Shown here: positions 1 through 64,000 of the stretch, in pieces
Position numbering within the stretch: the first letter of the stretch is position 1
Layout of the letters: each line of letters begins with the position of its first letter
Origin: Propionispira arboris
Lineage (GTDB): Bacteria > Bacillota > Negativicutes > Selenomonadales > Selenomonadaceae
Direction: 5' to 3'
Length of the DNA: 64,000 nt
Assembly: GCF_900109225.1 (NCBI RefSeq)
Contig: NZ_FNZK01000010.1
Coordinates: forward strand, 62,001-126,000
The notes under the pieces: model-generated
What the model was told of the DNA's origin: nothing
Seen by the model: only the letters and a program-made list of their open reading frames with translations
Databases searched by the model: none
Translations under genes and position numbers: made by a program

Positions 1-503
1 ATAATACGCTTTCATTTGCCAAAATGGTGGATTTATATGTGTCACAAGGTTATCATGTTGGTGTCGGGGATATTGCTTTTTCCAATGGGGCTGACAATGC
101 ATTGATGGCTGAGTTGGCAAAACGTAATCTTTTGCCGAAACTCACAGCTTATTCGGGATGGAATACGGCGACAAATAGTACAGGCTTTGTGTTAGGACAG
201 GGGATTATGGCTCCAAAAATGACGCTGCAGGCAAAAAACAATTTATTGGCAGTTCGGTATTTGGATGATTGGGCTTATCAAGCTAATATTCGGCAGAGTG
301 TTGCTGGAGAGCTATCAAAAATACCCGGAACTGGCAGTTATGGACAGTTGGATCAAAAAAAAGCAGATGCCGTAAAAGCTACAGTCGAAAAAATGAATAT
401 ATTTGTCAAGCAGAACTTGTCAGATATGGAGATTGATAAAATTTCGATTGATTTTCCCTGGAATAGAATGTTTGAAACTGCGGTTACGATACAATCTCGA
501 TAA
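1..503 (+). CDS. DUF4127 family protein, C-terminal part (5' end outside window)
   Basis: The reading frame is open from the window edge (codons in phase with position 3) to a TAA at 501-503, so this is the C-terminal ~165 residues of a longer protein. The stretch YLDDWAYQANIRQ and the sequence around it (GDIAFSNGADNALM, SGWNTATNSTG) look like the C-terminal part of DUF4127 proteins, which are around 500 residues and have no established function. No membrane segment is visible here. A strong terminator follows directly. The family call is from memory of the motif, not from a search. Confidence 0.7.
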   Translation, partial: NTLSFAKMVDLYVSQGYHVGVGDIAFSNGADNALMAELAKRNLLPKLTAYSGWNTATNSTGFVLGQGIMAPKMTLQAKNNLLAVRYLDDWAYQANIRQSVAGELSKIPGTGSYGQLDQKKADAVKATVEKMNIFVKQNLSDMEIDKISIDFPWNRMFETAVTIQSR

Positions 504-508
504 ATATA

Positions 509-539
509 AAACCTGCTAATTTTTTTAGCAGGTTTTTTT
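509..539 (+). terminator. Rho-independent terminator after the DUF4127 gene
   Basis: AACCTGCTAA and TTAGCAGGTT form a 10-bp stem with a short T loop, followed by a run of seven T. Confidence 0.9.
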
Positions 540-679
540 ATTGAAAGCACGAATACTAAATGAGTAGTGTTTCCCTCGAAATAAAGCAAAATCTGAAGGA
601 AGTTCACGTGCAGTACCGGAGTTTGGCAGTTTGCATAGCTTAAGATTGTATAAATTGAAAATGGAAGAGGGCGGAAATT

Positions 680-2761
680 TTGTTTGACTTTTTTAAGAAA
701 AAAACAGATCGGCCGTTTCAAAATGAAGATTTATCGAACAGACAGCAGACCGTAACAGAACAGATGGATTCCGTAAGTCAAAAAGATCATGCCGCGGAAT
801 TGCACTGCAAGGTAAACTATTTTTCAGAACAGGATATAAATGCACAGAGTTTAACGGAATTTTTGGCTGTGGCGGGCGGTCCGGCACTCGTTTTAGGGTA
901 TGTTTCCCCGGATGCTTCAATGAAGGAAATTTCCAGTAAACTTAAGAGTTTGCTGCCACAAACAGCGAAGCTGTTATTGGTTTCAACGGCGGGAGAACTT
1001 TGCAATGTAAATGCACAAGCCTCTTTATACCAAAGTGATGATGCTGGCCGCAAAAAAGTTTTATTACAAGTTTTTTCGCAAAAAATGATTCGGAATTGTC
1101 AGATCATATCGATTCCATTGCCAAATGAGGATATTTTGGCAGGGAAAGATACATTTTCAATGAAAAAACGGATTGATATGATTAAAGCGGAGCTGGCGCA
1201 GCAACCCATTAAATTCAAAATATCTTCGCCCGATACGATAGCGATTACCTATATTGATGGTGTTTCAAATTGTGAAACATTTTTTATGGAGGCAATTTAT
1301 GCAAGTCATAAGTATCCTTGTACTTTTATTGGTGGTTCGGCTGGCGGAAAATTTGATTTTGTAAGCACCGATATTTTTGATGGCACAAAAGTACTGCATC
1401 ATCATGCAGTTATGTGTTTTGTCCAGTTGAATAAAGATTTTCGCTTTGGCATATTGAAAACGCAGGGATTTAGTAAAACGGATACAAAATATATTGTCAG
1501 CAGTTCTAATTCAGCTTTGCGTTATGTAAGTGAAGTCCTCGATGAAAATGGTAATAGCGTTAGCTTGATTGATATACTGAAACGTAAATTTAGCTGCCAG
1601 AGTATCGAACAGTTGGAGAATGTTTTAAATGGCTATAGTTTTGCGATTGAGATCAACGATGAGATCTTTATTCGCAGTATAGCCAAGATCGCAACGGCTG
1701 AAAATCGAATTTATTTCTTTTGCGATTTAGCACCAGGTGAATATCTGCATTTGGTTAAGCGTGAAGGTTTTGTAAAGAATATGCGGGATGATTGGCAGAA
1801 ATTCTGCTTGAATAAACCCAAACCTTTTGGCGGGATTTTGAATGATTGCGTAATTCGCCGTTTAATGAATCCACAAGAATTGAAAGATGTTCCTAAATTT
1901 GAAGGGATTCCCGTCGCTGGTTTTTCGAGTTTTGGTGAACTTCTAGGTATTCACATGAATGAAACATTGACGGCATTATTCTTTTACTACGTTCCAAACG
2001 ATGAAAATTTTTATGATGAGTACTATAATAATTTACCAATCCAGTATGGTCTGTTTCAAAGCTTTTTTATGCAGAGACGTTTAGCCCGGTTGCAAGTCTT
2101 GAGTGAACTAAATGGTAAGGCACTGGATTTGTTTGATCATTATCGCAGTGCGATTCCTGAAATTATTGCATCGGTAAGTAATATCCATGAACGGACCGCG
2201 AGTATTGATGAATCAGCTAAAGCATTAACAGAAGTTATGGGGACAAATAAAGATAATATTAAGCAGCTCATGGATCATAATACAAAGATTATTCCTAAAA
2301 TAGAACAGTTGACAGAAAATACGAAGGAAATCCAAAACGTTATGGCAATGATTTTGGAGATTGCCTCACAAACAAATTTACTTTCACTAAATGCAGCGAT
2401 CGAAGCGGCACGCGCTGGCGAAGCTGGTCGTGGTTTTGCCGTGGTTGCAGAAGAAGTACGCAAACTTTCACAAAATACGGAAACAAGCCTGGATACAAGT
2501 AATAAGGCAATCAATAAACTGTTGGTGAGTGTAAATGAAATCAATGACATTCTCCAGCGGAATAAGGCTTTTGAAGGTAATATTGAAGGGCATATGAATA
2601 TGTTCCAGCAGCGGCTGGAGACAGTTACACACGATATTTTTAATTCGATCGATTCAATTTCTACTTCAATGCAGGGTGTACAACGTTTAGAATTGCTCAA
2701 TGAATCCACGCAGCGCGAACTGGAAATCATTCAGCAGATTACCCAGCATATGGAATTTTGA
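680..2761 (+). CDS. Soluble chemoreceptor: FIST sensor domains fused to an MCP signalling domain
   Basis: 693 residues. The N-terminal two thirds (about residues 50-420) match the FIST_N/FIST_C sensor pair, a cytosolic ligand-binding module thought to sense small metabolites such as amino acids. The C-terminal part (about 470-693) is a methyl-accepting signalling domain with the hairpin-tip sequence [20 protein letters not shown] near residue 570, which binds CheA/CheW. No hydrophobic segment or HAMP domain is present, so the receptor should be cytoplasmic. The start is TTG at 680, preceded by GAGGGCGG at 667-674; no better ATG lies nearby. It is monocistronic, between two terminators. Ligand unknown. 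Confidence 0.85.
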
Positions 2762-2784
2762 AAAATAAAAATTTTCAAAAAAAG

Positions 2785-2819
2785 AAGCGGCTCCGGTTGG
2801 TAGGAGAGCCGCTTTTTTC
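2785..2819 (+). terminator. Rho-independent terminator after the FIST chemoreceptor
   Basis: The arms AAGCGGCTC and GAGCCGCTT enclose a 12-nt loop and are followed by T6. Confidence 0.9.
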
Positions 2820-2992
2820 ATGCTCAGGGGGAGCATGAAATTGGAGAGGGACAGGAGAATAGCCCCTCTGCCCGCATTTTTTAGAAGATTATATATAGTA
2901 TTTGATAAAAACATGCTTTCTTTATCAAATATTATAATTCAGTTCAAGTAAAAGAATATGTTATTACATCATGTCTAATATAATAACATATT
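2816..2992. repeat. Three further inverted repeats in the intergenic gap
   Basis: The gap between the FIST receptor and the glycyl radical enzyme holds three perfect dyads besides the terminator: TTTCATGCTC/GAGCATGAAA (2816-2840, 5-nt loop), TATTTGATAAA/TTTATCAAATA (2899-2931) and AATATGTTATTA/TAATAACATATT (2955-2992). None has a good T-run on the plus strand. The two AT-rich ones lie downstream of the minus-strand glycyl radical enzyme gene and may act as its 3' end structures. No gene is seen between 2762 and 3056. Confidence 0.6.
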
Positions 2993-3056
2993 GTATTAGT
3001 ATAACTCAAGTAATTTGTGTAAACTTTACAAACAAAATTTTAAAATACTAAAAGCT

Positions 3057-5462
3057 TTATAAATTTTGTTCCGTTCGGTCAATAATATCATCTTGTGTTT
3101 GTTTCGAAAGAATATTGAAAAAAGCACTATATCCGGCAACTCGAACAATGAGGTCGCGGTGTTTGTCTGGATTTTTTTGTGCTTCGACCAGTGTGGCACG
3201 TGAGACGACATTGTATTGAACATGAAACCCCTGAAGTCGATTGAAAAAAGTACGCAGCAGTGCAATCAATTTGACTTGATTTTCTTCTTTATCCAGAATC
3301 TGTGGAGTGGTCTTTTGATTTAATAAGACACCACCGGTAATTTTTGTTGTAGGTAGCTTCGAAACGCTTTTAAATACAGCGGTAGGACCGTTTTTATCCA
3401 TGCCATGCGATGGTGAACAACCTTCGGCTAATGGGTCTGAGGCATTGCGCCCATCTGGTGTTGCCATGGTACAAGTGCCTTGTGGGACGTTGGCAGAAAT
3501 TGAAGATGTACCGGCATAGTATGTGCCGCCTATAGGACCACGTCCATAGCGTGTATTATGATAGTGAGATAATTCATCAATATATATATCATAAGCTTGG
3601 CGAATGAGTAAATCGACATAGTCCTCATCATTACCATATTTTGGCGGATCGTTGATTAAATGTTGCTGGATTTTTTTGCTTGTTGTTCCGGCAAAATCAT
3701 GCACTAAGGCATCCCAAAGTTCAGAGGGCGTAAATAATTTGTCTTCAAACACACATTTTTTTATGGCAGCTAAGGAGTCCCCAAGATTGGCGATTCCAAC
3801 TTGCAGATCACTGATGAAATCATAAATAGCACCACCTTCTTTGATGGTTAGACCGCGTTCAATGCAGTCATCAGTAAGGGCGGAACAAAGAATATCAGCG
3901 GTATCTTCCTCAAGAACCATATCGCAGCAGGTGTCGATGATAACACAGTGACGGGTGAACTGTCGGATTATTTTATCCCAGGCAGCCATGACTTCATCAA
4001 AGGATACCATATGGGAAAAGTGTCCGTTTCCTTCACAAAGTTTGCAGCCGGAGTCGGTATCGACGCCATTATTTAGAGCAATCATAAGTGATTTCGGAAA
4101 GTTCAAAAAGCTCATACCAGTACAGCGATAACCCCATTTTCCCGGAACGGCCACTTCCACGCAGCCGATGGCACTGTAATTATAAGCATCTTTTTCAAGG
4201 ACACCTTTTTCGATAAAAGACGGGATGATGATTTCGTCATTGTTAAAAGCTGGCATGCCAGTGCCGAGACGAACCACTTCGATACATTCTTTCATAAAAG
4301 CATCATCCAGTCCTTTGTGATAGCGAACGGTCAGATTGGGCTGTGGCAGCTTTGTTTGCGCAACACTGCGTAAAATAAGATAAGACAGGGGATTGACAGC
4401 ATCTTTTTTTTCAGTTGTTTGCCCGCCTATTGTGACATTTTGATATAGTGGACTACCGGCACTGAATTTTGTATGGGACCAACTGCGAATTTTATTTATA
4501 GTGAAGGTTTTTAGCCAAAGATTGGTGAGCAGTTCGCAAGCGCTTTTGTCGGTAATGCTGCCCAATTCAAGATCTTTTTTATAATATGGGTAAAGAAATT
4601 GATCCAGCCGTCCATAAGAAAGTGAGTGTCCGTTGGATTCGATTTGGAGAACAAGATGAACCAGCCATATGGACTGAACTGCCTCATGAAATGTCTCAGC
4701 CGGAGCATAAGGGACTTTTTTCAAAATACGGCTCATTTGGGTCAGTTCTGCTTGCCGCTGCGGATTTTTTTCTGCTTTTGCCAGTGTTTGAGCTAAAATG
4801 GCATAACGTTCGGCGAAGGCTTGGACAGCTTCAATTGTGATAAGAATTGCACGATAAAAATAAGATTTTTTAAGATTCTGATAATTTGTGAGGTCGAGCG
4901 CGGCTAATTTTTCTGCAGATCGTTGTTTTACATCACGGAGACCTCGCTGCAATAATCGTTCATAATTTACGGCGATATGAGCATCACCAGAGGTGATGTT
5001 GCCTTCGGCTTTAATAATACCAAGATCATAAAAAAGTTTGCTATCTGCTGGCATGGCGGCAAGTCCACGATCTTTTAATGTATTGTTATGCCAAAATGGA
5101 GCAATTTTTCGTAATTTATTTTTTGTTTCTTCCGTGATAAAAAATACGTCTCCATCGCGCTTTTCAAAGTCATCGAGTTCATCAATGACCCAGTCCATTG
5201 CATATTCGGGAAAAATTGGTGCAGAACGATTCGAACTAGCCTGGTTGCCAGCGATTATAGATTCTGGTTCAATAAATATTGTCATATGTTCGAGAATGTT
5301 TTTTAACATGTAAGCACGGCGCAAGGTTAGCGGGTCCTGGAAATGGTCTTGATAAGACTGTGTGGTTAGCAAAGCTCTTTCGGCACAAACTTTTGGTTTG
5401 GCGGCAATGAGTTTTTCGCGAAAAACTTGCATCCTGTTTGTCAGTTGACCAAAATGATTCAT
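3057..5462 (-). CDS. Glycyl radical enzyme of the PFL/dehydratase superfamily, YbiW-like
   Basis: 801 residues from ATG 5462; GGAGGT sits 8 nt upstream, whereas the in-frame TTG at 5468 is only 2 nt from it. Both signatures of the superfamily are visible: the thiyl cysteine in GCVEV (Cys434, with Glu436 as the usual catalytic base) and the C-terminal glycyl loop RVAGYSAFF (Gly777). The enzyme needs a radical-SAM activase, which is encoded divergently at 6472. The active-site context GCVEVAVPGKWGYRC differs from glycerol dehydratase (GCVEP) and recalls E. coli YbiW, for which a C-O lyase activity on 1,5-anhydroglucitol-6-phosphate has been reported. A sugar-phosphate substrate also fits the DeoR-type regulator encoded just upstream, 27 bp away on the same strand. 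The substrate remains an inference. Confidence 0.85.
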   Translation of the reverse strand: MNHFGQLTNRMQVFREKLIAAKPKVCAERALLTTQSYQDHFQDPLTLRRAYMLKNILEHMTIFIEPESIIAGNQASSNRSAPIFPEYAMDWVIDELDDFEKRDGDVFFITEETKNKLRKIAPFWHNNTLKDRGLAAMPADSKLFYDLGIIKAEGNITSGDAHIAVNYERLLQRGLRDVKQRSAEKLAALDLTNYQNLKKSYFYRAILITIEAVQAFAERYAILAQTLAKAEKNPQRQAELTQMSRILKKVPYAPAETFHEAVQSIWLVHLVLQIESNGHSLSYGRLDQFLYPYYKKDLELGSITDKSACELLTNLWLKTFTINKIRSWSHTKFSAGSPLYQNVTIGGQTTEKKDAVNPLSYLILRSVAQTKLPQPNLTVRYHKGLDDAFMKECIEVVRLGTGMPAFNNDEIIIPSFIEKGVLEKDAYNYSAIGCVEVAVPGKWGYRCTGMSFLNFPKSLMIALNNGVDTDSGCKLCEGNGHFSHMVSFDEVMAAWDKIIRQFTRHCVIIDTCCDMVLEEDTADILCSALTDDCIERGLTIKEGGAIYDFISDLQVGIANLGDSLAAIKKCVFEDKLFTPSELWDALVHDFAGTTSKKIQQHLINDPPKYGNDEDYVDLLIRQAYDIYIDELSHYHNTRYGRGPIGGTYYAGTSSISANVPQGTCTMATPDGRNASDPLAEGCSPSHGMDKNGPTAVFKSVSKLPTTKITGGVLLNQKTTPQILDKEENQVKLIALLRTFFNRLQGFHVQYNVVSRATLVEAQKNPDKHRDLIVRVAGYSAFFNILSKQTQDDIIDRTEQNL

Positions 5463-5489
5463 AATCAAATACCTCCATAATAAAAATTT

Positions 5490-6245
5490 TTATTCGCAAG
5501 GAACCGTATAGATTTTTGTATTTAACTTTTGTAAAAATTGTTTTTTTTCTTCAGGAATATGATCATCTGTAAAAATAGCAGCGATTTCTTCGGCTTTAAA
5601 TTGTGTAACAACACCTTGTTGCGAAAATTTTATGGATTCCGTTAAAATGATGATTTTATTGGCACTTTCTGCCATTGCACGAATCGCTTCGGTTCGTAGA
5701 AGATTATTGCCAGTAAAACCATGTTTTTCCGTAAATCCATCAGTGCCGATAAAAACTTTATCAACAAAAAAATCTTGAACACATTTTTTGAGCATCGGCC
5801 CAACCATAACCTGTGATTCATTTTGATAATCACCACCAAGCAAGACAATTCGGGCTGCTGGTGATTTGCGGATGAAAGCAGCGATGAAGGCTGAGTTCGT
5901 AATGATGGTAATGTCACGGCGCTTGGTGGCGAGTTCTTCCGCAAGCAGTGCACAACAAGAGCCTGATTCAATCATAACGGTTTCACCATTTTTGACATTA
6001 GCGGCAGCTTTTTGAGCGATGCGTTTTTTTGTGTCATAATTAAAAGACAAGTGATGTGCAATGTCGTCACTGGCAATCATTACGGCAAAGCCGTGTTCTC
6101 GTCGCAATAAGCCTTTTTTTTCTAAGATATCTAAATCTTTGCGGATTGTCACTTCTGAAACTTGAAGCTTTTGTGATAGTAGCGCTACACTGATGCGATT
6201 TTCACTATTTACAAAATCCAATAATTGGGTGTGCCGAGTATGCAT
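5490..6245 (-). CDS. DeoR-family transcriptional regulator of the glycyl radical enzyme locus
   Basis: 251 residues. Residues 1-55 are a winged-helix DNA-binding domain (the stretch SQKLQVSEVTIRKDLDILEKK matches DeoR HTHs), and residues 75-245 are the sugar-phosphate-sensing DeoRC domain (GGDYQNES, VFIGTDGF, LTESIKF). Family members are normally repressors released by a phosphorylated sugar. It precedes the glycyl radical enzyme gene in a two-gene minus-strand operon and diverges from the activase gene. Two near-identical palindromes in the 226-bp divergent region are likely its operators, giving autoregulation and control of both transcripts. The start is ATG 6245 with AAGGAATG upstream. Confidence 0.9.
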   Translation of the reverse strand: MHTRHTQLLDFVNSENRISVALLSQKLQVSEVTIRKDLDILEKKGLLRREHGFAVMIASDDIAHHLSFNYDTKKRIAQKAAANVKNGETVMIESGSCCALLAEELATKRRDITIITNSAFIAAFIRKSPAARIVLLGGDYQNESQVMVGPMLKKCVQDFFVDKVFIGTDGFTEKHGFTGNNLLRTEAIRAMAESANKIIILTESIKFSQQGVVTQFKAEEIAAIFTDDHIPEEKKQFLQKLNTKIYTVPCE

Positions 6246-6301
6246 GGTTTTTCATTCCTTTATTAAAATTTGAGTTTTAGCCTGAATTAGTTGAAATGTA
6301 T

Positions 6302-6317
6302 ACTTTCAAGTGAAAGT
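6302..6317. promoter_or_regulatory. Candidate DeoR operator 1
   Basis: ACTTTCAAGTGAAAGT is a perfect palindrome with 7-bp arms. It lies between the predicted minus-strand promoter of the deoR-type gene (TTGACT/TATAAT, read at 6367-6340) and its start codon, so binding there would block that transcript. The core TTTCA-NN-TGAAA is shared with operator 2. A degenerate half site, TTTCATTTGATTT, lies at 6325-6337. Confidence 0.65.
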
Positions 6318-6339
6318 AAAAATATTTCATTTGATTTTA

Positions 6340-6367
6340 ATTATACTACATAAAGGCTATAAGTCAA
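6340..6367 (-). promoter_or_regulatory. Predicted promoter of the deoR-GRE operon
   Basis: On the minus strand TTGACT (6367-6362) and TATAAT (6345-6340) are separated by 16 bp, a good sigma-70-type match, pointing towards the regulator gene. Confidence 0.65.
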
Positions 6368-6377
6368 TTGTTTGTAT

Positions 6378-6391
6378 GTTTCATTTGAAAC
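6378..6391. promoter_or_regulatory. Candidate DeoR operator 2
   Basis: GTTTCATTTGAAAC is a perfect palindrome with the same TTTCA-NN-TGAAA core as operator 1, 76 bp away. It abuts a plausible plus-strand promoter for the activase (TTGATT at 6397-6402, TGATAT at 6420-6425, 17-bp spacing). Confidence 0.65.
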
Positions 6392-6471
6392 TAATATTGA
6401 TTGTATTTGTTTAACAATATGATATTATTAAAATATGGATATGCTGCGTAAATTATGTTAGGAGGACTTTT

Positions 6472-7374
6472 ATGGAAAACAGTACAGGCTGTATTTTTAA
6501 TATACAAAAATTTAGTTTACAAGATGGGCCCGGAATTCGTACGGTTGTATTTTTCAAAGGCTGCCCGTTACGTTGCGGGTGGTGTTCTAACCCTGAATCA
6601 CAATATAGCAGGCAGGAAATTACATTTGATGCTGTAAAATGTGTTAGCTGTTTAGCCTGTGTCGTTGAATGTCCGGCTGGAGCGATTACTGTTCAGAATA
6701 ATAAACCAGCTTTTCATCAGGATGCTTGCCAGACTTGCCTGGGCTGTGTTGAAATTTGTCCAGCTGGTGCCTTGGAGATGCAGGGGGAAAACATGTGTTT
6801 GCAAAAGGTTAAGCGCGAGGTTATGAAGGATTTGCCTTTTTATAAAGAATCGGGTGGTGGGGTAACGCTTTCTGGCGGTGAGGTTTTGCAACAGGCACAA
6901 TTTGCTACAGCGCTATTAAAAGAATTAAAGCAAGAGGGGATTCATACAGCTTGTGAGACAAGTGGTTATGCTGATAAACGTGTTTTTAGTGAATTTATTG
7001 AATCTATCGATTTACTTTTGTTTGATCTCAAACACTATGATCGTGTGAAGCATTTGCAGGCAACAAATGTTTATCCAGATGAAATTTGGTCTAATTTGCA
7101 GGTTGCGATTGCTGCGGAAAAACAAATTTTGCTGCGAATACCAGTAATTCCTGGTGTTAATGATGCGCTTGCCGATGCACAGGGATTTTGTGATTTGATT
7201 AAAACCTTTGGTTTGAAAAAAGTGCAATTGCTGCCGTTTCATCAATTTGGACAAAATAAATATTCTTTATTGCAGCGAATGTATATGTTTGAACATAAGC
7301 ATGGGCTGTACGAAGACGATCTTTTGCCATATTGTGATGTATTTTTAAAAAATGGACTTTCTTGTACGTTTTAA
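6472..7374 (+). CDS. Glycyl radical enzyme activase (radical SAM, two ferredoxin clusters)
   Basis: 300 residues. The radical-SAM cysteine motif CPLRCGWC (Cys31, 35, 38) binds the SAM-cleaving 4Fe-4S cluster. It is followed by an inserted ferredoxin-like domain with two CxxCxxCxxxC motifs (CVSCLACVVEC and CQTCLGCVEIC, about residues 60-100), typical of activases for dehydratase- or lyase-type glycyl radical enzymes rather than for pyruvate formate-lyase itself. GGVTLSGGE is the usual motif following the clusters. It should abstract the hydrogen from Gly777 of the enzyme encoded at 3057-5462. RBS TTAGGAGG precedes ATG 6472. Acts anaerobically in the cytoplasm. Confidence 0.92.
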   Translation: MENSTGCIFNIQKFSLQDGPGIRTVVFFKGCPLRCGWCSNPESQYSRQEITFDAVKCVSCLACVVECPAGAITVQNNKPAFHQDACQTCLGCVEICPAGALEMQGENMCLQKVKREVMKDLPFYKESGGGVTLSGGEVLQQAQFATALLKELKQEGIHTACETSGYADKRVFSEFIESIDLLLFDLKHYDRVKHLQATNVYPDEIWSNLQVAIAAEKQILLRIPVIPGVNDALADAQGFCDLIKTFGLKKVQLLPFHQFGQNKYSLLQRMYMFEHKHGLYEDDLLPYCDVFLKNGLSCTF

Positions 7375-7378
7375 ACAA

Positions 7379-7413
7379 AAAAGATCCCGATTCAATACGA
7401 ACCGGGATTTTTT
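7379..7413. terminator. Bidirectional terminator between activase and flavoredoxin-like gene
   Basis: ATCCCGATTC and GAACCGGGAT pair with one mismatch. The stem is flanked by A-rich sequence on the left and T6 on the right, so it can serve both convergent genes. Confidence 0.8.
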
Positions 7414-7424
7414 GCTATCGATAT

Positions 7425-7937
7425 TTATTTTTCAACGTAAGCACTTACGATTTCACCGTAATAGAGTACATGCCAGTCCTGATCGCCATACCATTTATCA
7501 CAAAGTTCTTGACTGAATTTATCGGCACTAAGTGTTTGTTGATAACGTACTTTGCACTCAATATGCAGACCAGCTCCTTTGATTACAGGTGGTGTTACTT
7601 TTTGTCCAGCCATGATTTTCAGATTGGCTTCTTGGAATTTATCGAGGCTGCGACCGGATTTTGAACCGCAGACACCGAGGGCTTTTTTAAAATCATCGTG
7701 GATTGGGATGCTGACGGTAAATTCAGGATTTTTCTCGATCAGTTCATAACTATAACGGGATTTTCGAATCATGACCGTGAGGACCGGTTTACCCCACATA
7801 AAACCAATACTGCCCCAGCCAATTGTCATTGTATTATTTTTTCCATCGGCACAGGTACTCAAAAAAACTCCGCCGTGGCTTTCTTTTTCGATAAATAAAT
7901 CGGCATAATCGGCATACGGTATTTCTGTAATTGCCAT
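7425..7937 (-). CDS. Flavin reductase-like / flavoredoxin family protein
   Basis: 170 residues with the FMN-binding split-barrel layout: HGGVFLSTCADGKNNTMTIGWG near residue 20-40 (the substrate/FMN strand pair), TVMIRKSRYSYELIEK, and the FTVSIP strand. Members bind FMN and act as flavoredoxins or NAD(P)H:flavin reductases. No partner oxygenase is nearby, so an electron-carrier role is likelier in an anaerobe. Monocistronic, convergent with the activase gene. The precise reaction is unknown. Confidence 0.8.
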   Translation of the reverse strand: MAITEIPYADYADLFIEKESHGGVFLSTCADGKNNTMTIGWGSIGFMWGKPVLTVMIRKSRYSYELIEKNPEFTVSIPIHDDFKKALGVCGSKSGRSLDKFQEANLKIMAGQKVTPPVIKGAGLHIECKVRYQQTLSADKFSQELCDKWYGDQDWHVLYYGEIVSAYVEK

Positions 7938-8020
7938 AAAAATTAAACAGCTCCTTTATAAAACTAAAAATATCTTTAACTTAAGTATACCTTATTTTGT
8001 GTTGTCTGCAAAATAATATA

Positions 8021-8053
8021 TAAAAAAGCCGAGCGTAAACTCGGCATTTTTTT
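8021..8053. terminator. Terminator downstream of serC
   Basis: GCCGAG/CTCGGC with a 6-nt loop, A6 to the left and T8 to the right. It terminates serC on the minus strand and could also act on the plus strand. Confidence 0.8.
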
Positions 8054-8058
8054 TAATA

Positions 8059-9147
8059 TTAAACATTGTTCTTTTTGAATTTTTCCATAAAATCAGCGAG
8101 GGCTTCGCAGCCGGCCAATGGCATAGCGTTATAAAGAGAAGTGCGTAATCCGCCAACAGAACGATGTCCTTTAACGCCGCTTAAATTATGTTCCAGGGCT
8201 TCTTTGACAAATTTCACTTCAAGGTCTTCGGTTGGCAGGCGGAAGGTGATATTCATATAAGAACGACTGTCTGGCTCAGCATGACCGCGGTAGAATCCGG
8301 CACTGGAATCAATGATGTCATAAATAAGTTTCGCTTTATGGATATTACGTTTTTCCATTGCTTCCAGGCCGCCTTGTTTTTTGATCCAGGCTGCAACTTT
8401 CCCCACCATATAGATTCCGAAAGCAGGTGGTGTATTGTAGAGTGAATTATTTTTAGCATACGTATCATAACGGAGCATTGTTGGTACCGATTTTGGACTG
8501 TTTTCGATGAAAGACTTCTTAGCGACAACTAAACAGACGCCGGCTGGCCCCAGGTTTTTTTGGACTCCGGCATAGATTAAGTCAAATTTAGAAAAATCTA
8601 ATGGACGAGATAACATATCGGATGACATATCGGCAATGAGCGGGATACCATTGGTTTCAGGTATATATTTGTATTCCGTGCCAAAGATGGTATTGTTGTA
8701 ACAAACATGAAGATACGCTGCATCCTTGCTTAACTTGATTTCGTTTTGTTTCGGAATATATTTAAAATTCGAGTCTTTGCTGGACGCGGCAATGTGGGCA
8801 TCGCCAAGCAAAGCTGCCTCTTGGTAGGCTTTTGTAGCAAAACTGCCTGAGAGTATGTAATTGCCAATTTTACCATCGTGAGCAAAATTTTGTGGAACCA
8901 TTGTAAACTGCATGCTGGCACCACCTTGTATGAAGAGCACTTCATAGTCATCACCAAGTTCCATGAGTTCTTTGATATCGGCTTTGGCTTGATTGTGAAC
9001 GGCTTCATATGGTTTCGAACGATGGCTGATTTCCATAACGGACATACCACTGTTTTTGAAATTGAGCATTTCGCTTTGAGCTTCTTTCAAAACTTCCAAC
9101 GGGAGTACGGCAGGACCTGGGTTAAAGTTATAAATACGATTTTCCAA
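8059..9147 (-). CDS. serC: Phosphoserine aminotransferase
   Basis: 362 residues, the usual SerC length. NFNPGPAVLPLEVLKEAQ at the N-terminus and AGVQKNLGPAGV, holding the PLP-binding lysine, are characteristic. It transaminates 3-phosphohydroxypyruvate with glutamate to give phosphoserine, the second step of serine synthesis. The start codon is TTG at 9147, with GGAGGT 9 nt upstream. It is divergent from serA, the first-step enzyme, across a 532-bp region with a shared inverted repeat and a T-box on the serA side. No serB-type phosphatase is in the window. Confidence 0.96.
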   Translation of the reverse strand: MENRIYNFNPGPAVLPLEVLKEAQSEMLNFKNSGMSVMEISHRSKPYEAVHNQAKADIKELMELGDDYEVLFIQGGASMQFTMVPQNFAHDGKIGNYILSGSFATKAYQEAALLGDAHIAASSKDSNFKYIPKQNEIKLSKDAAYLHVCYNNTIFGTEYKYIPETNGIPLIADMSSDMLSRPLDFSKFDLIYAGVQKNLGPAGVCLVVAKKSFIENSPKSVPTMLRYDTYAKNNSLYNTPPAFGIYMVGKVAAWIKKQGGLEAMEKRNIHKAKLIYDIIDSSAGFYRGHAEPDSRSYMNITFRLPTEDLEVKFVKEALEHNLSGVKGHRSVGGLRTSLYNAMPLAGCEALADFMEKFKKNNV

Positions 9148-9246
9148 GATAGTGACCTCCTAAATTTTGCTTGTTTATGTTTTGCAGTAGTCGATGTCTG
9201 CGAGAATATTAAGTGATTGTGTTATATTCTAACGCCGATTTTCAGT

Positions 9247-9319
9247 AAACGTCAAGATAAAATTTAAAAATGTTTTTTTGTGAAATACACTTGACGTTTG
9301 AAGGGAGATAAAATATAAT
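9247..9319. promoter_or_regulatory. Divergent serC/serA promoter region with a 10-bp inverted repeat
   Basis: On the plus strand TTGACG (9291-9296) and TATAAT (9314-9319) are spaced by exactly 17 bp and drive the T-box leader and serA. An identical TTGACG lies on the minus strand at 9255-9250 facing serC, with TAGAAT about 18 bp beyond. Together they form a perfect repeat, AAACGTCAAG (9247-9256) and CTTGACGTTT (9290-9299), so both -35 boxes sit in the arms of one dyad. Confidence 0.75.
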
Positions 9320-9349
9320 TGCATATAAGCATATAGACAAATACATAGA

Positions 9350-9580
9350 AAACGCGATGATGAGAAATCAAAATTGATTGTTCTTTTAGAGAGTCGACGG
9401 ATGGTGCAAGTCGGTAGATAATCAAGTTTGTTCCAGCTCGAAGCGGCTAATGATGAATTATGACGGGAACGCCCGATACAGCGAACTAGAGTTGGCGCGA
9501 TAAGCGCATAAACTTGGGTGGTACCGTGGAGATAAAAGCTTCGCCCCAAATATTATATTGGGGTGAGGCTTTTTTTATTT
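9350..9580 (+). ncRNA. T-box leader of serA, probably sensing uncharged tRNA-Ser
   Basis: Conserved T-box parts appear in order: the stem-I start GCGATGATGAGAAA (about 9353-9366), AGAGAG (9388-9393), GGTGCAAGTCGGT (9403-9415), the 14-nt T-box core TGGGTGGTACCGTGG (9515-9529) and a terminator AAGCTTCGCCCCAA/TTGGGGTGAGGCTT with T7 (about 9536-9576). Uncharged tRNA should stabilise the antiterminator and allow serA transcription. Serine codons (TCC, AGC) occur in the 3' side of stem I around 9431-9437, but the specifier loop was not folded. Serine specificity is inferred mainly from the downstream gene. Confidence 0.93.
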
Positions 9581-9682
9581 AAAAATGTTTTGCGTGTGAA
9601 TTTAAGTTAGGCTATATGCGTTGGGCAAAGATTATTTTAGGGTATATATTTTAAATGCAAAATAAAGGGAGCGAATGAATTG

Positions 9683-11266
9683 ATGAAAGTTTTAATTGCG
9701 GATGGAGTTTCACCTAAAGGCATTGATATTTTAGCAAAAGATTATGAAGTGGTGGTAAAAGACAAGTTGCCAGCAGAAGAATTACTGGAAATCATTCCAC
9801 AGTTTGATGGTTTGATTGTTCGTAGTGCTTCTAAAGTTACGCAAGCCGTTATTGCAGCAGCGACGAACCTTAAAGTTATTGGTCGGGCAGGGGTTGGCGT
9901 GGATAATATCGATATTCCAGCGGCTACGGCCCGTGGAATTATTGTTCTCAATGCTCCGGAGGGAAATACGATTGCGGCTACTGAACATACGATGGCTATG
10001 ATGCTTTCCATGGCGAGGAACATTCCTGTTGCCAATGAAACAATGCAAAAAGGTGAATGGAATCGTAAGAAATATGTAGGTGTAGAACTTAGAGGCAAGA
10101 CGCTGGGCGTCATTGGGATGGGGCGTATCGGTAGTGGCGTTGCGAAACGCGCGTTGGCTTTTGATATGGATGTGATTGGTTATGATCCATATATCAATGA
10201 AGAGCGGGCGCAGGCTTTGGGGATTGAGATTGGCTCATTAGATGATGTTATTGCCAAATCAGATTTTATTACCGTACATATGCCATTAACGGCGCAAACT
10301 AAAGGTATGCTGAATAAAGATAATATGAAAAACATGAAAAAAGGTGTACGCTTAGTCAATTGTGCACGTGGCGGGATTATTAATGAAGCCGATCTTGCTG
10401 CAGCGGTAAAAATGGGAATTGTAGCTGGTGCGGCAATTGATGTGTTTGAAAGCGAACCTGTTCCGGTTGATCATCCGTTGGTTGGTTTACCTGGGGTTGT
10501 ACTTACGCCGCATCTTGGGGCATCAACCGTAGAAGCTCAAGTGGGTGTTTCAATTGATGTTGCTCGTGGTGTCGGGGCGGCGCTGCGCGGTGAACCTGTT
10601 TCAACGGCGGTGAATATGGCACCAGTATCGGCGCAGGTTATGAAGGTGATCAAACCGTATTTCGATTTAGCAGAGCGTTTAGGCTGCACGGCTTGTTCAT
10701 TGGCAGAGGGGCCAATTGAAAAAATTGAAGTGGAATATAATGGTGAAATTACTGAAGTTGATACAAAAATGATTACAACGGCTGTTATTAAAGGTGTACT
10801 TAATCCAATCCTTGAATTTGCCGTGAATTATGTGAATGCACCGAGTATGGCTAAGCAGCGCAATATTAAAGTGAAAGAAATGAAAAATAAAGAGGCTGAG
10901 AATTTTGCAAATCTTATTACAGTCCGTGTAACAACAGCAGCTTCTGAAATAAGAGTACAAGGTACATTGTTTGGTGATGAAGGTCGTATTGTTATGATCA
11001 ATGACTATCGAGTTGATGTCGATCCACATGCAAGAATACTTATTTGTCCGCATATTAATCGCCCGGGGATTATTGGTAAAGTAGGGTCTGTTATGGGGGG
11101 CGCCGATATCAATATTTCAGGAATGCAGGTTGGTAAAACAGATGTTTCTGGTACAAATATTATGGTTGTTACGGTTGATAACGATATACCGCCGCATATC
11201 CTTAAGTCGGTCATTGGAATTGATGGGATTTTCGGAGCAAAACTTGTAAATTTTTATGTTGTATAA
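9683..11266 (+). CDS. serA: D-3-phosphoglycerate dehydrogenase
   Basis: About 527 residues, the long SerA form. It has a catalytic/NAD-binding core (GRAGVGVDNIDI, the Rossmann motif GMGRIGSGVAKRA, catalytic NCARGGIINE and TPHLGAST), an intervening domain and a C-terminal ACT domain (about 455-528) for serine feedback. It oxidises 3-phosphoglycerate to 3-phosphohydroxypyruvate. ATG 9683 is preferred; TTG 9680 is directly in front and both fit the upstream AAAGGGAG. Expression is controlled by the T-box leader. A shorter 2-hydroxyacid dehydrogenase paralogue lies at 16776. Confidence 0.96.
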   Translation: MKVLIADGVSPKGIDILAKDYEVVVKDKLPAEELLEIIPQFDGLIVRSASKVTQAVIAAATNLKVIGRAGVGVDNIDIPAATARGIIVLNAPEGNTIAATEHTMAMMLSMARNIPVANETMQKGEWNRKKYVGVELRGKTLGVIGMGRIGSGVAKRALAFDMDVIGYDPYINEERAQALGIEIGSLDDVIAKSDFITVHMPLTAQTKGMLNKDNMKNMKKGVRLVNCARGGIINEADLAAAVKMGIVAGAAIDVFESEPVPVDHPLVGLPGVVLTPHLGASTVEAQVGVSIDVARGVGAALRGEPVSTAVNMAPVSAQVMKVIKPYFDLAERLGCTACSLAEGPIEKIEVEYNGEITEVDTKMITTAVIKGVLNPILEFAVNYVNAPSMAKQRNIKVKEMKNKEAENFANLITVRVTTAASEIRVQGTLFGDEGRIVMINDYRVDVDPHARILICPHINRPGIIGKVGSVMGGADINISGMQVGKTDVSGTNIMVVTVDNDIPPHILKSVIGIDGIFGAKLVNFYVV

Positions 11267-11318
11267 ATAAAATGAAGTAAGTTTCTTCTATAATATAATA
11301 AATAAGAAATATATAAGC

Positions 11319-11350
11319 AAAAAAGGCATCCTTGATAGGAGCCTTTTTTG
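11319..11350 (+). terminator. Rho-independent terminator after serA
   Basis: AAAAAAGGC and GCCTTTTTT form the stem around a 13-nt loop, which contains an inner CC/GG pair. Confidence 0.8.
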
Positions 11351-11405
11351 TGTTTTACGTGATAAAATAAATTTATAGAAATTTTTCTTAAGGAGTGACT
11401 GCAAC

Positions 11406-13301
11406 GTGGATGCACGAATTTTATTGGTGGCACCGTTTCAGGATTTGTATGAAGTCGCAGAAAAAGTTGTGATGGAGCAGTTTGCTGACGCACATGCTTG
11501 TGTTAAAGTTATCCAAGGCAATCTGCAAGAATGCATGGAGGCAGTTAAACAGGAAATTGAATCTGGCACTGAAGTTATTATTAGTCGTGGCGGTACGGCG
11601 ACGCTTATTGAACAAAATGTAGATATACCAGTATTGCCGATTGAGGTTGGCGTACTTGATATTTTACGTGCCATGATGACAAATGGAAAATATCCTGACA
11701 AGGTTGGAATTGCTGGTTTTGAGAATGTTATTTATGGTTGCGAAGAGATGGAGTCATTACTGGGAATTCATTTTTATGAGATTTATTTGCATGAAGAAGC
11801 TGAGGCGGAAACGAAGATTAAGGAAGCGCTGGCGCATGGTGTTGAGCTTATTGTTGGTGATGCAATATCCGTCAAGCTGGCAGCTAAACTTGGTGTGCCG
11901 GCAATTATGATCCACTCAGGACGCGAAGCTGTTTATAAGGTTATTCGAGAAGCACAAATTATAGGTAATATTCGACGGCAGGAAAAAGAAAAATCTGTAC
12001 TGGTGAGAACGATGATCGATCAGTCAGCAGAGGCTATTATTGCTACTGATACAGACAACCGGATTACGTTATTTAATTCTATGGCCGAAAAACTATTTTG
12101 TATTTCCCATTTTGAGGCTTTAGGAAAATCCTTGTTTGAAGTGATACCGGCTTTACGACTGTGCGAAACCGATACGATTCATGATGTAATTGAAGATATA
12201 CAGCAGTTTGGTGATAAAACAATTGCCGTGAAAAAAGCAATTTTACAACTTGCCGATGAAACAATTGGTCGAATTTATACATTGCAAAATGTTTCACAAA
12301 TTCAAAAATTAGAGCAAAATGTACGGAAAAAATTACATAAAAAAGGGCTGGTTGCTAAAATGCAGATGGAAGATATTATAGGTACATCTTCCATCTGCAT
12401 AGCAATGAAAAAGAAGGCTGTCAAATATGCTTTAACGCAATCGACAATATTGGTTACAGGTGACTCGGGAACGGGTAAAGAAGTGTTGGTTCAGAGCATA
12501 CATAATCTTAGTACTCGCGCGAATGGTCCTTTTGTGGCGGTTAATTGTGCCGCACTGCCGGAACATTTATTGGAATCGGAGTTGTTTGGTTATGAGGAAG
12601 GTTCTTTTACTGGTGCAAAACGTGGTGGACGGCAAGGGCTTTTTGAGTTAGCACATGGTGGAACGCTTTTTCTTGATGAGATAGGGGAAATGCCAATATC
12701 CCTACAATCACGGCTGCTGCGAGTTTTACAGGAGAAAGAAATTATGCATATTGGCGGTGACAGTGTTATTCCGGTTGATGTTAGAATCATAGCAGCGACG
12801 AATCAAAATTTGGCTAAAATGATAGAGGAAAAGGTGTTTCGTGCAGATCTTTATTATCGGCTGAATATATTGCGTATTCATGTACCGACACTGCAAGACC
12901 GTAGGGAGGATATACCTTTGCTGGCTAAAGAATTGGTAAAAAAGCTGGGCAGGGTGAATTTGAATGTCCAAAGACTTGATTCAGGGGCACTGGAATATCT
13001 TAAACAATGCAGCTGGCAGGGGAATATTCGTCAGCTTGCTAATATAATAGAACGGGTTATGCTGCTTAGTGATGGACCTGTGATTACGAAACAAGATATT
13101 GTGGAAGCGCGCGATGAAGCCAATACTGATATAGAACAGGGGATAGAAGAGGAAAGAGATTTTTCAACCGATAATCTTGGGCGGATGGAAAAAGACACTT
13201 TGCTGCGAGTTTTAAGCGAAGAAAAATTTAATTATAGCCGGGCTGCGATTCGTCTGGGTATACATCGAACGACTTTGTGGCGCAAACTTAATAAAAAATA
13301 A
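11406..13301 (+). CDS. Sigma-54-dependent transcriptional activator with PrpR-type sensor domain
   Basis: 631 residues. An N-terminal PrpR_N sensor (about 5-185, with [12 protein letters not shown]) is followed by a PAS domain (about 200-300), the AAA+ sigma-54 interaction domain (about 325-550; Walker A GDSGTGKE, the GSFTGA form of the GAFTGA loop, [10 protein letters not shown]) and a Fis-type HTH at the C-terminus ([20 protein letters not shown]). It should activate a -24/-12 promoter in response to a small organic acid. Exactly such a promoter lies 94 bp after its stop, ahead of the acid-sugar genes, which are the likely target. The start is GTG 11406 with AAGGAGTGA upstream. Confidence 0.95.
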
Positions 13302-13323
13302 TGATATAGTTGCTATATTCATC

Positions 13324-13354
13324 AAATACGTTGCGTTTTGCAACGTATTTTTTT
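13324..13354. promoter_or_regulatory. 11-bp perfect inverted repeat: terminator of the activator gene and/or its upstream activating site
   Basis: AAATACGTTGC and GCAACGTATTT are separated by GTTTT and followed by further T, so it reads as a terminator. Its centre is also about 85 bp upstream of the start site implied by the sigma-54 promoter, an ordinary place for an enhancer-binding-protein site. It could serve either or both roles. Confidence 0.7.
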
Positions 13355-13394
13355 ATGGAGATAAAAAAAGTCGTTATTTATATTGCTTTGAATG

Positions 13395-13411
13395 TTGGCA
13401 TGCCATTTGCA
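13395..13411 (+). promoter_or_regulatory. Sigma-54 (-24/-12) promoter of the acid-sugar operon
   Basis: TTGGCAT-GCCAT-TTGCA matches the consensus TTGGCAC-N5-TTGCA at all but one position, and the GG and GC dinucleotides are separated by the required 10 bp. It lies 43 bp ahead of the kinase start codon and directly after the gene for a sigma-54 activator. Confidence 0.88.
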
Positions 13412-13453
13412 TTATAGTATAGATGAGAAACAACACGAAGAGGGTGATGGAAA

Positions 13454-14767
13454 ATGACTCAACTGGCTGTGATTGCCGATGATTTGACCGGCGCAAATGA
13501 TACGGCTGTACAATTTGCCAAACGTAATATTAGCAACTGTGTAAGAATCAATTTTGATCAGCCCAAATTAGCTCATGAAATGGCGGATGTTGTTGTTATT
13601 GATACAAATAGCCGTGATATAAACGCGATCGAAGCCTATCAGAAAGTGAAACAAACCTGTGAAAAACTGCAAGATAGTGGAATTGTGCATATTTACAAAA
13701 AAATAGATTCAACACTTCGCGGCAATCTTGGCGCGGAGATTGAAGCAGCAGCAAGCGTGTTTTTGCCAACGGTTGTGATTATTGCGCCGGCTTTTCCGGG
13801 CAATCAGCGGATTACGATCGGTGGCTGCCATTTTTTAGATGGCGTACCGATTGCTTTAACGGAGATGGCACATGCCCCGAAGTCACCAATCAATGAATCG
13901 CAAATTATAGACATACTTAGAGAGCAGACAGATGTTTTAATAGGGTTAATATCGCTGGAAACAGTAAAACAAGGTGTTGCTCAAATTGCTTTAGCGATTC
14001 GTCAATGTCTTAAGCGTGACGAAAAATGGATTGTGTTTGATGCTGCAGAAGATAAACATCTTGGGTATATTGTTGAGGCTGCTAAAGCATATAAGCAGTT
14101 GCTTTGGGTTGGATCAGCTGGTCTTGCTGAATATTTGCCGAGTATTTATCAGTGGAAAGCGAGTAAAAGAGCTGTGGGCATTCAAACAAGTGGTCCAATA
14201 TTGATTGTAGCGGGAAGTGTGAGTAAGACAACACAAACACAAATTCAAGAGGTATTAACGCATACAAAAATCAATTTGATAAAATTGAATGCAGCTGGTT
14301 TATTAGAAAATCAATCTGAGGAAATTAAGCGTTGTGCAAAATCTGTCAATAGTCTGCTGAAAAAAGGCAGTGATGTTTTACTGGCAAGTGCAACATTGGA
14401 TGCAGATGTTAAACAAGCCATTGAAGCAGGCATAAAATATAAGCTGGCAGGTAGTGAAGTAAGTGAATATACGGCTCATGCACTGGGGGAAGTTGCTAAA
14501 ACTGTAGTAGGCAGCCATTTAGCGGGAGTTATTCTTACGGGTGGTGATACGGCAATTCACGTTTGCAAGGCTTTAGGTGCAGAAGGTATCGAAATTTTAG
14601 AGGAAGTTGCCATGGGAATTCCCTTGGGAAGATTGGTTGGAGGATCATGCAGTGGTCTGCAAGTTATTACTAAGGCCGGGGCTTTTGGCGGGAGCAATTC
14701 TTTTATTCAAGCCATGGACGCGATTCGAAAAGTAAAAGAACACGAAGACATAAAGGAGTCGATGTAA
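13454..14767 (+). CDS. DUF1537 four-carbon acid sugar kinase family protein
   Basis: 437 residues. The N-terminal IADDLTGANDTAVQFAKR and KKIDSTLRGN motifs define the substrate domain, and GGDTA with GSCSGLQVITKAGAFGG the nucleotide domain of DUF1537 kinases (OtnK, DtnK, LtnK types). These phosphorylate erythronate or threonate isomers at O4. The next gene, a PdxA2-type dehydrogenase 1 bp downstream, is the standard partner that oxidises and decarboxylates the product to dihydroxyacetone phosphate. It is the first gene of the sigma-54-controlled operon. Which stereoisomer is used cannot be read from sequence. Confidence 0.9.
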   Translation: MTQLAVIADDLTGANDTAVQFAKRNISNCVRINFDQPKLAHEMADVVVIDTNSRDINAIEAYQKVKQTCEKLQDSGIVHIYKKIDSTLRGNLGAEIEAAASVFLPTVVIIAPAFPGNQRITIGGCHFLDGVPIALTEMAHAPKSPINESQIIDILREQTDVLIGLISLETVKQGVAQIALAIRQCLKRDEKWIVFDAAEDKHLGYIVEAAKAYKQLLWVGSAGLAEYLPSIYQWKASKRAVGIQTSGPILIVAGSVSKTTQTQIQEVLTHTKINLIKLNAAGLLENQSEEIKRCAKSVNSLLKKGSDVLLASATLDADVKQAIEAGIKYKLAGSEVSEYTAHALGEVAKTVVGSHLAGVILTGGDTAIHVCKALGAEGIEILEEVAMGIPLGRLVGGSCSGLQVITKAGAFGGSNSFIQAMDAIRKVKEHEDIKESM

Positions 14768-14768
14768 G

Positions 14769-15782
14769 ATGAAACCAATTTTGGGAATTACAATGGGAGA
14801 TGCTGCAGGTGTCGGACCGGAAATCATTATAAAGGCACTTACAGATACACATATTTATGATATTGCCAGACCAATTGTTTTTGGCGATAAAAAAATTATG
14901 GAACGTGCTATTGGTCTTTTGCACAGTAAATTAACCTGCAATTCGGTGCAGAATCCGCAACAGGGCTATTTTCGGTATGGCACAATTGATATTGTAGATC
15001 TTGATAATCTGCCAGCTGATCTGCCCTTTGCTAAAGTGGATGCCAGAGCCGGTAAAGCAGCTTATGAATATATAGCCAAAGCGATGCAGTTTGCCCTGAA
15101 GCAAGACATTCATGCAATTGTAACGGCACCACTTAATAAAGAAGCATTGAATTTAAGCGGCTGCAATTATCCAGGTCATACAGAAATACTAGGAGCCCTT
15201 TCGGGAGAAAAGGACTATTCAATGATGCTGGTGAGTGGTTCGCTTAAAGTAATTCATGTGACGACGCATGTAGCACTTAGAGAGGCATGTGATCTCGTCA
15301 AAAAAGAAAGAGTTCTTAAGGTTATTAAACTTGCTGATGAAACATTAAAACTTATGGGAATTGAAAAACCACGCATTGCCGTAGCAGGACTCAACCCTCA
15401 TTGTGGTGAACATGGCCTTTTTGGCACAGAGGATGAGCTGGAAATTCTACCAGCGATCAAGCTGGCACAGCAAGCTGGAATCAATGCAATAGGTCCAATG
15501 CCGCCAGACAGCGTCTTTCATCGTGCCGCTAATTTAGGGGAATTTGATATTGTCGTTGTTATGTATCATGATCAAGGACATATACCGATAAAGGTTCTTG
15601 GTTTTGAATCAGGTGTTAATGTCACGGTTGGTCTGCCAATTATTCGTACATCAGTTGACCACGGAACAGCATTTCCGATTGCCGGAGAAGGTATTGCAGA
15701 TAGCAAAAGTATGACAGAATCTTTGATTTTGGGTGCCAGAATGGCAAATGTAAAGTTTGCTGATTTTTTAAATAAAGAATGA
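14769..15782 (+). CDS. PdxA2-type 4-phosphoerythronate/threonate dehydrogenase
   Basis: 337 residues, related to PdxA (4-hydroxythreonine-4-phosphate dehydrogenase): GITMGDAAGVGPEI at the N-terminus, and metal ligands within GHTEILG, HDQGHIPIKVLGF and SVDHGTAFPIAG. Next to a DUF1537 kinase this family works in acid-sugar catabolism, oxidising the 4-phospho acid at C3 with NAD, followed by loss of CO2 to give dihydroxyacetone phosphate. No other vitamin B6 genes are nearby, which argues against a pyridoxine role. It is tightly coupled to the kinase gene. Confidence 0.9.
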   Translation: MKPILGITMGDAAGVGPEIIIKALTDTHIYDIARPIVFGDKKIMERAIGLLHSKLTCNSVQNPQQGYFRYGTIDIVDLDNLPADLPFAKVDARAGKAAYEYIAKAMQFALKQDIHAIVTAPLNKEALNLSGCNYPGHTEILGALSGEKDYSMMLVSGSLKVIHVTTHVALREACDLVKKERVLKVIKLADETLKLMGIEKPRIAVAGLNPHCGEHGLFGTEDELEILPAIKLAQQAGINAIGPMPPDSVFHRAANLGEFDIVVVMYHDQGHIPIKVLGFESGVNVTVGLPIIRTSVDHGTAFPIAGEGIADSKSMTESLILGARMANVKFADFLNKE

Positions 15783-15810
15783 AATGCTATAAATTGAAGG
15801 GATGATTTTT

Positions 15811-16686
15811 ATGTTACAGCCAAAAGGTATTATTACACCAATTCTCACACCATTAACGGATGATGAAAAATTTAATGAAAAAGAATATCGCAGCCAAATT
15901 AATCGTTTGATAAAAGCTGGTGTCAGCGGTATTTTTCCGTTAGGAACAAATGGTGAATTCTATGCTTTTTCTAAAGAAGAAAAAATAGAAATCATGAAAG
16001 TCGCAGTCGATGAAGTCAAAGCTAGAGTTCCTGTATATGCAGGTACTGGCTGCACGACTACGAAGGAGACCATTGAGTTATCTAAAATTGCCAAAGACTT
16101 AGGTGTAGATGTAGTATCTATTATTTCACCGTATTTTGTTGGTATTTCACAAGATGATCTTTATCGTCATTATAGTGCTATTGCGGAAAGTATTGATTTA
16201 CCTATTTTGCTTTATAACATTCCCGCCAGAACTGGGAATAACATAGATTATAAAACAGTGGAAAAACTAGCAAAATATGAAAATATTATTGGTATTAAAG
16301 ACAGCAGCGGAAATTTTGATAATACATTGAAATATATAGAAAATACCAATGAAAGATTAGCCGTGCTGGCTGGCAGTGACTCTTTGATTTTGTGGACGTT
16401 GATGGCAGGTGGGGCGGGAGCAATCAGTGGTTGTTCTAATGTGTTTCCTGAACTTATGGTTAGTATCTACAAATTATGGTCAGAAGGTAAAATTGCTGAA
16501 GCAAATGAAGCACAGCAGAAGATCAGACCTTTCCGTAATGTCATGCAGATGGGCAATCCTAACTCTGTTGTTAAACGTGCTGTGAATTTACTGGGTTATC
16601 CCGTTGGTCCGGCTCGCGAACCATCTAACTGCATAGATCCCAAAATTGATCAAGCACTAAAAGCTGTGTTTGAATTATACAAATAA
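15811..16686 (+). CDS. Dihydrodipicolinate synthase (DapA)-family lyase/aldolase
   Basis: About 291 residues from ATG 15811, which has GAAGGG at a proper distance; the ATG at 15802 overlaps that RBS. The class I aldolase barrel of the DapA/NanA family is visible: GVSGIFPLGTNGEFYAF, YNIPARTG (the catalytic Tyr) and GIKDSSG (the Schiff-base Lys). Its place in a sugar-acid operon suggests a pyruvate-dependent aldolase or dehydratase rather than lysine biosynthesis. The specific reaction is unknown. The DapA fold is certain, the annotation as synthase is not. Confidence 0.85.
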   Translation: MLQPKGIITPILTPLTDDEKFNEKEYRSQINRLIKAGVSGIFPLGTNGEFYAFSKEEKIEIMKVAVDEVKARVPVYAGTGCTTTKETIELSKIAKDLGVDVVSIISPYFVGISQDDLYRHYSAIAESIDLPILLYNIPARTGNNIDYKTVEKLAKYENIIGIKDSSGNFDNTLKYIENTNERLAVLAGSDSLILWTLMAGGAGAISGCSNVFPELMVSIYKLWSEGKIAEANEAQQKIRPFRNVMQMGNPNSVVKRAVNLLGYPVGPAREPSNCIDPKIDQALKAVFELYK

Positions 16687-16775
16687 AAGAATTGTAAATA
16701 ATGAGTTAAGATAGTTTTATAAAATAACAAAGAAACGTTTTAGATATTTTTAAAAGTTAGAAAGAGGGTCACAGC

Positions 16776-17753
16776 ATGAGGAAAATAGTTATTTCACATA
16801 GGCTGCATGAAGCTGGTATGGCTGTTTTGGCGAAGGGCAATGTAAAAATTTCAATTACTGATAGTGGAAATCCCAAGGTTATGCTGCCAGAACTTCTTGA
16901 TGCCGAAGGCTTGATTATTCGCATTGGGTCAATTGACCGGGAAACAATGCTTCAAGCAAAAAATTTAAAAGTAATTGGACGTCCCGGCGTTGGTGTAGAT
17001 GATGTCGATGTAGAAACAGCAACGGAACTTGGCATTCCCGTCGTAATTGCCCCAGGAGCAAATACTCGTTCTGTGGCGGAGCATGCTTTTGCTTTGATGC
17101 TTAGCTGTGCAAAAGATATTGTTCATAGTGACAAAGAACTTCGTAAGGGGAATTTTGCAGTACGAAGCAATTATAAAGCATATGAAATTTTTGGCAAAAC
17201 ACTAGGTCTGGTTGGGTATGGTCATATTGGCAGTATTTTAGCGGAAATGGCAGCAGGAATTGGCATGAAAGTAAATGTATATGATCCTTTTGTAAAACCG
17301 GAGGTTATTGCTGCTAAAGGATATACGTATGAGGCTGACTTAAATCATATTATGCAAGTTGCAGATGTAATTTCATTGCATGTTCCTTTAACGCCTAAAA
17401 CAAAAAATCTTATTGGTACAGCAGAGCTTAAATTAATGAAAGCTACGGGGATCATTATTAATTGTTCACGTGGTGGCATTATTGATGAAAAAGCATTAGC
17501 GGTTGCTTTGAAGCAAAATGAAATCCACAGCGCAGCAACGGATGTGTTCACGAATGAACCGGTAACGATGGACGAAGCTTTATTTCAGTATGACAATATA
17601 ATCGTGACACCCCATATGGCTGGGCAAACACAAGAAGCAGCAGCTGGTGTGGCAACAATGGCCGCTGAGGGCGTTTTAGCTGTTATGGACGGCCAACGAT
17701 GGCCATATGTCTGCAATCCTAAAGCCTATGAACACCCACGGTGGAATAAATAA
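16776..17753 (+). CDS. D-isomer-specific 2-hydroxyacid dehydrogenase (phosphoglycerate dehydrogenase-like)
   Basis: 325 residues, the short form without an ACT domain. GRPGVGVDDVDV, the NAD-binding VGYGHIGSIL, the catalytic Arg in NCSRGGIIDE and His in TPHMAGQT are in order. It probably interconverts a 2-keto acid (hydroxypyruvate-, glyoxylate- or tetrulosonate-like) and the D-2-hydroxy acid as part of the acid-sugar pathway. It is a paralogue of serA at 9683 but lacks the regulatory domain. An 89-bp gap precedes it. RBS GAGGG upstream of ATG 16776. Confidence 0.88.
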   Translation: MRKIVISHRLHEAGMAVLAKGNVKISITDSGNPKVMLPELLDAEGLIIRIGSIDRETMLQAKNLKVIGRPGVGVDDVDVETATELGIPVVIAPGANTRSVAEHAFALMLSCAKDIVHSDKELRKGNFAVRSNYKAYEIFGKTLGLVGYGHIGSILAEMAAGIGMKVNVYDPFVKPEVIAAKGYTYEADLNHIMQVADVISLHVPLTPKTKNLIGTAELKLMKATGIIINCSRGGIIDEKALAVALKQNEIHSAATDVFTNEPVTMDEALFQYDNIIVTPHMAGQTQEAAAGVATMAAEGVLAVMDGQRWPYVCNPKAYEHPRWNK

Positions 17754-17794
17754 AACATTTAAGCCAATATAAAAACAGATTGGAGCAATCAAAA

Positions 17795-18955
17795 ATGAGT
17801 GAAATATATTCATTATTAAATATAGGAAAAATTATTGCGGGACCAGGGAGTATAAAACAAATTAAAGATGTTGTAAGTGATTTTGGAGCGGAAAATATTG
17901 TTATTATTACGGACCAAGGCGTATGGAAAACAGGTTTGGTAGATAAACCAAAACAAATTCTGGAGTCAGCAGGAATTCATGTACATGTAATCAATGACAC
18001 GCCGCCGGAGCCCTCGGTGGAACAAGTCAATGCGATTTTTACACAGGCGAATAAATTTGCTTGCCAAATGATTATCGGGATTGGCGGCGGTAGTTCGATG
18101 GATACGGCGAAATTGGTTTCTCTGCTACTGACAAATAAAATTAACTTAGATGATTTAGTAAAAGGAAAAGTAAAAATAACATATCGCGGTGTACCGACTT
18201 TAATGATTCCTACGACAGCTGGAACCGGCTCTGAAGCGACGCCAAATGCAATTGTTTTGGTACCGGAAGACGACTTAAAAGTTGGTATTGTAAGTGATAA
18301 AATGGTTTCTGATTGTGTTATTTTAGATCCTGAAATGACGACTGGTCTGCCGAAACATATTACTGCCAATACAGGAATGGATGCACTTTGTCATGCAATT
18401 GAATGTTATATTTCAAAAAAAGCAAATCCGTTCAGTGATACTTTTGCACTAAAAGCCGTAAGTTTGATTTCACGCAGCATTCGTACGGCATATAATGATG
18501 GGGAAAATTTAGCAGCACGTGAAGATATGCTTCTGGGGGCAACTTTTGGTGGAATTTCGATTGCAACATCCAGCACTACAGCGGTACATGCACTTTCTTA
18601 TCCACTTGGCGGTAAGTATCATATTCCTCATGGTTTATCAAATGCTATTTTGCTGCCAAGTGTCATGGAGTTTAATTTGGATGTCTGTGAGGATAAATTC
18701 AAAGATATTGCTGTTGCTATGGGGCTTGATGTGACGAATTGTACAACTCGTCAGGCGGCAGAGAAGATGATTGCTAATTTATATTCTATGATAAAAGATA
18801 TGCATGTGACATGTGATTTAAGAGAAAAGGGTATTAATGAAAAAGTACTTGATGAACTTATTGATGCTGCATCTAAAGTAACGCGTCTTTTAGATAACAA
18901 TCCTAAAATTGTAACGAAAAATGATATGCGGATGATTTATAAGAAATTATTGTAA
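17795..18955 (+). CDS. Iron-containing alcohol dehydrogenase
   Basis: About 386 residues from ATG 17795; GGAG at 17782-17785 decides this start over the in-frame TTG at 17780. The group III dehydrogenase motifs are present: GGGSSMDTAK for the cofactor, PTTAGTGSEATPNA, and metal-ligand regions MDALCHAIECY and HALSYPLGGKYHIPHG. The family reduces aldehydes or ketones such as lactaldehyde or semialdehydes with NAD(P)H. In this operon it may reduce an aldehyde released by the DapA-like lyase, a use inferred only from context. Confidence 0.9.
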   Translation: MSEIYSLLNIGKIIAGPGSIKQIKDVVSDFGAENIVIITDQGVWKTGLVDKPKQILESAGIHVHVINDTPPEPSVEQVNAIFTQANKFACQMIIGIGGGSSMDTAKLVSLLLTNKINLDDLVKGKVKITYRGVPTLMIPTTAGTGSEATPNAIVLVPEDDLKVGIVSDKMVSDCVILDPEMTTGLPKHITANTGMDALCHAIECYISKKANPFSDTFALKAVSLISRSIRTAYNDGENLAAREDMLLGATFGGISIATSSTTAVHALSYPLGGKYHIPHGLSNAILLPSVMEFNLDVCEDKFKDIAVAMGLDVTNCTTRQAAEKMIANLYSMIKDMHVTCDLREKGINEKVLDELIDAASKVTRLLDNNPKIVTKNDMRMIYKKLL

Positions 18956-18989
18956 AGGGTACAATAAAGATGTTGTTTATATAAGTTAA

Positions 18990-19033
18990 ATACAATCTGT
19001 AGGGTTTCTTCTTTTTTGACCTGCAGATTGTAT
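18990..19033 (+). repeat. 14-bp inverted repeat between the alcohol dehydrogenase and transporter genes
   Basis: ATACAATCTGTAGG (18990-19003) and CCTGCAGATTGTAT (19020-19033) pair along 14 bp with one G-T wobble and a T-rich 16-nt loop. No T-run follows, so it is not a standard terminator. It may be an mRNA end structure that sets the transporter's expression level, or an operator. Confidence 0.65.
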
Positions 19034-19135
19034 ATCATATCGGAAAAATGGATTAATGATATATATGATTATTCAAAGTTGTGTAAATATTGAGTAAACT
19101 CTATTGATTTACGTAAACATAGAGAGGAGAATAGT

Positions 19136-20449
19136 ATGATGAGTGAATTAAATGTTGAAACGAAAGTAAATGCTGCTATGCTTACGGTGCAAGAAAAGAC
19201 TGGATTTCGTTGGAAAGTTGCAATTATGATGTGGGGAGCCATTGCGATTAATTATTTTGATCGCACAAATTTATCAGCAGCAGCGCCGATGATTATGAAA
19301 GAATTTGATTTTACAGCTACGGAAATGGGCTTTATTATGTCGGCTTTCTTCTTTAGCTATACCTTATGCCAAATTCCATCAGGGTGGCTTGCAGATAAGT
19401 TTGGACAAAAAACGCTGCTTGGAGGATCGGTTGCATCGTGGTCTTGTGCAACGATGTTAATGGCAGCTGGACAAGGATTGATATCATTTATTGCAATCCG
19501 TATTTTGCTTGGAATCGGTGAAGCCGGTGCATACCCTTGCAATGCGGGAATTGTTTCAAAGTGGTTTCCAGATCGTGAACGGGCAAGGGCAACCGTTATT
19601 TTTGATAGCGGGAATAAATGTGGGACAGCTTTTGCTATGCCAATTATTGTTTGGATGATGATTACATTTGGCTGGAAAGTACCATTTATTGTTTCGGGTG
19701 CATTAGGAATAGTTTGGGTGTTAATTTGGCTAAAATATTATACAGATCCAGAAAAAAGTCAGTATGCAAATCAAGCGGAAATAGAGTATATTCGTGACGG
19801 ACAAGCAGTTAAAGACGGGTTAGATAATAAAATGCCTTTGAAATGGTATCAATTATTACGGTATAGAAATATTCGGGCTATGTGTATAGGATTTTTTATG
19901 TCAAATTACGCTATTTATTTCTATATTACTTGGTTTCCAACTTATTTAGTGCAATCACGCGGAATGAGTCTTATGAAAATGGGATTTGTAGCCATGATAC
20001 CACCACTTGTCGGTTTGATCGTGGGGTTTATTACAGCTTTTTTAGCGGATTATTTATACAGTAAAGGGTATTCAAAAACGAAAGTAAGAAAAAATAATTT
20101 AGTATGTGGGATGCTTTTGGCATCATCAATTGTTTTTGTGAATTTTATTCAAAGTGATGTGGCGGCCGTGGCATTATTGACGTTATCGTATTGCGGAATT
20201 GCCTGTGCAGGCCCTGCGTTGTGGACCTTGCCAGGAGATGTTGCTCCTAAAAATATGACGTCAACGGTAGGTGCATTGCAAAATTGTGTTTCAAATGTTG
20301 GTGGAATATTAGGACCGATTATCACAGGCTGGATTGTTACAACAACAGGATCCTTTGAGATGGCGATGGTGGTAACAGCTGGAGCTACGCTAATTGGTGC
20401 TATAAATTATGCTTTTTACTTAGGTGAGGTAAAACGTATCGAAGTTTAG
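19136..20449 (+). CDS. MFS transporter of the anion:cation symporter (hexuronate/galactonate) type
   Basis: 437 residues, about 12 hydrophobic segments. NYFDRTNLSAAAPMIMKEF in the first helix region and the loop GWLADKFGQKTLLGG are typical of the ACS family that takes up sugar acids such as galactonate, glucarate and hexuronates. As the last gene of the acid-sugar group it is the likely substrate importer. RBS AGAGAGGAG precedes ATG 19136; ATG 19139 is an alternative. It is followed by a terminator. Confidence 0.92.
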   Translation: MMSELNVETKVNAAMLTVQEKTGFRWKVAIMMWGAIAINYFDRTNLSAAAPMIMKEFDFTATEMGFIMSAFFFSYTLCQIPSGWLADKFGQKTLLGGSVASWSCATMLMAAGQGLISFIAIRILLGIGEAGAYPCNAGIVSKWFPDRERARATVIFDSGNKCGTAFAMPIIVWMMITFGWKVPFIVSGALGIVWVLIWLKYYTDPEKSQYANQAEIEYIRDGQAVKDGLDNKMPLKWYQLLRYRNIRAMCIGFFMSNYAIYFYITWFPTYLVQSRGMSLMKMGFVAMIPPLVGLIVGFITAFLADYLYSKGYSKTKVRKNNLVCGMLLASSIVFVNFIQSDVAAVALLTLSYCGIACAGPALWTLPGDVAPKNMTSTVGALQNCVSNVGGILGPIITGWIVTTTGSFEMAMVVTAGATLIGAINYAFYLGEVKRIEV

Positions 20450-20499
20450 TCAGGATATGAATTGTATTCATTTGAATAGTAAATTTTAAATCAATTTTG

Positions 20500-20534
20500 T
20501 AAAAACGCGCTTTCCTATAGGAAGGGCGTTTTTA
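20500..20534 (+). terminator. Rho-independent terminator closing the acid-sugar gene group
   Basis: AAAAACGC and GCGTTTTT flank an inner CTTTCCT/AGGAAG stem with a very short loop, followed by T. Confidence 0.85.
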
Positions 20535-20567
20535 TGAAGTTGAATATAGTTTAGGAGAAGTTGTAAA

Positions 20568-22529
20568 ATGAGTGTAAAAAAGAAATTATTAATCATTATG
20601 ATGTTGATGAGTTTTATACCATTAATTGTGCTATCTGTTGTTTCGGTACGGTATTTGAGTACGAAGCTGGAGGAGGAAACGATTAATCAGTGTGAAGATT
20701 TAGCCGAGAACATTAATTTACAAATTAATGGATACCTTGATAAATCTTTTATTGCTATTAAATCAATTGCGGCAAATCCAACGGTGCAAGCTTTTGATTT
20801 ACCAAATGTAAAAACTTATCTCCTGCAAGTGCAAAAAGTTTATACGGAAAATTCATTTTCTTTGGATGATACAAAGGGAAATCAGGTTGTAAGAGGCGAT
20901 GCTATTCCTCTTGCGAATATTTGGGAACGTCCTTTTTACCAAACAGCACTTAATGGGCAGGATGAGGTGATATCTGGTGTTGTTTTTAGTAAAAATTCTA
21001 ATCGTTTTGTTGTAAACATTGTCACACCGGTTCGTAATCCCGACAATAACAGCGTGATTGGTATTATGCAAGGTTCAATTACGCTTACGAAAATTAGTGA
21101 GTTTGTAACAAATTTATCTAAAAATGGAACAGTGGCTTATGTTATTGATAGTGAAGGTAAAATATTAGCTCACCCTGACCAGACGATGGTGAAAGATCGA
21201 ACGGATATGAATGATGCAGATTTTGTAAGACAAGCATTAGCGGATAAAAAAAGTGGATTTGTTAAATTAGAAGACAACAATTCAGGTGCAAAACTAGTTA
21301 CGTATGTTTATGATGATAGGACTGGCTGGCTGATCTGCTTAGAAACGCCTTATAGTATTATTACGGCAAAAACACAATCTTTATTGCTTATAATAGGGTT
21401 AGTCACTATAGGTGCTTTGCTCTGCACGGGAGTATTGGCATTTTTCATTGCCAACAGCTTTTCAAAACCAATTTTGAAAATGCAGCAGATCGCAAGTAAA
21501 ATAGCAGAAGGTGATCTTAAGCAAACAATAGATATCCAATCAAACGATGAAATTGGTTTATTAGCAAGTGCTTTTACTGCTATGGTAAGAAATTTGAAAA
21601 AACTAATTGGGCAAGTGCAGGAAAATTCGCAACAGTTAGCAGCTTCATCTGAGGAATTGACAGCAACTACGGAACAATCAGCAACGGCAGTTAATCAAGT
21701 TGCAACATCTATTGCCAAAGTGGTGCAAGATACAGAGAAGCAGTCTACCATAGTAAATGCGACAACGAATACTGTAAAAAAAATGTCGCAGGACATTCAT
21801 CATGCTGCGGACAATGCTGAGCAGGTTAATGCAAATTCAATGAATGCCGTTAATGCAGCTCAGGATGGTGGGACATTTGTTGAATCCGCGATTAAAAAAA
21901 TGGTGGATATTGAACAAACCGTAGGGAGCTCTGCTGCGGCTATTGAAAAGCTTGGTGATCGATCAAAAGAAATCGGACAGATTATAGATACTATTTCTGG
22001 GATTGCGGGACAAACCAATCTGTTGGCATTAAATGCAGCAATTGAAGCTGCACGAGCCGGAGAACAAGGTCGTGGCTTTGCTGTTGTGGCTGAAGAAGTG
22101 CGCAAATTGGCGGAGCAGTCTCAAGATGCTGCAAAGCAAATTGCTGTTTTGATTGAGAAAATTCAATCTGAAACAAATCTGGCAGTAGCGTCAATGCAAA
22201 ATGGTACAGAGGCAGTACAGTCCGGCACAGGGGTTATTAATATGGTCGGACAAAGTTTTACAACCATTATTCAAGCGATAAGAGAATTGGCAGAGCAAGT
22301 TGGCGATACGTCTAAGGTTATTGGAGAGTTAGATAAGGATAGTCAAAATGTTGTTATCTCAATGCAGCAGATCAATGAATTGACTCAGCATACAACGGAT
22401 GAAATGCAAACGGTTTCAGCCGCAACCGAAGAACAGTCTGCATCTATGGAGGAAATTGCTTCCGCTAGTGAGAGCTTGTCAAAAATGGCTCAAAAATTAC
22501 AAGAGGCAGTTAGTAAATTTCATATTTAA
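20568..22529 (+). CDS. Methyl-accepting chemotaxis protein with periplasmic dCache domain
   Basis: 653 residues. TM1 about 7-29, a periplasmic dCache-type sensor about 35-270, TM2 about 272-295, HAMP about 297-350, and a long signalling domain with the tip [20 protein letters not shown]. The C-terminal [17 protein letters not shown] is a usual end for Firmicutes receptors. It follows the acid-sugar transporter after a terminator, so it may detect the same nutrient, but the ligand is not readable. It is bounded by strong terminators on both sides. Confidence 0.93.
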
Positions 22530-22562
22530 ATCCATATAGGAAATAAAAGGTGATAGCTGTAA

Positions 22563-22604
22563 TGCATCCCTACAGATGAAAATCCATCTGTAGGGGTGCA
22601 TTTT
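22563..22604 (+). terminator. Strong terminator after the first dCache chemoreceptor
   Basis: TGCATCCCTACAGATG and CATCTGTAGGGGTGCA form a 16-bp stem with one wobble, followed by TTTTATT. Confidence 0.9.
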
Positions 22605-22750
22605 ATTATGAAAACAGAATAAGTTTACGTTATAGGGACATTTTGTTATAATTGTATTATGATGAATAAACTATAGCCTTTTTCCATGTTGTGAAATTGT
22701 ATGGAGTGATTCTTAGTTTAAGCAAATAATACAAATAGGACAGGTGAATA

Positions 22751-24715
22751 ATGGGAATTAAACAGAAATTTTTTCTTTTGGCAGGTATCGTTGGTGTAGT
22801 ATTAGCCATTGTGTCAGGAATTGGGTATTATACAGCCCAACGACATTTGACAGCAAGTATTGAACAAGGAATGGCAGCAACGGTGGACTTTAAAGCAACG
22901 GAAATCGATGGATGGCTCAATTCAAAAACTCAGGTAGCCGTTGCATCGGCTAAAATTTTACATAATCTTGATGATACCATCGGCTCGATGCGTGAAATAA
23001 TGAGTTCAATGGATGGTGATAGTGAAATCGATGAACTTACGAACGGGAACGAGAACGGGCTTTTTATGACGTGGAAGAGTGGGAATGTTACGACAGTCGA
23101 TCCACGTGCCAGAGGGTGGTATAAAGATGCAAAAACAGCGGGAAAACTCATTTTTACAGACGCATATCAAGGGGCAAGCAATAATAAAGTTGTTGTTTCC
23201 GCCGCCGTTCCTTATAATGATAAAACAGGTGTTTTTCGTGGGGCTATTTGCGAAGATATATCTTTGGGAGTTTTGACGCAGCAAGTTGCGACGATTCAAT
23301 ATAAAGGTGAAGGCAGTGGAATCATCCTTGAAAAGACAGGTAAAATCCTTGCTTCGTCGGATGCGAATGAAACATTTAAAGATATTCAAAGCAATGCAAC
23401 GTTGAAAGATCATTTTCAAGAAATGTTAAAAAATAATACAGGCAGTTTTAAAGTTGAACAAAATGGTGTTCCAGCAGTTTTTGCTTATTCTAAAGTAAAA
23501 AGTACTGGATGGATCGTGGGAATGACAATTCCGGAGAGTGTTATTTATAGCGAATTAAATTCCTTGAAAATCACGTATACTGTTTTAACGATTATTGGTA
23601 TTGTTTTAATGGTATTCTTAAGTTTGAAGTTTTCCGGGACTATTACAAAATCGATTATTGATTTAACGAAACATGCCGATGAGCTGGCCAAAGGAAATCT
23701 GCGTGTTAAAGATTTGACAATTGATTCGAATGATGAAATTGGTCATTTGATGAATGCTTTCAACGTAATGAGTAAAAATGTGCGGAATCTTATTGCGAAA
23801 ATGGCGACGACATCTGAGCAGGTTGCAGCTTCTTCTGAGGAACTTACAGCGGGCGCAGGTCAATCGGCAGAAGCGGCAAATCACGTGGCAGCTACGATTG
23901 AACATGTTTCTGATGGCATGAATAGTCAAATGCAAACAATTGAGCAGGCAACGGTTCATATTGAATCGATGGTGATGGAGATTGCCGAAGCGGCTGATAA
24001 GACTGAGTCGGTGAATCAAATTTCTGTTCAGACAGCGGATGCGGCGCAGAGTGGGGAAAATCTTTTGAATGAAGCGATTACCCAAATGGATCAGATTGAA
24101 ACATCGGTGACGCAGTCAGCTGTGGTTGTTGAGAATTTAGGCGAAAATTCACAGCAAATTGGGAAAATTGTTGAGGTTATTTCAAGCATTGCCGCCCAGA
24201 CTAATTTGCTGGCATTAAATGCAGCAATTGAAGCGGCTCGAGCTGGAGAAGCCGGACGTGGCTTTTCTGTGGTAGCTGAAGAGGTTCGAAAACTCGCGGA
24301 ACAATCACAAAAAGCAACAGAAGAAATTAAAAATTTAATCCTCAAAATTCAAGGTGATACAAGACAAGCGGTCTCAACGATGGGGATTGGAACGAGCAAC
24401 GTGAAAACGGGGGCCGCAGCAATTCGTAATGTTGGTACACAGTTTGCCAATATTTTTTCAATGGTTAATGATATTCGTGATCGCATGACAGAAATTGCCG
24501 GTTCAGTGCAAGGGGTGTCTATCGGCAGCCAGAAAATTGTTGAAGCTATTATGAATGTAGATAGTGTGAGTCGTGATACGGCGGGGCAGACGCAGTCTAT
24601 TTCTGCGGCGACACAAGAGCAATCCGCTTCGATGGAAGAAATTGCATCGGCATCGCAGGCATTGGCACAAATGGCAGAAGCCATGCAGGAAACAATTCAT
24701 AAATTTAAAATATAA
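22751..24715 (+). CDS. Methyl-accepting chemotaxis protein with periplasmic dCache domain (second copy)
   Basis: 654 residues with the same plan as its neighbour: TM1 about 7-28, dCache sensor with [16 protein letters not shown] near residues 117-132 (a dCache signature), TM2 about 275-297, HAMP, and a signalling domain with tip [20 protein letters not shown]. The sensor region is clearly different from the neighbouring receptor, so the two should detect different ligands. RBS AGGACAGG precedes ATG 22751. Confidence 0.93.
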
Positions 24716-24718
24716 AAA

Positions 24719-24748
24719 TAAAAAAGCAGCATTTATGCTGCTTTTTTG
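24719..24748 (+). terminator. Rho-independent terminator after the second dCache chemoreceptor
   Basis: AAAAAGCAGCAT and ATGCTGCTTTTTT with a 2-nt centre, ending in T6. Confidence 0.9.
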
Positions 24749-24860
24749 CTTGCATAACCTGGTTTTGCTGGATTTCGTAAAGAAAAGTTACAGTTATATA
24801 ATGGATTGTGGTAATATAATAAAGTGTAATTGAAATAGAGAAATGAGGGAGATCTTATAG

Positions 24861-26213
24861 ATGGAACAAGAGATTAGGCAAATGAAACGAGGTTTGAAAA
24901 ATCGCCATATGCAAATGATCGCCTTGGGTGGAGCAATTGGTACGGGTCTTTTTTATGGATCGGCACCAACGATTGCCATGGCAGGGCCGGCTATTACATT
25001 ATCCTATCTTATCGGTGGGGTAATTATATTTTTTATTATGCGGATGCTTGGTGAAATGGCAGTGGAAGAACCTGTATCTGGTTCTTTTAGTTATTATGCA
25101 ACGAAATATTGGGGTGAGTTTCCCGGATTTTTATCGGGTTGGAATTATTGGTTTAATTATGTGATTGTAAGCATGGCGGAACTTACGGCTGTTGGTATTT
25201 ATATGAATTATTGGTTTCCTGATTTACCGCAATGGACTTCGGCATTGACGTGTCTTATTGTGATTACAATTGTCAATTTGATCAATGTTCGTATGTATGG
25301 TGAATTTGAATTCTGGGCAGCCATTGTTAAAGTGGTGGCCATTGTTTGTATGATTATTTTTGGACTTTATATTATTTTTACACAAATGGGGCCTTTCCCT
25401 AATAATTTGAGTAATTTATGGCAATATGGCGGATATATGCCACATGGTATCGGGGGTATTGCCATGTCATTGGTTATTGTCATGTTTTCTTTTGGTGGGA
25501 TTGAACTGATTGGTATCACGGCTGGTGAAGCAGCGGAACCGACAAAGACGATTCCAAAGGCCATCAATCAGGTAATTTGGCGTATTCTGATTTTTTATAT
25601 TGGTACACTTGCAGTACTTATGACACTGTATCCATGGAATAAAATCGGCATGGAAGCCAGTCCCTTTGTTCAGATTTTTTCTAATATTGGCATTCCGGCA
25701 GCGGCTAATCTTCTAAATATTGTTGTCCTCACCGCCGCTGTGTCAGTATACAATAGTGCAATTTACAGCAACTCACGAATGTTGTTTGGTTTGGCATCAC
25801 AGTCCAATGCCCCGGAATCATTCAAATCCTTATCGAAAAATGGTGTTCCGGTGCGGGGAATTTTTGTTTCTTCAGGGGTTACCTTGATTGTAGTCGTGAT
25901 GAATTATTTCTTTCCTGGTAAAGTTTTTATGTATTTGATTTCCATTGCGGTTGCTGCGGTTGTGGTCAGTTGGTTTGTCATTGTTGTAACGCATATGAAA
26001 TATCGTAGGCTTCGGGAAAAACAAAATACGGTCAAGCAGATTCGTTTTAAATCATTAGGCTATCCTTTCATCAATTATCTTTGCCTGGTTTTTTTAGCAA
26101 TGATCGTTGTACTTATGACCCAGGTTGAGGATATGCAGCTTGCAGTTGCCTTACTTCCTGTATGGATCTTATTATTATGGGGCGGTTTTAAACTTAAACA
26201 TCGCCATAAATAA
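24861..26213 (+). CDS. Amino acid permease (APC superfamily, ProY/GabP-like)
   Basis: 450 residues, about 12 membrane segments. The N-terminal MKRGLKNRHMQMIALGGAIG, the following GTGLF and the SGSFSYYA segment are hallmark APC amino-acid transporter sequences. The FGGIELIGITAGEAAEPTKT region corresponds to the conserved helix 6 area. It is a proton-coupled importer; which amino acid cannot be stated. Single gene between two terminators. Confidence 0.92.
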   Translation: MEQEIRQMKRGLKNRHMQMIALGGAIGTGLFYGSAPTIAMAGPAITLSYLIGGVIIFFIMRMLGEMAVEEPVSGSFSYYATKYWGEFPGFLSGWNYWFNYVIVSMAELTAVGIYMNYWFPDLPQWTSALTCLIVITIVNLINVRMYGEFEFWAAIVKVVAIVCMIIFGLYIIFTQMGPFPNNLSNLWQYGGYMPHGIGGIAMSLVIVMFSFGGIELIGITAGEAAEPTKTIPKAINQVIWRILIFYIGTLAVLMTLYPWNKIGMEASPFVQIFSNIGIPAAANLLNIVVLTAAVSVYNSAIYSNSRMLFGLASQSNAPESFKSLSKNGVPVRGIFVSSGVTLIVVVMNYFFPGKVFMYLISIAVAAVVVSWFVIVVTHMKYRRLREKQNTVKQIRFKSLGYPFINYLCLVFLAMIVVLMTQVEDMQLAVALLPVWILLLWGGFKLKHRHK

Positions 26214-26218
26214 AAACA

Positions 26219-26270
26219 AAAATAAAACGAGATAAACTCATTTGAGTTTTTCTCGTTTTATTTTTGTTAT
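26219..26270. terminator. Bidirectional terminator between permease and EamA transporter
   Basis: AAATAAAACGAGA and TCTCGTTTTATTT pair, with an inner AAACTC/GAGTTT stem. A-rich on the left and T-rich on the right. Confidence 0.88.
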
Positions 26271-27151
26271 TTTTTTTTCGCTAAGATGAAAACAGTGCTT
26301 AAAATACATAAACCGCCAATATAATCCATAAACCCAAACGGAATATTTAGCAATATAATCGATAAAAAGACAGCGGAGAATGGCTCTAAGGAGGCAATAG
26401 TACTGGTTTCTGTTGGCAGGATATATTTAATACTCTCTAAATAAGCCCAAAAAGCAATGACTGTACCAAAGATAATGACAAAAGCAAGTCCCAGGCCAGC
26501 ACCCAGGTCAAATTGACCGACAAATTTCCAAGGCGGCGCGATTGGACTCATGGCAACACCCCCGATGAGCATGCCCCAGCCAATAACCAAGGGGGACCGC
26601 CAGCGACTGAGCAGACCTTTTGGCTGAATGGTATAAAAAGCAGCACTGAAAGCGGAGGTGATACCCCAAAATAGTGCCAGTGGTGAGATCGCCAGTGAAT
26701 GGAAATCTCCTTTTGTTACCAAAAGAAGTGTACCTAGCATTGCTAGAAAAATAGAAATAATTTCAAGAAATTGTGGACATCTTTTGTAGCGTACGGCGAT
26801 ATAACCCACGATGATTACCGGCATGAGGTATTGTAGAATCGTCGCTGTAGCAGCATTGCCGTGCTGAATTGCAGCATAATAGGTGTATTGTACGCTGAGC
26901 ATGCCGACGACACCAAATAAAAGCAGCTGATGTCGATCCAAACGATTTTGCCATATGGTAAAAATATCCCCAAAGTGCGTGACCGAATCGATGCTCAGCA
27001 AGATAAGCCCCGAGCAAAGTAGGCGCACTACGACTAACCATTCGGCACTGAACTGCTTATCATGGAGCAAATATTGACCGGCGACACCAGAAGCTCCCCA
27101 AAAAATAGCACCTAATGCTACTAAACAATATCCTTTTGTACGATCCGTCAT
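26267..27151 (-). CDS. EamA (drug/metabolite transporter) family permease
   Basis: About 294 residues with ten hydrophobic segments in two homologous five-helix halves, as in the EamA/RhaT family (GAIFWGASGVAGQYLL in helix 1; TETSTIASLEPFSAVFLSII in helix 9). ATG 27151 is chosen because GAAAGGGC lies about 8 nt before it; an upstream in-frame ATG at 27178 has no RBS. Probably exports metabolites; substrate unknown. A second EamA gene is at 28846. Confidence 0.88.
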   Translation of the reverse strand: MTDRTKGYCLVALGAIFWGASGVAGQYLLHDKQFSAEWLVVVRLLCSGLILLSIDSVTHFGDIFTIWQNRLDRHQLLLFGVVGMLSVQYTYYAAIQHGNAATATILQYLMPVIIVGYIAVRYKRCPQFLEIISIFLAMLGTLLLVTKGDFHSLAISPLALFWGITSAFSAAFYTIQPKGLLSRWRSPLVIGWGMLIGGVAMSPIAPPWKFVGQFDLGAGLGLAFVIIFGTVIAFWAYLESIKYILPTETSTIASLEPFSAVFLSIILLNIPFGFMDYIGGLCILSTVFILAKKK

Positions 27152-27225
27152 AAAAAAAGCCCTTTCATTGTAAAACATAAAAATAATTCGTTTATCTGTT
27201 GAGTGGAAACAATACTAAAAGCATT

Positions 27226-28104
27226 TTATTCGTTAATCATCACAGCAAAACTGCAAGTGAATTTGTTGTTTGGTGGAAGCACTAAGATGCCTTCTTTCGT
27301 TTTTAAATCACCAGTGAAGTCATCATAATCAGCATGTCCATGCCAAGGTTCTAAGCAAAGAAATGGTGCACCGCTTTTGGGAGCCCAAATGCCGAAGAAC
27401 GGAAATTCATGAAAGTCCATCGTTAAAGATTTTTTAGAGTGTTTGGATTTTAATGAAACCGTTGCTGATTTTAAGGAATCAAAAATCAAAGCATCTTTTT
27501 CAAATAAGTCTTTGTGCAGCGGGAGTTTTTTTGTATCGATTAAATAAGGTGTATGCTGATGTGTCAAAAAACCTTTATCGCTTAAGGGAATGATGGAGGC
27601 AGTTTCTTTTTCACTAAATTCCAAAAAGCAATCATCCAAATCATCTGCCGGATCAATTGGACACATAAAAGCGGGATGTGCTCCTACAGAAAAGAGCAGT
27701 TGCTCAGAAGCTGGATTTTGGACACTCAAGGTCGTTTTAACGCCATGATCCTGCAGTGTATAGGTGACTTGAAAGATGAATTCAAAGGGATATATCGTGA
27801 GTGACTGGGGGGATGATTTTAACTCAAAGGTTAGCATTTGTGGTCCTTGTTTAATTAAGTTGAATTCAGATGTTCTTGCCAGTCCGTGTTGCGGCAGTTC
27901 ATATATTTTTTCATTGACACGGTATTTGTTATTGATGCAGCGTCCCACAATTGGAAAAAGAAGCGGCGCATGATATTTCCAATAGTTTGGATTGCCGTGC
28001 CAAAGATATTCGGTACCCGTTTTTTTGCTGTATAAAGAATGGAGCTCACCACCATGTTCAGAGGTGGTTAATAGGAAGGTATCATTTTCCACAGTATAAA
28101 GCAT
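27226..28104 (-). CDS. Aldose 1-epimerase (mutarotase) family protein, LacX-like
   Basis: 292 residues with the galactose-mutarotase beta-sandwich pattern: SEHGGELHSLYSKKTGTEYLW, APLLFPIVGR, the catalytic-region VGAHPAF and LCLEPWHGHAD. These interconvert sugar anomers or bind hexose-6-phosphates. It is 15 bp downstream of a HAD phosphatase/mutase gene on the same strand, which suggests a small sugar-handling operon. Start ATG 28104 with GGAGATGATG in front. Confidence 0.88.
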   Translation of the reverse strand: MLYTVENDTFLLTTSEHGGELHSLYSKKTGTEYLWHGNPNYWKYHAPLLFPIVGRCINNKYRVNEKIYELPQHGLARTSEFNLIKQGPQMLTFELKSSPQSLTIYPFEFIFQVTYTLQDHGVKTTLSVQNPASEQLLFSVGAHPAFMCPIDPADDLDDCFLEFSEKETASIIPLSDKGFLTHQHTPYLIDTKKLPLHKDLFEKDALIFDSLKSATVSLKSKHSKKSLTMDFHEFPFFGIWAPKSGAPFLCLEPWHGHADYDDFTGDLKTKEGILVLPPNNKFTCSFAVMINE

Positions 28105-28119
28105 GAATCATCATCTCCA

Positions 28120-28758
28120 TTAAAATTTAGTGAAATCAATTTGAGTGAGTGTAGGGACAACAATATCGGCAGCACTTAAATCCTGGTCTCCGCTGTTTAG
28201 GTTTTTGAAGCCAATACAAGTCATTCCGGCAGCTTTTGCGGATAATGTGCCATTTTTGGAATCTTCGATAACGACACAATCTTTTGGCTGTACTTGCAGT
28301 GCTTTTGCAGCTTCCAGATAAATTTCTGGATCAGGCTTACCATGCCGTACTTCCTCGCCGCTTAGTAAAATTTCGAAAGAAGTAGTGATGTTCAGGCGTT
28401 CTATTACCGTTTTTACAAGTTTTTTTGGTGAGGAGGATGCGACTGCCGCTGGAATTTTATGTTGTTTTAAATAGGCTAATATTTCACGAATTCCAGCGAT
28501 GGGGGTTTGTGGATCTTCAAGCGTGTGTTTTAACATCCCTGATTCTTGGCGCGCTAAAATAGTTTCAATGGGATCTGGAATATTATTTTCAATTTTTAAC
28601 GTTGAAAATATCGAATGCATTGTCATACCGGCAAACCGGTCCATATCATTTTCATCTATGGTTACTCCATAATAGGCCATTGTTTCAATACTAACTGCTG
28701 TGTGCATTGGTTCGCTGTCGACGAGGACACCATCCATATCAAAAATAACTGCTTTCAT
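28120..28758 (-). CDS. HAD-superfamily hydrolase, beta-phosphoglucomutase-like
   Basis: 212 residues. Motif I DMDGVLVDSEP carries the nucleophilic Asp and the acid/base Asp; the Lys of GKPDPEIYLEA and the acidic VIEDSKNG complete the HAD active site. The helical cap and the substrate-specificity loop resemble beta-phosphoglucomutase and sugar-phosphate phosphatases. It precedes the mutarotase-like gene, so a sugar-phosphate substrate is likely. Confidence 0.9.
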   Translation of the reverse strand: MKAVIFDMDGVLVDSEPMHTAVSIETMAYYGVTIDENDMDRFAGMTMHSIFSTLKIENNIPDPIETILARQESGMLKHTLEDPQTPIAGIREILAYLKQHKIPAAVASSSPKKLVKTVIERLNITTSFEILLSGEEVRHGKPDPEIYLEAAKALQVQPKDCVVIEDSKNGTLSAKAAGMTCIGFKNLNSGDQDLSAADIVVPTLTQIDFTKF

Positions 28759-28845
28759 ATCAATACCTCATTTTTCATAAAATCAAATTTAATCATAGCG
28801 TAGATAAGTCTCTTTTGCAATATCGACAAATGTGATGATGAATTT

Positions 28846-29772
28846 TCAATGACGGAAAAATTTTAATAATTTATCAAGATTGGCAATCAATATAGCCGAT
28901 AAAATCATAGTACCACCAAGTAGCTGGCTGGGTAAGATTCGTTCATCAAGGACAAGATATCCCGTAATAACACCGGTTATAGGTACGAGATTTAGGTAGA
29001 TCGTGGTTAGGGTTACATCTAAAATTTTGAGTGCATAGATATAAAGAAAATAGCAGGCGGCTGAACAGACACCGGCAAGATAAATAATTTGCAGCAAAGC
29101 GGAAAATGAAAATAGGTGCCATTGTTGATATTCGGTTACGGCAAAAGGAAACAAAAATAAAGTACCGAAGAGTGTCTGATAGGTGACGATTGCCAAATCA
29201 GAATTATTAGATTGTTGTTTTTTACTGAAAATTGTATAAAAAGACCAAGAAATCATGGAGCCGATAACAAATATATTTCCCAGGAAATGGTTTGAAGCTG
29301 TATCGAGAGCGCCGTTGGCTGTGATAGTCAGATAAGATCCGCCGATACCTAATAAGACCCCTAGTAGTTCACACAGCGAAAGCCTTGCTTTACAAAACAG
29401 CATATTCAGCGTAATGGAAAGTATTGGTGTAACTGACGTTATGAGTGATGCGTTAGAGGCTGTGGTAAGTTTAATACCAATGTTTTCGAAGCAAAAATAA
29501 ATAGTTATACCCAACAGGCCTGTTATGGCGAAACGACGTGTTCCTGCTTTATTAAGATGGGTTGTTGGTTCATATTTCCGGAAAATCGGCCATAAAATAC
29601 AGGATGTAATTGCCAAACGAATGAAGGCAATTGTAAAAGGCGGAACTTCGGCGATGACAATTTTTGTACTAATAAAGGATGTGCCCCAGGCAATCATTGT
29701 AAAAAAAATTAGGATATTCGCAATGAGTGTAGGAGAGTACTTGACTTGCATGTTTTGTAAAATTTTTGTCAT
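28846..29772 (-). CDS. EamA (drug/metabolite transporter) family permease
   Basis: About 308 residues, ten membrane segments (TMIAWGTSFISTKIVIAEVP at the first helix; YLNLVPITGVITGYLVLDE near helix 9). ATG 29772 is preferred because AAGGAGAT stands directly upstream, while the in-frame ATG at 29805 has none. Distinct from the EamA gene at 26267, so not a recent duplicate. Substrate unknown. Confidence 0.9.
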   Translation of the reverse strand: MTKILQNMQVKYSPTLIANILIFFTMIAWGTSFISTKIVIAEVPPFTIAFIRLAITSCILWPIFRKYEPTTHLNKAGTRRFAITGLLGITIYFCFENIGIKLTTASNASLITSVTPILSITLNMLFCKARLSLCELLGVLLGIGGSYLTITANGALDTASNHFLGNIFVIGSMISWSFYTIFSKKQQSNNSDLAIVTYQTLFGTLFLFPFAVTEYQQWHLFSFSALLQIIYLAGVCSAACYFLYIYALKILDVTLTTIYLNLVPITGVITGYLVLDERILPSQLLGGTMILSAILIANLDKLLKFFRH

Positions 29773-29851
29773 GGGAAATCTCCTTATTTTAAAAAGAAAA
29801 GGCATAAAGTTCTTTATTTATAAATGTATTATATTATGCAGGCTAAATAAG

Positions 29852-29886
29852 AATACCCCATACAACAGTTGCTGTACGGGGTATTG
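29852..29886. terminator. Terminator after the YgbA-type gene
   Basis: AATACCCC and GGGGTATT, extended by an inner TACA/TGTA pair, lie immediately after the minus-strand stop codon. T-runs are short on both sides. Confidence 0.65.
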
Positions 29887-29887
29887 T

Positions 29888-30325
29888 TTATTTACTTTCT
29901 TTTACAGACTTTTCTTTTGCTTTCGCTTTGTCTTTAATTTTTTTCTCTTGTTGATGTTTGGCATAATCAATCCCCATACTCTTGAGTTTGTGCTTTATGG
30001 TCATGATCGGATGCTTAAAGAACATTTTTCGCTGGGTGCTTTTCATGATTTCGCGAAATTCTTTGGTTTGCTTGTCGCCAAAACAAGGACGTTCGCAGCG
30101 TTCACAAATTGGTTTTGTAATTCCATAAGGACAGCGATTGATTTTTAGCATAGCTGTTGCGAGCAGGGCAGTACATTTTGGACATAACGTTTTATCACCA
30201 TTTGTTTTATGATGGCTATGGCAATAAACACCAAATGTTTTTTTGATATTTTCTTTTTCTTTAGGAACCGTGTTTTTTATTTCTATTGGTTTTTTCTTTG
30301 GTAAAAATCTTGATAAAATCCCCAT
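29888..30325 (-). CDS. YgbA-type (nitrous oxide-stimulated promoter) family protein
   Basis: 145 residues. The cysteine-rich core (YCHSHHKTNGDKTLCPKC, RCPYG, ICERCERPCF) matches the YgbA_NO family, whose E. coli member is induced by nitrosative stress. The repeated Cys pairs suggest a metal or Fe-S site. The last ~25 residues are a very Lys/Glu-rich tail, unusual against a core of roughly 110 residues. Function unknown. RBS AAGGGTGATT precedes ATG 30325. Confidence 0.75.
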   Translation of the reverse strand: MGILSRFLPKKKPIEIKNTVPKEKENIKKTFGVYCHSHHKTNGDKTLCPKCTALLATAMLKINRCPYGITKPICERCERPCFGDKQTKEFREIMKSTQRKMFFKHPIMTIKHKLKSMGIDYAKHQQEKKIKDKAKAKEKSVKESK

Positions 30326-30545
30326 AATAAAATCACCCTTAATTATTAAATTTATATCAGTCCAACTTAAATTGTAAATTGAAATGCGGATAAAAGCAAG
30401 TTTTTCGCATAAATTAATCTAAATAACGTTTTTGCTCGATCATGAGTAGCAGTTTGCAGCTTAACAATGTTATAATTGAAAACGTTATAAGTAGTTGAGG
30501 CTTGAATTTTGCAGGTATTGGTTTTTGCCATAGTTTAAAGACATA

Positions 30546-30585
30546 TTGACAGGATATGTTTTCTATGTTAACATTCTAAACATAG
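30546..30585 (+). promoter_or_regulatory. Promoter of the met ABC operon with overlapping palindrome
   Basis: TTGACA (30546-30551) and TAACAT (30569-30574) are spaced by 17 bp. CTATGTT (30563-30569) and AACATAG (30579-30585) form an inverted repeat straddling the -10 box, a likely repressor site. The ~300-bp gap 30326-30629 shows no SAM riboswitch; it also holds a GTTATAA direct repeat (near 30470-30490). Confidence 0.65.
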
Positions 30586-30629
30586 TTGAAAACGAGGACT
30601 TATTTTAGCGAAGAATGAGGTGTTTTATA

Positions 30630-31454
30630 GTGTCAAAAATATCAAATAAAGGACTTTTTGCCGTTTTAATGGTGTTTAATATGCTTGTGTTCAGTGGTTG
30701 TGGTATTGATGCCAGCAAGAACAGTGAATCGGAAAAATCAGCGATCACGATAGGAGTTACACCAGGACCACATGCCGAAATCATGGAAGAGGTGAAGAAA
30801 GTTGCGGCAAAAGAAGGATTAGATATAAAAATTGTTGAATTTAGCGATTATATCCAGCCTAATGTAGCGTTGAGCAATGGTGAAATTGATGCCAATAGTT
30901 ATCAACATCAGCCGTTTCTTGATTCCCAGATAGCCGATCGTGGCTATAAGATCGAATCCATTGCAAAAACGGTTATTTTTCCAATGGCAGTGTATTCCAA
31001 AAAACTTAAATCGTTGAGTGATATCCCCGATGGTGCTATTGTATCCATTCCAAATGATCCGACGAATGGTGGGCGGGCTCTATTGATTTTAGAAAAAGCG
31101 GGTCTGCTAAAACTGAAGGAGAATGCTGGACTTAGTGCAACCGTTGCTGATATTATGGAAAATCCGCAGCATTTACAGATTAAAGAATTGGAAGCGGCAC
31201 AGGTAGCACTTTCTTTAATGGATGTTGATTTTGCTGTAATTAATACGAATTATGCAACGCAAGCAGGGCTTGTACCCAATCGGGATGCTTTATTTATTGA
31301 AGATGGAAAATCACCTTATGCGAATATTCTTGTAGTGCGCAGTGAAGACAAGGATAAAGCTGTCTTTAAAAAATTAATTAAAGCATATCAATCGGATGAA
31401 GTGAAACAGTTCATTACGGATCATTTTCAAGGTTCGGGAACGGCTGCATGGTAA
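30630..31454 (+). CDS. metQ: Methionine ABC transporter, substrate-binding lipoprotein (first copy)
   Basis: About 274 residues from GTG 30630, chosen because TGAGGTG lies 7 nt upstream; the ATG at 30615 would itself contain that RBS. The signal peptide ends in a lipobox VFSGC (Cys24), so it should be membrane-anchored. NlpA/MetQ motifs include GVTPGPHAEIMEEVKK, DANSYQHQPFLD, IPNDPTNGGRALLILEKAGL and AVINTNYA. It is the first of four genes; a second MetQ closes the operon, giving two binding proteins for one permease. Substrates are probably methionine isomers or related amino acids. Confidence 0.92.
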   Translation: MSKISNKGLFAVLMVFNMLVFSGCGIDASKNSESEKSAITIGVTPGPHAEIMEEVKKVAAKEGLDIKIVEFSDYIQPNVALSNGEIDANSYQHQPFLDSQIADRGYKIESIAKTVIFPMAVYSKKLKSLSDIPDGAIVSIPNDPTNGGRALLILEKAGLLKLKENAGLSATVADIMENPQHLQIKELEAAQVALSLMDVDFAVINTNYATQAGLVPNRDALFIEDGKSPYANILVVRSEDKDKAVFKKLIKAYQSDEVKQFITDHFQGSGTAAW

Positions 31455-31478
31455 AAATATGAAGGAGAGGCAAAGCCC

Positions 31479-32537
31479 GTGATTAAACTTTCACATATCG
31501 AAAAAACCTACGAAGGGTCATCCGGTCCGGTTATGGCACTAAAAGGAATTGACCTTGAAATTAAACGTGGTGAGATCTATGGTATTATTGGACTCAGTGG
31601 TGCTGGGAAAAGTACATTGATTCGTTGTATTAATATGCTTGAAAAACCTACGGCAGGTAAGGTTATTGTCGATGGTCAAGATCTGACAGCTATGAATGAT
31701 AGTCAGCTTCGTGCGGCAAGAAAAAATATTGGAATGATTTTTCAGCATTTTAACTTGCTGTCATCCGCAACTGTATATGAAAATATCGCTTTCCCTCTTA
31801 AGCTTGGCGGCTGTAGTAAGGAAGCAATTGAAAAGAAGGTTCAGCCACTCTTGCAGCTGGTTGGTCTTAATGATAAACAACATCAATATCCAGCGCAGCT
31901 TTCCGGCGGACAAAAACAACGTGTTGGTATTGCCAGAGCATTGGCAAGCGATCCCAAAGTATTGCTTTGCGATGAGGCGACTTCAGCGCTTGATCCGCAG
32001 ACAACGAAAGCAATTCTGGAGCTTATTAAGGATATTAACCAAAAATTGCAGCTTACAGTTGTGGTCATTACGCATGAAATGCAGGTGATTAAAGAAATTT
32101 GTGATAAGGTAGCGGTTATTGAGCATGGTGTAATTGCGGAAAAGGGTACGGTACTTGAGGTATTTACGAATCCGCAGCAACCGATTACCAAGGAATTTAT
32201 CAGTGTGCTGATTAGTAATGAGCTGCCTAGTGCTTTTCGTGGGGCTGAAATTTATCCGACCGCAGTGCCGGGGAGTCATCTTTTGGTAAGGCTTACCTTT
32301 ATTGGTGATTCAGCGGATGATCCCGTGATTGCTGGTCTTATTCGTGGCTTTGATATAGAAGTCAGTATTTTGTTTGGCAATCTCGACCATATCAAATTGA
32401 CGCCGTATGGGCGTATGATTATTGGCATTAGCGGTGAACAGCCGGAAATTGATAAAGCTCTGGAGTATTTAAAATCAAGGGATCTAAGAATTGAGGTGAT
32501 CGGTTATGTCACAAGACATGGTCACATTGCTGATTAA
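31479..32537 (+). CDS. metN: Methionine ABC transporter, ATP-binding protein
   Basis: 352 residues. Walker A GLSGAGKST, signature QLSGGQKQRVGIARAL and Walker B VLLCDEATSALDP define the ATPase (about 1-240). The C-terminal ~80 residues form the NIL domain, where methionine binds to inhibit transport in the E. coli enzyme. The start is GTG 31479 behind GAAGGAGAGG. The gene overlaps metI by 32 bp. Confidence 0.95.
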   Translation: MIKLSHIEKTYEGSSGPVMALKGIDLEIKRGEIYGIIGLSGAGKSTLIRCINMLEKPTAGKVIVDGQDLTAMNDSQLRAARKNIGMIFQHFNLLSSATVYENIAFPLKLGGCSKEAIEKKVQPLLQLVGLNDKQHQYPAQLSGGQKQRVGIARALASDPKVLLCDEATSALDPQTTKAILELIKDINQKLQLTVVVITHEMQVIKEICDKVAVIEHGVIAEKGTVLEVFTNPQQPITKEFISVLISNELPSAFRGAEIYPTAVPGSHLLVRLTFIGDSADDPVIAGLIRGFDIEVSILFGNLDHIKLTPYGRMIIGISGEQPEIDKALEYLKSRDLRIEVIGYVTRHGHIAD

Positions 32538-33159
32538 GTCATTAGGTGAAACCATCTATATGGTAACGGTTTCAATGGTCATTGCCAGTGTAATAGGCAT
32601 TCCGCTTGGGGTTTTGCTTGTGACAACGGCCAAAAATCAAATACTGGAATGTATAGGCTTTAATCGTGTATTAGCATCTGTTGTAAATGCAGTTCGTTCA
32701 GTGCCGTTTATTATTTTAATGGTGGCAATTATTCCTGTTACGCGTCTTATCGTAGGTACTTCGATTGGAACAATGGCAGCGATGGTTCCCCTTACGATAG
32801 CGGCTATTCCCTTTATTGGACGCCAGGTTGAAACGTCATTAAAAGAGGTGGATGCTGGGGTTGTAGAGGCTGCAATGGCGATGGGAGCTACACCAATGCA
32901 GATTATCTGGAATGTTTTACTGCCAGAAGCAATCTCAGGGATTATTGCCCAGCTGACAACGGTCGTTATCGGTTTAGTTGGCTCTTCTGCTATGGCTGGC
33001 GCAATTGGCGGCGGCGGTCTGGGCGATCTCGCGATTCGCTATGGTTATCAGCGCTTTCGTGCGGATGTGATGCTGGCAACGGTTATCGTTTTGATTATTC
33101 TCGTGCAGGTGGTTCAATTTGCCGGGAATTATGTTGCGAAGCGGTTGAATAAAAAATAA
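32506..33159 (+). CDS. metI: Methionine ABC transporter, permease
   Basis: 217 residues with five hydrophobic segments and the EAA loop (EAAMAMGATPMQIIWNVLLPEA), as in MetI. AGAIGGGGLGDLAIRYGYQRF is a hallmark of this family. GAGGTGAT within the end of metN is its RBS. Forms the membrane part of the MetNIQ importer. Confidence 0.95.
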   Translation: MSQDMVTLLIKSLGETIYMVTVSMVIASVIGIPLGVLLVTTAKNQILECIGFNRVLASVVNAVRSVPFIILMVAIIPVTRLIVGTSIGTMAAMVPLTIAAIPFIGRQVETSLKEVDAGVVEAAMAMGATPMQIIWNVLLPEAISGIIAQLTTVVIGLVGSSAMAGAIGGGGLGDLAIRYGYQRFRADVMLATVIVLIILVQVVQFAGNYVAKRLNKK

Positions 33160-33177
33160 ATTTTAGGAGGGTAATTT

Positions 33178-33993
33178 ATGAAAAAAATTGCATTAATTTT
33201 AACATCTTTACTTATTGCTGTGTTTGCCTTAACTGGTTGTGGCAGCGATGCTAAGCCGGCAGCTGATCAGGCTAAGACTGTTTTGAAGGTCGGAGCAACG
33301 GCAGTGCCGCATGCTGAAATCTTACAAGTTGTAAAACCTATTTTAGAAAAAGAGGGTATTGATTTACAAATCGTTGAATTCAGTGATTATGTTCAACCAA
33401 ATCTTGCTTTAAATGATAAAGAATTGGACGCAAATTATTTTCAACATACGCCTTATATGGAAAATTTTGCTGCAGAACATAATTTGAAATTAACCAATGC
33501 CGGTGGAATTCATATCGAACCTATGGGCGTTTATTCCAAAAAAGTTAAAAATTTGGATGAATTAAAAGATGGTGCAGCGATTGCAATTCCAAATGATCCA
33601 ACAAATGGTGGACGTTCTTTGCTTTTATTGGAAAAAGCTGGTTTGCTTAAATTAAAAGATGGTATTGGTGTGAAAGCTACTGTACAAGATATTGTAAGCA
33701 ATCCTAAAAATCTTCAATTTAAAGAAGTTGAGGCAGCTCAAGTGCCGCGTGCTCTTGATGATGTTGATGCGGCAGTAATCAATACAAACTATGCAATGGA
33801 AGCAAGTCTTGTTCCTTCGAAAGATGCATTGATTATGGAAGACAGCACATCACCATATGTAAATATTATTACAGTACGTACTGGGGATGAAAATCGTCCG
33901 GAAATTCAAAAACTCGTTAAAGCTTTGCAATCTCCGGAAGTAAAGAAATTTATTGAAGAAAAATATAAAGGTGCTGTAGTACCTGCATTTTAA
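33178..33993 (+). CDS. metQ: Methionine ABC transporter, substrate-binding lipoprotein (second copy)
   Basis: 271 residues with lipobox ALTGC (Cys21). It shares the MetQ motifs of the copy at 30630 (DYVQPNLALNDKELDANYFQ, IPNDPTNGGRSLLLLEKAGL) but is clearly divergent elsewhere, including PMGVYSKK against PMAVYSKK, so the pair probably differ in affinity or ligand. RBS AGGAGG. Followed by a terminator. Confidence 0.92.
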   Translation: MKKIALILTSLLIAVFALTGCGSDAKPAADQAKTVLKVGATAVPHAEILQVVKPILEKEGIDLQIVEFSDYVQPNLALNDKELDANYFQHTPYMENFAAEHNLKLTNAGGIHIEPMGVYSKKVKNLDELKDGAAIAIPNDPTNGGRSLLLLEKAGLLKLKDGIGVKATVQDIVSNPKNLQFKEVEAAQVPRALDDVDAAVINTNYAMEASLVPSKDALIMEDSTSPYVNIITVRTGDENRPEIQKLVKALQSPEVKKFIEEKYKGAVVPAF

Positions 33994-34012
33994 GGTATTA
34001 TGATGAATACTG

Positions 34013-34041
34013 AGCCCTGCCGCTTGCGGCAGGGCTGTTTT
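34013..34041 (+). terminator. Rho-independent terminator after the met operon
   Basis: AGCCCTGCCGC and GCGGCAGGGCT form an 11-bp GC-rich stem with a 2-nt centre, followed by GTTTTT. Confidence 0.92.
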
Positions 34042-34176
34042 TATGAGCAAGAATAAAAAAATAATAAAAAAATTTTTATTATTGCAGGAATTTGACTATA
34101 AAAAAACAAATATAATCTATCGTTGCATAAAAAGAAGGTGTAGCAACGTATTTTCCACACAGGACGGGAGAGTGTT

Positions 34177-35331
34177 ATGAAAACTTTTAAATTGACAAAA
34201 GAGGAAACACAGGATTTAGCAGAGAGGTTTCAGACGCCGCTAGTGGCGATCTCTTTGGAACAAGTAGAGTATAATTACCAATTTTTACGAACGCACATGC
34301 CAAGGCTTAGGGTGTTCTATGCAATGAAATCAAATCCGGCAGCGCCGATTGTTGGCAAGGTGGCGGAACTGGGAGCAAGCTTTGATGTTGCCTCGGATGG
34401 TGAAATGCGCCAACTGACAGCAATGGGGGTCGCAGCGGATCGCATGATTTATGCAAATCCTTTTAAAACGCCACAGGGAATGAAGCTAGCGGCAAAAATT
34501 GGTGTGAATAAATTTACGTTTGACAGTGAGAGTGAAATATACAAAATGGCGAAGTATGTACCGGGTGGTACGGTTTTACTTCGTTTAAGGGTAGACAATC
34601 CGAAAGCGCTTATTGATTTGAATAAAAAATTTGGAGCAGCACAAGAGGATGCACTGCATCTTTTGCGTATTGCCAGACAGCAAGGGCTTGATGTTGCTGG
34701 ATTATGTTTTCATGTTGGCAGCCAGTCGCTTTCAATGGATGCACATAAAGAAGCATTTCGAATTTGTCGTGAGGTTTTTGATCAGGCCAAGGCAGATGGT
34801 TTTGCGCTTCATATTCTTGATATTGGGGGCGGACTGCCAGTTCCGGCACCGGATATGAATTTTGATTTGCTGGAAATGGCACAGGAAATCAATGAACAGA
34901 TTGAAACATTGTTTCCGGATACAGAGATTTGGGCAGAGCCGGGACGTTATATTTGTGGAACGGCGATGAACCTGATAACGAGCGTTATGGGATTGCAAGA
35001 TCGTAATCACCAGCCGTGGTATTTTCTTGATGAAGGTCTTTATGGTACCTTTTCCGGGGTTATCTTTGATCACTGGGAGTATGAGCTGGAAACATTCAAG
35101 CAGGGTGAACTAACACCCGCGACTTTTGCCGGGCCAAGTTGTGATTCAATTGATATTTTATATCGAGACCGTATGAGTGTGCCTCTGGCCATTGGTGATC
35201 TTATTTTAGTGCCAAACTGTGGTGCATATACGTCGGCTTCAGCAACGGAATTCAATGGGTTTGCTTTAGCAAAGATGGTTGTTTGGGAAGAAGTAAAACA
35301 TATAGAGAAAGCCGTTGAAGCTGTAGGCTAG
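34177..35331 (+). CDS. ldc: Lysine/ornithine decarboxylase, Selenomonas type (PLP fold III)
   Basis: 384 residues. FYAMKSNP carries the PLP lysine (Lys51), with FHVGSQSLS, DIGGGLPVP, WAEPGRYICGTAMN and the substrate-side GPSCDSIDILYRD. As I recall the S. ruminantium lysine/ornithine decarboxylase, the match extends through almost every conserved block, including WYFLDEGLYGTFSG. That enzyme makes cadaverine and putrescine, and cadaverine is covalently attached to the peptidoglycan of these bacteria. Diaminopimelate decarboxylase is the alternative but fits less well. A stem CGTTGC/GCAACG lies in its leader (34121-34148). Confidence 0.88.
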   Translation: MKTFKLTKEETQDLAERFQTPLVAISLEQVEYNYQFLRTHMPRLRVFYAMKSNPAAPIVGKVAELGASFDVASDGEMRQLTAMGVAADRMIYANPFKTPQGMKLAAKIGVNKFTFDSESEIYKMAKYVPGGTVLLRLRVDNPKALIDLNKKFGAAQEDALHLLRIARQQGLDVAGLCFHVGSQSLSMDAHKEAFRICREVFDQAKADGFALHILDIGGGLPVPAPDMNFDLLEMAQEINEQIETLFPDTEIWAEPGRYICGTAMNLITSVMGLQDRNHQPWYFLDEGLYGTFSGVIFDHWEYELETFKQGELTPATFAGPSCDSIDILYRDRMSVPLAIGDLILVPNCGAYTSASATEFNGFALAKMVVWEEVKHIEKAVEAVG

Positions 35332-35353
35332 ACTTTGAGAAAAAGGTGATCTT

Positions 35354-35539
35354 ATTAAAAATTTAGGCAGTATATCAAATGCGATTGTTGTGTTAATTGT
35401 TTTAGCGGCAATTTATGTAAAAATGAACGATGCTGGTGCGGATGCAATTTTTCGAGGTTCAGATATCTACATTGTGGTAGGAGCCGTACTGGCACTTGTA
35501 GTACTTAAGATTTTTTACAGTCATAGAAATAAAAAATAG
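35354..35539 (+). CDS. Small two-helix membrane protein, apparent ATT start
   Basis: A 61-codon frame 22 bp after the decarboxylase gene, too short for most gene callers. It begins at ATT 35354, with AAAGGTGAT ending 3 nt before it. The upstream in-frame stop is TGA 35336, and no ATG, GTG or TTG lies between that stop and the RBS. Two hydrophobic segments (about residues 8-22, AIVVLIVLAAIYV; and 38-55, IYIVVGAVLALVVLKIFY) are joined by a polar loop, and the end is basic (HRNKK). ATT starts are rare but known (infC). A start at the internal ATG (codon 24) would remove the first helix. It precedes the terminator that closes the ldc transcript. Function unknown. Confidence 0.65.
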   Translation: MKNLGSISNAIVVLIVLAAIYVKMNDAGADAIFRGSDIYIVVGAVLALVVLKIFYSHRNKK

Positions 35540-35575
35540 GCTAAAACAAAATAATAGAGAAAATTAAAAAAAGTC

Positions 35576-35617
35576 AAGTGGATAACTTTGCATTATTACA
35601 AAGTTATCCACTTTTTT
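35576..35617 (+). terminator. Terminator of the ldc transcript, built from two DnaA-box-like sequences
   Basis: AAGTGGATAACTTTG (35576-35590) and CAAAGTTATCCACTT (35599-35613) are a perfect 15-bp stem with an 8-nt loop, followed by T6. Each arm contains a near-consensus DnaA box. Confidence 0.8.
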
Positions 35618-35734
35618 ATCCACAAATAACCTCTAACTGTGGATAACTATGTGAGAATAGTAAAAAAACTGCAATAAAACAGATATATAAGCTGTGGATA
35701 ATGAGTTATCCACAGCTTACATATCTGTTGATAA
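35577..35734. other. Cluster of seven DnaA-box sequences in nested inverted pairs
   Basis: Against the consensus TTATCCACA, four exact boxes lie at 35616-35624 (+), 35638-35646 (-), 35693-35701 (-) and 35706-35714 (+). Three one-mismatch boxes lie at 35577-35585 (-), 35604-35612 (+) and 35726-35734 (-). The pair at 35693/35706 sits in a 24-bp inverted repeat (35678-35701 with 35706-35729, one mismatch, 4-nt centre). AT-rich sequence follows (35735-35760). No gene is seen in 35540-35866. This could be oriC, a DnaA-titration or reactivation site, or a DnaA-controlled promoter. Confidence 0.85.
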
Positions 35735-35866
35735 CTTTAGAGATATATTTTATATTTGCGTTGTCCGTAAATCAAGGCTAAAATTACAAATACATAAGTG
35801 CAGTAAATTACAAGAATTTGTTGTAAAATAAGACATATAAAATAAAATTTTAGGTATGGTGAATAT

Positions 35867-37045
35867 ATGGATGAAAAAATTGAAGAATTTAGCGAAAAAA
35901 CACTGAATTGTATTTTACGTGAAACTGTAGATGCAATGGAAAACAGTAAAACACAAATTTTTGACATTTATGAAGGGGCTCGTAGTGAAGTCGAACATAT
36001 TCAAATGGATATCAAAGAAGTGAAAGAAAAAGTATATGAAGTAATTGAAAAGGTAGATCGACTGGAAGTTGAGGAACAAGCCGCCAAACAAAAACTGGTT
36101 CGAGTGAGCAGGAATTTTAAATCTTATACGGAGTCTGATATTCAAAATTGTTATGAAGCTGTCAAAGATGTCCAGATTCGGCTGGCTATTGCCCGCGAAC
36201 AAGAAGAGCATTTACGGCATCGCCGCGATACGCTGGAAATTCGGCTGCGGAAACTTGCAGCAACTGTGGAAAAGTCAAAACATCTGGTTGTTAAAATTGG
36301 GGTCGTTTTAGGCTATTTGAGTTCACAGATCAATGCGGTTGTGACACAGATTGAAATGCTGAATCAGGATAAAATGCTGGGGGTACAAGTAATCAAAGCC
36401 CAGGAAACTGAACGGCTGCGTGTTTCCCGTGAGATTCACGATGGACCAGCTCAAACGATTGCAAATTTGATTTATCAATCCAGTATTTGTGAACGGATGA
36501 TTGATATTGATTCCGATGAAGCAAAAGCCGGGCTTCAGGAAATTCGTCGTCAAATTCGTCATTGTTTAGGTGAAGTTCGCCGTATCATCTTTGATTTAAG
36601 GCCTATGTCCTTGGATGATTTGGGGCTTGTAGCGACGGTGGATCAATTTTTAGGGAAACTAAAAACACGTGGCAATTTGTCAGTGGCTTTTAATGTTGAA
36701 GGCATAGAAGTTAAAATTAATCAATATGTTGAAGTAAGCATTTTCCGGATTATTCAAGAAGCGTTAAATAATATTTATCGGCATGCGGAGTCTCCTTCAG
36801 CAGAACTTCGCTTGATTTACGGAAAAGAGTATATGTCAGTTGTCATTAAAGATATTGGCAAAGGATTTTTAGTTGATCAGCCTCATGATAACGAGGAACA
36901 AAATGGTTGTTTTGGTCTTATGGGAATGAAAGAGCGGGCTGCTATAATTCACGGGCAGCTTTTGATCGATTCAAAGCCAGGCTGTGGTACAGAAATCCGT
37001 TTGCTAGTACCGTTAAGCGAAGTTTGTGAATCGGATATTAAATAG
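35867..37045 (+). CDS. DegS-like cytoplasmic sensor histidine kinase (orphan)
   Basis: 392 residues without membrane segments. The N-terminal ~180 residues are a long coiled-coil sensor region of DegS type. The HisKA_3 motif SREIHDGPAQTIANL contains the phospho-acceptor His191, and the ATPase core has the N-box EALNNIYRHA and GCFGLMGMKERA. In B. subtilis DegS pairs with the response regulator DegU encoded beside it. Here no response-regulator gene is adjacent: the next gene is a decarboxylase. It starts just after the DnaA-box cluster. Confidence 0.9.
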   Translation: MDEKIEEFSEKTLNCILRETVDAMENSKTQIFDIYEGARSEVEHIQMDIKEVKEKVYEVIEKVDRLEVEEQAAKQKLVRVSRNFKSYTESDIQNCYEAVKDVQIRLAIAREQEEHLRHRRDTLEIRLRKLAATVEKSKHLVVKIGVVLGYLSSQINAVVTQIEMLNQDKMLGVQVIKAQETERLRVSREIHDGPAQTIANLIYQSSICERMIDIDSDEAKAGLQEIRRQIRHCLGEVRRIIFDLRPMSLDDLGLVATVDQFLGKLKTRGNLSVAFNVEGIEVKINQYVEVSIFRIIQEALNNIYRHAESPSAELRLIYGKEYMSVVIKDIGKGFLVDQPHDNEEQNGCFGLMGMKERAAIIHGQLLIDSKPGCGTEIRLLVPLSEVCESDIK

Positions 37046-37061
37046 AAAATGAGGAATCGGT

Positions 37062-38522
37062 GTGAATAGGCAAAGACAGAAGAAGATGCCGCTTTTGCAG
37101 GCAATGCGGCAGTATGCAGATTCTGGTGTAGTGGGATTTCATACACCAGGACACAAACAGGGCAAAGGTGTCTATAGTTCATTGCGTGATCTGGTGACGC
37201 CGCTTGGCTGGAAAATGGAAGTATCACTCATGGATGAATTGGATGACCTGCATGAACCAACGATGTGCATCAAAGAAGCACAGGATCTTGCCGCCGATTT
37301 GTATGGTGCGGATGCTACGTATTTTATTATCAATGGGACAACGGGAGCTATTCAGGCTATGGTGCTGGCTGCCTTGCGGCCTGGTGAAAAAATTATTGTG
37401 CCGCGTAACGCACATCGGTCGATTATTGGTGGAATTATGTTAAGCGGTGCGATACCAATTTTTATTCAGCCCGAAATCGATGCAGAACTGGGGATTGCCA
37501 TGGGAATAGCGACAGAGACCGTTGACAAGGCGATTACAGCGCATCCTGATGCGAAGGCAGTACTTATCATTAATCCTACCTATTATGGTGTGGCATCGGA
37601 TCTCCAGGCCATAGCGACGTTAGTACATGACAATAACATGCTGCTGCTTGTAGATGAAGCACATGGACCTCATTTGAAATTTAATGTATCTTTGCCCTTG
37701 CAGGCACTTGATGCTGGGGCGGATATTGTGGCACAAAGTACGCATAAAATTATTGGATCCATGACGCAATCTTCAATGCTTCATGTTAAGTATGGACGAA
37801 TTCACCCGGAACGATTACGGATGATGGTGAGTTTGGTCCAGTCGACGAGTCCCAACTACCTGTTACTGGGGTCTTTAGATGCGGCGCGTATGCAGATGGC
37901 AGAAAGCGGACCACAGCTTATTGGCCGGGCCGTAGATTTGGCGAATTGGATTCGTCGCGAGATCACACAAATTAAAGGCCTTTACTGTTTTGGCATGGAA
38001 CGGCTGCACCAGTCTGGTGCTTATGCGTTAGATGTTACGAAAATTACGGTTACAGTTCGCGATCTTGGTATAAGTGGTGCCTGTGCCGAACATATTTTAC
38101 GACATAAATATAAGATTCAATGTGAATTATCCGATGTATATAATGTTTTATTTATTATTTCACTCGGTGATAGTGAGGTCGAAGCGAGAATTTTAGTGAA
38201 TGCCTTGCAGAATCTGGCGGCAAGTCAGCAGCACAATAGGCAGCGTTTTACACAACCAATGGCTTTGCCAAAAATCCCCAGGCAAAGATTGGCACCTCGT
38301 GAGGCCTTGTTTTCTGATACGGCTGTTCAGCCTTTTGATACGAGTGAAGGGTGTGTGGCAGGTGAAGTCATTACTTTTTATCCGCCGGGAATTCCGGTTA
38401 TTTGTCCAGGTGAAGAGATTACAAAAGAAATTATTAATTATATAAGGGCCATGCAAAAAATCGGGTTAAAAATAGTCGGACCGCAGGATGTTACGCTCAA
38501 AATGATAAAAATAATCAAATGA
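37062..38522 (+). CDS. Orn/Lys/Arg decarboxylase family protein (PLP fold I), YaaO-like
   Basis: 486 residues. GFHTPGHKQGKG, NGTTGAIQAMVLA, LLVDEAHGPHLKF and the PLP lysine in STHKIIGSMTQSSMLHV define the fold-I basic amino-acid decarboxylases (SpeA/CadA/YaaO). B. subtilis yaaO likewise precedes tmk. It may be an arginine or lysine decarboxylase for polyamines. It is not related in fold to the decarboxylase at 34177. Start GTG 37062 behind GAGGAA, 16 bp after the kinase gene. Confidence 0.9.
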   Translation: MNRQRQKKMPLLQAMRQYADSGVVGFHTPGHKQGKGVYSSLRDLVTPLGWKMEVSLMDELDDLHEPTMCIKEAQDLAADLYGADATYFIINGTTGAIQAMVLAALRPGEKIIVPRNAHRSIIGGIMLSGAIPIFIQPEIDAELGIAMGIATETVDKAITAHPDAKAVLIINPTYYGVASDLQAIATLVHDNNMLLLVDEAHGPHLKFNVSLPLQALDAGADIVAQSTHKIIGSMTQSSMLHVKYGRIHPERLRMMVSLVQSTSPNYLLLGSLDAARMQMAESGPQLIGRAVDLANWIRREITQIKGLYCFGMERLHQSGAYALDVTKITVTVRDLGISGACAEHILRHKYKIQCELSDVYNVLFIISLGDSEVEARILVNALQNLAASQQHNRQRFTQPMALPKIPRQRLAPREALFSDTAVQPFDTSEGCVAGEVITFYPPGIPVICPGEEITKEIINYIRAMQKIGLKIVGPQDVTLKMIKIIK

Positions 38523-38553
38523 AAAATTTAAGGAATAATGTGGTGAGATAGAT

Positions 38554-39228
38554 ATGAAGGGGAAATTAATTATTATTGAAGCTGGGGATGGCTGTGGTAA
38601 GGCAACTCAGACAAAAGCTTTATTTGAACATTTGCAAAAAGATGGCCAGCGGGTTCATAAAATTGAGTATCCAGATTATGCCAGTGAATCATCTGCGTTG
38701 GTTAAGATGTATTTGAATGGTGATTTTGGTAAAAAAGCGGAAGACGTTAATGCTTATGCGGCATCTACATTTTATGCGGTAGACCGTTACGCATCTTTTC
38801 GGATGAAATGGAAACAATGGTATGATGCTGGGGACATTATTATTGCCGATCGTTATACGACATCGAATATGGTCCATCAAGCTGTTAAATTTTCCAATCT
38901 GCAGGAACGGGAAGATTTTTTGACGTGGCTTTGGGATCTGGAATTTATTAAGCTGGGCCTACCTATTCCATCCATGGTGATTTTTTTAGAGATGGCACCC
39001 GAGTTTAGTGAAAGGCTGATTACAAGCCGTTCTGATAAAATGCACCAGGTGAAGGACATCCATGAACAAGATCAACTCTATTTGCAGAGATGTCATGCTG
39101 CTTATTGCCAATTGGCAGAAAAATATGGCTGGTTTACGGTTTCTTGTGTCAACAATGAAAAATTAAAAAGTATTGAAGAAATTCATGGCGAAATTTATGC
39201 GTTGCTACCAACGCTATTATTAAAATAA
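38554..39228 (+). CDS. tmk: Thymidylate kinase-like deoxynucleotide kinase
   Basis: 224 residues. The P-loop EAGDGCGKATQT, the ADRYTTSN motif (DR-Y) and YPDYASESS near residue 40 match the dTMP kinase family, which phosphorylates dTMP to dTDP. The residue after the P-loop Lys is Ala rather than the usual Ser/Thr, as in a divergent tmk subgroup that I recall from Clostridia-like bacteria. Its place between the yaaO-like and yaaR genes is the tmk position of B. subtilis. Confidence 0.85.
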   Translation: MKGKLIIIEAGDGCGKATQTKALFEHLQKDGQRVHKIEYPDYASESSALVKMYLNGDFGKKAEDVNAYAASTFYAVDRYASFRMKWKQWYDAGDIIIADRYTTSNMVHQAVKFSNLQEREDFLTWLWDLEFIKLGLPIPSMVIFLEMAPEFSERLITSRSDKMHQVKDIHEQDQLYLQRCHAAYCQLAEKYGWFTVSCVNNEKLKSIEEIHGEIYALLPTLLLK

Positions 39229-39241
39229 CAATGCGGTCAAG

Positions 39242-39280
39242 CTAAGAGGAATTCCTGTAATTTAGAACCTCTTTTATTGC
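39242..39280 (+). terminator. Possible weak terminator after tmk
   Basis: AAGAGGAATTC pairs loosely with GAACCTCTT, followed by TTATTG. The T-run is poor. Confidence 0.4.
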
Positions 39281-39401
39281 TTATTTTGTTGAAAACAATT
39301 ATAATTTAACTAGAGTGGGGTTTTCTGATATTTCGTAAATGGTAAAATCAGAAGAAGTGTCCACATCCCTATAGTCATTATCATGATAAAGGATGTATAT
39401 T

Positions 39402-39848
39402 ATGAAAATAGATGGTTTAGGCGCGCAACGGACAATCCCGATGGGAGACCGTGATACAGGAACAAAGGTAGCAAAAAAGAACAGTGATTTTTCATCGGAG
39501 CTTACACGTAATCAGGATGGACTTTCCTTAGAAAAAATGAATGAGCTGCTGGCGAAAATTGATGAACAGGGTGCAAAACTAACTCAAACACCAACGTATG
39601 ATGAACTCAAGTCCTATCGTGATTTAGTTAAGACATTCGTAGGTGAAGCTGTTTCACGCATGTATAGCATGCAGACACAAACCGGCTGGGATCGACAAGG
39701 ACGGCAAAAGGTCTACACAACGGTACGTAAGGTTGATGGTAAAATGGAAGAAATGGCAGAAGAAATACGTTTGGGGCAGTCCACCCAGCTTAGCATTGCT
39801 GCGAAACAAGATGTGATCCGTGGCATGCTTGTGGATTTATACATGTAA
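39402..39848 (+). CDS. yaaR: YaaR family (DUF327) protein
   Basis: 148 residues from ATG 39402, which has AAAGG about 9 nt upstream; the ATG at 39393 sits on that RBS. Mostly helical and charged, with YDELKSYRDLVKTFVGEAV and the C-terminal GMLVDLYM, as in YaaR proteins, whose role is unknown. In B. subtilis yaaR also lies directly before holB. The stop TAA overlaps the first codon of holB. Confidence 0.88.
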   Translation: MKIDGLGAQRTIPMGDRDTGTKVAKKNSDFSSELTRNQDGLSLEKMNELLAKIDEQGAKLTQTPTYDELKSYRDLVKTFVGEAVSRMYSMQTQTGWDRQGRQKVYTTVRKVDGKMEEMAEEIRLGQSTQLSIAAKQDVIRGMLVDLYM

Positions 39849-40828
39849 TGGAAATTATGTGGGAGAAAATCATTGGGCATATAGAAATTATTCAGCGTTT
39901 AAAAAATTTGATTCAAGAAAATCGCATGCCGCATGCGCTGTTATTTGTGGGGCCAAAAGGGATCGGCAAATTTTTAACCGCACAGATAACAGCTGCGGCA
40001 CTTTTTTGTAATGGAAAAGAAAAACCTTGCGGTTTATGTCCTTCGTGTCAGGCTCTTTTGACGGATACACATCCTGATTTTTATACAGTAGAACCGGATG
40101 GGAAAATGATTAAGATTGAACAGATCCGCCACTTGCAGACGGAAGTGGCTCTGGCGCCGTATCTGGCTGACAAACGTATTGTGATCATTGATCAAGCGGA
40201 AACAATGAATGTTCAGGCAGCGAACAGCTTGCTTAAGATACTAGAAGAACCAACCGGTAATCTTGTTTTTATTTTAATTGCCAATAATCGGCAATCACTT
40301 TTAGATACGATTATTTCCCGGTGTATGATGGTGCCATTTCATGCATTGGAATTGTCTTGTTTGGCGGGGGCTTTAGAACAAAGAGGTATTGCGGCAGAAG
40401 ATGCAATACCTCTGGCGGCATTGGCTGAAGGCAGCTTGGGAAAAGCAATTGATTTACAGGATAATGGTGGATTGGAACTGCGACGTCAAGCTTTGGATCT
40501 TTTGGTGCAGCTTCAACAAATGGATATGGATGCTGTTTGGGTCTGTGGACAGAAATTGGGGGACCTTGATCGTGAAACACTGCAGGAATTTGTGCTGTAC
40601 TTAAATATGCTTTTGCGTGATTTTCTTGTTTTACAGGTGGATGAGCAAAGCAATAAATTATACAATCAAGATGTAGCTTCAGTGCTTTTGGAGCAGAAAT
40701 TATATTGGTCAGAAAATAAATTATTACGGGCGATGAAAGAAATTACTGTTGCGCAAAAGATGTTGAGCTCAAATGCGAATGCACGGCTCGTCATGGAACA
40801 GTTTTTGATTAAGTTGTGCGATTTATGA
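39848..40828 (+). CDS. holB: DNA polymerase III delta-prime subunit
   Basis: 326 residues. IIGHIEIIQRLKNLIQENRM, the P-loop GPKGIGKF, the zinc module CGLCPSCQ, and the sensor region NSLLKILEEPTGNLVFILIA identify the clamp-loader delta-prime subunit. It helps load the sliding clamp at the replication fork. ATG 39848 overlaps the yaaR stop (TAATG); ATG 39857 (MWEKIIGH) is an equally plausible start. Confidence 0.93.
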   Translation: MEIMWEKIIGHIEIIQRLKNLIQENRMPHALLFVGPKGIGKFLTAQITAAALFCNGKEKPCGLCPSCQALLTDTHPDFYTVEPDGKMIKIEQIRHLQTEVALAPYLADKRIVIIDQAETMNVQAANSLLKILEEPTGNLVFILIANNRQSLLDTIISRCMMVPFHALELSCLAGALEQRGIAAEDAIPLAALAEGSLGKAIDLQDNGGLELRRQALDLLVQLQQMDMDAVWVCGQKLGDLDRETLQEFVLYLNMLLRDFLVLQVDEQSNKLYNQDVASVLLEQKLYWSENKLLRAMKEITVAQKMLSSNANARLVMEQFLIKLCDL

Positions 40829-40844
40829 TAGAGGAGGCTGCGTT

Positions 40845-41663
40845 GTGCAGATAGTAGTGGGAGTACGCTTCAAAGAAGCGGGAAAAATATATTATTTTGA
40901 TCCAGGACAACTTGTGCTTGTACAAGATGATGATGTTATCGTTGAAACAGCACGTGGCATAGAATATGGAATGGTGGTTATTGGTCCTCGTGAAGTAAAG
41001 GATGAAGACATTGTTTTACCTTTAAAAACTGTGCAGCGTAAAGCTACACCGAGTGACCGTACGAAAGTTAAAGAAAATGAAGTTAAAGAAAAAGAAGCTT
41101 TTACGATTTGTGAAAAGAAAATTGTAACGCATGCTTTACCAATGAAACTGATTGATGTTGAGTATACGTTTGATGTGAATAAAATTATTTTTTATTTTAC
41201 AGCGGATGGCCGTATTGATTTTAGAGAATTAGTAAAAGATTTAGCAGCTGTTTTTCGTACACGTATTGAACTTCGGCAAATTGGTGTACGTGATGAAGCC
41301 AAACTTATGGGCGGGATTGGTTGCTGCGGCCGATCATTATGCTGTTCAACCTTTCTTGGCGATTTTGAACCAGTTTCCATTCGTATGGCAAAAGAGCAGA
41401 ATCTGTCACTGAATCCAACGAAAATTTCGGGAATTTGCGGCAGATTAATGTGCTGCTTGAAATATGAAAATGACTGTTATTGCAATAAATGTCCAAGTAA
41501 GAAAATTACGGCACCAAAGCCGGGGACTCGTGTTATTACGGTTGAGGGTGAAGGAAAAGTAATTTCGATTCACAATCAGCGTAAAACGGCAACCATTTTA
41601 CTCGATGACAGTAAAACAGTAGTAGCTTCATGGGAGGATGTAATTTCAAAAGATGAAGCTTGA
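40845..41663 (+). CDS. ricT: RicT (YaaT), PSP1-domain protein
   Basis: 272 residues. A PSP1 domain with the cysteine clusters CCGRSLCC and GICGRLMCCLKYE; the RicA-F-T complex binds Fe-S clusters and, in B. subtilis, is needed with RNase Y for mRNA processing and for sporulation and competence. RicA and RicF genes are not adjacent here. Start GTG 40845 behind GAGGAGG. Overlaps trmN6 by 11 bp. Confidence 0.93.
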   Translation: MQIVVGVRFKEAGKIYYFDPGQLVLVQDDDVIVETARGIEYGMVVIGPREVKDEDIVLPLKTVQRKATPSDRTKVKENEVKEKEAFTICEKKIVTHALPMKLIDVEYTFDVNKIIFYFTADGRIDFRELVKDLAAVFRTRIELRQIGVRDEAKLMGGIGCCGRSLCCSTFLGDFEPVSIRMAKEQNLSLNPTKISGICGRLMCCLKYENDCYCNKCPSKKITAPKPGTRVITVEGEGKVISIHNQRKTATILLDDSKTVVASWEDVISKDEA

Positions 41664-42393
41664 TCTCAAAGATAATGAACGACTAGATGACTTAGTAATC
41701 CAAGGATTGAAAATCATTCAAAATGAACGACAGTTTTGTTTTTCATTGGATGCAGTCTTATTGGCTCATTTTGCTAAAGTAAAAAAAAGAGCCCATGTTC
41801 TTGACCTTGGAACGGGAACTGGGGTTATAGCTTTATTGCTTTCGACACGGCAGACAGAAAAAATCGATGCCTTGGAGTTAAATCCGGTAATGGCAGATTT
41901 AGCAGCGCGTAATGTAGAACTCAATGCTTTACAAGAAAAAATTGTAGTTCATGAAGGCGATTTGTGTAATATTCGGGAGATTTTTCCAGCGGAGTTTGTC
42001 GATCTGGTTGTTTCAAATCCTCCGTATCGTCCCTTGGAACAGGGCGATTTGAACCTTTTAAGTGATGTAGCAAAAGCACGGCACGAAGTGACAGCAACGC
42101 TGCAGGATGTTGTCAAAGCGGCGCGGTATTGTCTGAAATTTCGCGGCCGTTTTGCAATGGTACATTTGCCAGAACGAATCGGTGAAATTATTATAGCGAT
42201 GCATGAGGCGGGTATTGAGCCAAAACGTTTACGTTTTGTTCACCCGAGACTTGGCAAAGCACCGAATATGGTTCTGGTTGAAGGTATAGCTGGAGCAAAA
42301 CCAGGCGGTATGCTTGTGGAACCACCATTGATTGTTTATGGAAGTGATGGCAGTTACGCAAGGGAAATCGTTGAGTATTATCAGGAAAGATAA
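41653..42393 (+). CDS. trmN6: tRNA1(Val) (adenine(37)-N6)-methyltransferase, YabB family
   Basis: 246 residues. SAM-binding LDLGTGTGVIALLLS and the catalytic N6-adenine motif SNPPYRP are clear. The family methylates A37 of a valine tRNA. In B. subtilis yabB is likewise between ricT and rsmI. Start ATG 41653 lies inside the end of ricT, indicating translational coupling. Confidence 0.9.
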   Translation: MKLDLKDNERLDDLVIQGLKIIQNERQFCFSLDAVLLAHFAKVKKRAHVLDLGTGTGVIALLLSTRQTEKIDALELNPVMADLAARNVELNALQEKIVVHEGDLCNIREIFPAEFVDLVVSNPPYRPLEQGDLNLLSDVAKARHEVTATLQDVVKAARYCLKFRGRFAMVHLPERIGEIIIAMHEAGIEPKRLRFVHPRLGKAPNMVLVEGIAGAKPGGMLVEPPLIVYGSDGSYAREIVEYYQER

Positions 42394-42397
42394 ACTG

Positions 42398-42452
42398 GGG
42401 TGGCTGCCTGATTTCTTTGTAATAAAGAGATTGGGCACATCCTGTTTTTTTA
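42398..42452 (+). terminator. Possible imperfect terminator between trmN6 and rsmI
   Basis: GGTG-GCC-ATTTCTTT pairs imperfectly with AAAGAGAT-GGC-CC around a short loop, with T7 afterwards. It could attenuate rather than stop transcription into rsmI. Confidence 0.55.
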
Positions 42453-42464
42453 TTAGGAGGAACT

Positions 42465-43337
42465 ATGGAAACGAGTAATAAACCGGGCATATTATATCTA
42501 TGTGCAACACCAATCGGTAATCTGGAAGATATGACATATCGGGCCGTGCGCCTTTTGGGAGAAGTGAATCGTATTGCAGCGGAAGATACGCGCCACACAC
42601 GTAAACTTTTAACGCATTATGATATTCACACCGCGTTGACAAGTTATCACGAGCACAATAAATTTACAAAAGGACCGGAATTAATTGACTATTTACTGAC
42701 GGGTGAAGATCTTGTATTAGTAAGTGATGCCGGGCTCCCGGGAATTGCTGATCCAGGAAGCCATTTGGCCCAGCTGGCCATTGCTGAAGGTATTCAAGTT
42801 ACACCGCTTCCCGGGGCAAATGCGGCACTTTCGGGGCTGATTTGTTCAGGACTGGATACGACAGTTTTCACTTTTGTCGGGTTTTTACCAAAAACAACGA
42901 AAAAAAAGCGTGAAATTTTAGCGAATTTGCCGAAACGGCCGGAGACATTGCTCTTTTATGAATCACCGCATCATTTAAAAGCTACATTGAAAGAACTTGC
43001 GGATGTATTAGGTCAAGATCGACCAGCGGTGGTGGGGCGTGAGCTCACAAAAAAATTCGAAGAATTTATTCGCGGTTCGTTAGGATCTATCGCAGCATAT
43101 TTTCAGGATAATCAGCCGCGGGGGGAATTTGTGATTATTGTTGATGGTTATAATAGTGAAGCCGATACAGATAAAGTTGCTGAAACAATTGAACCAGCAG
43201 ACTTGGTTGTCCAGCTTATGACGGAGGGTTTGGATAAAAAAATTGCGATGAAACAGGCTGCGCAGCAACTGGGAATTCGTAAACGTGATGTATATCAGGC
43301 TGTTTTAGCAGCAGAAAAAAGAAACCCAAAAGGATGA
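42465..43337 (+). CDS. rsmI: 16S rRNA (cytidine(1402)-2'-O)-methyltransferase
   Basis: 290 residues of the tetrapyrrole-methylase fold: LYLCATPIGNLEDMTYRAVR, AAEDTRHTRKLL, SDAGLPGIADPGSHL and FYESPHHL. It methylates the ribose of C1402 in 16S rRNA. RBS AGGAGG at 42455-42460. The terminator overlaps the last codons. Confidence 0.97.
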   Translation: METSNKPGILYLCATPIGNLEDMTYRAVRLLGEVNRIAAEDTRHTRKLLTHYDIHTALTSYHEHNKFTKGPELIDYLLTGEDLVLVSDAGLPGIADPGSHLAQLAIAEGIQVTPLPGANAALSGLICSGLDTTVFTFVGFLPKTTKKKREILANLPKRPETLLFYESPHHLKATLKELADVLGQDRPAVVGRELTKKFEEFIRGSLGSIAAYFQDNQPRGEFVIIVDGYNSEADTDKVAETIEPADLVVQLMTEGLDKKIAMKQAAQQLGIRKRDVYQAVLAAEKRNPKG

Positions 43338-43366
43338 TTTCCATCCTTTTGGGTTTCTTTTTTTCT
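43320..43366. terminator. Bidirectional terminator between rsmI and abrB
   Basis: AGAAACCCAAAAGGATG and CATCCTTTTGGGTTTCT form a 17-bp perfect stem, followed by T7. It begins inside the rsmI coding end. Confidence 0.93.
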
Positions 43367-43398
43367 GTAGTAGTACAAAGAGCAGAGTAAAGGGAACT

Positions 43399-43650
43399 TT
43401 ATTTCTCTGATTGTAATGCATCCACGCATTCACCGCAGACATTTTTGCCTTTGAATTTTGTCACATTGTCGGCATTACCGCAAAAAATGCAGGCACATGA
43501 CGGTTCATATTTGCGAAGAATAATACGATCTTGATCAACATAAATTTCCAAGGCGTCTTTTTCTTCAATTGCAAGAGTTCGACGCAATTCAATCGGGATA
43601 ACGACCCTGCCTAGTTCATCTACTTTACGAACGATACCAGTTGATTTCAT
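43399..43650 (-). CDS. abrB: AbrB family transition-state regulator with C-terminal zinc-finger-like motif
   Basis: 83 residues. The N-terminal swapped-hairpin DNA-binding domain (GIVRKVDELGRVVIPIELRR) is canonical. The C-terminal half has two CxxC pairs (CIFCGNAD and NVCGECVDAL), suggesting a zinc site. In B. subtilis abrB is at this same place, reading opposite to rsmI and metG. A promoter TTGAAA/TATTAT with 17-bp spacing lies at 43745-43717 on the minus strand. Confidence 0.92.
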   Translation of the reverse strand: MKSTGIVRKVDELGRVVIPIELRRTLAIEEKDALEIYVDQDRIILRKYEPSCACIFCGNADNVTKFKGKNVCGECVDALQSEK

Positions 43651-43716
43651 AGTTGCGACTCTCCTTTTTAATAAATAATTTTGACTACCTAGTATTCAAA
43701 ATGTTAGGTTAAGTAA

Positions 43717-43745
43717 ATAATACCATATATTACAAACACTTTCAA
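43717..43745 (-). promoter_or_regulatory. Predicted abrB promoter
   Basis: Minus strand TTGAAA (43745-43740), 17-bp spacer, TATTAT (43722-43717). Confidence 0.6.
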
Positions 43746-43794
43746 CAAAATAGTTTACAGAATTTATAGACTTTAGTGAAAATAAATCGTGGTA

Positions 43795-43840
43795 CGGCAG
43801 ACTAAAAGGCTGGATGTAATTTCTTTAATGCATTATATAG
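43795..43840 (-). repeat. Palindromic repeat family, copy 3 (left-end fragment)
   Basis: Read on the minus strand it starts CTATATAATGCATTAAAG and continues through AAATTACATCCAGCC to a GTCTGCC block, matching the left ends of the copies at 48259 and 51705 over about 45 bp. The right end is missing. It lies in the abrB-metG intergenic region (43651-43954), which otherwise holds only the two promoters listed. Confidence 0.75.
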
Positions 43841-43872
43841 AGATGCGTTTTGAAATTTTTTTTATAAAATTT

Positions 43873-43901
43873 TTGTTCAGCGGGGCAATTTGCTTTATAA
43901 T
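43873..43901 (+). promoter_or_regulatory. Predicted metG promoter
   Basis: TTGTTC (43873-43878), 17-bp spacer, TATAAT (43896-43901). No T-box is seen before metG. Confidence 0.6.
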
Positions 43902-43954
43902 AGAAGAACGACGTTAAAATGTTTGCGTAATTTATTGGAGGAGGACTTATTTTC

Positions 43955-45895
43955 GTGGAAAAAAAATCATTTTATATAACCACACCTATTTATTATCCTA
44001 GTGCCAAATTACATATTGGTCATGCATATTGTACGACCATTGCGGATTCAATTGCTCGCTACAAAAGATTGGCTGGATACGATGTCATGTTTTTGACGGG
44101 ATCCGATGAACATGGACAGAAAATTCAGCGCAAAGCCGAAGAAGAAGGTATTACACCGATTCAATATGTCGATAAAATTGTCGCAGGTTTTCAGGATCTC
44201 TGGCGACGTCTTAATATTTCGCATGATGATTTTATTCGAACTACAGAAAAACGCCATCATAAAGTTGTTCAGGAAATTTTTAAAAAAATCTATGAAAATG
44301 GTGATATCTATAAAGGAGCTTATAAAGGTCTCTACTGTACTCCTTGTGAAACATTTTGGTTGGAACGTCAATTGGTTGATGGAAAATGTCCAGACTGTGG
44401 GCGATCTGTGGAAGAAGTGTCAGAAGAAGCTTATTTTTTTAAGATTTCAAAATATGAAGATCGTCTACTTCAATATATAGAGGACAATCCAGAATTTATC
44501 CAACCCGTATCGCGGCGCAATGAAATGATTAATTTTATCAAACAAGGGATGGAAGATCTTTGTATTTCGCGTACGTCATTTAATTGGGGAATTCCTGTGC
44601 CAATGGATGAAAAGCATGTAATTTATGTATGGTTTGATGCTTTATCAAATTATTTGACTGCAGCAGGCTATTTATCGGATGAAGAAAAATTTAAAAAATT
44701 TTGGCCGGCAGATCTGCATTTAGTAGGAAAAGAAATCGTACGTTTCCATACCATCATTTGGCCGATTATTCTTATGGCACTTGATTTACCATTGCCTAAA
44801 AAAGTCTATGGCCATGGCTGGCTTATTGTTGAAGGCGATAAGATGTCAAAGTCAAAAGGAAATGTAGTAGACCCCGTTGGTCTGATCGAAGAATTCGGAC
44901 CGGATGCGATTCGTTATTTTCTTTTGCGTGAAATAAATCTAGGAATGGATGGAAATTTTTCACGGGAAGCACTTATTCAGAGAATCAATTCAGATCTTGC
45001 CAATGATTTAGGAAATCTTTTGCATCGTACGTTGAGTATGATTGGTAAGTTTAATCATGGAATCATTGAACAGCCTGGTGCGTCCGATGCAATTGACCAA
45101 TCGTTAATTGATATGGCGATGCTGACCGTTAAAGAATATGAAATAAGTATGGAAAAAATGGAACTGAGTCCAACGATTAAAAATGTTTGGGCTTTTATCA
45201 GTCGGACCAATAAATACATTGATGAAACGAGTCCTTGGGCATTGGCCAAAGATCCAGCGAACAAAGAACATCTTAATACCGTTTTATATAATTTAATTGA
45301 AAGCTTACGGATTATCAGTGTTTTGATTTCACCATTTATGCCGGTTACTGCACCTAAAATATGGAATCAGCTGGGACTTACTCAGAAGTTTAAAGACGTA
45401 CAGCTCCATGATATTAAAACATGGGGACAGACGCCAAGTGCTATCCATATGGGGGTACCGGAACAAATTTTCCCCCGTATTGAAATCGAACCAGCGGCAA
45501 GCATTGCTGTGACCGAAAAAATGGCGGATGTGCCAGTCAAAGCAAAGCTGGCAACGGTTGAAAGCAAGGATATTCCTACTGAGATTACAATTGATGATTT
45601 TGCTAAAATGGATTTGCGAGTCGTTAAAGTATTAGCCGCCGAACCAGTCAAAAAAACGGAAAAATTGTTGATGCTCACGGTTGATTTAGGTGGGGAACAG
45701 CGCACGATTATATCAGGTATTGCGAAACATTATGCACCAGAAGATTTAATCGGTAAAAATGTGGTTATGATAATCAATTTGAAACCGGCTAAAATTCGTG
45801 GCGTTATTTCGCATGGCATGGTGCTTGCTGCATCGGCGGGGGATGAACTCAAAGTAATTGCCGTGGACATGCCTGTCGGCAGTAAGGTGAAGTAG
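43955..45895 (+). CDS. metG: Methionyl-tRNA synthetase
   Basis: 646 residues. HIGHAY and DKMSKSKGN are the two class-I signature motifs; CTPCETF and CPDC are the zinc-knuckle cysteines; ISRTSFNWGIPVP is the methionine pocket region. A C-terminal EMAP/Trbp111-type tRNA-binding domain occupies about residues 545-646 (DFAKMDLRVVKVLAAEPV). The start is GTG 43955 with GGAGGAGG upstream. Followed after 3 bp by tatD. Confidence 0.97.
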   Translation: MEKKSFYITTPIYYPSAKLHIGHAYCTTIADSIARYKRLAGYDVMFLTGSDEHGQKIQRKAEEEGITPIQYVDKIVAGFQDLWRRLNISHDDFIRTTEKRHHKVVQEIFKKIYENGDIYKGAYKGLYCTPCETFWLERQLVDGKCPDCGRSVEEVSEEAYFFKISKYEDRLLQYIEDNPEFIQPVSRRNEMINFIKQGMEDLCISRTSFNWGIPVPMDEKHVIYVWFDALSNYLTAAGYLSDEEKFKKFWPADLHLVGKEIVRFHTIIWPIILMALDLPLPKKVYGHGWLIVEGDKMSKSKGNVVDPVGLIEEFGPDAIRYFLLREINLGMDGNFSREALIQRINSDLANDLGNLLHRTLSMIGKFNHGIIEQPGASDAIDQSLIDMAMLTVKEYEISMEKMELSPTIKNVWAFISRTNKYIDETSPWALAKDPANKEHLNTVLYNLIESLRIISVLISPFMPVTAPKIWNQLGLTQKFKDVQLHDIKTWGQTPSAIHMGVPEQIFPRIEIEPAASIAVTEKMADVPVKAKLATVESKDIPTEITIDDFAKMDLRVVKVLAAEPVKKTEKLLMLTVDLGGEQRTIISGIAKHYAPEDLIGKNVVMIINLKPAKIRGVISHGMVLAASAGDELKVIAVDMPVGSKVK

Positions 45896-45898
45896 CTC

Positions 45899-46663
45899 AT
45901 GTTAATTGATACGCATGCACATATTGATGACGAAAAATTTGCGGAAGATCGCGCCGAAGTCATTCAACGAGCAATCGACAGTGGTGTTACGCGCATGATA
46001 AATGTCGGTTCGGATATTAAATCTTCGGCTCGATCGGTCAAACTGGCAGCCGATTATAATGAAATTTATGCAGCTGTTGGCATCCATCCTCAGGAAGCTA
46101 AAACGATGATGAAATCACATGATGATTTGCTTGCCAGCTGGGCGCAGCTTCCCAAAGTTGTGGCAATTGGTGAAATCGGTCTTGATTATTATTATGAAAA
46201 TTCTGAGCGTGAAATCCAAAAAAAAGTTTTTATTCGTCAGCTTGATCTGGCACGGCAGATGCATTTACCAGTCAGTATTCATGATCGCGATGCGCATGGT
46301 GATACGATGGCAATACTAAAAAAAGAAGGAAAAGGCATCATTGGCGTTATCCATTGTTTTTCAGGCAGCTGGGAGATGGCCCATGATCTTTTACGTAAAG
46401 GCTGGTTCATTGGGGTTGACGGTCCGGTTACCTTTAAAAACGCGGCAAAATTGCCGGAAATTGTTCAGCAGGTACCGTTGGATCGTTTGCTGGTAGAAAC
46501 GGACAGCCCCTATCTGGCTCCGGTTCCGAAACGTGGAAAACGAAATGAACCGGCCTATGTTAGGCATGTTGCGGAAAAAATTGCTGCTTTGCGTAATATC
46601 GAGTTTGAAGTTTTTGCTAAGGCAACAACCGAAAATGCCCGTCATTTATTTGGTATACAATAG
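45899..46663 (+). CDS. tatD: TatD family hydrolase (DNase)
   Basis: 254 residues. Metal ligands are in IDTHAHIDDEKF, GEIGLDYYYE, VIHCFSG and VETDSPYLAP. The family acts as a metal-dependent 3'-5' exonuclease in DNA repair. Start ATG 45899, directly after the metG stop; the same pair (metS-yabD) occurs in B. subtilis. Confidence 0.95.
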   Translation: MLIDTHAHIDDEKFAEDRAEVIQRAIDSGVTRMINVGSDIKSSARSVKLAADYNEIYAAVGIHPQEAKTMMKSHDDLLASWAQLPKVVAIGEIGLDYYYENSEREIQKKVFIRQLDLARQMHLPVSIHDRDAHGDTMAILKKEGKGIIGVIHCFSGSWEMAHDLLRKGWFIGVDGPVTFKNAAKLPEIVQQVPLDRLLVETDSPYLAPVPKRGKRNEPAYVRHVAEKIAALRNIEFEVFAKATTENARHLFGIQ

Positions 46664-46850
46664 GTGGCTTCAATGGTGATTTTATAGCAGAAAAGACGAT
46701 TTTATCAGCTTGATATAATAGAACATACGAGCTTTTTCCCATATGGATTTGATTGTAATGAAGTCATGGGGACGATGTTTATTCGTGAAAATGCTTATTT
46801 TACAAGGTTTCCATAAATATTATATATTCCTATAATAAACAAAATATGGT

Positions 46851-46898
46851 AAATAGCCCATGATAAATTGATGAAATTTATCGTGGGCTATTTTATTT
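46851..46898 (+). terminator. Terminator about 190 bp after tatD
   Basis: AAATAGCCCATGATAAA pairs with TTTATCGTGGGCTATTTT (one wobble), followed by T-rich sequence. The 551-bp gap 46664-47214 contains this, the repeats at 47012-47070 and the promoter at 47157; I see no gene in it. Confidence 0.85.
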
Positions 46899-47011
46899 TT
46901 GCAAAAATCAACAGGTATTCACCTCAAAAAACTTTCAATTATTAGTTATCTGGAGCTTTTGCTTGGAATGATTCGTAATTTAGCTAATAAAAATACGATA
47001 AAAAGATAATT

Positions 47012-47070
47012 GTAAATTAATTACTTATAAAGTAAATTAATGGTAATATTTAGAATAAAATGTAAATTAA
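47012..47070 (+). repeat. Three helically phased direct repeats upstream of the yabE-like gene
   Basis: GTAAATTAA occurs at 47012-47020, 47032-47040 and 47062-47070, so the copies start 20 and 30 bp apart, whole helical turns. A related inverted copy, TTTACATTAAT, is near 47096. They may be a regulator binding array on one face of the DNA. Confidence 0.6.
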
Positions 47071-47156
47071 ATGAAAATAAATACAGAAAAAATTTTACAT
47101 TAATACCAAATTATAGGCGATTGATTGTAAATATATGTTAAAAAAAGGCTTGGGAT

Positions 47157-47186
47157 TTGACATATTTAAAAAAATCATGATATAAT
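47157..47186 (+). promoter_or_regulatory. Predicted promoter of the yabE-like gene
   Basis: TTGACA (47157-47162), 18-bp spacer, TATAAT (47181-47186). Confidence 0.75.
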
Positions 47187-47214
47187 TCACAAGTTCTTCG
47201 AAAGGGGGAATTTA

Positions 47215-48201
47215 ATGAGTATAAAAACAATCATTTCATCTCAAAAATCAAGACAAAAACTCGCAATATGTGCGGTGTTGATTTTTGTATTAACGTTGGT
47301 AACTGGTTTCGTTGAGGGACAGAAGACGATTGAAATTCTGGCAGATGGCGATACAATTACGGTAAATACATTGATGAGCAAACCGGAAACAATTATTAAG
47401 CAGGCAGGTGTCCATTTACAGGACAAAGACGAATATCGTCTGTCAACAGATCGGATCGAAAACAATACTATTATTACTATTTATCGTGCAGTACCTGTTA
47501 CTGTGGAGTATCAAAACCAAAAACAGGAACTTATTACAGGAAAACCGACAGTGGGAGAATTGCTCAGTGAACTAGGCTATACCGGAGATATGTATCGTGT
47601 AGAACCGGGTCTAAATTCGAAAATACAGAAAAATCTGCATATAAAAATTGTATCTATCTCAGAAAAAATCAGTGAACGCGAAGAATCGGAAGTCTATCAG
47701 GTCGTACGCCAGAGCGACCCATCTATGGAAAAAGGAACAGAAAATATTGTTCAAAATGGTGAAAATGGCATAAAAAAAATAAAAGTCAGAGAACATTTTA
47801 ATGATGGTCAAAAAGCGGGAGAAGAGGTCATCGAAGAAACAGTTATAACACCTTCTCGTCCGCAGATCATTAAAGTTGGTGCGCGTGATACAGTTCCAAC
47901 ATCACGTGGAGCGATGCGTTTTAGCCGGGCGATTTATATGGAAGCTAGTGCATATCTTCCCGGTGATGGCGGTGGAGCTGGAATTACAGCTACGGGCCTT
48001 GCAGCACGCCATGGCGTGGTTGCCGTTGATCCGAATGTGATACCACTCGGTACGCGATTGTTTATTCCCGGCTACGGGGTGGCGATTGCTGCTGATACAG
48101 GTGGTGCCATTCAAGGTGCTAAAATTGATCTTTGCATGGATGATTATGGTGAAGCAATTAATTTTGGCCGCCGCAGTGTTAAAGTATATATATTAGATTA
48201 A
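47215..48201 (+). CDS. yabE: YabE-like cell-wall protein: DUF348, G5 and 3D domains
   Basis: 328 residues. A single N-terminal membrane anchor or signal (about 18-35) is followed by a DUF348 ubiquitin-like domain (about 42-120), a G5 domain (about 150-225) and a C-terminal 3D domain (about 240-328) with ATGLAARHGVVAVDP, IPLGTRLFIPGYG, AADTGGAIQGAKIDL. The 3D domain is the peptidoglycan-cleaving fold of MltA and Rpf/YabE-like lytic transglycosylases, with the catalytic Asp in IDLCMDD. B. subtilis yabE is at the same place, before rnmV. Confidence 0.92.
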   Translation: MSIKTIISSQKSRQKLAICAVLIFVLTLVTGFVEGQKTIEILADGDTITVNTLMSKPETIIKQAGVHLQDKDEYRLSTDRIENNTIITIYRAVPVTVEYQNQKQELITGKPTVGELLSELGYTGDMYRVEPGLNSKIQKNLHIKIVSISEKISEREESEVYQVVRQSDPSMEKGTENIVQNGENGIKKIKVREHFNDGQKAGEEVIEETVITPSRPQIIKVGARDTVPTSRGAMRFSRAIYMEASAYLPGDGGGAGITATGLAARHGVVAVDPNVIPLGTRLFIPGYGVAIAADTGGAIQGAKIDLCMDDYGEAINFGRRSVKVYILD

Positions 48202-48207
48202 TATGAA

Positions 48208-48240
48208 TCAGGGCATATTTGATATGCCCTGTTGTTTTTT
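48208..48240 (+). terminator. Terminator after the yabE-like gene
   Basis: CAGGGCATAT and ATATGCCCTG with a TTG centre, followed by TTGTTTTTTT. Confidence 0.9.
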
Positions 48241-48258
48241 TGCCTGTACTTAGGTAAA

Positions 48259-48415
48259 CTATAGATATATATAATGCATTAAAGAAATTGCATATAGACT
48301 ATTAGGCTGCCAGGAATTTGGTATAGGGCATCGTTTGCTTCCTACGTAACGCCACGGAGCCTTATACCAAATTCCTGACGATTGCCATATAAAATATTTA
48401 ATGCAACTTATATAG
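48259..48415. repeat. Palindromic repeat family, copy 1 (apparently full length, ~157 bp)
   Basis: The ends are imperfect inverted repeats: CTATAGATATA..GCATTAAAG at the left and ..TTTAATGCAACTTATATAG at the right. An inner stem CAGGAATTTGGTATA (48311-48325) pairs with TATACCAAATTCCTG (48363-48377) around a GC-richer loop. The layout resembles a MITE or other small non-coding mobile element. It lies between the yabE-like gene and rnmV. Confidence 0.8.
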
Positions 48416-48439
48416 ATCAAAAACAATGTGGGGATAGTT

Positions 48440-49006
48440 ATGATAAAAGAAGTTCTGGTAGTAGAAGGTAAAATGGATGTTGTCGCTATCAATAAAGCGG
48501 TAGAGGCAGATTGTATTATTACAGGCGGCTTTAGTTTAAAAAAGTATATGATAGATCATATTCGCCAAGCATATGAAAAACGTGGTATTATTATTATGAC
48601 GGATCCGGACTCTGCGGGAGAACGAATTCGTGCTTATTTGAGTAAACAGTTTCCTGAGGCAAAACACGCATTTGTGCCCAAAAAAGATGCAACCGCTAAC
48701 GGTGATATTGGTATTGAACAGGCCTCACCGGATGCAATTCGTACGGCACTGGAAAAAGTTAGGACATTAGGTTGGAATCCAATCACGGTGTTTACTGGTG
48801 CTGATTTGATAGCAGCAAGGCTCAGTGGATCGACATGTGCTTCAGAAAGGCGTGCTAAAATAGGAGAAATCCTTGGTATTGGTTATGCGAATGCTAAGAC
48901 ATTTTTAACAAGATTAAATCATTACGGCGTGACAGAGGCTGAGTTTGAAAAAGCTTTAGACTTATTAGACGCTCAGGATGCAAGTGAAGGGGAAAAGACT
49001 GAATGA
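48440..49006 (+). CDS. rnmV: Ribonuclease M5 (5S rRNA maturation)
   Basis: 188 residues from ATG 48440, with GTGGGGAT just upstream (the in-frame GTG at 48428 lies in that RBS). A Toprim domain shows VVEGKMDVVAINKA, with the catalytic Glu, and MTDPDSAGERIR, with the DxD-like acidic pair. It trims 5S rRNA precursors in Firmicutes. Overlaps ksgA by 4 bp, the usual rnmV-ksgA pairing. Confidence 0.95.
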   Translation: MIKEVLVVEGKMDVVAINKAVEADCIITGGFSLKKYMIDHIRQAYEKRGIIIMTDPDSAGERIRAYLSKQFPEAKHAFVPKKDATANGDIGIEQASPDAIRTALEKVRTLGWNPITVFTGADLIAARLSGSTCASERRAKIGEILGIGYANAKTFLTRLNHYGVTEAEFEKALDLLDAQDASEGEKTE

Positions 49007-49860
49007 TTCAGCCAATCATCGCAAAACGCGACGTAACAAAACATATATTAAAATCATTTAATATCCATATGAGTAAAAAATTAGGTCAGAACTTTTTAAT
49101 CGATGAATCAATTGTTGATGGTATTGTGGATGCTGCGGATATCCAAGAAGGGGAAACCGTGCTTGAAATTGGGGCGGGTATCGGGACTTTGACGCAAGGT
49201 CTTGCCGAAGCAAAAGCCAATGTTATTGCAGTTGAACTCGACAAACGGCTGCCTGATGTTTTAGCGCATACGCTGGCTGGATATGAGAACGTCAAGATTG
49301 TGCAAGGCGATATATTAAAGGTGAATATTCCCGAAATTACTGGTGGCGGCTCCTTTAAAGTAGTAGCTAATCTGCCATATTATATCACAACACCAATCGT
49401 AATGGCTCTTTTAGAACAGCGCCTGCCGATGACTAAACTTGTGACGATGGTGCAAAAAGAAGTTGCTTTACGTATGGTGGCAAACCCTGGTAAAAAAGAC
49501 TATGGTGCCTTGTCCGTTGCTGTCCAGTATTATACGAAACCGAAAATTGTATTGGATGTACCGCCGTATTCGTTTATTCCGGCTCCGGATGTTGATTCAG
49601 TTGTTATCTGCTGTGAGGTTCGTCAAAAACCACCGGTTGACGTAGCTGATGAAAAAATGTTCTTTCGAGTGGTAAAAGCTGCTTTTTGTCAGCGTCGCAA
49701 GACACTGAATAATGCCTTGAAGACGATGGGAATCGATAAGGAAACGGTTATGGAAATCTTGCAGCAGTCAGGAATCGATGGCATTCGTCGCGGCGAAACT
49801 TTATCTTTAACCGAGTTTGCCGTTATCGCCAACCAAGTTTCAGCTAACCAAAAACAATAA
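49003..49860 (+). CDS. ksgA: 16S rRNA dimethyladenosine transferase
   Basis: 285 residues. KKLGQNFLIDESIVDGIVDA, LEIGAGIGTLT for SAM and the catalytic ANLPYYITTPIV are standard RsmA/KsgA motifs. It dimethylates A1518 and A1519 of 16S rRNA. ATG 49003 overlaps the rnmV stop. Confidence 0.97.
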   Translation: MIQPIIAKRDVTKHILKSFNIHMSKKLGQNFLIDESIVDGIVDAADIQEGETVLEIGAGIGTLTQGLAEAKANVIAVELDKRLPDVLAHTLAGYENVKIVQGDILKVNIPEITGGGSFKVVANLPYYITTPIVMALLEQRLPMTKLVTMVQKEVALRMVANPGKKDYGALSVAVQYYTKPKIVLDVPPYSFIPAPDVDSVVICCEVRQKPPVDVADEKMFFRVVKAAFCQRRKTLNNALKTMGIDKETVMEILQQSGIDGIRRGETLSLTEFAVIANQVSANQKQ

Positions 49861-49872
49861 AATAAGGAATTA

Positions 49873-49915
49873 TAACCGTGCAGGGAAGTTTATCTTTCTA
49901 GTGCGGTTTTTTATT
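49873..49915 (+). terminator. Possible terminator after ksgA
   Basis: AACCGTGCA pairs with TGCGGTT across a long loop, followed by T6. Imperfect stem. Confidence 0.5.
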
Positions 49916-49999
49916 TTACAGGAGATAAAAAATGAATTTTGATGCGAATATGTTATAATGAAAAATAGATAAAATTCAAAGGTAACGAGGCTGAAAAAT

Positions 50000-50863
50000 A
50001 TGAATATTATTGATGCACATTTACATTTTTTCCCGGAAAGTTTAAAGTTTGATCAAAGTGCGAAACAGGCTGGTGATCAGGCAACGATAGAAAGTTTAAC
50101 GGCAGCAATGGAAAAAAACAAGATTGTTTTGGGGATTGGAATGGGAACTACTCCAACGGCCGGTATACTGCAAAACCCTTTAATATTACCTTTTGTGAAA
50201 GAGAGCTGGCCCTCTTTTTTTGCACAGTGTCTGGGCGTAAATGCCGATACGATAACAAATATAAATAAAAGGGACGTACTGTCTGCCTTCGAAAATAAAA
50301 TAAAAGAACCAACGACGGTTGGCATCAAGATTTATGCAGGGTATCAGCACTTTTATGTAAGTGATCCCGTCTACCATCCGTTTTATGAATTGGCAGAACA
50401 CTATGATGTACCAGTAGTTATTCATACGGGGGACACAGCTAATTCGCAAGGCTTGCTCAAATATTCACATCCGTTGACCATTGATGAGGTTGCGGTTAAC
50501 TTTCCTCGAACGACTTTTGTTATGGCACATTATGGAAATCCTTGGATTGTGGATGCTACGGAAGTTATTAAGAAAAATCCCAATGTCTACGCCGACTTAT
50601 CAGGACTGGCGGAAGGGAATTTTTCAGTGGGCTGGTTTTTTAAAAATTATCATGCTTATGCAGATATGCTTGTGGGCTGGCTCACCTATTTGTCACGTTA
50701 TGATAAATTAATGTATGGTTCAGACTGGCCGCTGGTCAATATGGGCACGTATATTGAACTCATTAAACGAATTATTCCACAAGAGCACCATGAAGCGGTG
50801 TTCTTTAAAAATGCGAAACGTATTTTCAAAAAAATTAATGTTTTGCCGATACTCAATAAGTAA
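50000..50863 (+). CDS. Amidohydrolase-2 family metal-dependent hydrolase
   Basis: 287 residues in a TIM-barrel. Expected ligand positions are visible: HLH near residue 8, the region GIKIYAGY, VVIHTGD, MAHYGNPW and the terminal Asp in YGSDWP. The family includes hydrolases and decarboxylases of small carboxylic or amide compounds. Not part of the conserved B. subtilis order. Substrate unknown; 28 bp before exoA. Confidence 0.8.
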   Translation: MNIIDAHLHFFPESLKFDQSAKQAGDQATIESLTAAMEKNKIVLGIGMGTTPTAGILQNPLILPFVKESWPSFFAQCLGVNADTITNINKRDVLSAFENKIKEPTTVGIKIYAGYQHFYVSDPVYHPFYELAEHYDVPVVIHTGDTANSQGLLKYSHPLTIDEVAVNFPRTTFVMAHYGNPWIVDATEVIKKNPNVYADLSGLAEGNFSVGWFFKNYHAYADMLVGWLTYLSRYDKLMYGSDWPLVNMGTYIELIKRIIPQEHHEAVFFKNAKRIFKKINVLPILNK

Positions 50864-50891
50864 TCGGAATTTTTAGGAGAAGAGGTATTAT

Positions 50892-51647
50892 ATGAAATTT
50901 ATTTCATGGAATGTCAATGGCTTGCGAGCGTGTTTGGCGAAAAACTTTATGGAAGATTTTCAAAAAATGAATGCGGATATTTTCTGTCTGCAGGAGACGA
51001 AACTGCAAGTGGGACAGGTAACGCTGGATTTGCCAGAGTATCATCAATATTGGAATAGTGCTATAAAAAAAGGTTATTCAGGGACGGCTGTTTTTACAAA
51101 ACAAGAACCATTGTCCGTTCAGTATGGTTTAGGCGTTGAAGAGTACGATCAGGAAGGACGAGTTATCACACTTGAATTTCCCACCTTTTATTTTGTGACG
51201 GTTTATACACCGAATTCGCAGCGTGAATTGGCAAGGCTTGCTTATCGAATGCAATGGGAAGAGGCTTTTCGCGGATTTTTATTGGAACTTGACCAAGACA
51301 AGAGTGTTGTTGTCTGCGGTGATTTGAATGTAGCACATCAGGAAATTGATTTGAAGAATCCTAAAACAAATAGGCATAATGCTGGTTTTACGGATGAAGA
51401 ACGCGCAGCCATGACGGTTTTGCTGAAGTCGGGATTTACGGATAGTTTTCGTTATCTTTATCCAGAGCAAGCAGGAATCTACAGCTGGTGGTCTTATATG
51501 CGTAAAGCGCGTGAGTCAAATGCTGGTTGGCGTATCGATTATTTTCTGGTGTCCGATCGATTGCAAGAAAAGATCCAAAATGCCTCTATTCATAATGAAG
51601 TTTATGGCAGTGACCACTGCCCGGTTGGGCTTGAGATAATTCTATAA
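50892..51647 (+). CDS. exoA: Exodeoxyribonuclease III (AP endonuclease)
   Basis: 251 residues. FISWNVNGLRA, the catalytic Glu in CLQETKL, GYSGTAVFTK, GDLNVAHQEIDL, and the C-terminal GSDHCPVGLEI define the ExoIII/APE family, which cleaves at abasic sites in base-excision repair. RBS TTAGGAGAAGAGG. Confidence 0.96.
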   Translation: MKFISWNVNGLRACLAKNFMEDFQKMNADIFCLQETKLQVGQVTLDLPEYHQYWNSAIKKGYSGTAVFTKQEPLSVQYGLGVEEYDQEGRVITLEFPTFYFVTVYTPNSQRELARLAYRMQWEEAFRGFLLELDQDKSVVVCGDLNVAHQEIDLKNPKTNRHNAGFTDEERAAMTVLLKSGFTDSFRYLYPEQAGIYSWWSYMRKARESNAGWRIDYFLVSDRLQEKIQNASIHNEVYGSDHCPVGLEIIL

Positions 51648-51650
51648 AAA

Positions 51651-51702
51651 TAAAAGAGGTCTGGACTTGTAAAATATTTTACGAGTCCAGACCTCTTTTA
51701 TA
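51651..51702. terminator. Strong terminator after exoA
   Basis: AAAAGAGGTCTGGACT and AGTCCAGACCTCTTTT form the stem, with an inner GTAAAA/TTTTAC pair. Works on the plus strand and probably both. Confidence 0.92.
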
Positions 51703-51704
51703 AC

Positions 51705-51818
51705 CTATATAGAACGAACGCATTAAAGAAATTACATCCAGTCTATCAGTCTGTCGGGAATGGGCAGGGCATCGTTTGCTGACGATTGCCATATAAAAAT
51801 GTTTACTGCCATATATGT
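51705..51818. repeat. Palindromic repeat family, copy 2 (internally deleted, ~114 bp)
   Basis: CTATATAG..GCATTAAAGAAATT..CTGTCGGGAAT..GGGCATCGTTTGCT is followed directly by TGACGATTGCCATATAAAA. Copy 1 has the same two blocks separated by about 36 bp (from TCCTACG to AAATTCC). So copy 2 lacks the right arm of the inner stem. It lies between exoA and the convergent gene at 51840. Confidence 0.8.
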
Positions 51819-51839
51819 GGCAGCATTGCTGTGGTGCTA

Positions 51840-52547
51840 TTAAATATCCCAGTGTAGTTTGTCGGGAGCGGGCGTTGCATGATCAATATCATTTAAAATC
51901 CAGGCAGCGTTGTCATGCGTTGCCGAGAAAGCCGCCTGGAGCTCATCCTGGTACGATTTTGGTATATCCATAAAGGATAAGGCCATGTGCATAAAATCTT
52001 TCGCTATAAGCGTTGTGCCGCGTTCTGCAGCAATCTGTGCTTTGAAACGATAGCCGTAATAAAGATAGCTGTTATGTGGGATCGGCAGCGGTTCAAAAAT
52101 TTCGATTTTTTCCGTGATTTCAGCCTCAGCAATATTCGTTTTTTTCTGTAAGTGCAGCGTTAGCCACCGGTCGGCCCAAAGCTCACCGCGCAGGATATAT
52201 TTATAAAGATAATCGGTTGATTCAGCGAGTTCAATCGCCAGGTTGATATAATCCAAGGCAGCCTCAAGTGTCGTTTCATTTTCACGCAGGCAGGCACTGA
52301 GCTTTTGCAGGGCGAATACTTTTTCTTCAACATCTTCTGAGTTTTCTTCGTCAATTTCAATGTCCACTATCGACCGGAACAGCTCGATTGCCAAATCTTT
52401 TTTTTCATATTCTGGCATAGCTAAAAAATGAGCCATACGAGCACGGGCATGCCAGTCGTCAAAACCTTGTGCGAATAGTGATTCTGGTGGATGTGCGGGA
52501 CTTTCAAGGATCATATGGACTAACTTGTGGAAATCATGACTGTTCAT
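51840..52547 (-). CDS. Uncharacterised helical protein, possibly TPR-like
   Basis: 235 residues, no signal peptide or membrane segment, acidic overall. The middle (about 45-180) is a series of amphipathic helices (ALQKLSACLRENETTLEAAL, DYINLAIELAE, YKYILRGELWADRW) in a spacing that resembles tetratricopeptide repeats, but no clean consensus is visible. RBS AGGAGTGA precedes ATG 52547. Not recognised; it may be specific to this lineage. Confidence 0.7.
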   Translation of the reverse strand: MNSHDFHKLVHMILESPAHPPESLFAQGFDDWHARARMAHFLAMPEYEKKDLAIELFRSIVDIEIDEENSEDVEEKVFALQKLSACLRENETTLEAALDYINLAIELAESTDYLYKYILRGELWADRWLTLHLQKKTNIAEAEITEKIEIFEPLPIPHNSYLYYGYRFKAQIAAERGTTLIAKDFMHMALSFMDIPKSYQDELQAAFSATHDNAAWILNDIDHATPAPDKLHWDI

Positions 52548-52850
52548 CTATAATCACTCCTATAAATTTTTTGTATTATGGTTAAATTATATCATATTTA
52601 AGGCAAAATGGCAGTTTATTGGATGTTCAATTAAGGTACACATACCGATTATTTCTAGCGTAAATAAACCATGTACGTTCTGACTGTAAAAATCATTGCA
52701 TGTTTATTTTCGTATGAACTTTTAGTTTCTTTTAATGAGTATGTGAATAAAAATACATATAGAATGAATAAGATGAAGCGAATATAAACTATGAAAATAT
52801 TTAGAAAATTATACAATAAAGCATTATAAATAAAGGAAAAGTATGGTTAA

Positions 52851-52942
52851 ATAAGTTCAAAAAATCACAATATAAGTTCATAAAATAACTTACGTAATTA
52901 TGCATGTTATGACTAGTTATGCATGGAAATTAATGCTATAAT
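52851..52942 (+). promoter_or_regulatory. Promoter with two pairs of direct repeats upstream of the GltD/NfnB-like gene
   Basis: An extended -10, TGC-TATAAT (52934-52942), is preceded by TTATGCATG at 52898-52906 and again at 52917-52925 (19 bp apart) and by ATAAGTTCA at 52851-52859 and 52872-52880 (21 bp apart). The 490-bp gap 52548-53037 is AT-rich and shows no gene. Confidence 0.55.
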
Positions 52943-53037
52943 ACATTTGAATGAAGCGCTTACATAATTAAAATTTATTTTTCAAAGTTACTTAAAGGGA
53001 TATAAAGAATGTTGAATTTTAAAGAATAGAGGCGGAA

Positions 53038-54399
53038 ATGATGTCAGAGAGAGAAATTGAGTATGACCCAACTGGTTTTACATTAAAAGAAGCAATCAGC
53101 GAAGCAAAGCGCTGTTTGAATTGTGTAAAACCAGCTTGTCGCAAAGGCTGCCCAATCGAAAATGAAATCCCGGCGTTTATTAGAGAATTAGCGACGGGGA
53201 ATTTGGGACAGGCCAGTGCAGTTATCGCAAGACGCAGCAATCTCCCCGCTGTTTGCGGACGTGTTTGCCCAAGGGAAAGACAATGTGAAGGTGCCTGCGT
53301 ATTGACAGAACAAGGCAAGGGTATTAAAATCGGCAAGCTGGAACGTTTTATTGCCGATATGGATGGCGAACTTGAAATAACACCACTGCCAAAGCTTTGG
53401 GATGAAAAAGGGCGTGTTGCGGTGATTGGGTCCGGCCCGGCGGGACTCACTGTGGCGGGAGATTTAGCCAAAGATGGTTTTAGAGTGCGGGTATTTGATG
53501 CTCAGGCAGAACCCGGTGGGGTTTTAATGTATGGAATTCCAGCTTTTCGTTTGCCCAAAGATGTTGTGCGACGGGAAATTCATAAAATAGAAAAATTAGG
53601 AGTTCAGTTCAAAACCAATATAATGATTGGTGAAGCACTGACCTTAGATGATATATTTAAAGAAGGTTTTGATGCAATTTTTATTGGGACGGGTAATGCA
53701 ATGGCTAAAACACTTAATATTGAGGGACAGCATTTAACAGGTGTTTTGCAGGCGACCTATCTTTTACAAATGGTGTCACTGGCAAATCAAGGCAGTGTTG
53801 ACAAAGATGAAATACCTGTGCAGGAAGGTGATCATGTTGTAATCATTGGGGCTGGTAATACGGCTATGGACGCAGCTAGAACTGCGAAACGACAGCATGC
53901 TGCTACGGTTACGGTAGTTTGCCGTGATGCCGAAGGGAAAATGGCAGCACTGCCATCGGAAATACAAGTTGCTAAAGATGAAGGCGTAAACTTTATTCCG
54001 TTGCGGAATCCTTGTCAGCTTATGGGAGATACTTGTGTTACCGGGGTTGAGTGTGAAATCCGTGCGATTAAGGTTCCTGGTGAAAAACCGGAAGGCACTG
54101 GTGTTAAGGAAATCATTCCGGCAAACAAGGTAATTATTGCAATCGGTCAAAAGCCGGCTCGACGTATTATAGGAACGACGAAGGGCATCGAAGTGGACCC
54201 GGGTGGTTGTGTAGTCACCCAGGATCGTCCTTATGGAATGACAACACGCCGCGGTGTATTTTCCGGCGGCGATGTGGCTCATGGTGCGGCAACGGTCGTT
54301 ATCGCGATGAAAGATGCCAAGAAAGTTGCGATGGGGATTGAACAGTATGTTGAAGCGAAAAAATTAATGGAAGAATGCGGTCTTCGCATGAAAGATTAA
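53038..54399 (+). CDS. NAD(P)-dependent oxidoreductase of the GltD/NfnB type
   Basis: 453 residues. An N-terminal Fe-S domain with Cys groups CLNCVKPACRKGCP and CGRVCPRERQCEGAC (about 22-85) is followed by FAD-binding GSGPAGLTVAGDLAKDG and NAD(P)-binding GAGNTAMDAARTA. This is the layout of the glutamate synthase small subunit and of the NfnB subunit of electron-bifurcating NADH:ferredoxin NADP oxidoreductase. Neither gltA nor nfnA is adjacent, so the protein may act alone or with a partner elsewhere. RBS GAGGCGG precedes ATG 53038 (53041 possible). Confidence 0.88.
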   Translation: MMSEREIEYDPTGFTLKEAISEAKRCLNCVKPACRKGCPIENEIPAFIRELATGNLGQASAVIARRSNLPAVCGRVCPRERQCEGACVLTEQGKGIKIGKLERFIADMDGELEITPLPKLWDEKGRVAVIGSGPAGLTVAGDLAKDGFRVRVFDAQAEPGGVLMYGIPAFRLPKDVVRREIHKIEKLGVQFKTNIMIGEALTLDDIFKEGFDAIFIGTGNAMAKTLNIEGQHLTGVLQATYLLQMVSLANQGSVDKDEIPVQEGDHVVIIGAGNTAMDAARTAKRQHAATVTVVCRDAEGKMAALPSEIQVAKDEGVNFIPLRNPCQLMGDTCVTGVECEIRAIKVPGEKPEGTGVKEIIPANKVIIAIGQKPARRIIGTTKGIEVDPGGCVVTQDRPYGMTTRRGVFSGGDVAHGAATVVIAMKDAKKVAMGIEQYVEAKKLMEECGLRMKD

Positions 54400-54403
54400 A
54401 CAT

Positions 54404-54448
54404 AAAAAACGAAGCTGTGATCGATTGATCGCAGCTTCGTTTTTTTTA
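54404..54448. terminator. Bidirectional terminator between the oxidoreductase and cydC
   Basis: AAAAAACGAAGCTG and CAGCTTCGTTTTTT with an inner GATC/GATC pair. A-rich and T-rich flanks suit both convergent genes. Confidence 0.93.
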
Positions 54449-56170
54449 TAGAGCGCGCTGGTAAGTTAGCATGGTGCTGAACTCACCCTTTTTACGGAGC
54501 AGTTCATGATAACTTCCTTGTTCAATGACCTGACCATCTTTTAATACCATTATTCGATCCATTGAGGCAAGACCGCGCAGGTCATGTGTAATCAAAAGCA
54601 TGGTACGGTTATCGAGCGTTTTGATAATCGTATCCATAATATGTTGGGCCGTAATGGAATCCAGACTGGCTGTTGGTTCATCAAGCAGCAAAATCGGTGT
54701 TGGCCGGCAAAGTGCACGGGCGATTGCCAGACGTTGGCGCTGCCCGCCCGAGAGCTGATTGCCATCTTCACCAATATCCGTATGGATACCATTTTTTAAA
54801 GATAAAATAAAATCATGCAACTGGGCTTTTTGCAGTGCAGTCAGAATTTCTGCTTCCGTGCAGTCAGGATACAAAATTCGGAAGTTATCGGCAATGGTTC
54901 CCTGGAAAATATATGTATTTTGTGTGATAGCACGAAATGCTTGACGGACAGTTTCTCCAGTCATGGCATCATAAGGAACGTTATTTAGATAGAGCATACC
55001 AAAATTTTGCTCCCACAGCCGTAAAAGTAGATTAAACAGGGTACTTTTGCCACTGCCACTGGCGCCAACAATGGCGATTTTTTCACCTGCGACAATGGAA
55101 AATGAAAGATTTTTGAAAACGGGGGTGTCAGGTTTATAGAAAAAATCAAGTTTGTCAATCAGCAGTGCTTTATTGCCTTGGCAGTTCGGATGGGTCTTTG
55201 CCGTGGGATGTAAGGCAATATCAAGCTGGCTGATTTTAAATAGATTTTTTGCTGCATCCAAACCGGCTAAACAATAGTGCCATACCGAAGGCAGGGGCAG
55301 GACTGCTTCAAAAGAACTCTGGACGGCAAGAGTGAAGACAGCCAAATGAATGCCGCTGATTTGATTTGAGCGCACTAAAGGAATTAAGCAGGCTAAGATA
55401 GCAAGTAAAGTCCAATTGGCGATGAGATCGGCACCTGCATCGGCTAAAGCGGTGGTGCGAAAAACTTTGCGCTCCTGGGTGGTGATTTGACTTGCTATCC
55501 TTTGATTGATGGCGAATTTTTTCTCATCATAATGGAAAACTTTTATGTCATTTAAGCCATGAATTATATCAATACATTCACTTTTATAAATACCTTTTGC
55601 TTCTCTTAAATAAGTGCTTCCTGAACGATTGAAATGATAAGCAAGGTAAGGGAGACCCAGTCCTATCATAATAAAGGCCATAATGAGCCAGATCGCGGCT
55701 GTCGGACTATAGAAAAAAAGTATACCTGAGATCGTTGCCAGGGTTAATACAGCGGTAAGCGGTGGTGACAGCACTCGTAGATAAAAGTCTTTTAATACGT
55801 CGATTTCTTCAATGAGCAGGCCAAAAAGTTCACCACTTTTATAACCGACAAGTTTTGCGGGGGCAATTTTCTCTAAACACGCATAACAAAAGATACGTAA
55901 GTTTGTTAAAATACGAAATGTGGCATCATGCGAAATATAGCGCTCAGCGTAGCGTAACACAGCTCGTGAGATACCAAAAAAGCGTACCGCGACAATTGCA
56001 ATCGATAATTCATAAATCATCGGATGTAAGGCCGCTCGGGCAATTAGATAAGCCGCGGATGCCATGAGTCCGATTGAAGTAAGCATACAGAGCCAGGCAG
56101 CCAATAAAGCAAGCAGCATGGTCGGTAATGCCGGGGCAAAAAGCTTCAACAATGTTATACATGTTTTCAT
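54446..56170 (-). CDS. cydC: ABC transporter subunit CydC (cytochrome bd assembly)
   Basis: 574 residues: an N-terminal six-helix exporter domain and a C-terminal ATPase (Walker A GASGSGKSTLF, signature QLSGGQRQRLAIARAL, Walker B ILLLDEPTASLD). With CydD it forms the heterodimeric heme/thiol exporter-type transporter needed for cytochrome bd assembly. Its ATG overlaps the cydD stop by 4 bp, and it is the last gene of cydABDC. Confidence 0.93.
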   Translation of the reverse strand: MKTCITLLKLFAPALPTMLLALLAAWLCMLTSIGLMASAAYLIARAALHPMIYELSIAIVAVRFFGISRAVLRYAERYISHDATFRILTNLRIFCYACLEKIAPAKLVGYKSGELFGLLIEEIDVLKDFYLRVLSPPLTAVLTLATISGILFFYSPTAAIWLIMAFIMIGLGLPYLAYHFNRSGSTYLREAKGIYKSECIDIIHGLNDIKVFHYDEKKFAINQRIASQITTQERKVFRTTALADAGADLIANWTLLAILACLIPLVRSNQISGIHLAVFTLAVQSSFEAVLPLPSVWHYCLAGLDAAKNLFKISQLDIALHPTAKTHPNCQGNKALLIDKLDFFYKPDTPVFKNLSFSIVAGEKIAIVGASGSGKSTLFNLLLRLWEQNFGMLYLNNVPYDAMTGETVRQAFRAITQNTYIFQGTIADNFRILYPDCTEAEILTALQKAQLHDFILSLKNGIHTDIGEDGNQLSGGQRQRLAIARALCRPTPILLLDEPTASLDSITAQHIMDTIIKTLDNRTMLLITHDLRGLASMDRIMVLKDGQVIEQGSYHELLRKKGEFSTMLTYQRAL

Positions 56171-57897
56171 AGGTTCCTCCGATCGGCAGCTGTCATAGTG
56201 AAATAGCGACCACCTTTTTGCAGTAATTCGGCGTGGGTACCGCTTTCCACAAGTTGACCCTTTTCGATGACAAGGATTTTGTCGGCCTTTTTTACAGAGT
56301 CTAAGCGATGGGCAATCGTAAGTACAGTTTTTTTATACGTTAGATCTGCAACGGACTGGGCGATGATTTTTTCTGTTTTTGTATCAAGTCCAGTGGTCAT
56401 TTCATCAAGTAAGATAAGCGGGGCATCTTGAAGAAAAGCCCGGGCAATTGCGATGCGGCGCATCTGTCCGCCGCTGAGTGGCTGTCCGCCATCACCAAGC
56501 TTGGTTTGATAAGCCTCTGGCAAAGTTAGAATGAATTCATGGATAGCGGCCGCTTTGGCGGCCGCTATGACATCATTTTCGTCAGCTACCGTGTTTCCAA
56601 GAACGATGTTATCAAAGACCGATGCACTAAAAATATGCGGCATTTGTGGAACATAAGCGATGCGGCTGCGCCAATATACTGGATCAATGGAACAAAGCGA
56701 AAGATCATTAATTTTAATTTCACCCTTCTGTGGTTGTACCAATTGGAGCAGCAACTGGAAAATAGTTGATTTTCCCGCACCGCTGCCGCCAACAATGGCG
56801 ATATGTTTTCCGGCTTCAATCGAAAAGGTGAGACCGCGCAGGGCAATTTCGCGTTCTTGTTGATAACGAAACGAGATATCTTCGAATTGAATCGAAAAAG
56901 GAACGGTAGTTTTTTCGATTCGCTGTAGGTTTGTGTGGGGAATATTCAGTGGCTTTTTTAAAATCCGATAGATCTGATCCGCCGCCGTAGTTGCTGTCAT
57001 CGCTGCATGGAAAGCAGCTCCGCTTTGCCTGAGCGGTTGATAAAATTCTGGTGCAAGCAGCAATACTAAAAAAGCAGTTTCAAACGCCAGATTCCCCTGC
57101 AATAAGCGCAGACCAATGCCAATGGCGATCAGGGCAATGCTTAGTGTTGAGATTAATTCCAAAACAAAAGAGGATAAAAATGCCAAACGGAGAACTTTGA
57201 GGGTAGCATCACGAAAATCGTTGCTCAAGCGAGTGACTTCTTTGATTTGATTTATACTTTGATTAAAAATCTTTAGGGTAGTAAGTCCTTCTAACAATTC
57301 AAGAAAATGGATGCTTAAGGTGGAAAGTGTTTTCCATTGTTTGGCATTCGCATTGCCGGCCAAGCGACCGATTAACATCATAAATAAAGGAATAAGCGGT
57401 GCTGTCAGGCAAAAAAGTAAAGCGGAAATCCAATCCATCGGTAAAACCGCTACTAAAATCAGCGGTGGGATTATGCCTACTGTAACGACTTGTGGTAAAA
57501 ACTTTGTGAAATAATCATCGAGTCCTTCAATTCCATTCGTGAATAATGTAACTAAGTCTCCAGTTTTTTCCTGTGACATTTCTTCGGGACCGACTGTTAC
57601 GATATGATTAAGCAGGCGATTGCGCAGCTTTTGCTGGATAGACAAGGATATGTCATGTGCAGTCAGCTGATTTTGCCAACGGACGAAGGCTTTGGCAAAC
57701 ATAAGGAAAAGCAGCATCGCAAAAAACGGTGCTGCTTCCTTCAAATTCATGTCTGCGAGAAAAACTCCGTTGATGATCTTCATGAGTGCATACGCAATGC
57801 TGATTGTGCAAACAGCATTTGTGATACTAAGCATAAAGAGCAGAACAAATTTCTTTTTATAGGGTTTTATTTCTTTGATTAAATGTTTATTAAGCAT
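56167..57897 (-). CDS. cydD: ABC transporter subunit CydD (cytochrome bd assembly)
   Basis: 576 residues with six membrane segments followed by an ATPase domain (Walker A GGSGAGKSTIF, signature PLSGGQMRRIAIARAF, Walker B ILLDEMTTGLD). It pairs with CydC encoded next. It follows cydB by 3 bp. The Walker B region has EMTT in place of the commoner EPT. Confidence 0.92.
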   Translation of the reverse strand: MLNKHLIKEIKPYKKKFVLLFMLSITNAVCTISIAYALMKIINGVFLADMNLKEAAPFFAMLLFLMFAKAFVRWQNQLTAHDISLSIQQKLRNRLLNHIVTVGPEEMSQEKTGDLVTLFTNGIEGLDDYFTKFLPQVVTVGIIPPLILVAVLPMDWISALLFCLTAPLIPLFMMLIGRLAGNANAKQWKTLSTLSIHFLELLEGLTTLKIFNQSINQIKEVTRLSNDFRDATLKVLRLAFLSSFVLELISTLSIALIAIGIGLRLLQGNLAFETAFLVLLLAPEFYQPLRQSGAAFHAAMTATTAADQIYRILKKPLNIPHTNLQRIEKTTVPFSIQFEDISFRYQQEREIALRGLTFSIEAGKHIAIVGGSGAGKSTIFQLLLQLVQPQKGEIKINDLSLCSIDPVYWRSRIAYVPQMPHIFSASVFDNIVLGNTVADENDVIAAAKAAAIHEFILTLPEAYQTKLGDGGQPLSGGQMRRIAIARAFLQDAPLILLDEMTTGLDTKTEKIIAQSVADLTYKKTVLTIAHRLDSVKKADKILVIEKGQLVESGTHAELLQKGGRYFTMTAADRRNL

Positions 57898-57900
57898 AAA

Positions 57901-58908
57901 TTAATACTCCAAATGTTTCCCAGAAACGCGCTTGCGGAAAATCCAATACGTCCAGCCTTGATAAATCAATACGATAGGTACAAGTACAAGTGCGGCTACT
58001 GTCATGATACCTAAAGTATACTGTGAAGATGACGCATTGTAAATAGTTAAGCTCCAATCCGGATTGAGGCTCGATACCATGAGTCTTGGAAAAAGACCGG
58101 CAAAGAAAGCAAGTGTTGTAAAAACAATGGCCAAAGAACTTAACACAAAGGCCGGTACATATTTTTCAGTAAAAACGCAGCCGTAACTGGCAAGAAAAAC
58201 AATGGCTGCTGCACATAGTGAACTAGCAGCCAGCATACTGGAAAATAGACTTGTATTTGTATAAGTTAAAATCATACAGAGGACAAATACCAAAGCAGCT
58301 GGTATTCCTATTTTTTGTGCCATTTGGCGAAGCGCAGCTATCGTTTTGGCTGATTCAACACGAAGCATCAAAAATACAGCTCCGTGGAAGGTGAAGACCA
58401 ATACGAAAGTCAAGCCGCCGACGATTGTATAAGGTGTTAACAAATCAAAAAAAGTGCCAGTATAAATCATTTTTTCATTAATTGCCAAACCTTGGATCAA
58501 ATTGGTTACGGCGACACCCCACAGTAATGCGGGAACAGCACTGCCGAAAAATATCATCCAATCCCAAAAGCTGCGCCAGCTTTTGTTTTCATGTTTGCTG
58601 CGAAATTCAAATGATACACCACGCATGATAAGTGCCAGCAGCATCAAAAATAATGCCAAATAAAAGGTACTGAACATCGTTGCATATACATGAGGGAATG
58701 CGGCAAATAATGCACCGCCAGCTGTAATCATCCAAACTTCGTTACCATCCCAGACTGGACCGATTGTGTTGATGATGATACGGCGTTCCTGATCTGTTTT
58801 TGCGATAAATGGTAATAAGATTCCAACACCGTAGTCAAAGCCTTCCAAAAAGAAAAAGCCGATGAATAAAACAGTGATTAAAACAAACCAAATAATAGTG
58901 AGATCCAT
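57901..58908 (-). CDS. cydB: Cytochrome bd oxidase subunit II
   Basis: 335 residues, about eight membrane segments. FFLEGFDYGVGILLPF and GPVWDGNEVWMITAGGALFA are hallmark CydB sequences. It supports the hemes held by subunit I and lets the enzyme reduce oxygen with quinol. ATG 58908 overlaps the cydA stop (TAATG). Confidence 0.97.
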   Translation of the reverse strand: MDLTIIWFVLITVLFIGFFFLEGFDYGVGILLPFIAKTDQERRIIINTIGPVWDGNEVWMITAGGALFAAFPHVYATMFSTFYLALFLMLLALIMRGVSFEFRSKHENKSWRSFWDWMIFFGSAVPALLWGVAVTNLIQGLAINEKMIYTGTFFDLLTPYTIVGGLTFVLVFTFHGAVFLMLRVESAKTIAALRQMAQKIGIPAALVFVLCMILTYTNTSLFSSMLAASSLCAAAIVFLASYGCVFTEKYVPAFVLSSLAIVFTTLAFFAGLFPRLMVSSLNPDWSLTIYNASSSQYTLGIMTVAALVLVPIVLIYQGWTYWIFRKRVSGKHLEY

Positions 58909-60263
58909 TATGCAGCACTCCTTTCTTTAGGAACTTCAGGACCTTTTTTTATAAACTTCAAAATGATATAAATTGTGACAATGGCCAAAGCAAAATATAC
59001 AACAGTGAAGCCAATTAAAGAAATCCAAACTTCAGTCGGAGTGATATTCTGCGATACGGCATTGGCTACTTTTTGTAACCCGACAACCATCCAGGGTTGT
59101 CGCCCGCCTTCTGTGATATACCAGCCGGTTGAATTCGAGATAAACGGCAGTGGAAGTATGACGATTAATGCTTTTAATAATACAGGGCAGGCTTCAATTT
59201 TATTTTTAAAAGCTAAAAGTCCGCCCACTAGAACTAAACCAGTCATGATGAGACCTGCTAAAATCATGATTCTGAAACTCCAGAACAGACCCGTGACGTC
59301 CGGTATGTAATTGCCGGGCCCATATTGCTTTTCAGCAGCGGCCTGCAGAGGTTTGATACCTTTTATTTCTCCTTTTGGTTCATTATAGACCAAAAAAGAA
59401 AGTACATTTGGTATTTCGATATTTGATGAATTTGTCTGTGTTTTTGTGTTGACGTCAGCATAGACCGTAAATGGTGCAGGGTCTTGCGTTTCCCATAATG
59501 CTTCTACAGATGCCAGCTTCATAGGTTGTGCTTTACCAATATATTGTGCTTGCAAATGACCGGTTCCCATAACTGCGACTAAACCAAGCAAGGAATAGAT
59601 GATGCCGGCTTTTAAAGAAATACGAAACGTTTCAAGATGCTTTTGTTTGAGCAATTGATACGCACTCACCGAAACAATGAGTATTCCACTGGTTACAATA
59701 CCAGAAGATATGGTATGGCTAAGTTGACCAAAGACATACGAATTTGTAAGTAATGCTAGAAAATCTGTCATTTCAGCGCGTCCGTTATTGATAATAAAAC
59801 CAACAGGATGCTGCATAAATGAATTTGCTACTAAGATCCAATAAGAGGATAAACTACTGGCAAAAGCAACGAGCCAGATTGTTAAACAATGGATTTTCTT
59901 TGGCAGCTTATCCCAGCTAAAAATCCATACTCCTAAAAAGATTGATTCTAGAAAGAATGCACTGAGTGCTTCAAGAGCCAGTGGGGCACCAAAAATATCA
60001 CCCATAAATCGCGAATATTCCGACCAATTCATGCCGAAATGAAATTCTTGAACAATCCCGGTAACAACACCCATGGCAAAGGTTACAAGGAAAATTTTAC
60101 CCCAAAAATGGGTAAGTTCGAGGCAGCGTTGATTGTCTGTCTTCACATAACAAGTTTCTAAAAGTGCAATGAAAATCGTGAGTCCCAACGTTAATGGGAT
60201 GAATAAAAAATGATAGATTGTTGTGATTGCAAACTGCCAACGTGATAAGGTTACTACATCCAT
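58908..60263 (-). CDS. cydA: Cytochrome bd oxidase subunit I
   Basis: 451 residues from ATG 60263 (MDVVTLSRWQFAITTIYHF), chosen because AAAGGAGTG stands just before it; an in-frame start at 60332 is upstream of the likely transcription start. His in TTIYHFLFIPLTLG is a heme b595 ligand candidate, NGRAEMTDFLA and the quinol-site motif GWYITEGGRQPWMV are conserved. The enzyme is a high-affinity oxygen-scavenging quinol oxidase in the cytoplasmic membrane. Its presence beside oxygen-sensitive enzymes points to oxygen protection. Confidence 0.96.
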   Translation of the reverse strand: MDVVTLSRWQFAITTIYHFLFIPLTLGLTIFIALLETCYVKTDNQRCLELTHFWGKIFLVTFAMGVVTGIVQEFHFGMNWSEYSRFMGDIFGAPLALEALSAFFLESIFLGVWIFSWDKLPKKIHCLTIWLVAFASSLSSYWILVANSFMQHPVGFIINNGRAEMTDFLALLTNSYVFGQLSHTISSGIVTSGILIVSVSAYQLLKQKHLETFRISLKAGIIYSLLGLVAVMGTGHLQAQYIGKAQPMKLASVEALWETQDPAPFTVYADVNTKTQTNSSNIEIPNVLSFLVYNEPKGEIKGIKPLQAAAEKQYGPGNYIPDVTGLFWSFRIMILAGLIMTGLVLVGGLLAFKNKIEACPVLLKALIVILPLPFISNSTGWYITEGGRQPWMVVGLQKVANAVSQNITPTEVWISLIGFTVVYFALAIVTIYIILKFIKKGPEVPKERSAA

Positions 60264-60303
60264 ACAATTCACTCCTTTGAAGATATTAGACTTGCATATA
60301 ATA

Positions 60304-60332
60304 ATTATAGAGCACTCTATTACGAAATACAA
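60304..60332 (-). promoter_or_regulatory. Predicted cydA promoter with palindrome over the -10
   Basis: On the minus strand TTGTAT (60332-60327), 17-bp spacer and TATAAT (60309-60304). ATAGAGCACTCTAT (60307-60320) is a perfect palindrome that overlaps the -10 box, a likely repressor site. It is unlike the Rex consensus as I know it. Confidence 0.6.
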
Positions 60333-60382
60333 TAAAAATTATCTATAAATATGAATTATTGAAAAGACTGTACAAAAAATAG

Positions 60383-60422
60383 CACATTTTCTATGAATTA
60401 TTTCAAAGAAAATGTGCTATAA
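60383..60422 (-). terminator. Terminator of the copper operon
   Basis: ATAGCACATTTTCT and AGAAAATGTGCTAT form a 14-bp stem, and on the minus strand T6 follows. Confidence 0.85.
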
Positions 60423-60440
60423 GTAAATTAAGATTTTGGA

Positions 60441-60647
60441 TTAACCTTGGATACCGACCACGTCGTAGCCTTCTTCTTCAATCGCTGCTTTAATAGAGGC
60501 ATCGTCAGCACTGCCTTCAATTAGAGCATATTTACCAGAGAGATTTATTTCTTTCACTTCGGTTACACCAGCAAGTTTTGTCAATGCATCTTTTACATGA
60601 GCGGTACAATGTGCGCAGCTCATGCCTTCGATTAAAATCTTTTTCAT
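60441..60647 (-). CDS. copZ: Copper chaperone (heavy-metal-associated domain protein)
   Basis: About 68 residues from ATG 60647, behind GGTGG; an in-frame start 12 nt upstream would overlap that RBS. A single HMA domain with metal motif GMSCAHCTAHV. It carries Cu(I) in the cytoplasm to the ATPase encoded 45 bp upstream in the same operon. Confidence 0.93.
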   Translation of the reverse strand: MKKILIEGMSCAHCTAHVKDALTKLAGVTEVKEINLSGKYALIEGSADDASIKAAIEEEGYDVVGIQG

Positions 60648-60692
60648 GGAACAGACCACCTTTTTTATTATTTTATTTATAATATGGATTTA

Positions 60693-62909
60693 TTATGCGT
60701 GAAAATTACGGAGCCTTAAAGCATTTGCTAAAACGGATACGGAGCTTAAACTCATTGCGGCTGCAGCGATCATGGGGTTTAAGAGAGGCCCGCCAAATAC
60801 ATGGAGTATACCCATAGCTACGGGTATACCGAGTATGTTATAAGCAAAAGCCCAAAAGAGATTTTCCTTGATGTTTTTCATTGTAGCTTGGCTGAGCTTG
60901 ATGGCTGTAGCAACATCCATCAGGTCACTATGCATCAAAATGATATTGGCACTTTCAATGGCAACATCCGTTCCGGAACCGATCGCAATACCTATATCTG
61001 CCTGGACGAGTGCTGGAGCATCATTGATGCCATCACCGACCATAGCGACTTTTTGACCAAGAGCCTGTAAATTTTTGACGGTATTGGCTTTATCTGCGGG
61101 CAAGACATCCGCAAACACGGTGTCAATGCCAACTTGGCGGGCAATTGCTTCCGCTGTTTTTTTGTTATCGCCAGTGATCATTGCCGTTTTAATATGCATC
61201 GAATGCAGTTTTTCAATCGCCGCTTTACTCGTTGGTTTTATGACATCAGCAACAGCAATGAGCCCTTTAAATTCATTGTCGATCGCAATATACATGGGTG
61301 TTTTTCCATTATCGGCTAAAGTCTCAGCCGTTTTTATTACGTCTTCGGGAATGGTGATGTTTTTTTCATACAGCCAGGGCTGATTGCCGAGGAGTATATA
61401 GTGTTTATCAATTGTTGCTTCAATTCCATAACCGGGAATCGTTTTAAAAGCAGATAGCTTTTTGAGCGTGAGGTCCTGACTTTTGGCATATTGGACAATT
61501 GCCATGCCCAGAGGGTGTTCCGACCCTTGTTCAGCACTAGCCGCAAAGGTTAAAAGAAAATCTTCGGTCATGCCGATTGGCTGAATGTCTGTGACGGTTG
61601 GTGTGCCGCTGGTAATGGTTCCGGTTTTATCAAAAACAATCGTTTGAATGGCATGAGCTGTTTCGAGTGCTTCTCCGCTTTTTATCAAAACTCCATTTTC
61701 GGCACCCTTTCCCGTACCAACCATAATAGCGGTTGGGGTTGCTAATCCTAAAGCACAGGGACAGGCAATCACTAAAACGGCAATAAAAATAGTCAGGGCA
61801 AAAATTGTAGATTCACCAGCTAACAGCCAGGCACTTGCCGCGATTAGTGCTAAAATCATAACAATGGGAACAAAATAAGCTGAAATAGTATCCGCGAGTT
61901 TAGCAATAGGCGCTTTTGAGCCTTGCGCGTCTTCAACAAGTTTGAGGATACGTGCCACGGCGGTGTCTTTCCCAACTTTTGTGGCACGATATTTGATGAA
62001 GCCTGTTTTGTTGATGCTGGCACCGATTACGGTGTCGCCAATATTTTTTGCTGCAGGAATACTTTCCCCAGTCAACATGGATTCATCAATAGCCGCACTG
62101 CCTTCAATAATTTCACCATCGACAGGCAGTTTCTCACCGGATCGTACAATCACGATATCCCCGACTTTTACTTCATCGATCGGAATGGTTTTTTCGCTGG
62201 TACTTTGAAAAATAACAGCCGTTTTTGGAACAAGCTTCATTAAGGATTGCATTGCCAGCGAGGTCTTACCTTTCGATACGGCTTCAAGATATTTGCCAAA
62301 CGTAATCAGCGTCAAAATAGTACCAGCCGATTCAAAGTAGAGGTGCATGACATATTCGACCTCACCTTGCAGGATTTTTAAGATTCCAAAGCAGCCATAG
62401 CCGATTGCTGCCAATGTGCTGACAGCTATGAGTGAGTCCATATTGGGATTCAGTGAAACCATGTTTTTTAGACCAATTGTATAATATTTATAGCCGAGGG
62501 CCATGATCGGTAGAGTTAGAAGCAGCTGCAAAAAAGCAAACGGTACGGGAGAAATCATGGGATTGATGCTTTCGGGCAAGGGAAAACCCAGCATATGACC
62601 CATTGAAACGAATAAAAGCGGTATGACAAATATAATAGAAAAAAGCAGCCGCTGTCGAATCGGTTTTACTTTATCTATGGTTTTCCCCTGTGCATCTTCA
62701 AGATTAATCAGTTTATAACCAGCTGCCGCAACAATGGTTTTGATAGAATTTGTCTGGACAAGATTTTCATCGAGTGTGATCGTTAATGTTTCAGCCGCAA
62801 AATTTACGACGGACGATTGTACGCCATCAAGTTTTTTTGTAACGCGTTCTACGCGATTGGCACAAGCTGAACAAGTCATACCTTCCACTTTAAAGGCTTT
62901 AATTTTCAT
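60693..62909 (-). CDS. copA: Copper-exporting P-type ATPase
   Basis: 738 residues. One N-terminal HMA domain (GMTCSACANRVE), eight membrane segments, the translocation motif ACPCALGLATPTA, the phosphorylated Asp in VFDKTGTITSG, the nucleotide-domain EHPLGMAIV and the hinge GDGINDAPAL. It pumps Cu(I) out of the cytoplasm. Middle gene of csoR-copA-copZ. Confidence 0.96.
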   Translation of the reverse strand: MKIKAFKVEGMTCSACANRVERVTKKLDGVQSSVVNFAAETLTITLDENLVQTNSIKTIVAAAGYKLINLEDAQGKTIDKVKPIRQRLLFSIIFVIPLLFVSMGHMLGFPLPESINPMISPVPFAFLQLLLTLPIMALGYKYYTIGLKNMVSLNPNMDSLIAVSTLAAIGYGCFGILKILQGEVEYVMHLYFESAGTILTLITFGKYLEAVSKGKTSLAMQSLMKLVPKTAVIFQSTSEKTIPIDEVKVGDIVIVRSGEKLPVDGEIIEGSAAIDESMLTGESIPAAKNIGDTVIGASINKTGFIKYRATKVGKDTAVARILKLVEDAQGSKAPIAKLADTISAYFVPIVMILALIAASAWLLAGESTIFALTIFIAVLVIACPCALGLATPTAIMVGTGKGAENGVLIKSGEALETAHAIQTIVFDKTGTITSGTPTVTDIQPIGMTEDFLLTFAASAEQGSEHPLGMAIVQYAKSQDLTLKKLSAFKTIPGYGIEATIDKHYILLGNQPWLYEKNITIPEDVIKTAETLADNGKTPMYIAIDNEFKGLIAVADVIKPTSKAAIEKLHSMHIKTAMITGDNKKTAEAIARQVGIDTVFADVLPADKANTVKNLQALGQKVAMVGDGINDAPALVQADIGIAIGSGTDVAIESANIILMHSDLMDVATAIKLSQATMKNIKENLFWAFAYNILGIPVAMGILHVFGGPLLNPMIAAAAMSLSSVSVLANALRLRNFHA

Positions 62910-62926
62910 ACAGAATCCTTCTTTCT

Positions 62927-63193
62927 TTATTTTGCAAGTAATTTTTCCAGAATCCGATTCAGTTCTTCAATTTTTTCATCCGGATTATTTGCCATACAGG
63001 CTTCTTTTACACAATGCCGCAGATGACCTTGCAAAATGGCTAGTTCAGCCTTTCTTAATAAAGACTGGGCAGCTAATACCTGATTTGCTACATCGATACA
63101 ATAGCGGTCATCTTGGATCATTTTTATGATACCGTCGACTTGACCGCGAACGGTTTTTAAATATTGTAGTGCAGTCGTTCGTTCTTCACTCAT
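62927..63193 (-). CDS. csoR: CsoR-type copper-sensing transcriptional repressor
   Basis: 88 residues, all helical, of the CsoR/RcnR family. The copper ligands fit the C-H-C pattern: Cys in DDRYCIDVANQ, then His and Cys in GHLRHCVKEAC. Copper binding releases it from DNA. It heads the operon it presumably controls. Its own RBS, GGGGGGGAGG on the minus strand, is part of the G-tract operator. Confidence 0.92.
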   Translation of the reverse strand: MSEERTTALQYLKTVRGQVDGIIKMIQDDRYCIDVANQVLAAQSLLRKAELAILQGHLRHCVKEACMANNPDEKIEELNRILEKLLAK

Positions 63194-63200
63194 TGTATAC

Positions 63201-63265
63201 CTCCCCCCCGGGGACGGGGTGCTCTATTTGATATTGATTATCACATTTTATATTATTTTTGTCAA
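63201..63265 (-). promoter_or_regulatory. csoR promoter and G-tract operator
   Basis: On the minus strand TTGACA (63265-63260), 17-bp spacer, GATAAT (63242-63237). Downstream lies a G/C tract, CCCCCCCGGGGACGGGG on the plus strand (63203-63219), of the type bound by CsoR. It overlaps the Shine-Dalgarno sequence of csoR. Confidence 0.75.
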
Positions 63266-63288
63266 GTATTACAAAAATAATATAAAAT
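63245..63288. repeat. Perfect 18-bp AT-rich inverted repeat over the csoR -35 box
   Basis: ATTTTATATTATTTTTGT (63245-63262) and ACAAAAATAATATAAAAT (63271-63288) are exact reverse complements around an 8-nt centre. The csoR -35 (63260-63265) lies at the inner edge. A plus-strand TTGTCA/TATAAA pair towards ispE is also formed. Confidence 0.85.
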
Positions 63289-63406
63289 TTTATGTTTTTT
63301 TGTCTGTGTTTTAGTTAAATTGCTTGCGGCATGGCAAAAAAATTGCTAATATTTATATCTATATAATATAATTTTAAATAGATATAAATATTAATGGGTG
63401 ATGAAT

Positions 63407-64000
63407 GTGCTAAAGACATTAAAGGTAGATGCTTATGCAAAAATCAATTTAACACTTGATATTTTAAGCAAGCGTCCAGATGGTTATCATGAAGTTTCGA
63501 TGGTGATGCAATCGATCGGTTTATGTGACCGAATTAAGTTTAGCGAAGAACCAAAAGGCAGCGGGATTACTTTGGTGACCAATGTGCCTGGGCTGCCTTG
63601 CGGCGAACGTAATTTAGCCTATCGAGCTGCCAAATTAATGATGGATACGTATCATATTGAGCAGGGTATCCATATGAATCTTACGAAGCGGATACCAATT
63701 GCGGCAGGGTTAGCTGGTGGCAGCAGTAATGCTGCTGCCGTGATTTTGGCAATGAATGAAATGTTTTGTCTTGAACTTTCACGTGAGGAACTTTGTTCTG
63801 TGGGTGAAAAAATTGGTTCCGATATTCCTTTTTGCCTTTGTGGTGGAACCATGCTGGCAGAGGGACGTGGTGAAAAACTCACCCGCCTGCCCAGTATGCC
63901 GCAATGTTATGTGATTTTGGCAAAACCACCGGTTAAAGTTTCAACGGCCTGGGCCTATCAAAATTATCAAAAGGAACAAGTTAAAGAGCATCCAAAGACA
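63407..64000 (+). CDS. ispE: 4-(cytidine 5'-diphospho)-2-C-methyl-D-erythritol kinase, 5' part (runs off the window)
   Basis: About 198 residues of the N-terminal part are visible. AKINLTLDILSKRPDGYH and the GHMP kinase ATP loop PIAAGLAGGSSNAAAV identify IspE, which phosphorylates CDP-methylerythritol in the MEP isoprenoid pathway. GTG 63407 is favoured because GGTGAT sits 4 nt before it; ATG 63401 is in frame but lacks RBS spacing. In B. subtilis ispE also follows the ksgA region; here about 13 kb of other genes intervene. Confidence 0.95.
   Translation, partial: MLKTLKVDAYAKINLTLDILSKRPDGYHEVSMVMQSIGLCDRIKFSEEPKGSGITLVTNVPGLPCGERNLAYRAAKLMMDTYHIEQGIHMNLTKRIPIAAGLAGGSSNAAAVILAMNEMFCLELSREELCSVGEKIGSDIPFCLCGGTMLAEGRGEKLTRLPSMPQCYVILAKPPVKVSTAWAYQNYQKEQVKEHPKT

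Follow-up and report, generated by a model that had tools for sequence, protein, structure and literature searches.

A conserved DnaA-box cluster between ldc and a sensor kinase gene of Propionispira arboris, a predicted DnaA-sequestering site outside oriC

The locus and its DnaA boxes

The window, that is, the whole 64,000-nucleotide stretch of Propionispira arboris DNA analyzed here, is part of contig C14 of the draft genome. The array of DnaA boxes and its two neighbors are laid out as follows.

34177..35331, + strand: ldc-like decarboxylase gene (Orn_Arg_deC, family match), left neighbor
35577..35585, − strand: DnaA box TTATCCACT, one mismatch; left arm of a hairpin, possibly also a terminator of ldc
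35604..35612, + strand: DnaA box TTATCCACT, one mismatch, first member of a tandem pair; columns with 92% mean identity in seven orthologues
35616..35624, + strand: DnaA box, exact, second member of the tandem pair, 12 bp on; 83% identity in seven orthologues
35638..35646, − strand: DnaA box, exact, inverted to the tandem pair, 22 bp on, with a 13-nt gap; 100% identity
35678..35729, no strand: 24-bp inverted repeat around the palindromic pair, one mismatch, 4-nt centre; at least 20 pairs counted by program, the rest read by eye
35693..35701, − strand: DnaA box, exact, left half of the palindromic pair, 55 bp on; 78% identity, missing from G024
35706..35714, + strand: DnaA box, exact, right half of the palindromic pair, after the 4-nt centre; 68% identity
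35726..35734, − strand: DnaA box TTATCAACA, one mismatch, the least conserved; 55% identity in seven orthologues
35735..35866, no strand: AT-rich stretch with candidate kinase promoters; 77% AT compared with 60% in the whole window
35867..37045, + strand: DegS-like sensor kinase gene (family match), right neighbor

A box search allowing at most one mismatch detected seven TTATCCACA-like DnaA boxes, four exact and three with one mismatch, spanning 158 bp. These are the same seven boxes described in the original prediction, which had been made from the letters of this stretch; its inverted repeat and the AT-rich DNA after the boxes were likewise present, and its placement of the cluster between ldc and a DegS-like kinase agreed with the coordinates and families of the flanking genes. 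At this mismatch level the window contained 28 boxes in total versus 20.6 expected, and 6 of 100 shuffles reached 28. Hence, the window total is ordinary and the clustering is not: the Poisson chance of at least seven boxes per 150 bp is about 1e-13 for a given place. The first 120 bp of the AT-rich stretch ranked in the top 2% of the 120-bp windows of the whole stretch. A promoter pattern scan gave matches at 35728-35756 and 35821-35848, and between 35300 and 35900 it returned seven promoter-like matches compared with 3.4 (sd 2.2) in shuffles.

The kinase gene is followed by genes for an Orn/Lys/Arg decarboxylase, thymidylate kinase (tmk), a DUF327 protein (yaaR), holB and a PSP1 (yaaT-like) protein, with tmk and holB on the strand of the kinase. 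At 40845-42393 the PSP1 gene is directly followed by a yabB-like methyltransferase gene with no yabA between them; in B. subtilis, the order is yaaT-like gene, yabA, yabB. Between ldc and the box cluster, a 61-codon frame for a small membrane-like protein (35354-35539, + strand) opens with ATT at 35354 after a GGTGA-like ribosome site. As read from the sequence, there is no ATG, GTG or TTG between the in-frame stop at 35336 and this ATT, and the first in-frame GTG is the 13th codon; the frame may thus use a rare start codon. By reading, a similar frame lies upstream of the kinase in G017.

Conservation and spacing of the boxes

The kinase upstream regions of 46 genomes, including that of P. 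arboris itself, were examined for the same boxes (30 loci and 16 stretches). Three or more boxes were located just before the kinase in eight of the 46 genomes, namely P. arboris (G000), Propionispira raffinosivorans (G001), Megamonas sp. UBA1799 (G024), G026, G037, G040, G048 and G052. The kinase in the window is 100% identical to that of P. raffinosivorans DSM 20765. One of the other genomes, G053, carries the module 1.4 kb upstream of the kinase, about 150 bp behind ldc, and G133, outside the set of 46, carries it between ldc and the kinase. The layout, whole or partial, was present at the ldc/kinase locus in six family groups (f1, f2, f5, f13, f17 and f18). The conservation check suggested along with the original prediction therefore gave a divided answer: the boxes recur in P. 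raffinosivorans as well as in five other family groups, but 38 of the 46 kinase upstream regions are without three or more of them.

The conserved core begins with a tandem of boxes at 12-bp spacing and an inverted box 22 bp later; about 55 bp further comes the palindromic pair, its halves separated by 4 nt, and about 20 bp after that a last inverted box. It was complete or nearly so in G001, G040, G037 and G052, with one tandem box of G037 below the one-mismatch level, while G026 was without the last box and G024 and G048 retained the first part only. The palindromic pair, with a centre of 3–4 nt, was present in G001, G040, G037, G052 and G026 and absent from G024 and G048. The two f18 genomes displayed a plus box followed after 34 bp (12 + 22) by an inverted box and after a further 54 bp by another. 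In an alignment of seven orthologues, which covers five of the six family groups (G001 was dropped and f18 has no row), box columns were 80% identical and other columns 37%; the last two boxes were the least conserved (68% and 55%). The equivalent of the box at 35726-35734 reads TGTTGATAA in G040 and G037 and TGTGAATAA in G052, and no box with up to one mismatch was present in G040, G037 or G048 at the position equivalent to 35577-35585. Outside the box pair, the inverted repeat was common only to P. raffinosivorans among the eight clusters compared. Judged by these alignments, the site at the ldc/kinase locus is old.

The cluster and its two flanking genes do not always occur together. The ldc and kinase genes are adjacent without the cluster in five genomes (G014, G016, G033, G035 and G051). 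In G026 the module precedes the kinase and no ldc was found within the preceding 4 kb, and in G053 it follows ldc at a distance from the kinase; hence, the cluster seems tied to neither gene. A dispersed mobile repeat was also considered and rejected: matches in the P. arboris genome outside the window are at most 73 bp long and track the boxes, and orthologous clusters stay beside ldc or the kinase.

The leftmost boxes raise the question of transcription termination. The box pair at 35576-35613 and the T run that follows it form a terminator-like hairpin with a fold z of -7.7, and six terminator-like matches occur within 35300-35900 compared with 0.2 expected. That the array consists only of terminators or hairpins whose stems happen to resemble DnaA boxes is nevertheless extremely improbable, as the box letters are conserved while the remaining stem letters change, a stem needs no tandem repeat of boxes, and G037 has a separate, box-free hairpin before its cluster (G040 seems to as well, by reading). 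We rejected pure terminator hairpins as the main explanation on these grounds. Since the left pair folds as a terminator and G037 has a separate hairpin there, a double function of the left pair is possible.

That the cluster is conserved next to the same genes would agree with gene regulation as well. In the strongest rival to a role in replication timing, DnaA on the array would control the kinase operon (kinase, Orn/Lys/Arg decarboxylase, tmk, yaaR and holB) as it does at sda, and would link the state of replication to a sensor kinase as well as to nucleotide and replication genes. Its rank follows from the presence of tmk and holB in the operon and from the activation of sda by DnaA in B. 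subtilis (PMC4447404). The cluster lies upstream of the kinase with tmk and holB following on the same strand, promoter-like sites come after the boxes, the G026 cluster still stands before the kinase though no ldc was found, and the cluster is kept beside these genes in six family groups. However, the last core box lies at varying distances from the kinase start codon among orthologues, the kinase of G053 begins 1.4 kb beyond its cluster, the kinase is kept without three or more boxes before it in 38 of 46 genomes, and unrelated genes adjoin the sister clusters described below. The case for a strict kinase operator is weakened by G053 and by this variable distance, and we regard control of the operon as possible but rather unlikely.

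The inverted-pair pattern TTATCCACA-N(0-30)-TGTGGATAA was present in 44 of 60 genomes, a set that includes P. arboris, compared with 2 of 60 for the reversed control. In the 75 forward pairs that were listed, a lower bound on their number, gaps were 2–7, 13–17 or 24–28 nt and never 8–12 or 18–23 nt, and the best period was 11–12 bp (R 0.71; the highest of 2000 uniform draws was 0.44). Kinship and nested tandem boxes inflate this periodicity statistic, and pairs nested in one tandem were counted apart, which swells the 25–27-nt class; the empty gap classes remain. An overlapping set of 48 pairs from closed genomes gave gaps of 2–7, 13–17 and 24–29 nt. With gap classes this narrow, about 11–12 bp apart, the boxes appear to share one side of the helix, and such phasing suggests an ordered DnaA complex, not scattered sites.

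Related clusters and their position relative to dnaA

The genome of P. arboris contains 81 exact boxes versus 33 for the reversed pattern. Some of these are grouped at other loci.

C17:117621-117778: sister cluster of seven boxes; neighbors an ArsR regulator and threonine ammonia-lyase
C27:69866-70181: sister cluster of 13 boxes; neighbors an amino-acid permease and a TetR regulator
C21:17288-17423: sister cluster of five boxes, about 28 kb from dnaA; neighbors MgtC and a TetR regulator
C18:115006: inverted box pair; neighbors ribosomal protein L13 and a CoA-enzyme activase

The tandem-plus-inverted layout is shared by the C17 and C27 clusters and not by the C21 cluster, whose neighboring TetR regulator resembles RefZ below the cut-off of that model. 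A syntenic counterpart of the C27 cluster was found in G052, -304 kb from dnaA, with 57% identity for the TetR gene and 83% for the next gene; the permease was not found there, and around the C27-like clusters of G040 and G037 none of the genes flanking C27 turned up. The C27 cluster, with two repeated modules over about 315 bp, is the largest seen in the P. arboris genome.

To look beyond these loci, we used R1, a sequence-only model built from eight orthologous clusters (those of G000 and G001 are nearly identical), so that its eight best matches are true by construction. At E ≤ 0.01, R1 had matches in 237 of 380 class genomes, including the eight from which it was built; some matches will be oriC boxes, and a class-wide match therefore need not mean a cluster outside oriC. 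Under stricter filters, 143 of the 380 genomes had no match at this threshold. In 22 further loci (L082-L103), clusters lay by or near a polyphosphate kinase gene at ten loci from groups f6, f15, f20, f24 and f30, beside MgtC in genus g6 (three) and beside an amino-acid permease in genus g22 (four). The polyphosphate kinase loci are L082, L083, L088, L091, L092, L095, L096, L098, L102 and L103.

Placement was determined in 26 closed or nearly closed genomes, 24 of which had R1 matches (G009 and G020 had none, and G020 also had no box pair). The 80 rows were reduced to 53 places, 27 being dropped by hand for overlap with a kept row or membership in the same cluster. Fifteen of the 53 places are within 6 kb of dnaA and represent oriC boxes; 38 are elsewhere. 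Clusters away from dnaA were within 15% of the genome from dnaA in 28 of 29 cases at E ≤ 0.001 and in 33 of 38 at E ≤ 0.01. When a single value was taken per genus or family (n = 13), distances ranged from 1% to 29% of half the genome, with a KS p of 2e-7; KS p-values other than that of this one-per-group test treat related genomes as independent. Distances from dnaA are approximate, because most genome lengths were taken to the nearest 0.1 Mb and any genome in two to six contigs was handled as a single circle. A model-free search with TTATCCACA-N(0-30)-TGTGGATAA gave pairs in 18 of the 26 genomes and 34 places away from dnaA, of which 29 were within 15% of dnaA versus 10.2 expected; the remaining five were at 15.4, 17.3, 21.2, 28.5 and 33.5% of the genome. 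Clusters occupy both chromosome arms.

Genus g9 (G159, G168, G170 and G009) displayed inverted pairs with long gaps, at 13–17% of the genome from dnaA, and with a CCCTAGGGA- or CCCTGGGGA-like core between the boxes. This core is possibly the site for a second protein.

The box density and the adjoining AT-rich DNA could also point to a replication origin, present or displaced, and a displaced origin was one of the two alternatives put forward in the original prediction. The only DnaA gene above the family cut-off is on another of the 40 contigs (C21, 45849-47276), in line with the earlier remark that no dnaA lies nearby, so that the cluster on C14 adjoins neither dnaA nor dnaN. Exact and near boxes flank dnaA on both sides, and the gene beyond it on the far side is one we recognize by eye as rpmH. 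Across the window, each 2-kb step between the left edge and 58 kb had a positive GC skew, without a change of sign at the cluster. In the closed genome G052, where the orthologous cluster is at 210 kb, the sampled skew was negative up to the end of dnaA and positive after it, measured 0.19 and 0.24 on either side of the cluster, and was negative from 1.4 Mb on; its sign changes at dnaA and again somewhere from the 1.26-Mb to the 1.40-Mb sample. Relative to dnaA, the orthologous cluster sits at about +211 kb in G052; in G040 the distance is about +340 kb. With the proposed checks of skew and dnaA location both carried out, oriC is excluded, and we give the origin reading almost no weight.

What lies at 35577-35734 is thus a short non-coding site with several boxes away from dnaA and oriC, and in relatives such sites are near the origin, as the G052 and G040 distances and the 28 of 29 strong clusters indicate. 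In the P. arboris draft, only the C21 cluster can be placed near dnaA directly; since this genome is a draft, an origin-proximal placement of the window cluster would follow from its relatives.

Predicted role and comparison with known systems

We favor, with moderate confidence, the reading that the array is a conserved, predicted DnaA-sequestering and initiation-timing site outside oriC, like the B. subtilis clusters, and one of a small set located as a rule within about 15% of the genome from oriC, on either arm. Several DnaA molecules would bind the array, probably on one helix face via the 12-bp tandem and 22-bp inverted spacing. Binding would be cooperative, and unfilled sites would hold DnaA back. 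As the site would be copied soon after initiation, its doubling would lower free DnaA and help to prevent a second start. The YabA search described below, with no hit above the cut-off in 60 genomes, also counts in favor of this reading. DnaA binding, cooperativity, titration, the effect on timing and the distance from oriC in P. arboris itself are all points that we infer. The original prediction had offered a DnaA-titration or control element as its second alternative; conserved boxes and spacing, the sister clusters and the near-dnaA placement speak for it, and the 38 of 46 genomes without three or more boxes before the kinase speak against it.

DnaA-box clusters outside oriC are known in several bacteria. 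In Streptomyces, too, a box cluster outside oriC affects initiation. The B. subtilis genome, which provides the closest comparison, is about 4.2 Mb long. Like the window site, the B. subtilis clusters consist of several boxes outside oriC, six of them strong; by the coordinates in Table 1 of PMC4447404 and this genome length, five of the six are within about 15% of the genome from oriC. Their flanking genes (ywcI, gcp, trmE, ywlC, sda and yydA; PMC4447404) differ from those of the window, and hence the B. subtilis clusters and the window site are not the same loci. Removal of the six clusters leads to early initiation (PMC5295017), although that paper nevertheless denies them a significant role. 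In the relatives of the window site, the tandem-plus-inverted layout recurs across family groups.

The E. coli sites datA, DARS1 and DARS2 are also non-coding box groups outside oriC, and they act on DnaA; this action is on its nucleotide state and involves IHF or Fis (PMC5295017). A datA- or DARS-like site that alters the nucleotide state of DnaA, beyond mere binding, would agree with the box geometry and inverted pairs, which suggest an ordered complex, and with the near-dnaA placement in relatives. We consider it improbable, as PMC5295017 also states that for B. subtilis no factor is known to regulate the conversion between DnaA-ATP and DnaA-ADP. In E. coli and Salmonella, DnaA boxes are enriched near oriC, which has been read as titration; that enrichment is a density trend over hundreds of boxes (PMC12371093), whereas the class of the window shows discrete modules at recurrent loci.

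Returning to sequestration, according to a 2022 model (PMC9640692) titration by itself does not suffice at high growth rates unless its sites are close to the origin, an arrangement that the same paper says does not match the E. coli data. With discrete modules near the origin on both arms, the near-origin titration idea could be put to the test through removal of a small number of defined sites. As the phased geometry is conserved across family groups at several loci, it is moreover a natural data set on DnaA assembly outside oriC. We found no paper on such clusters in Negativicutes in the literature searched, whose coverage leaves out most subscription journals. As far as that literature shows, three features are new: the class-wide spread, the stereotyped, phased arrangement of boxes, and the recurrence of syntenic sites on both arms.

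A broader proposal concerns YabA, which B. subtilis possesses. It is a tentative and rather doubtful one, namely that this class, for which no YabA above the cut-off was found, sets the timing of replication mainly through DnaA titration on a few geometrically defined and helically phased modules near oriC on both arms. If true, the class would offer a natural example of the near-origin titration design, which modeling singled out against premature re-initiation at high growth rates. Our search found no YabA over the cut-off in the 60 genomes, that of P. arboris among them, and detected it in B. subtilis and L. lactis among 14 controls. Two matches, in G048 and G053, fell below the cut-off.
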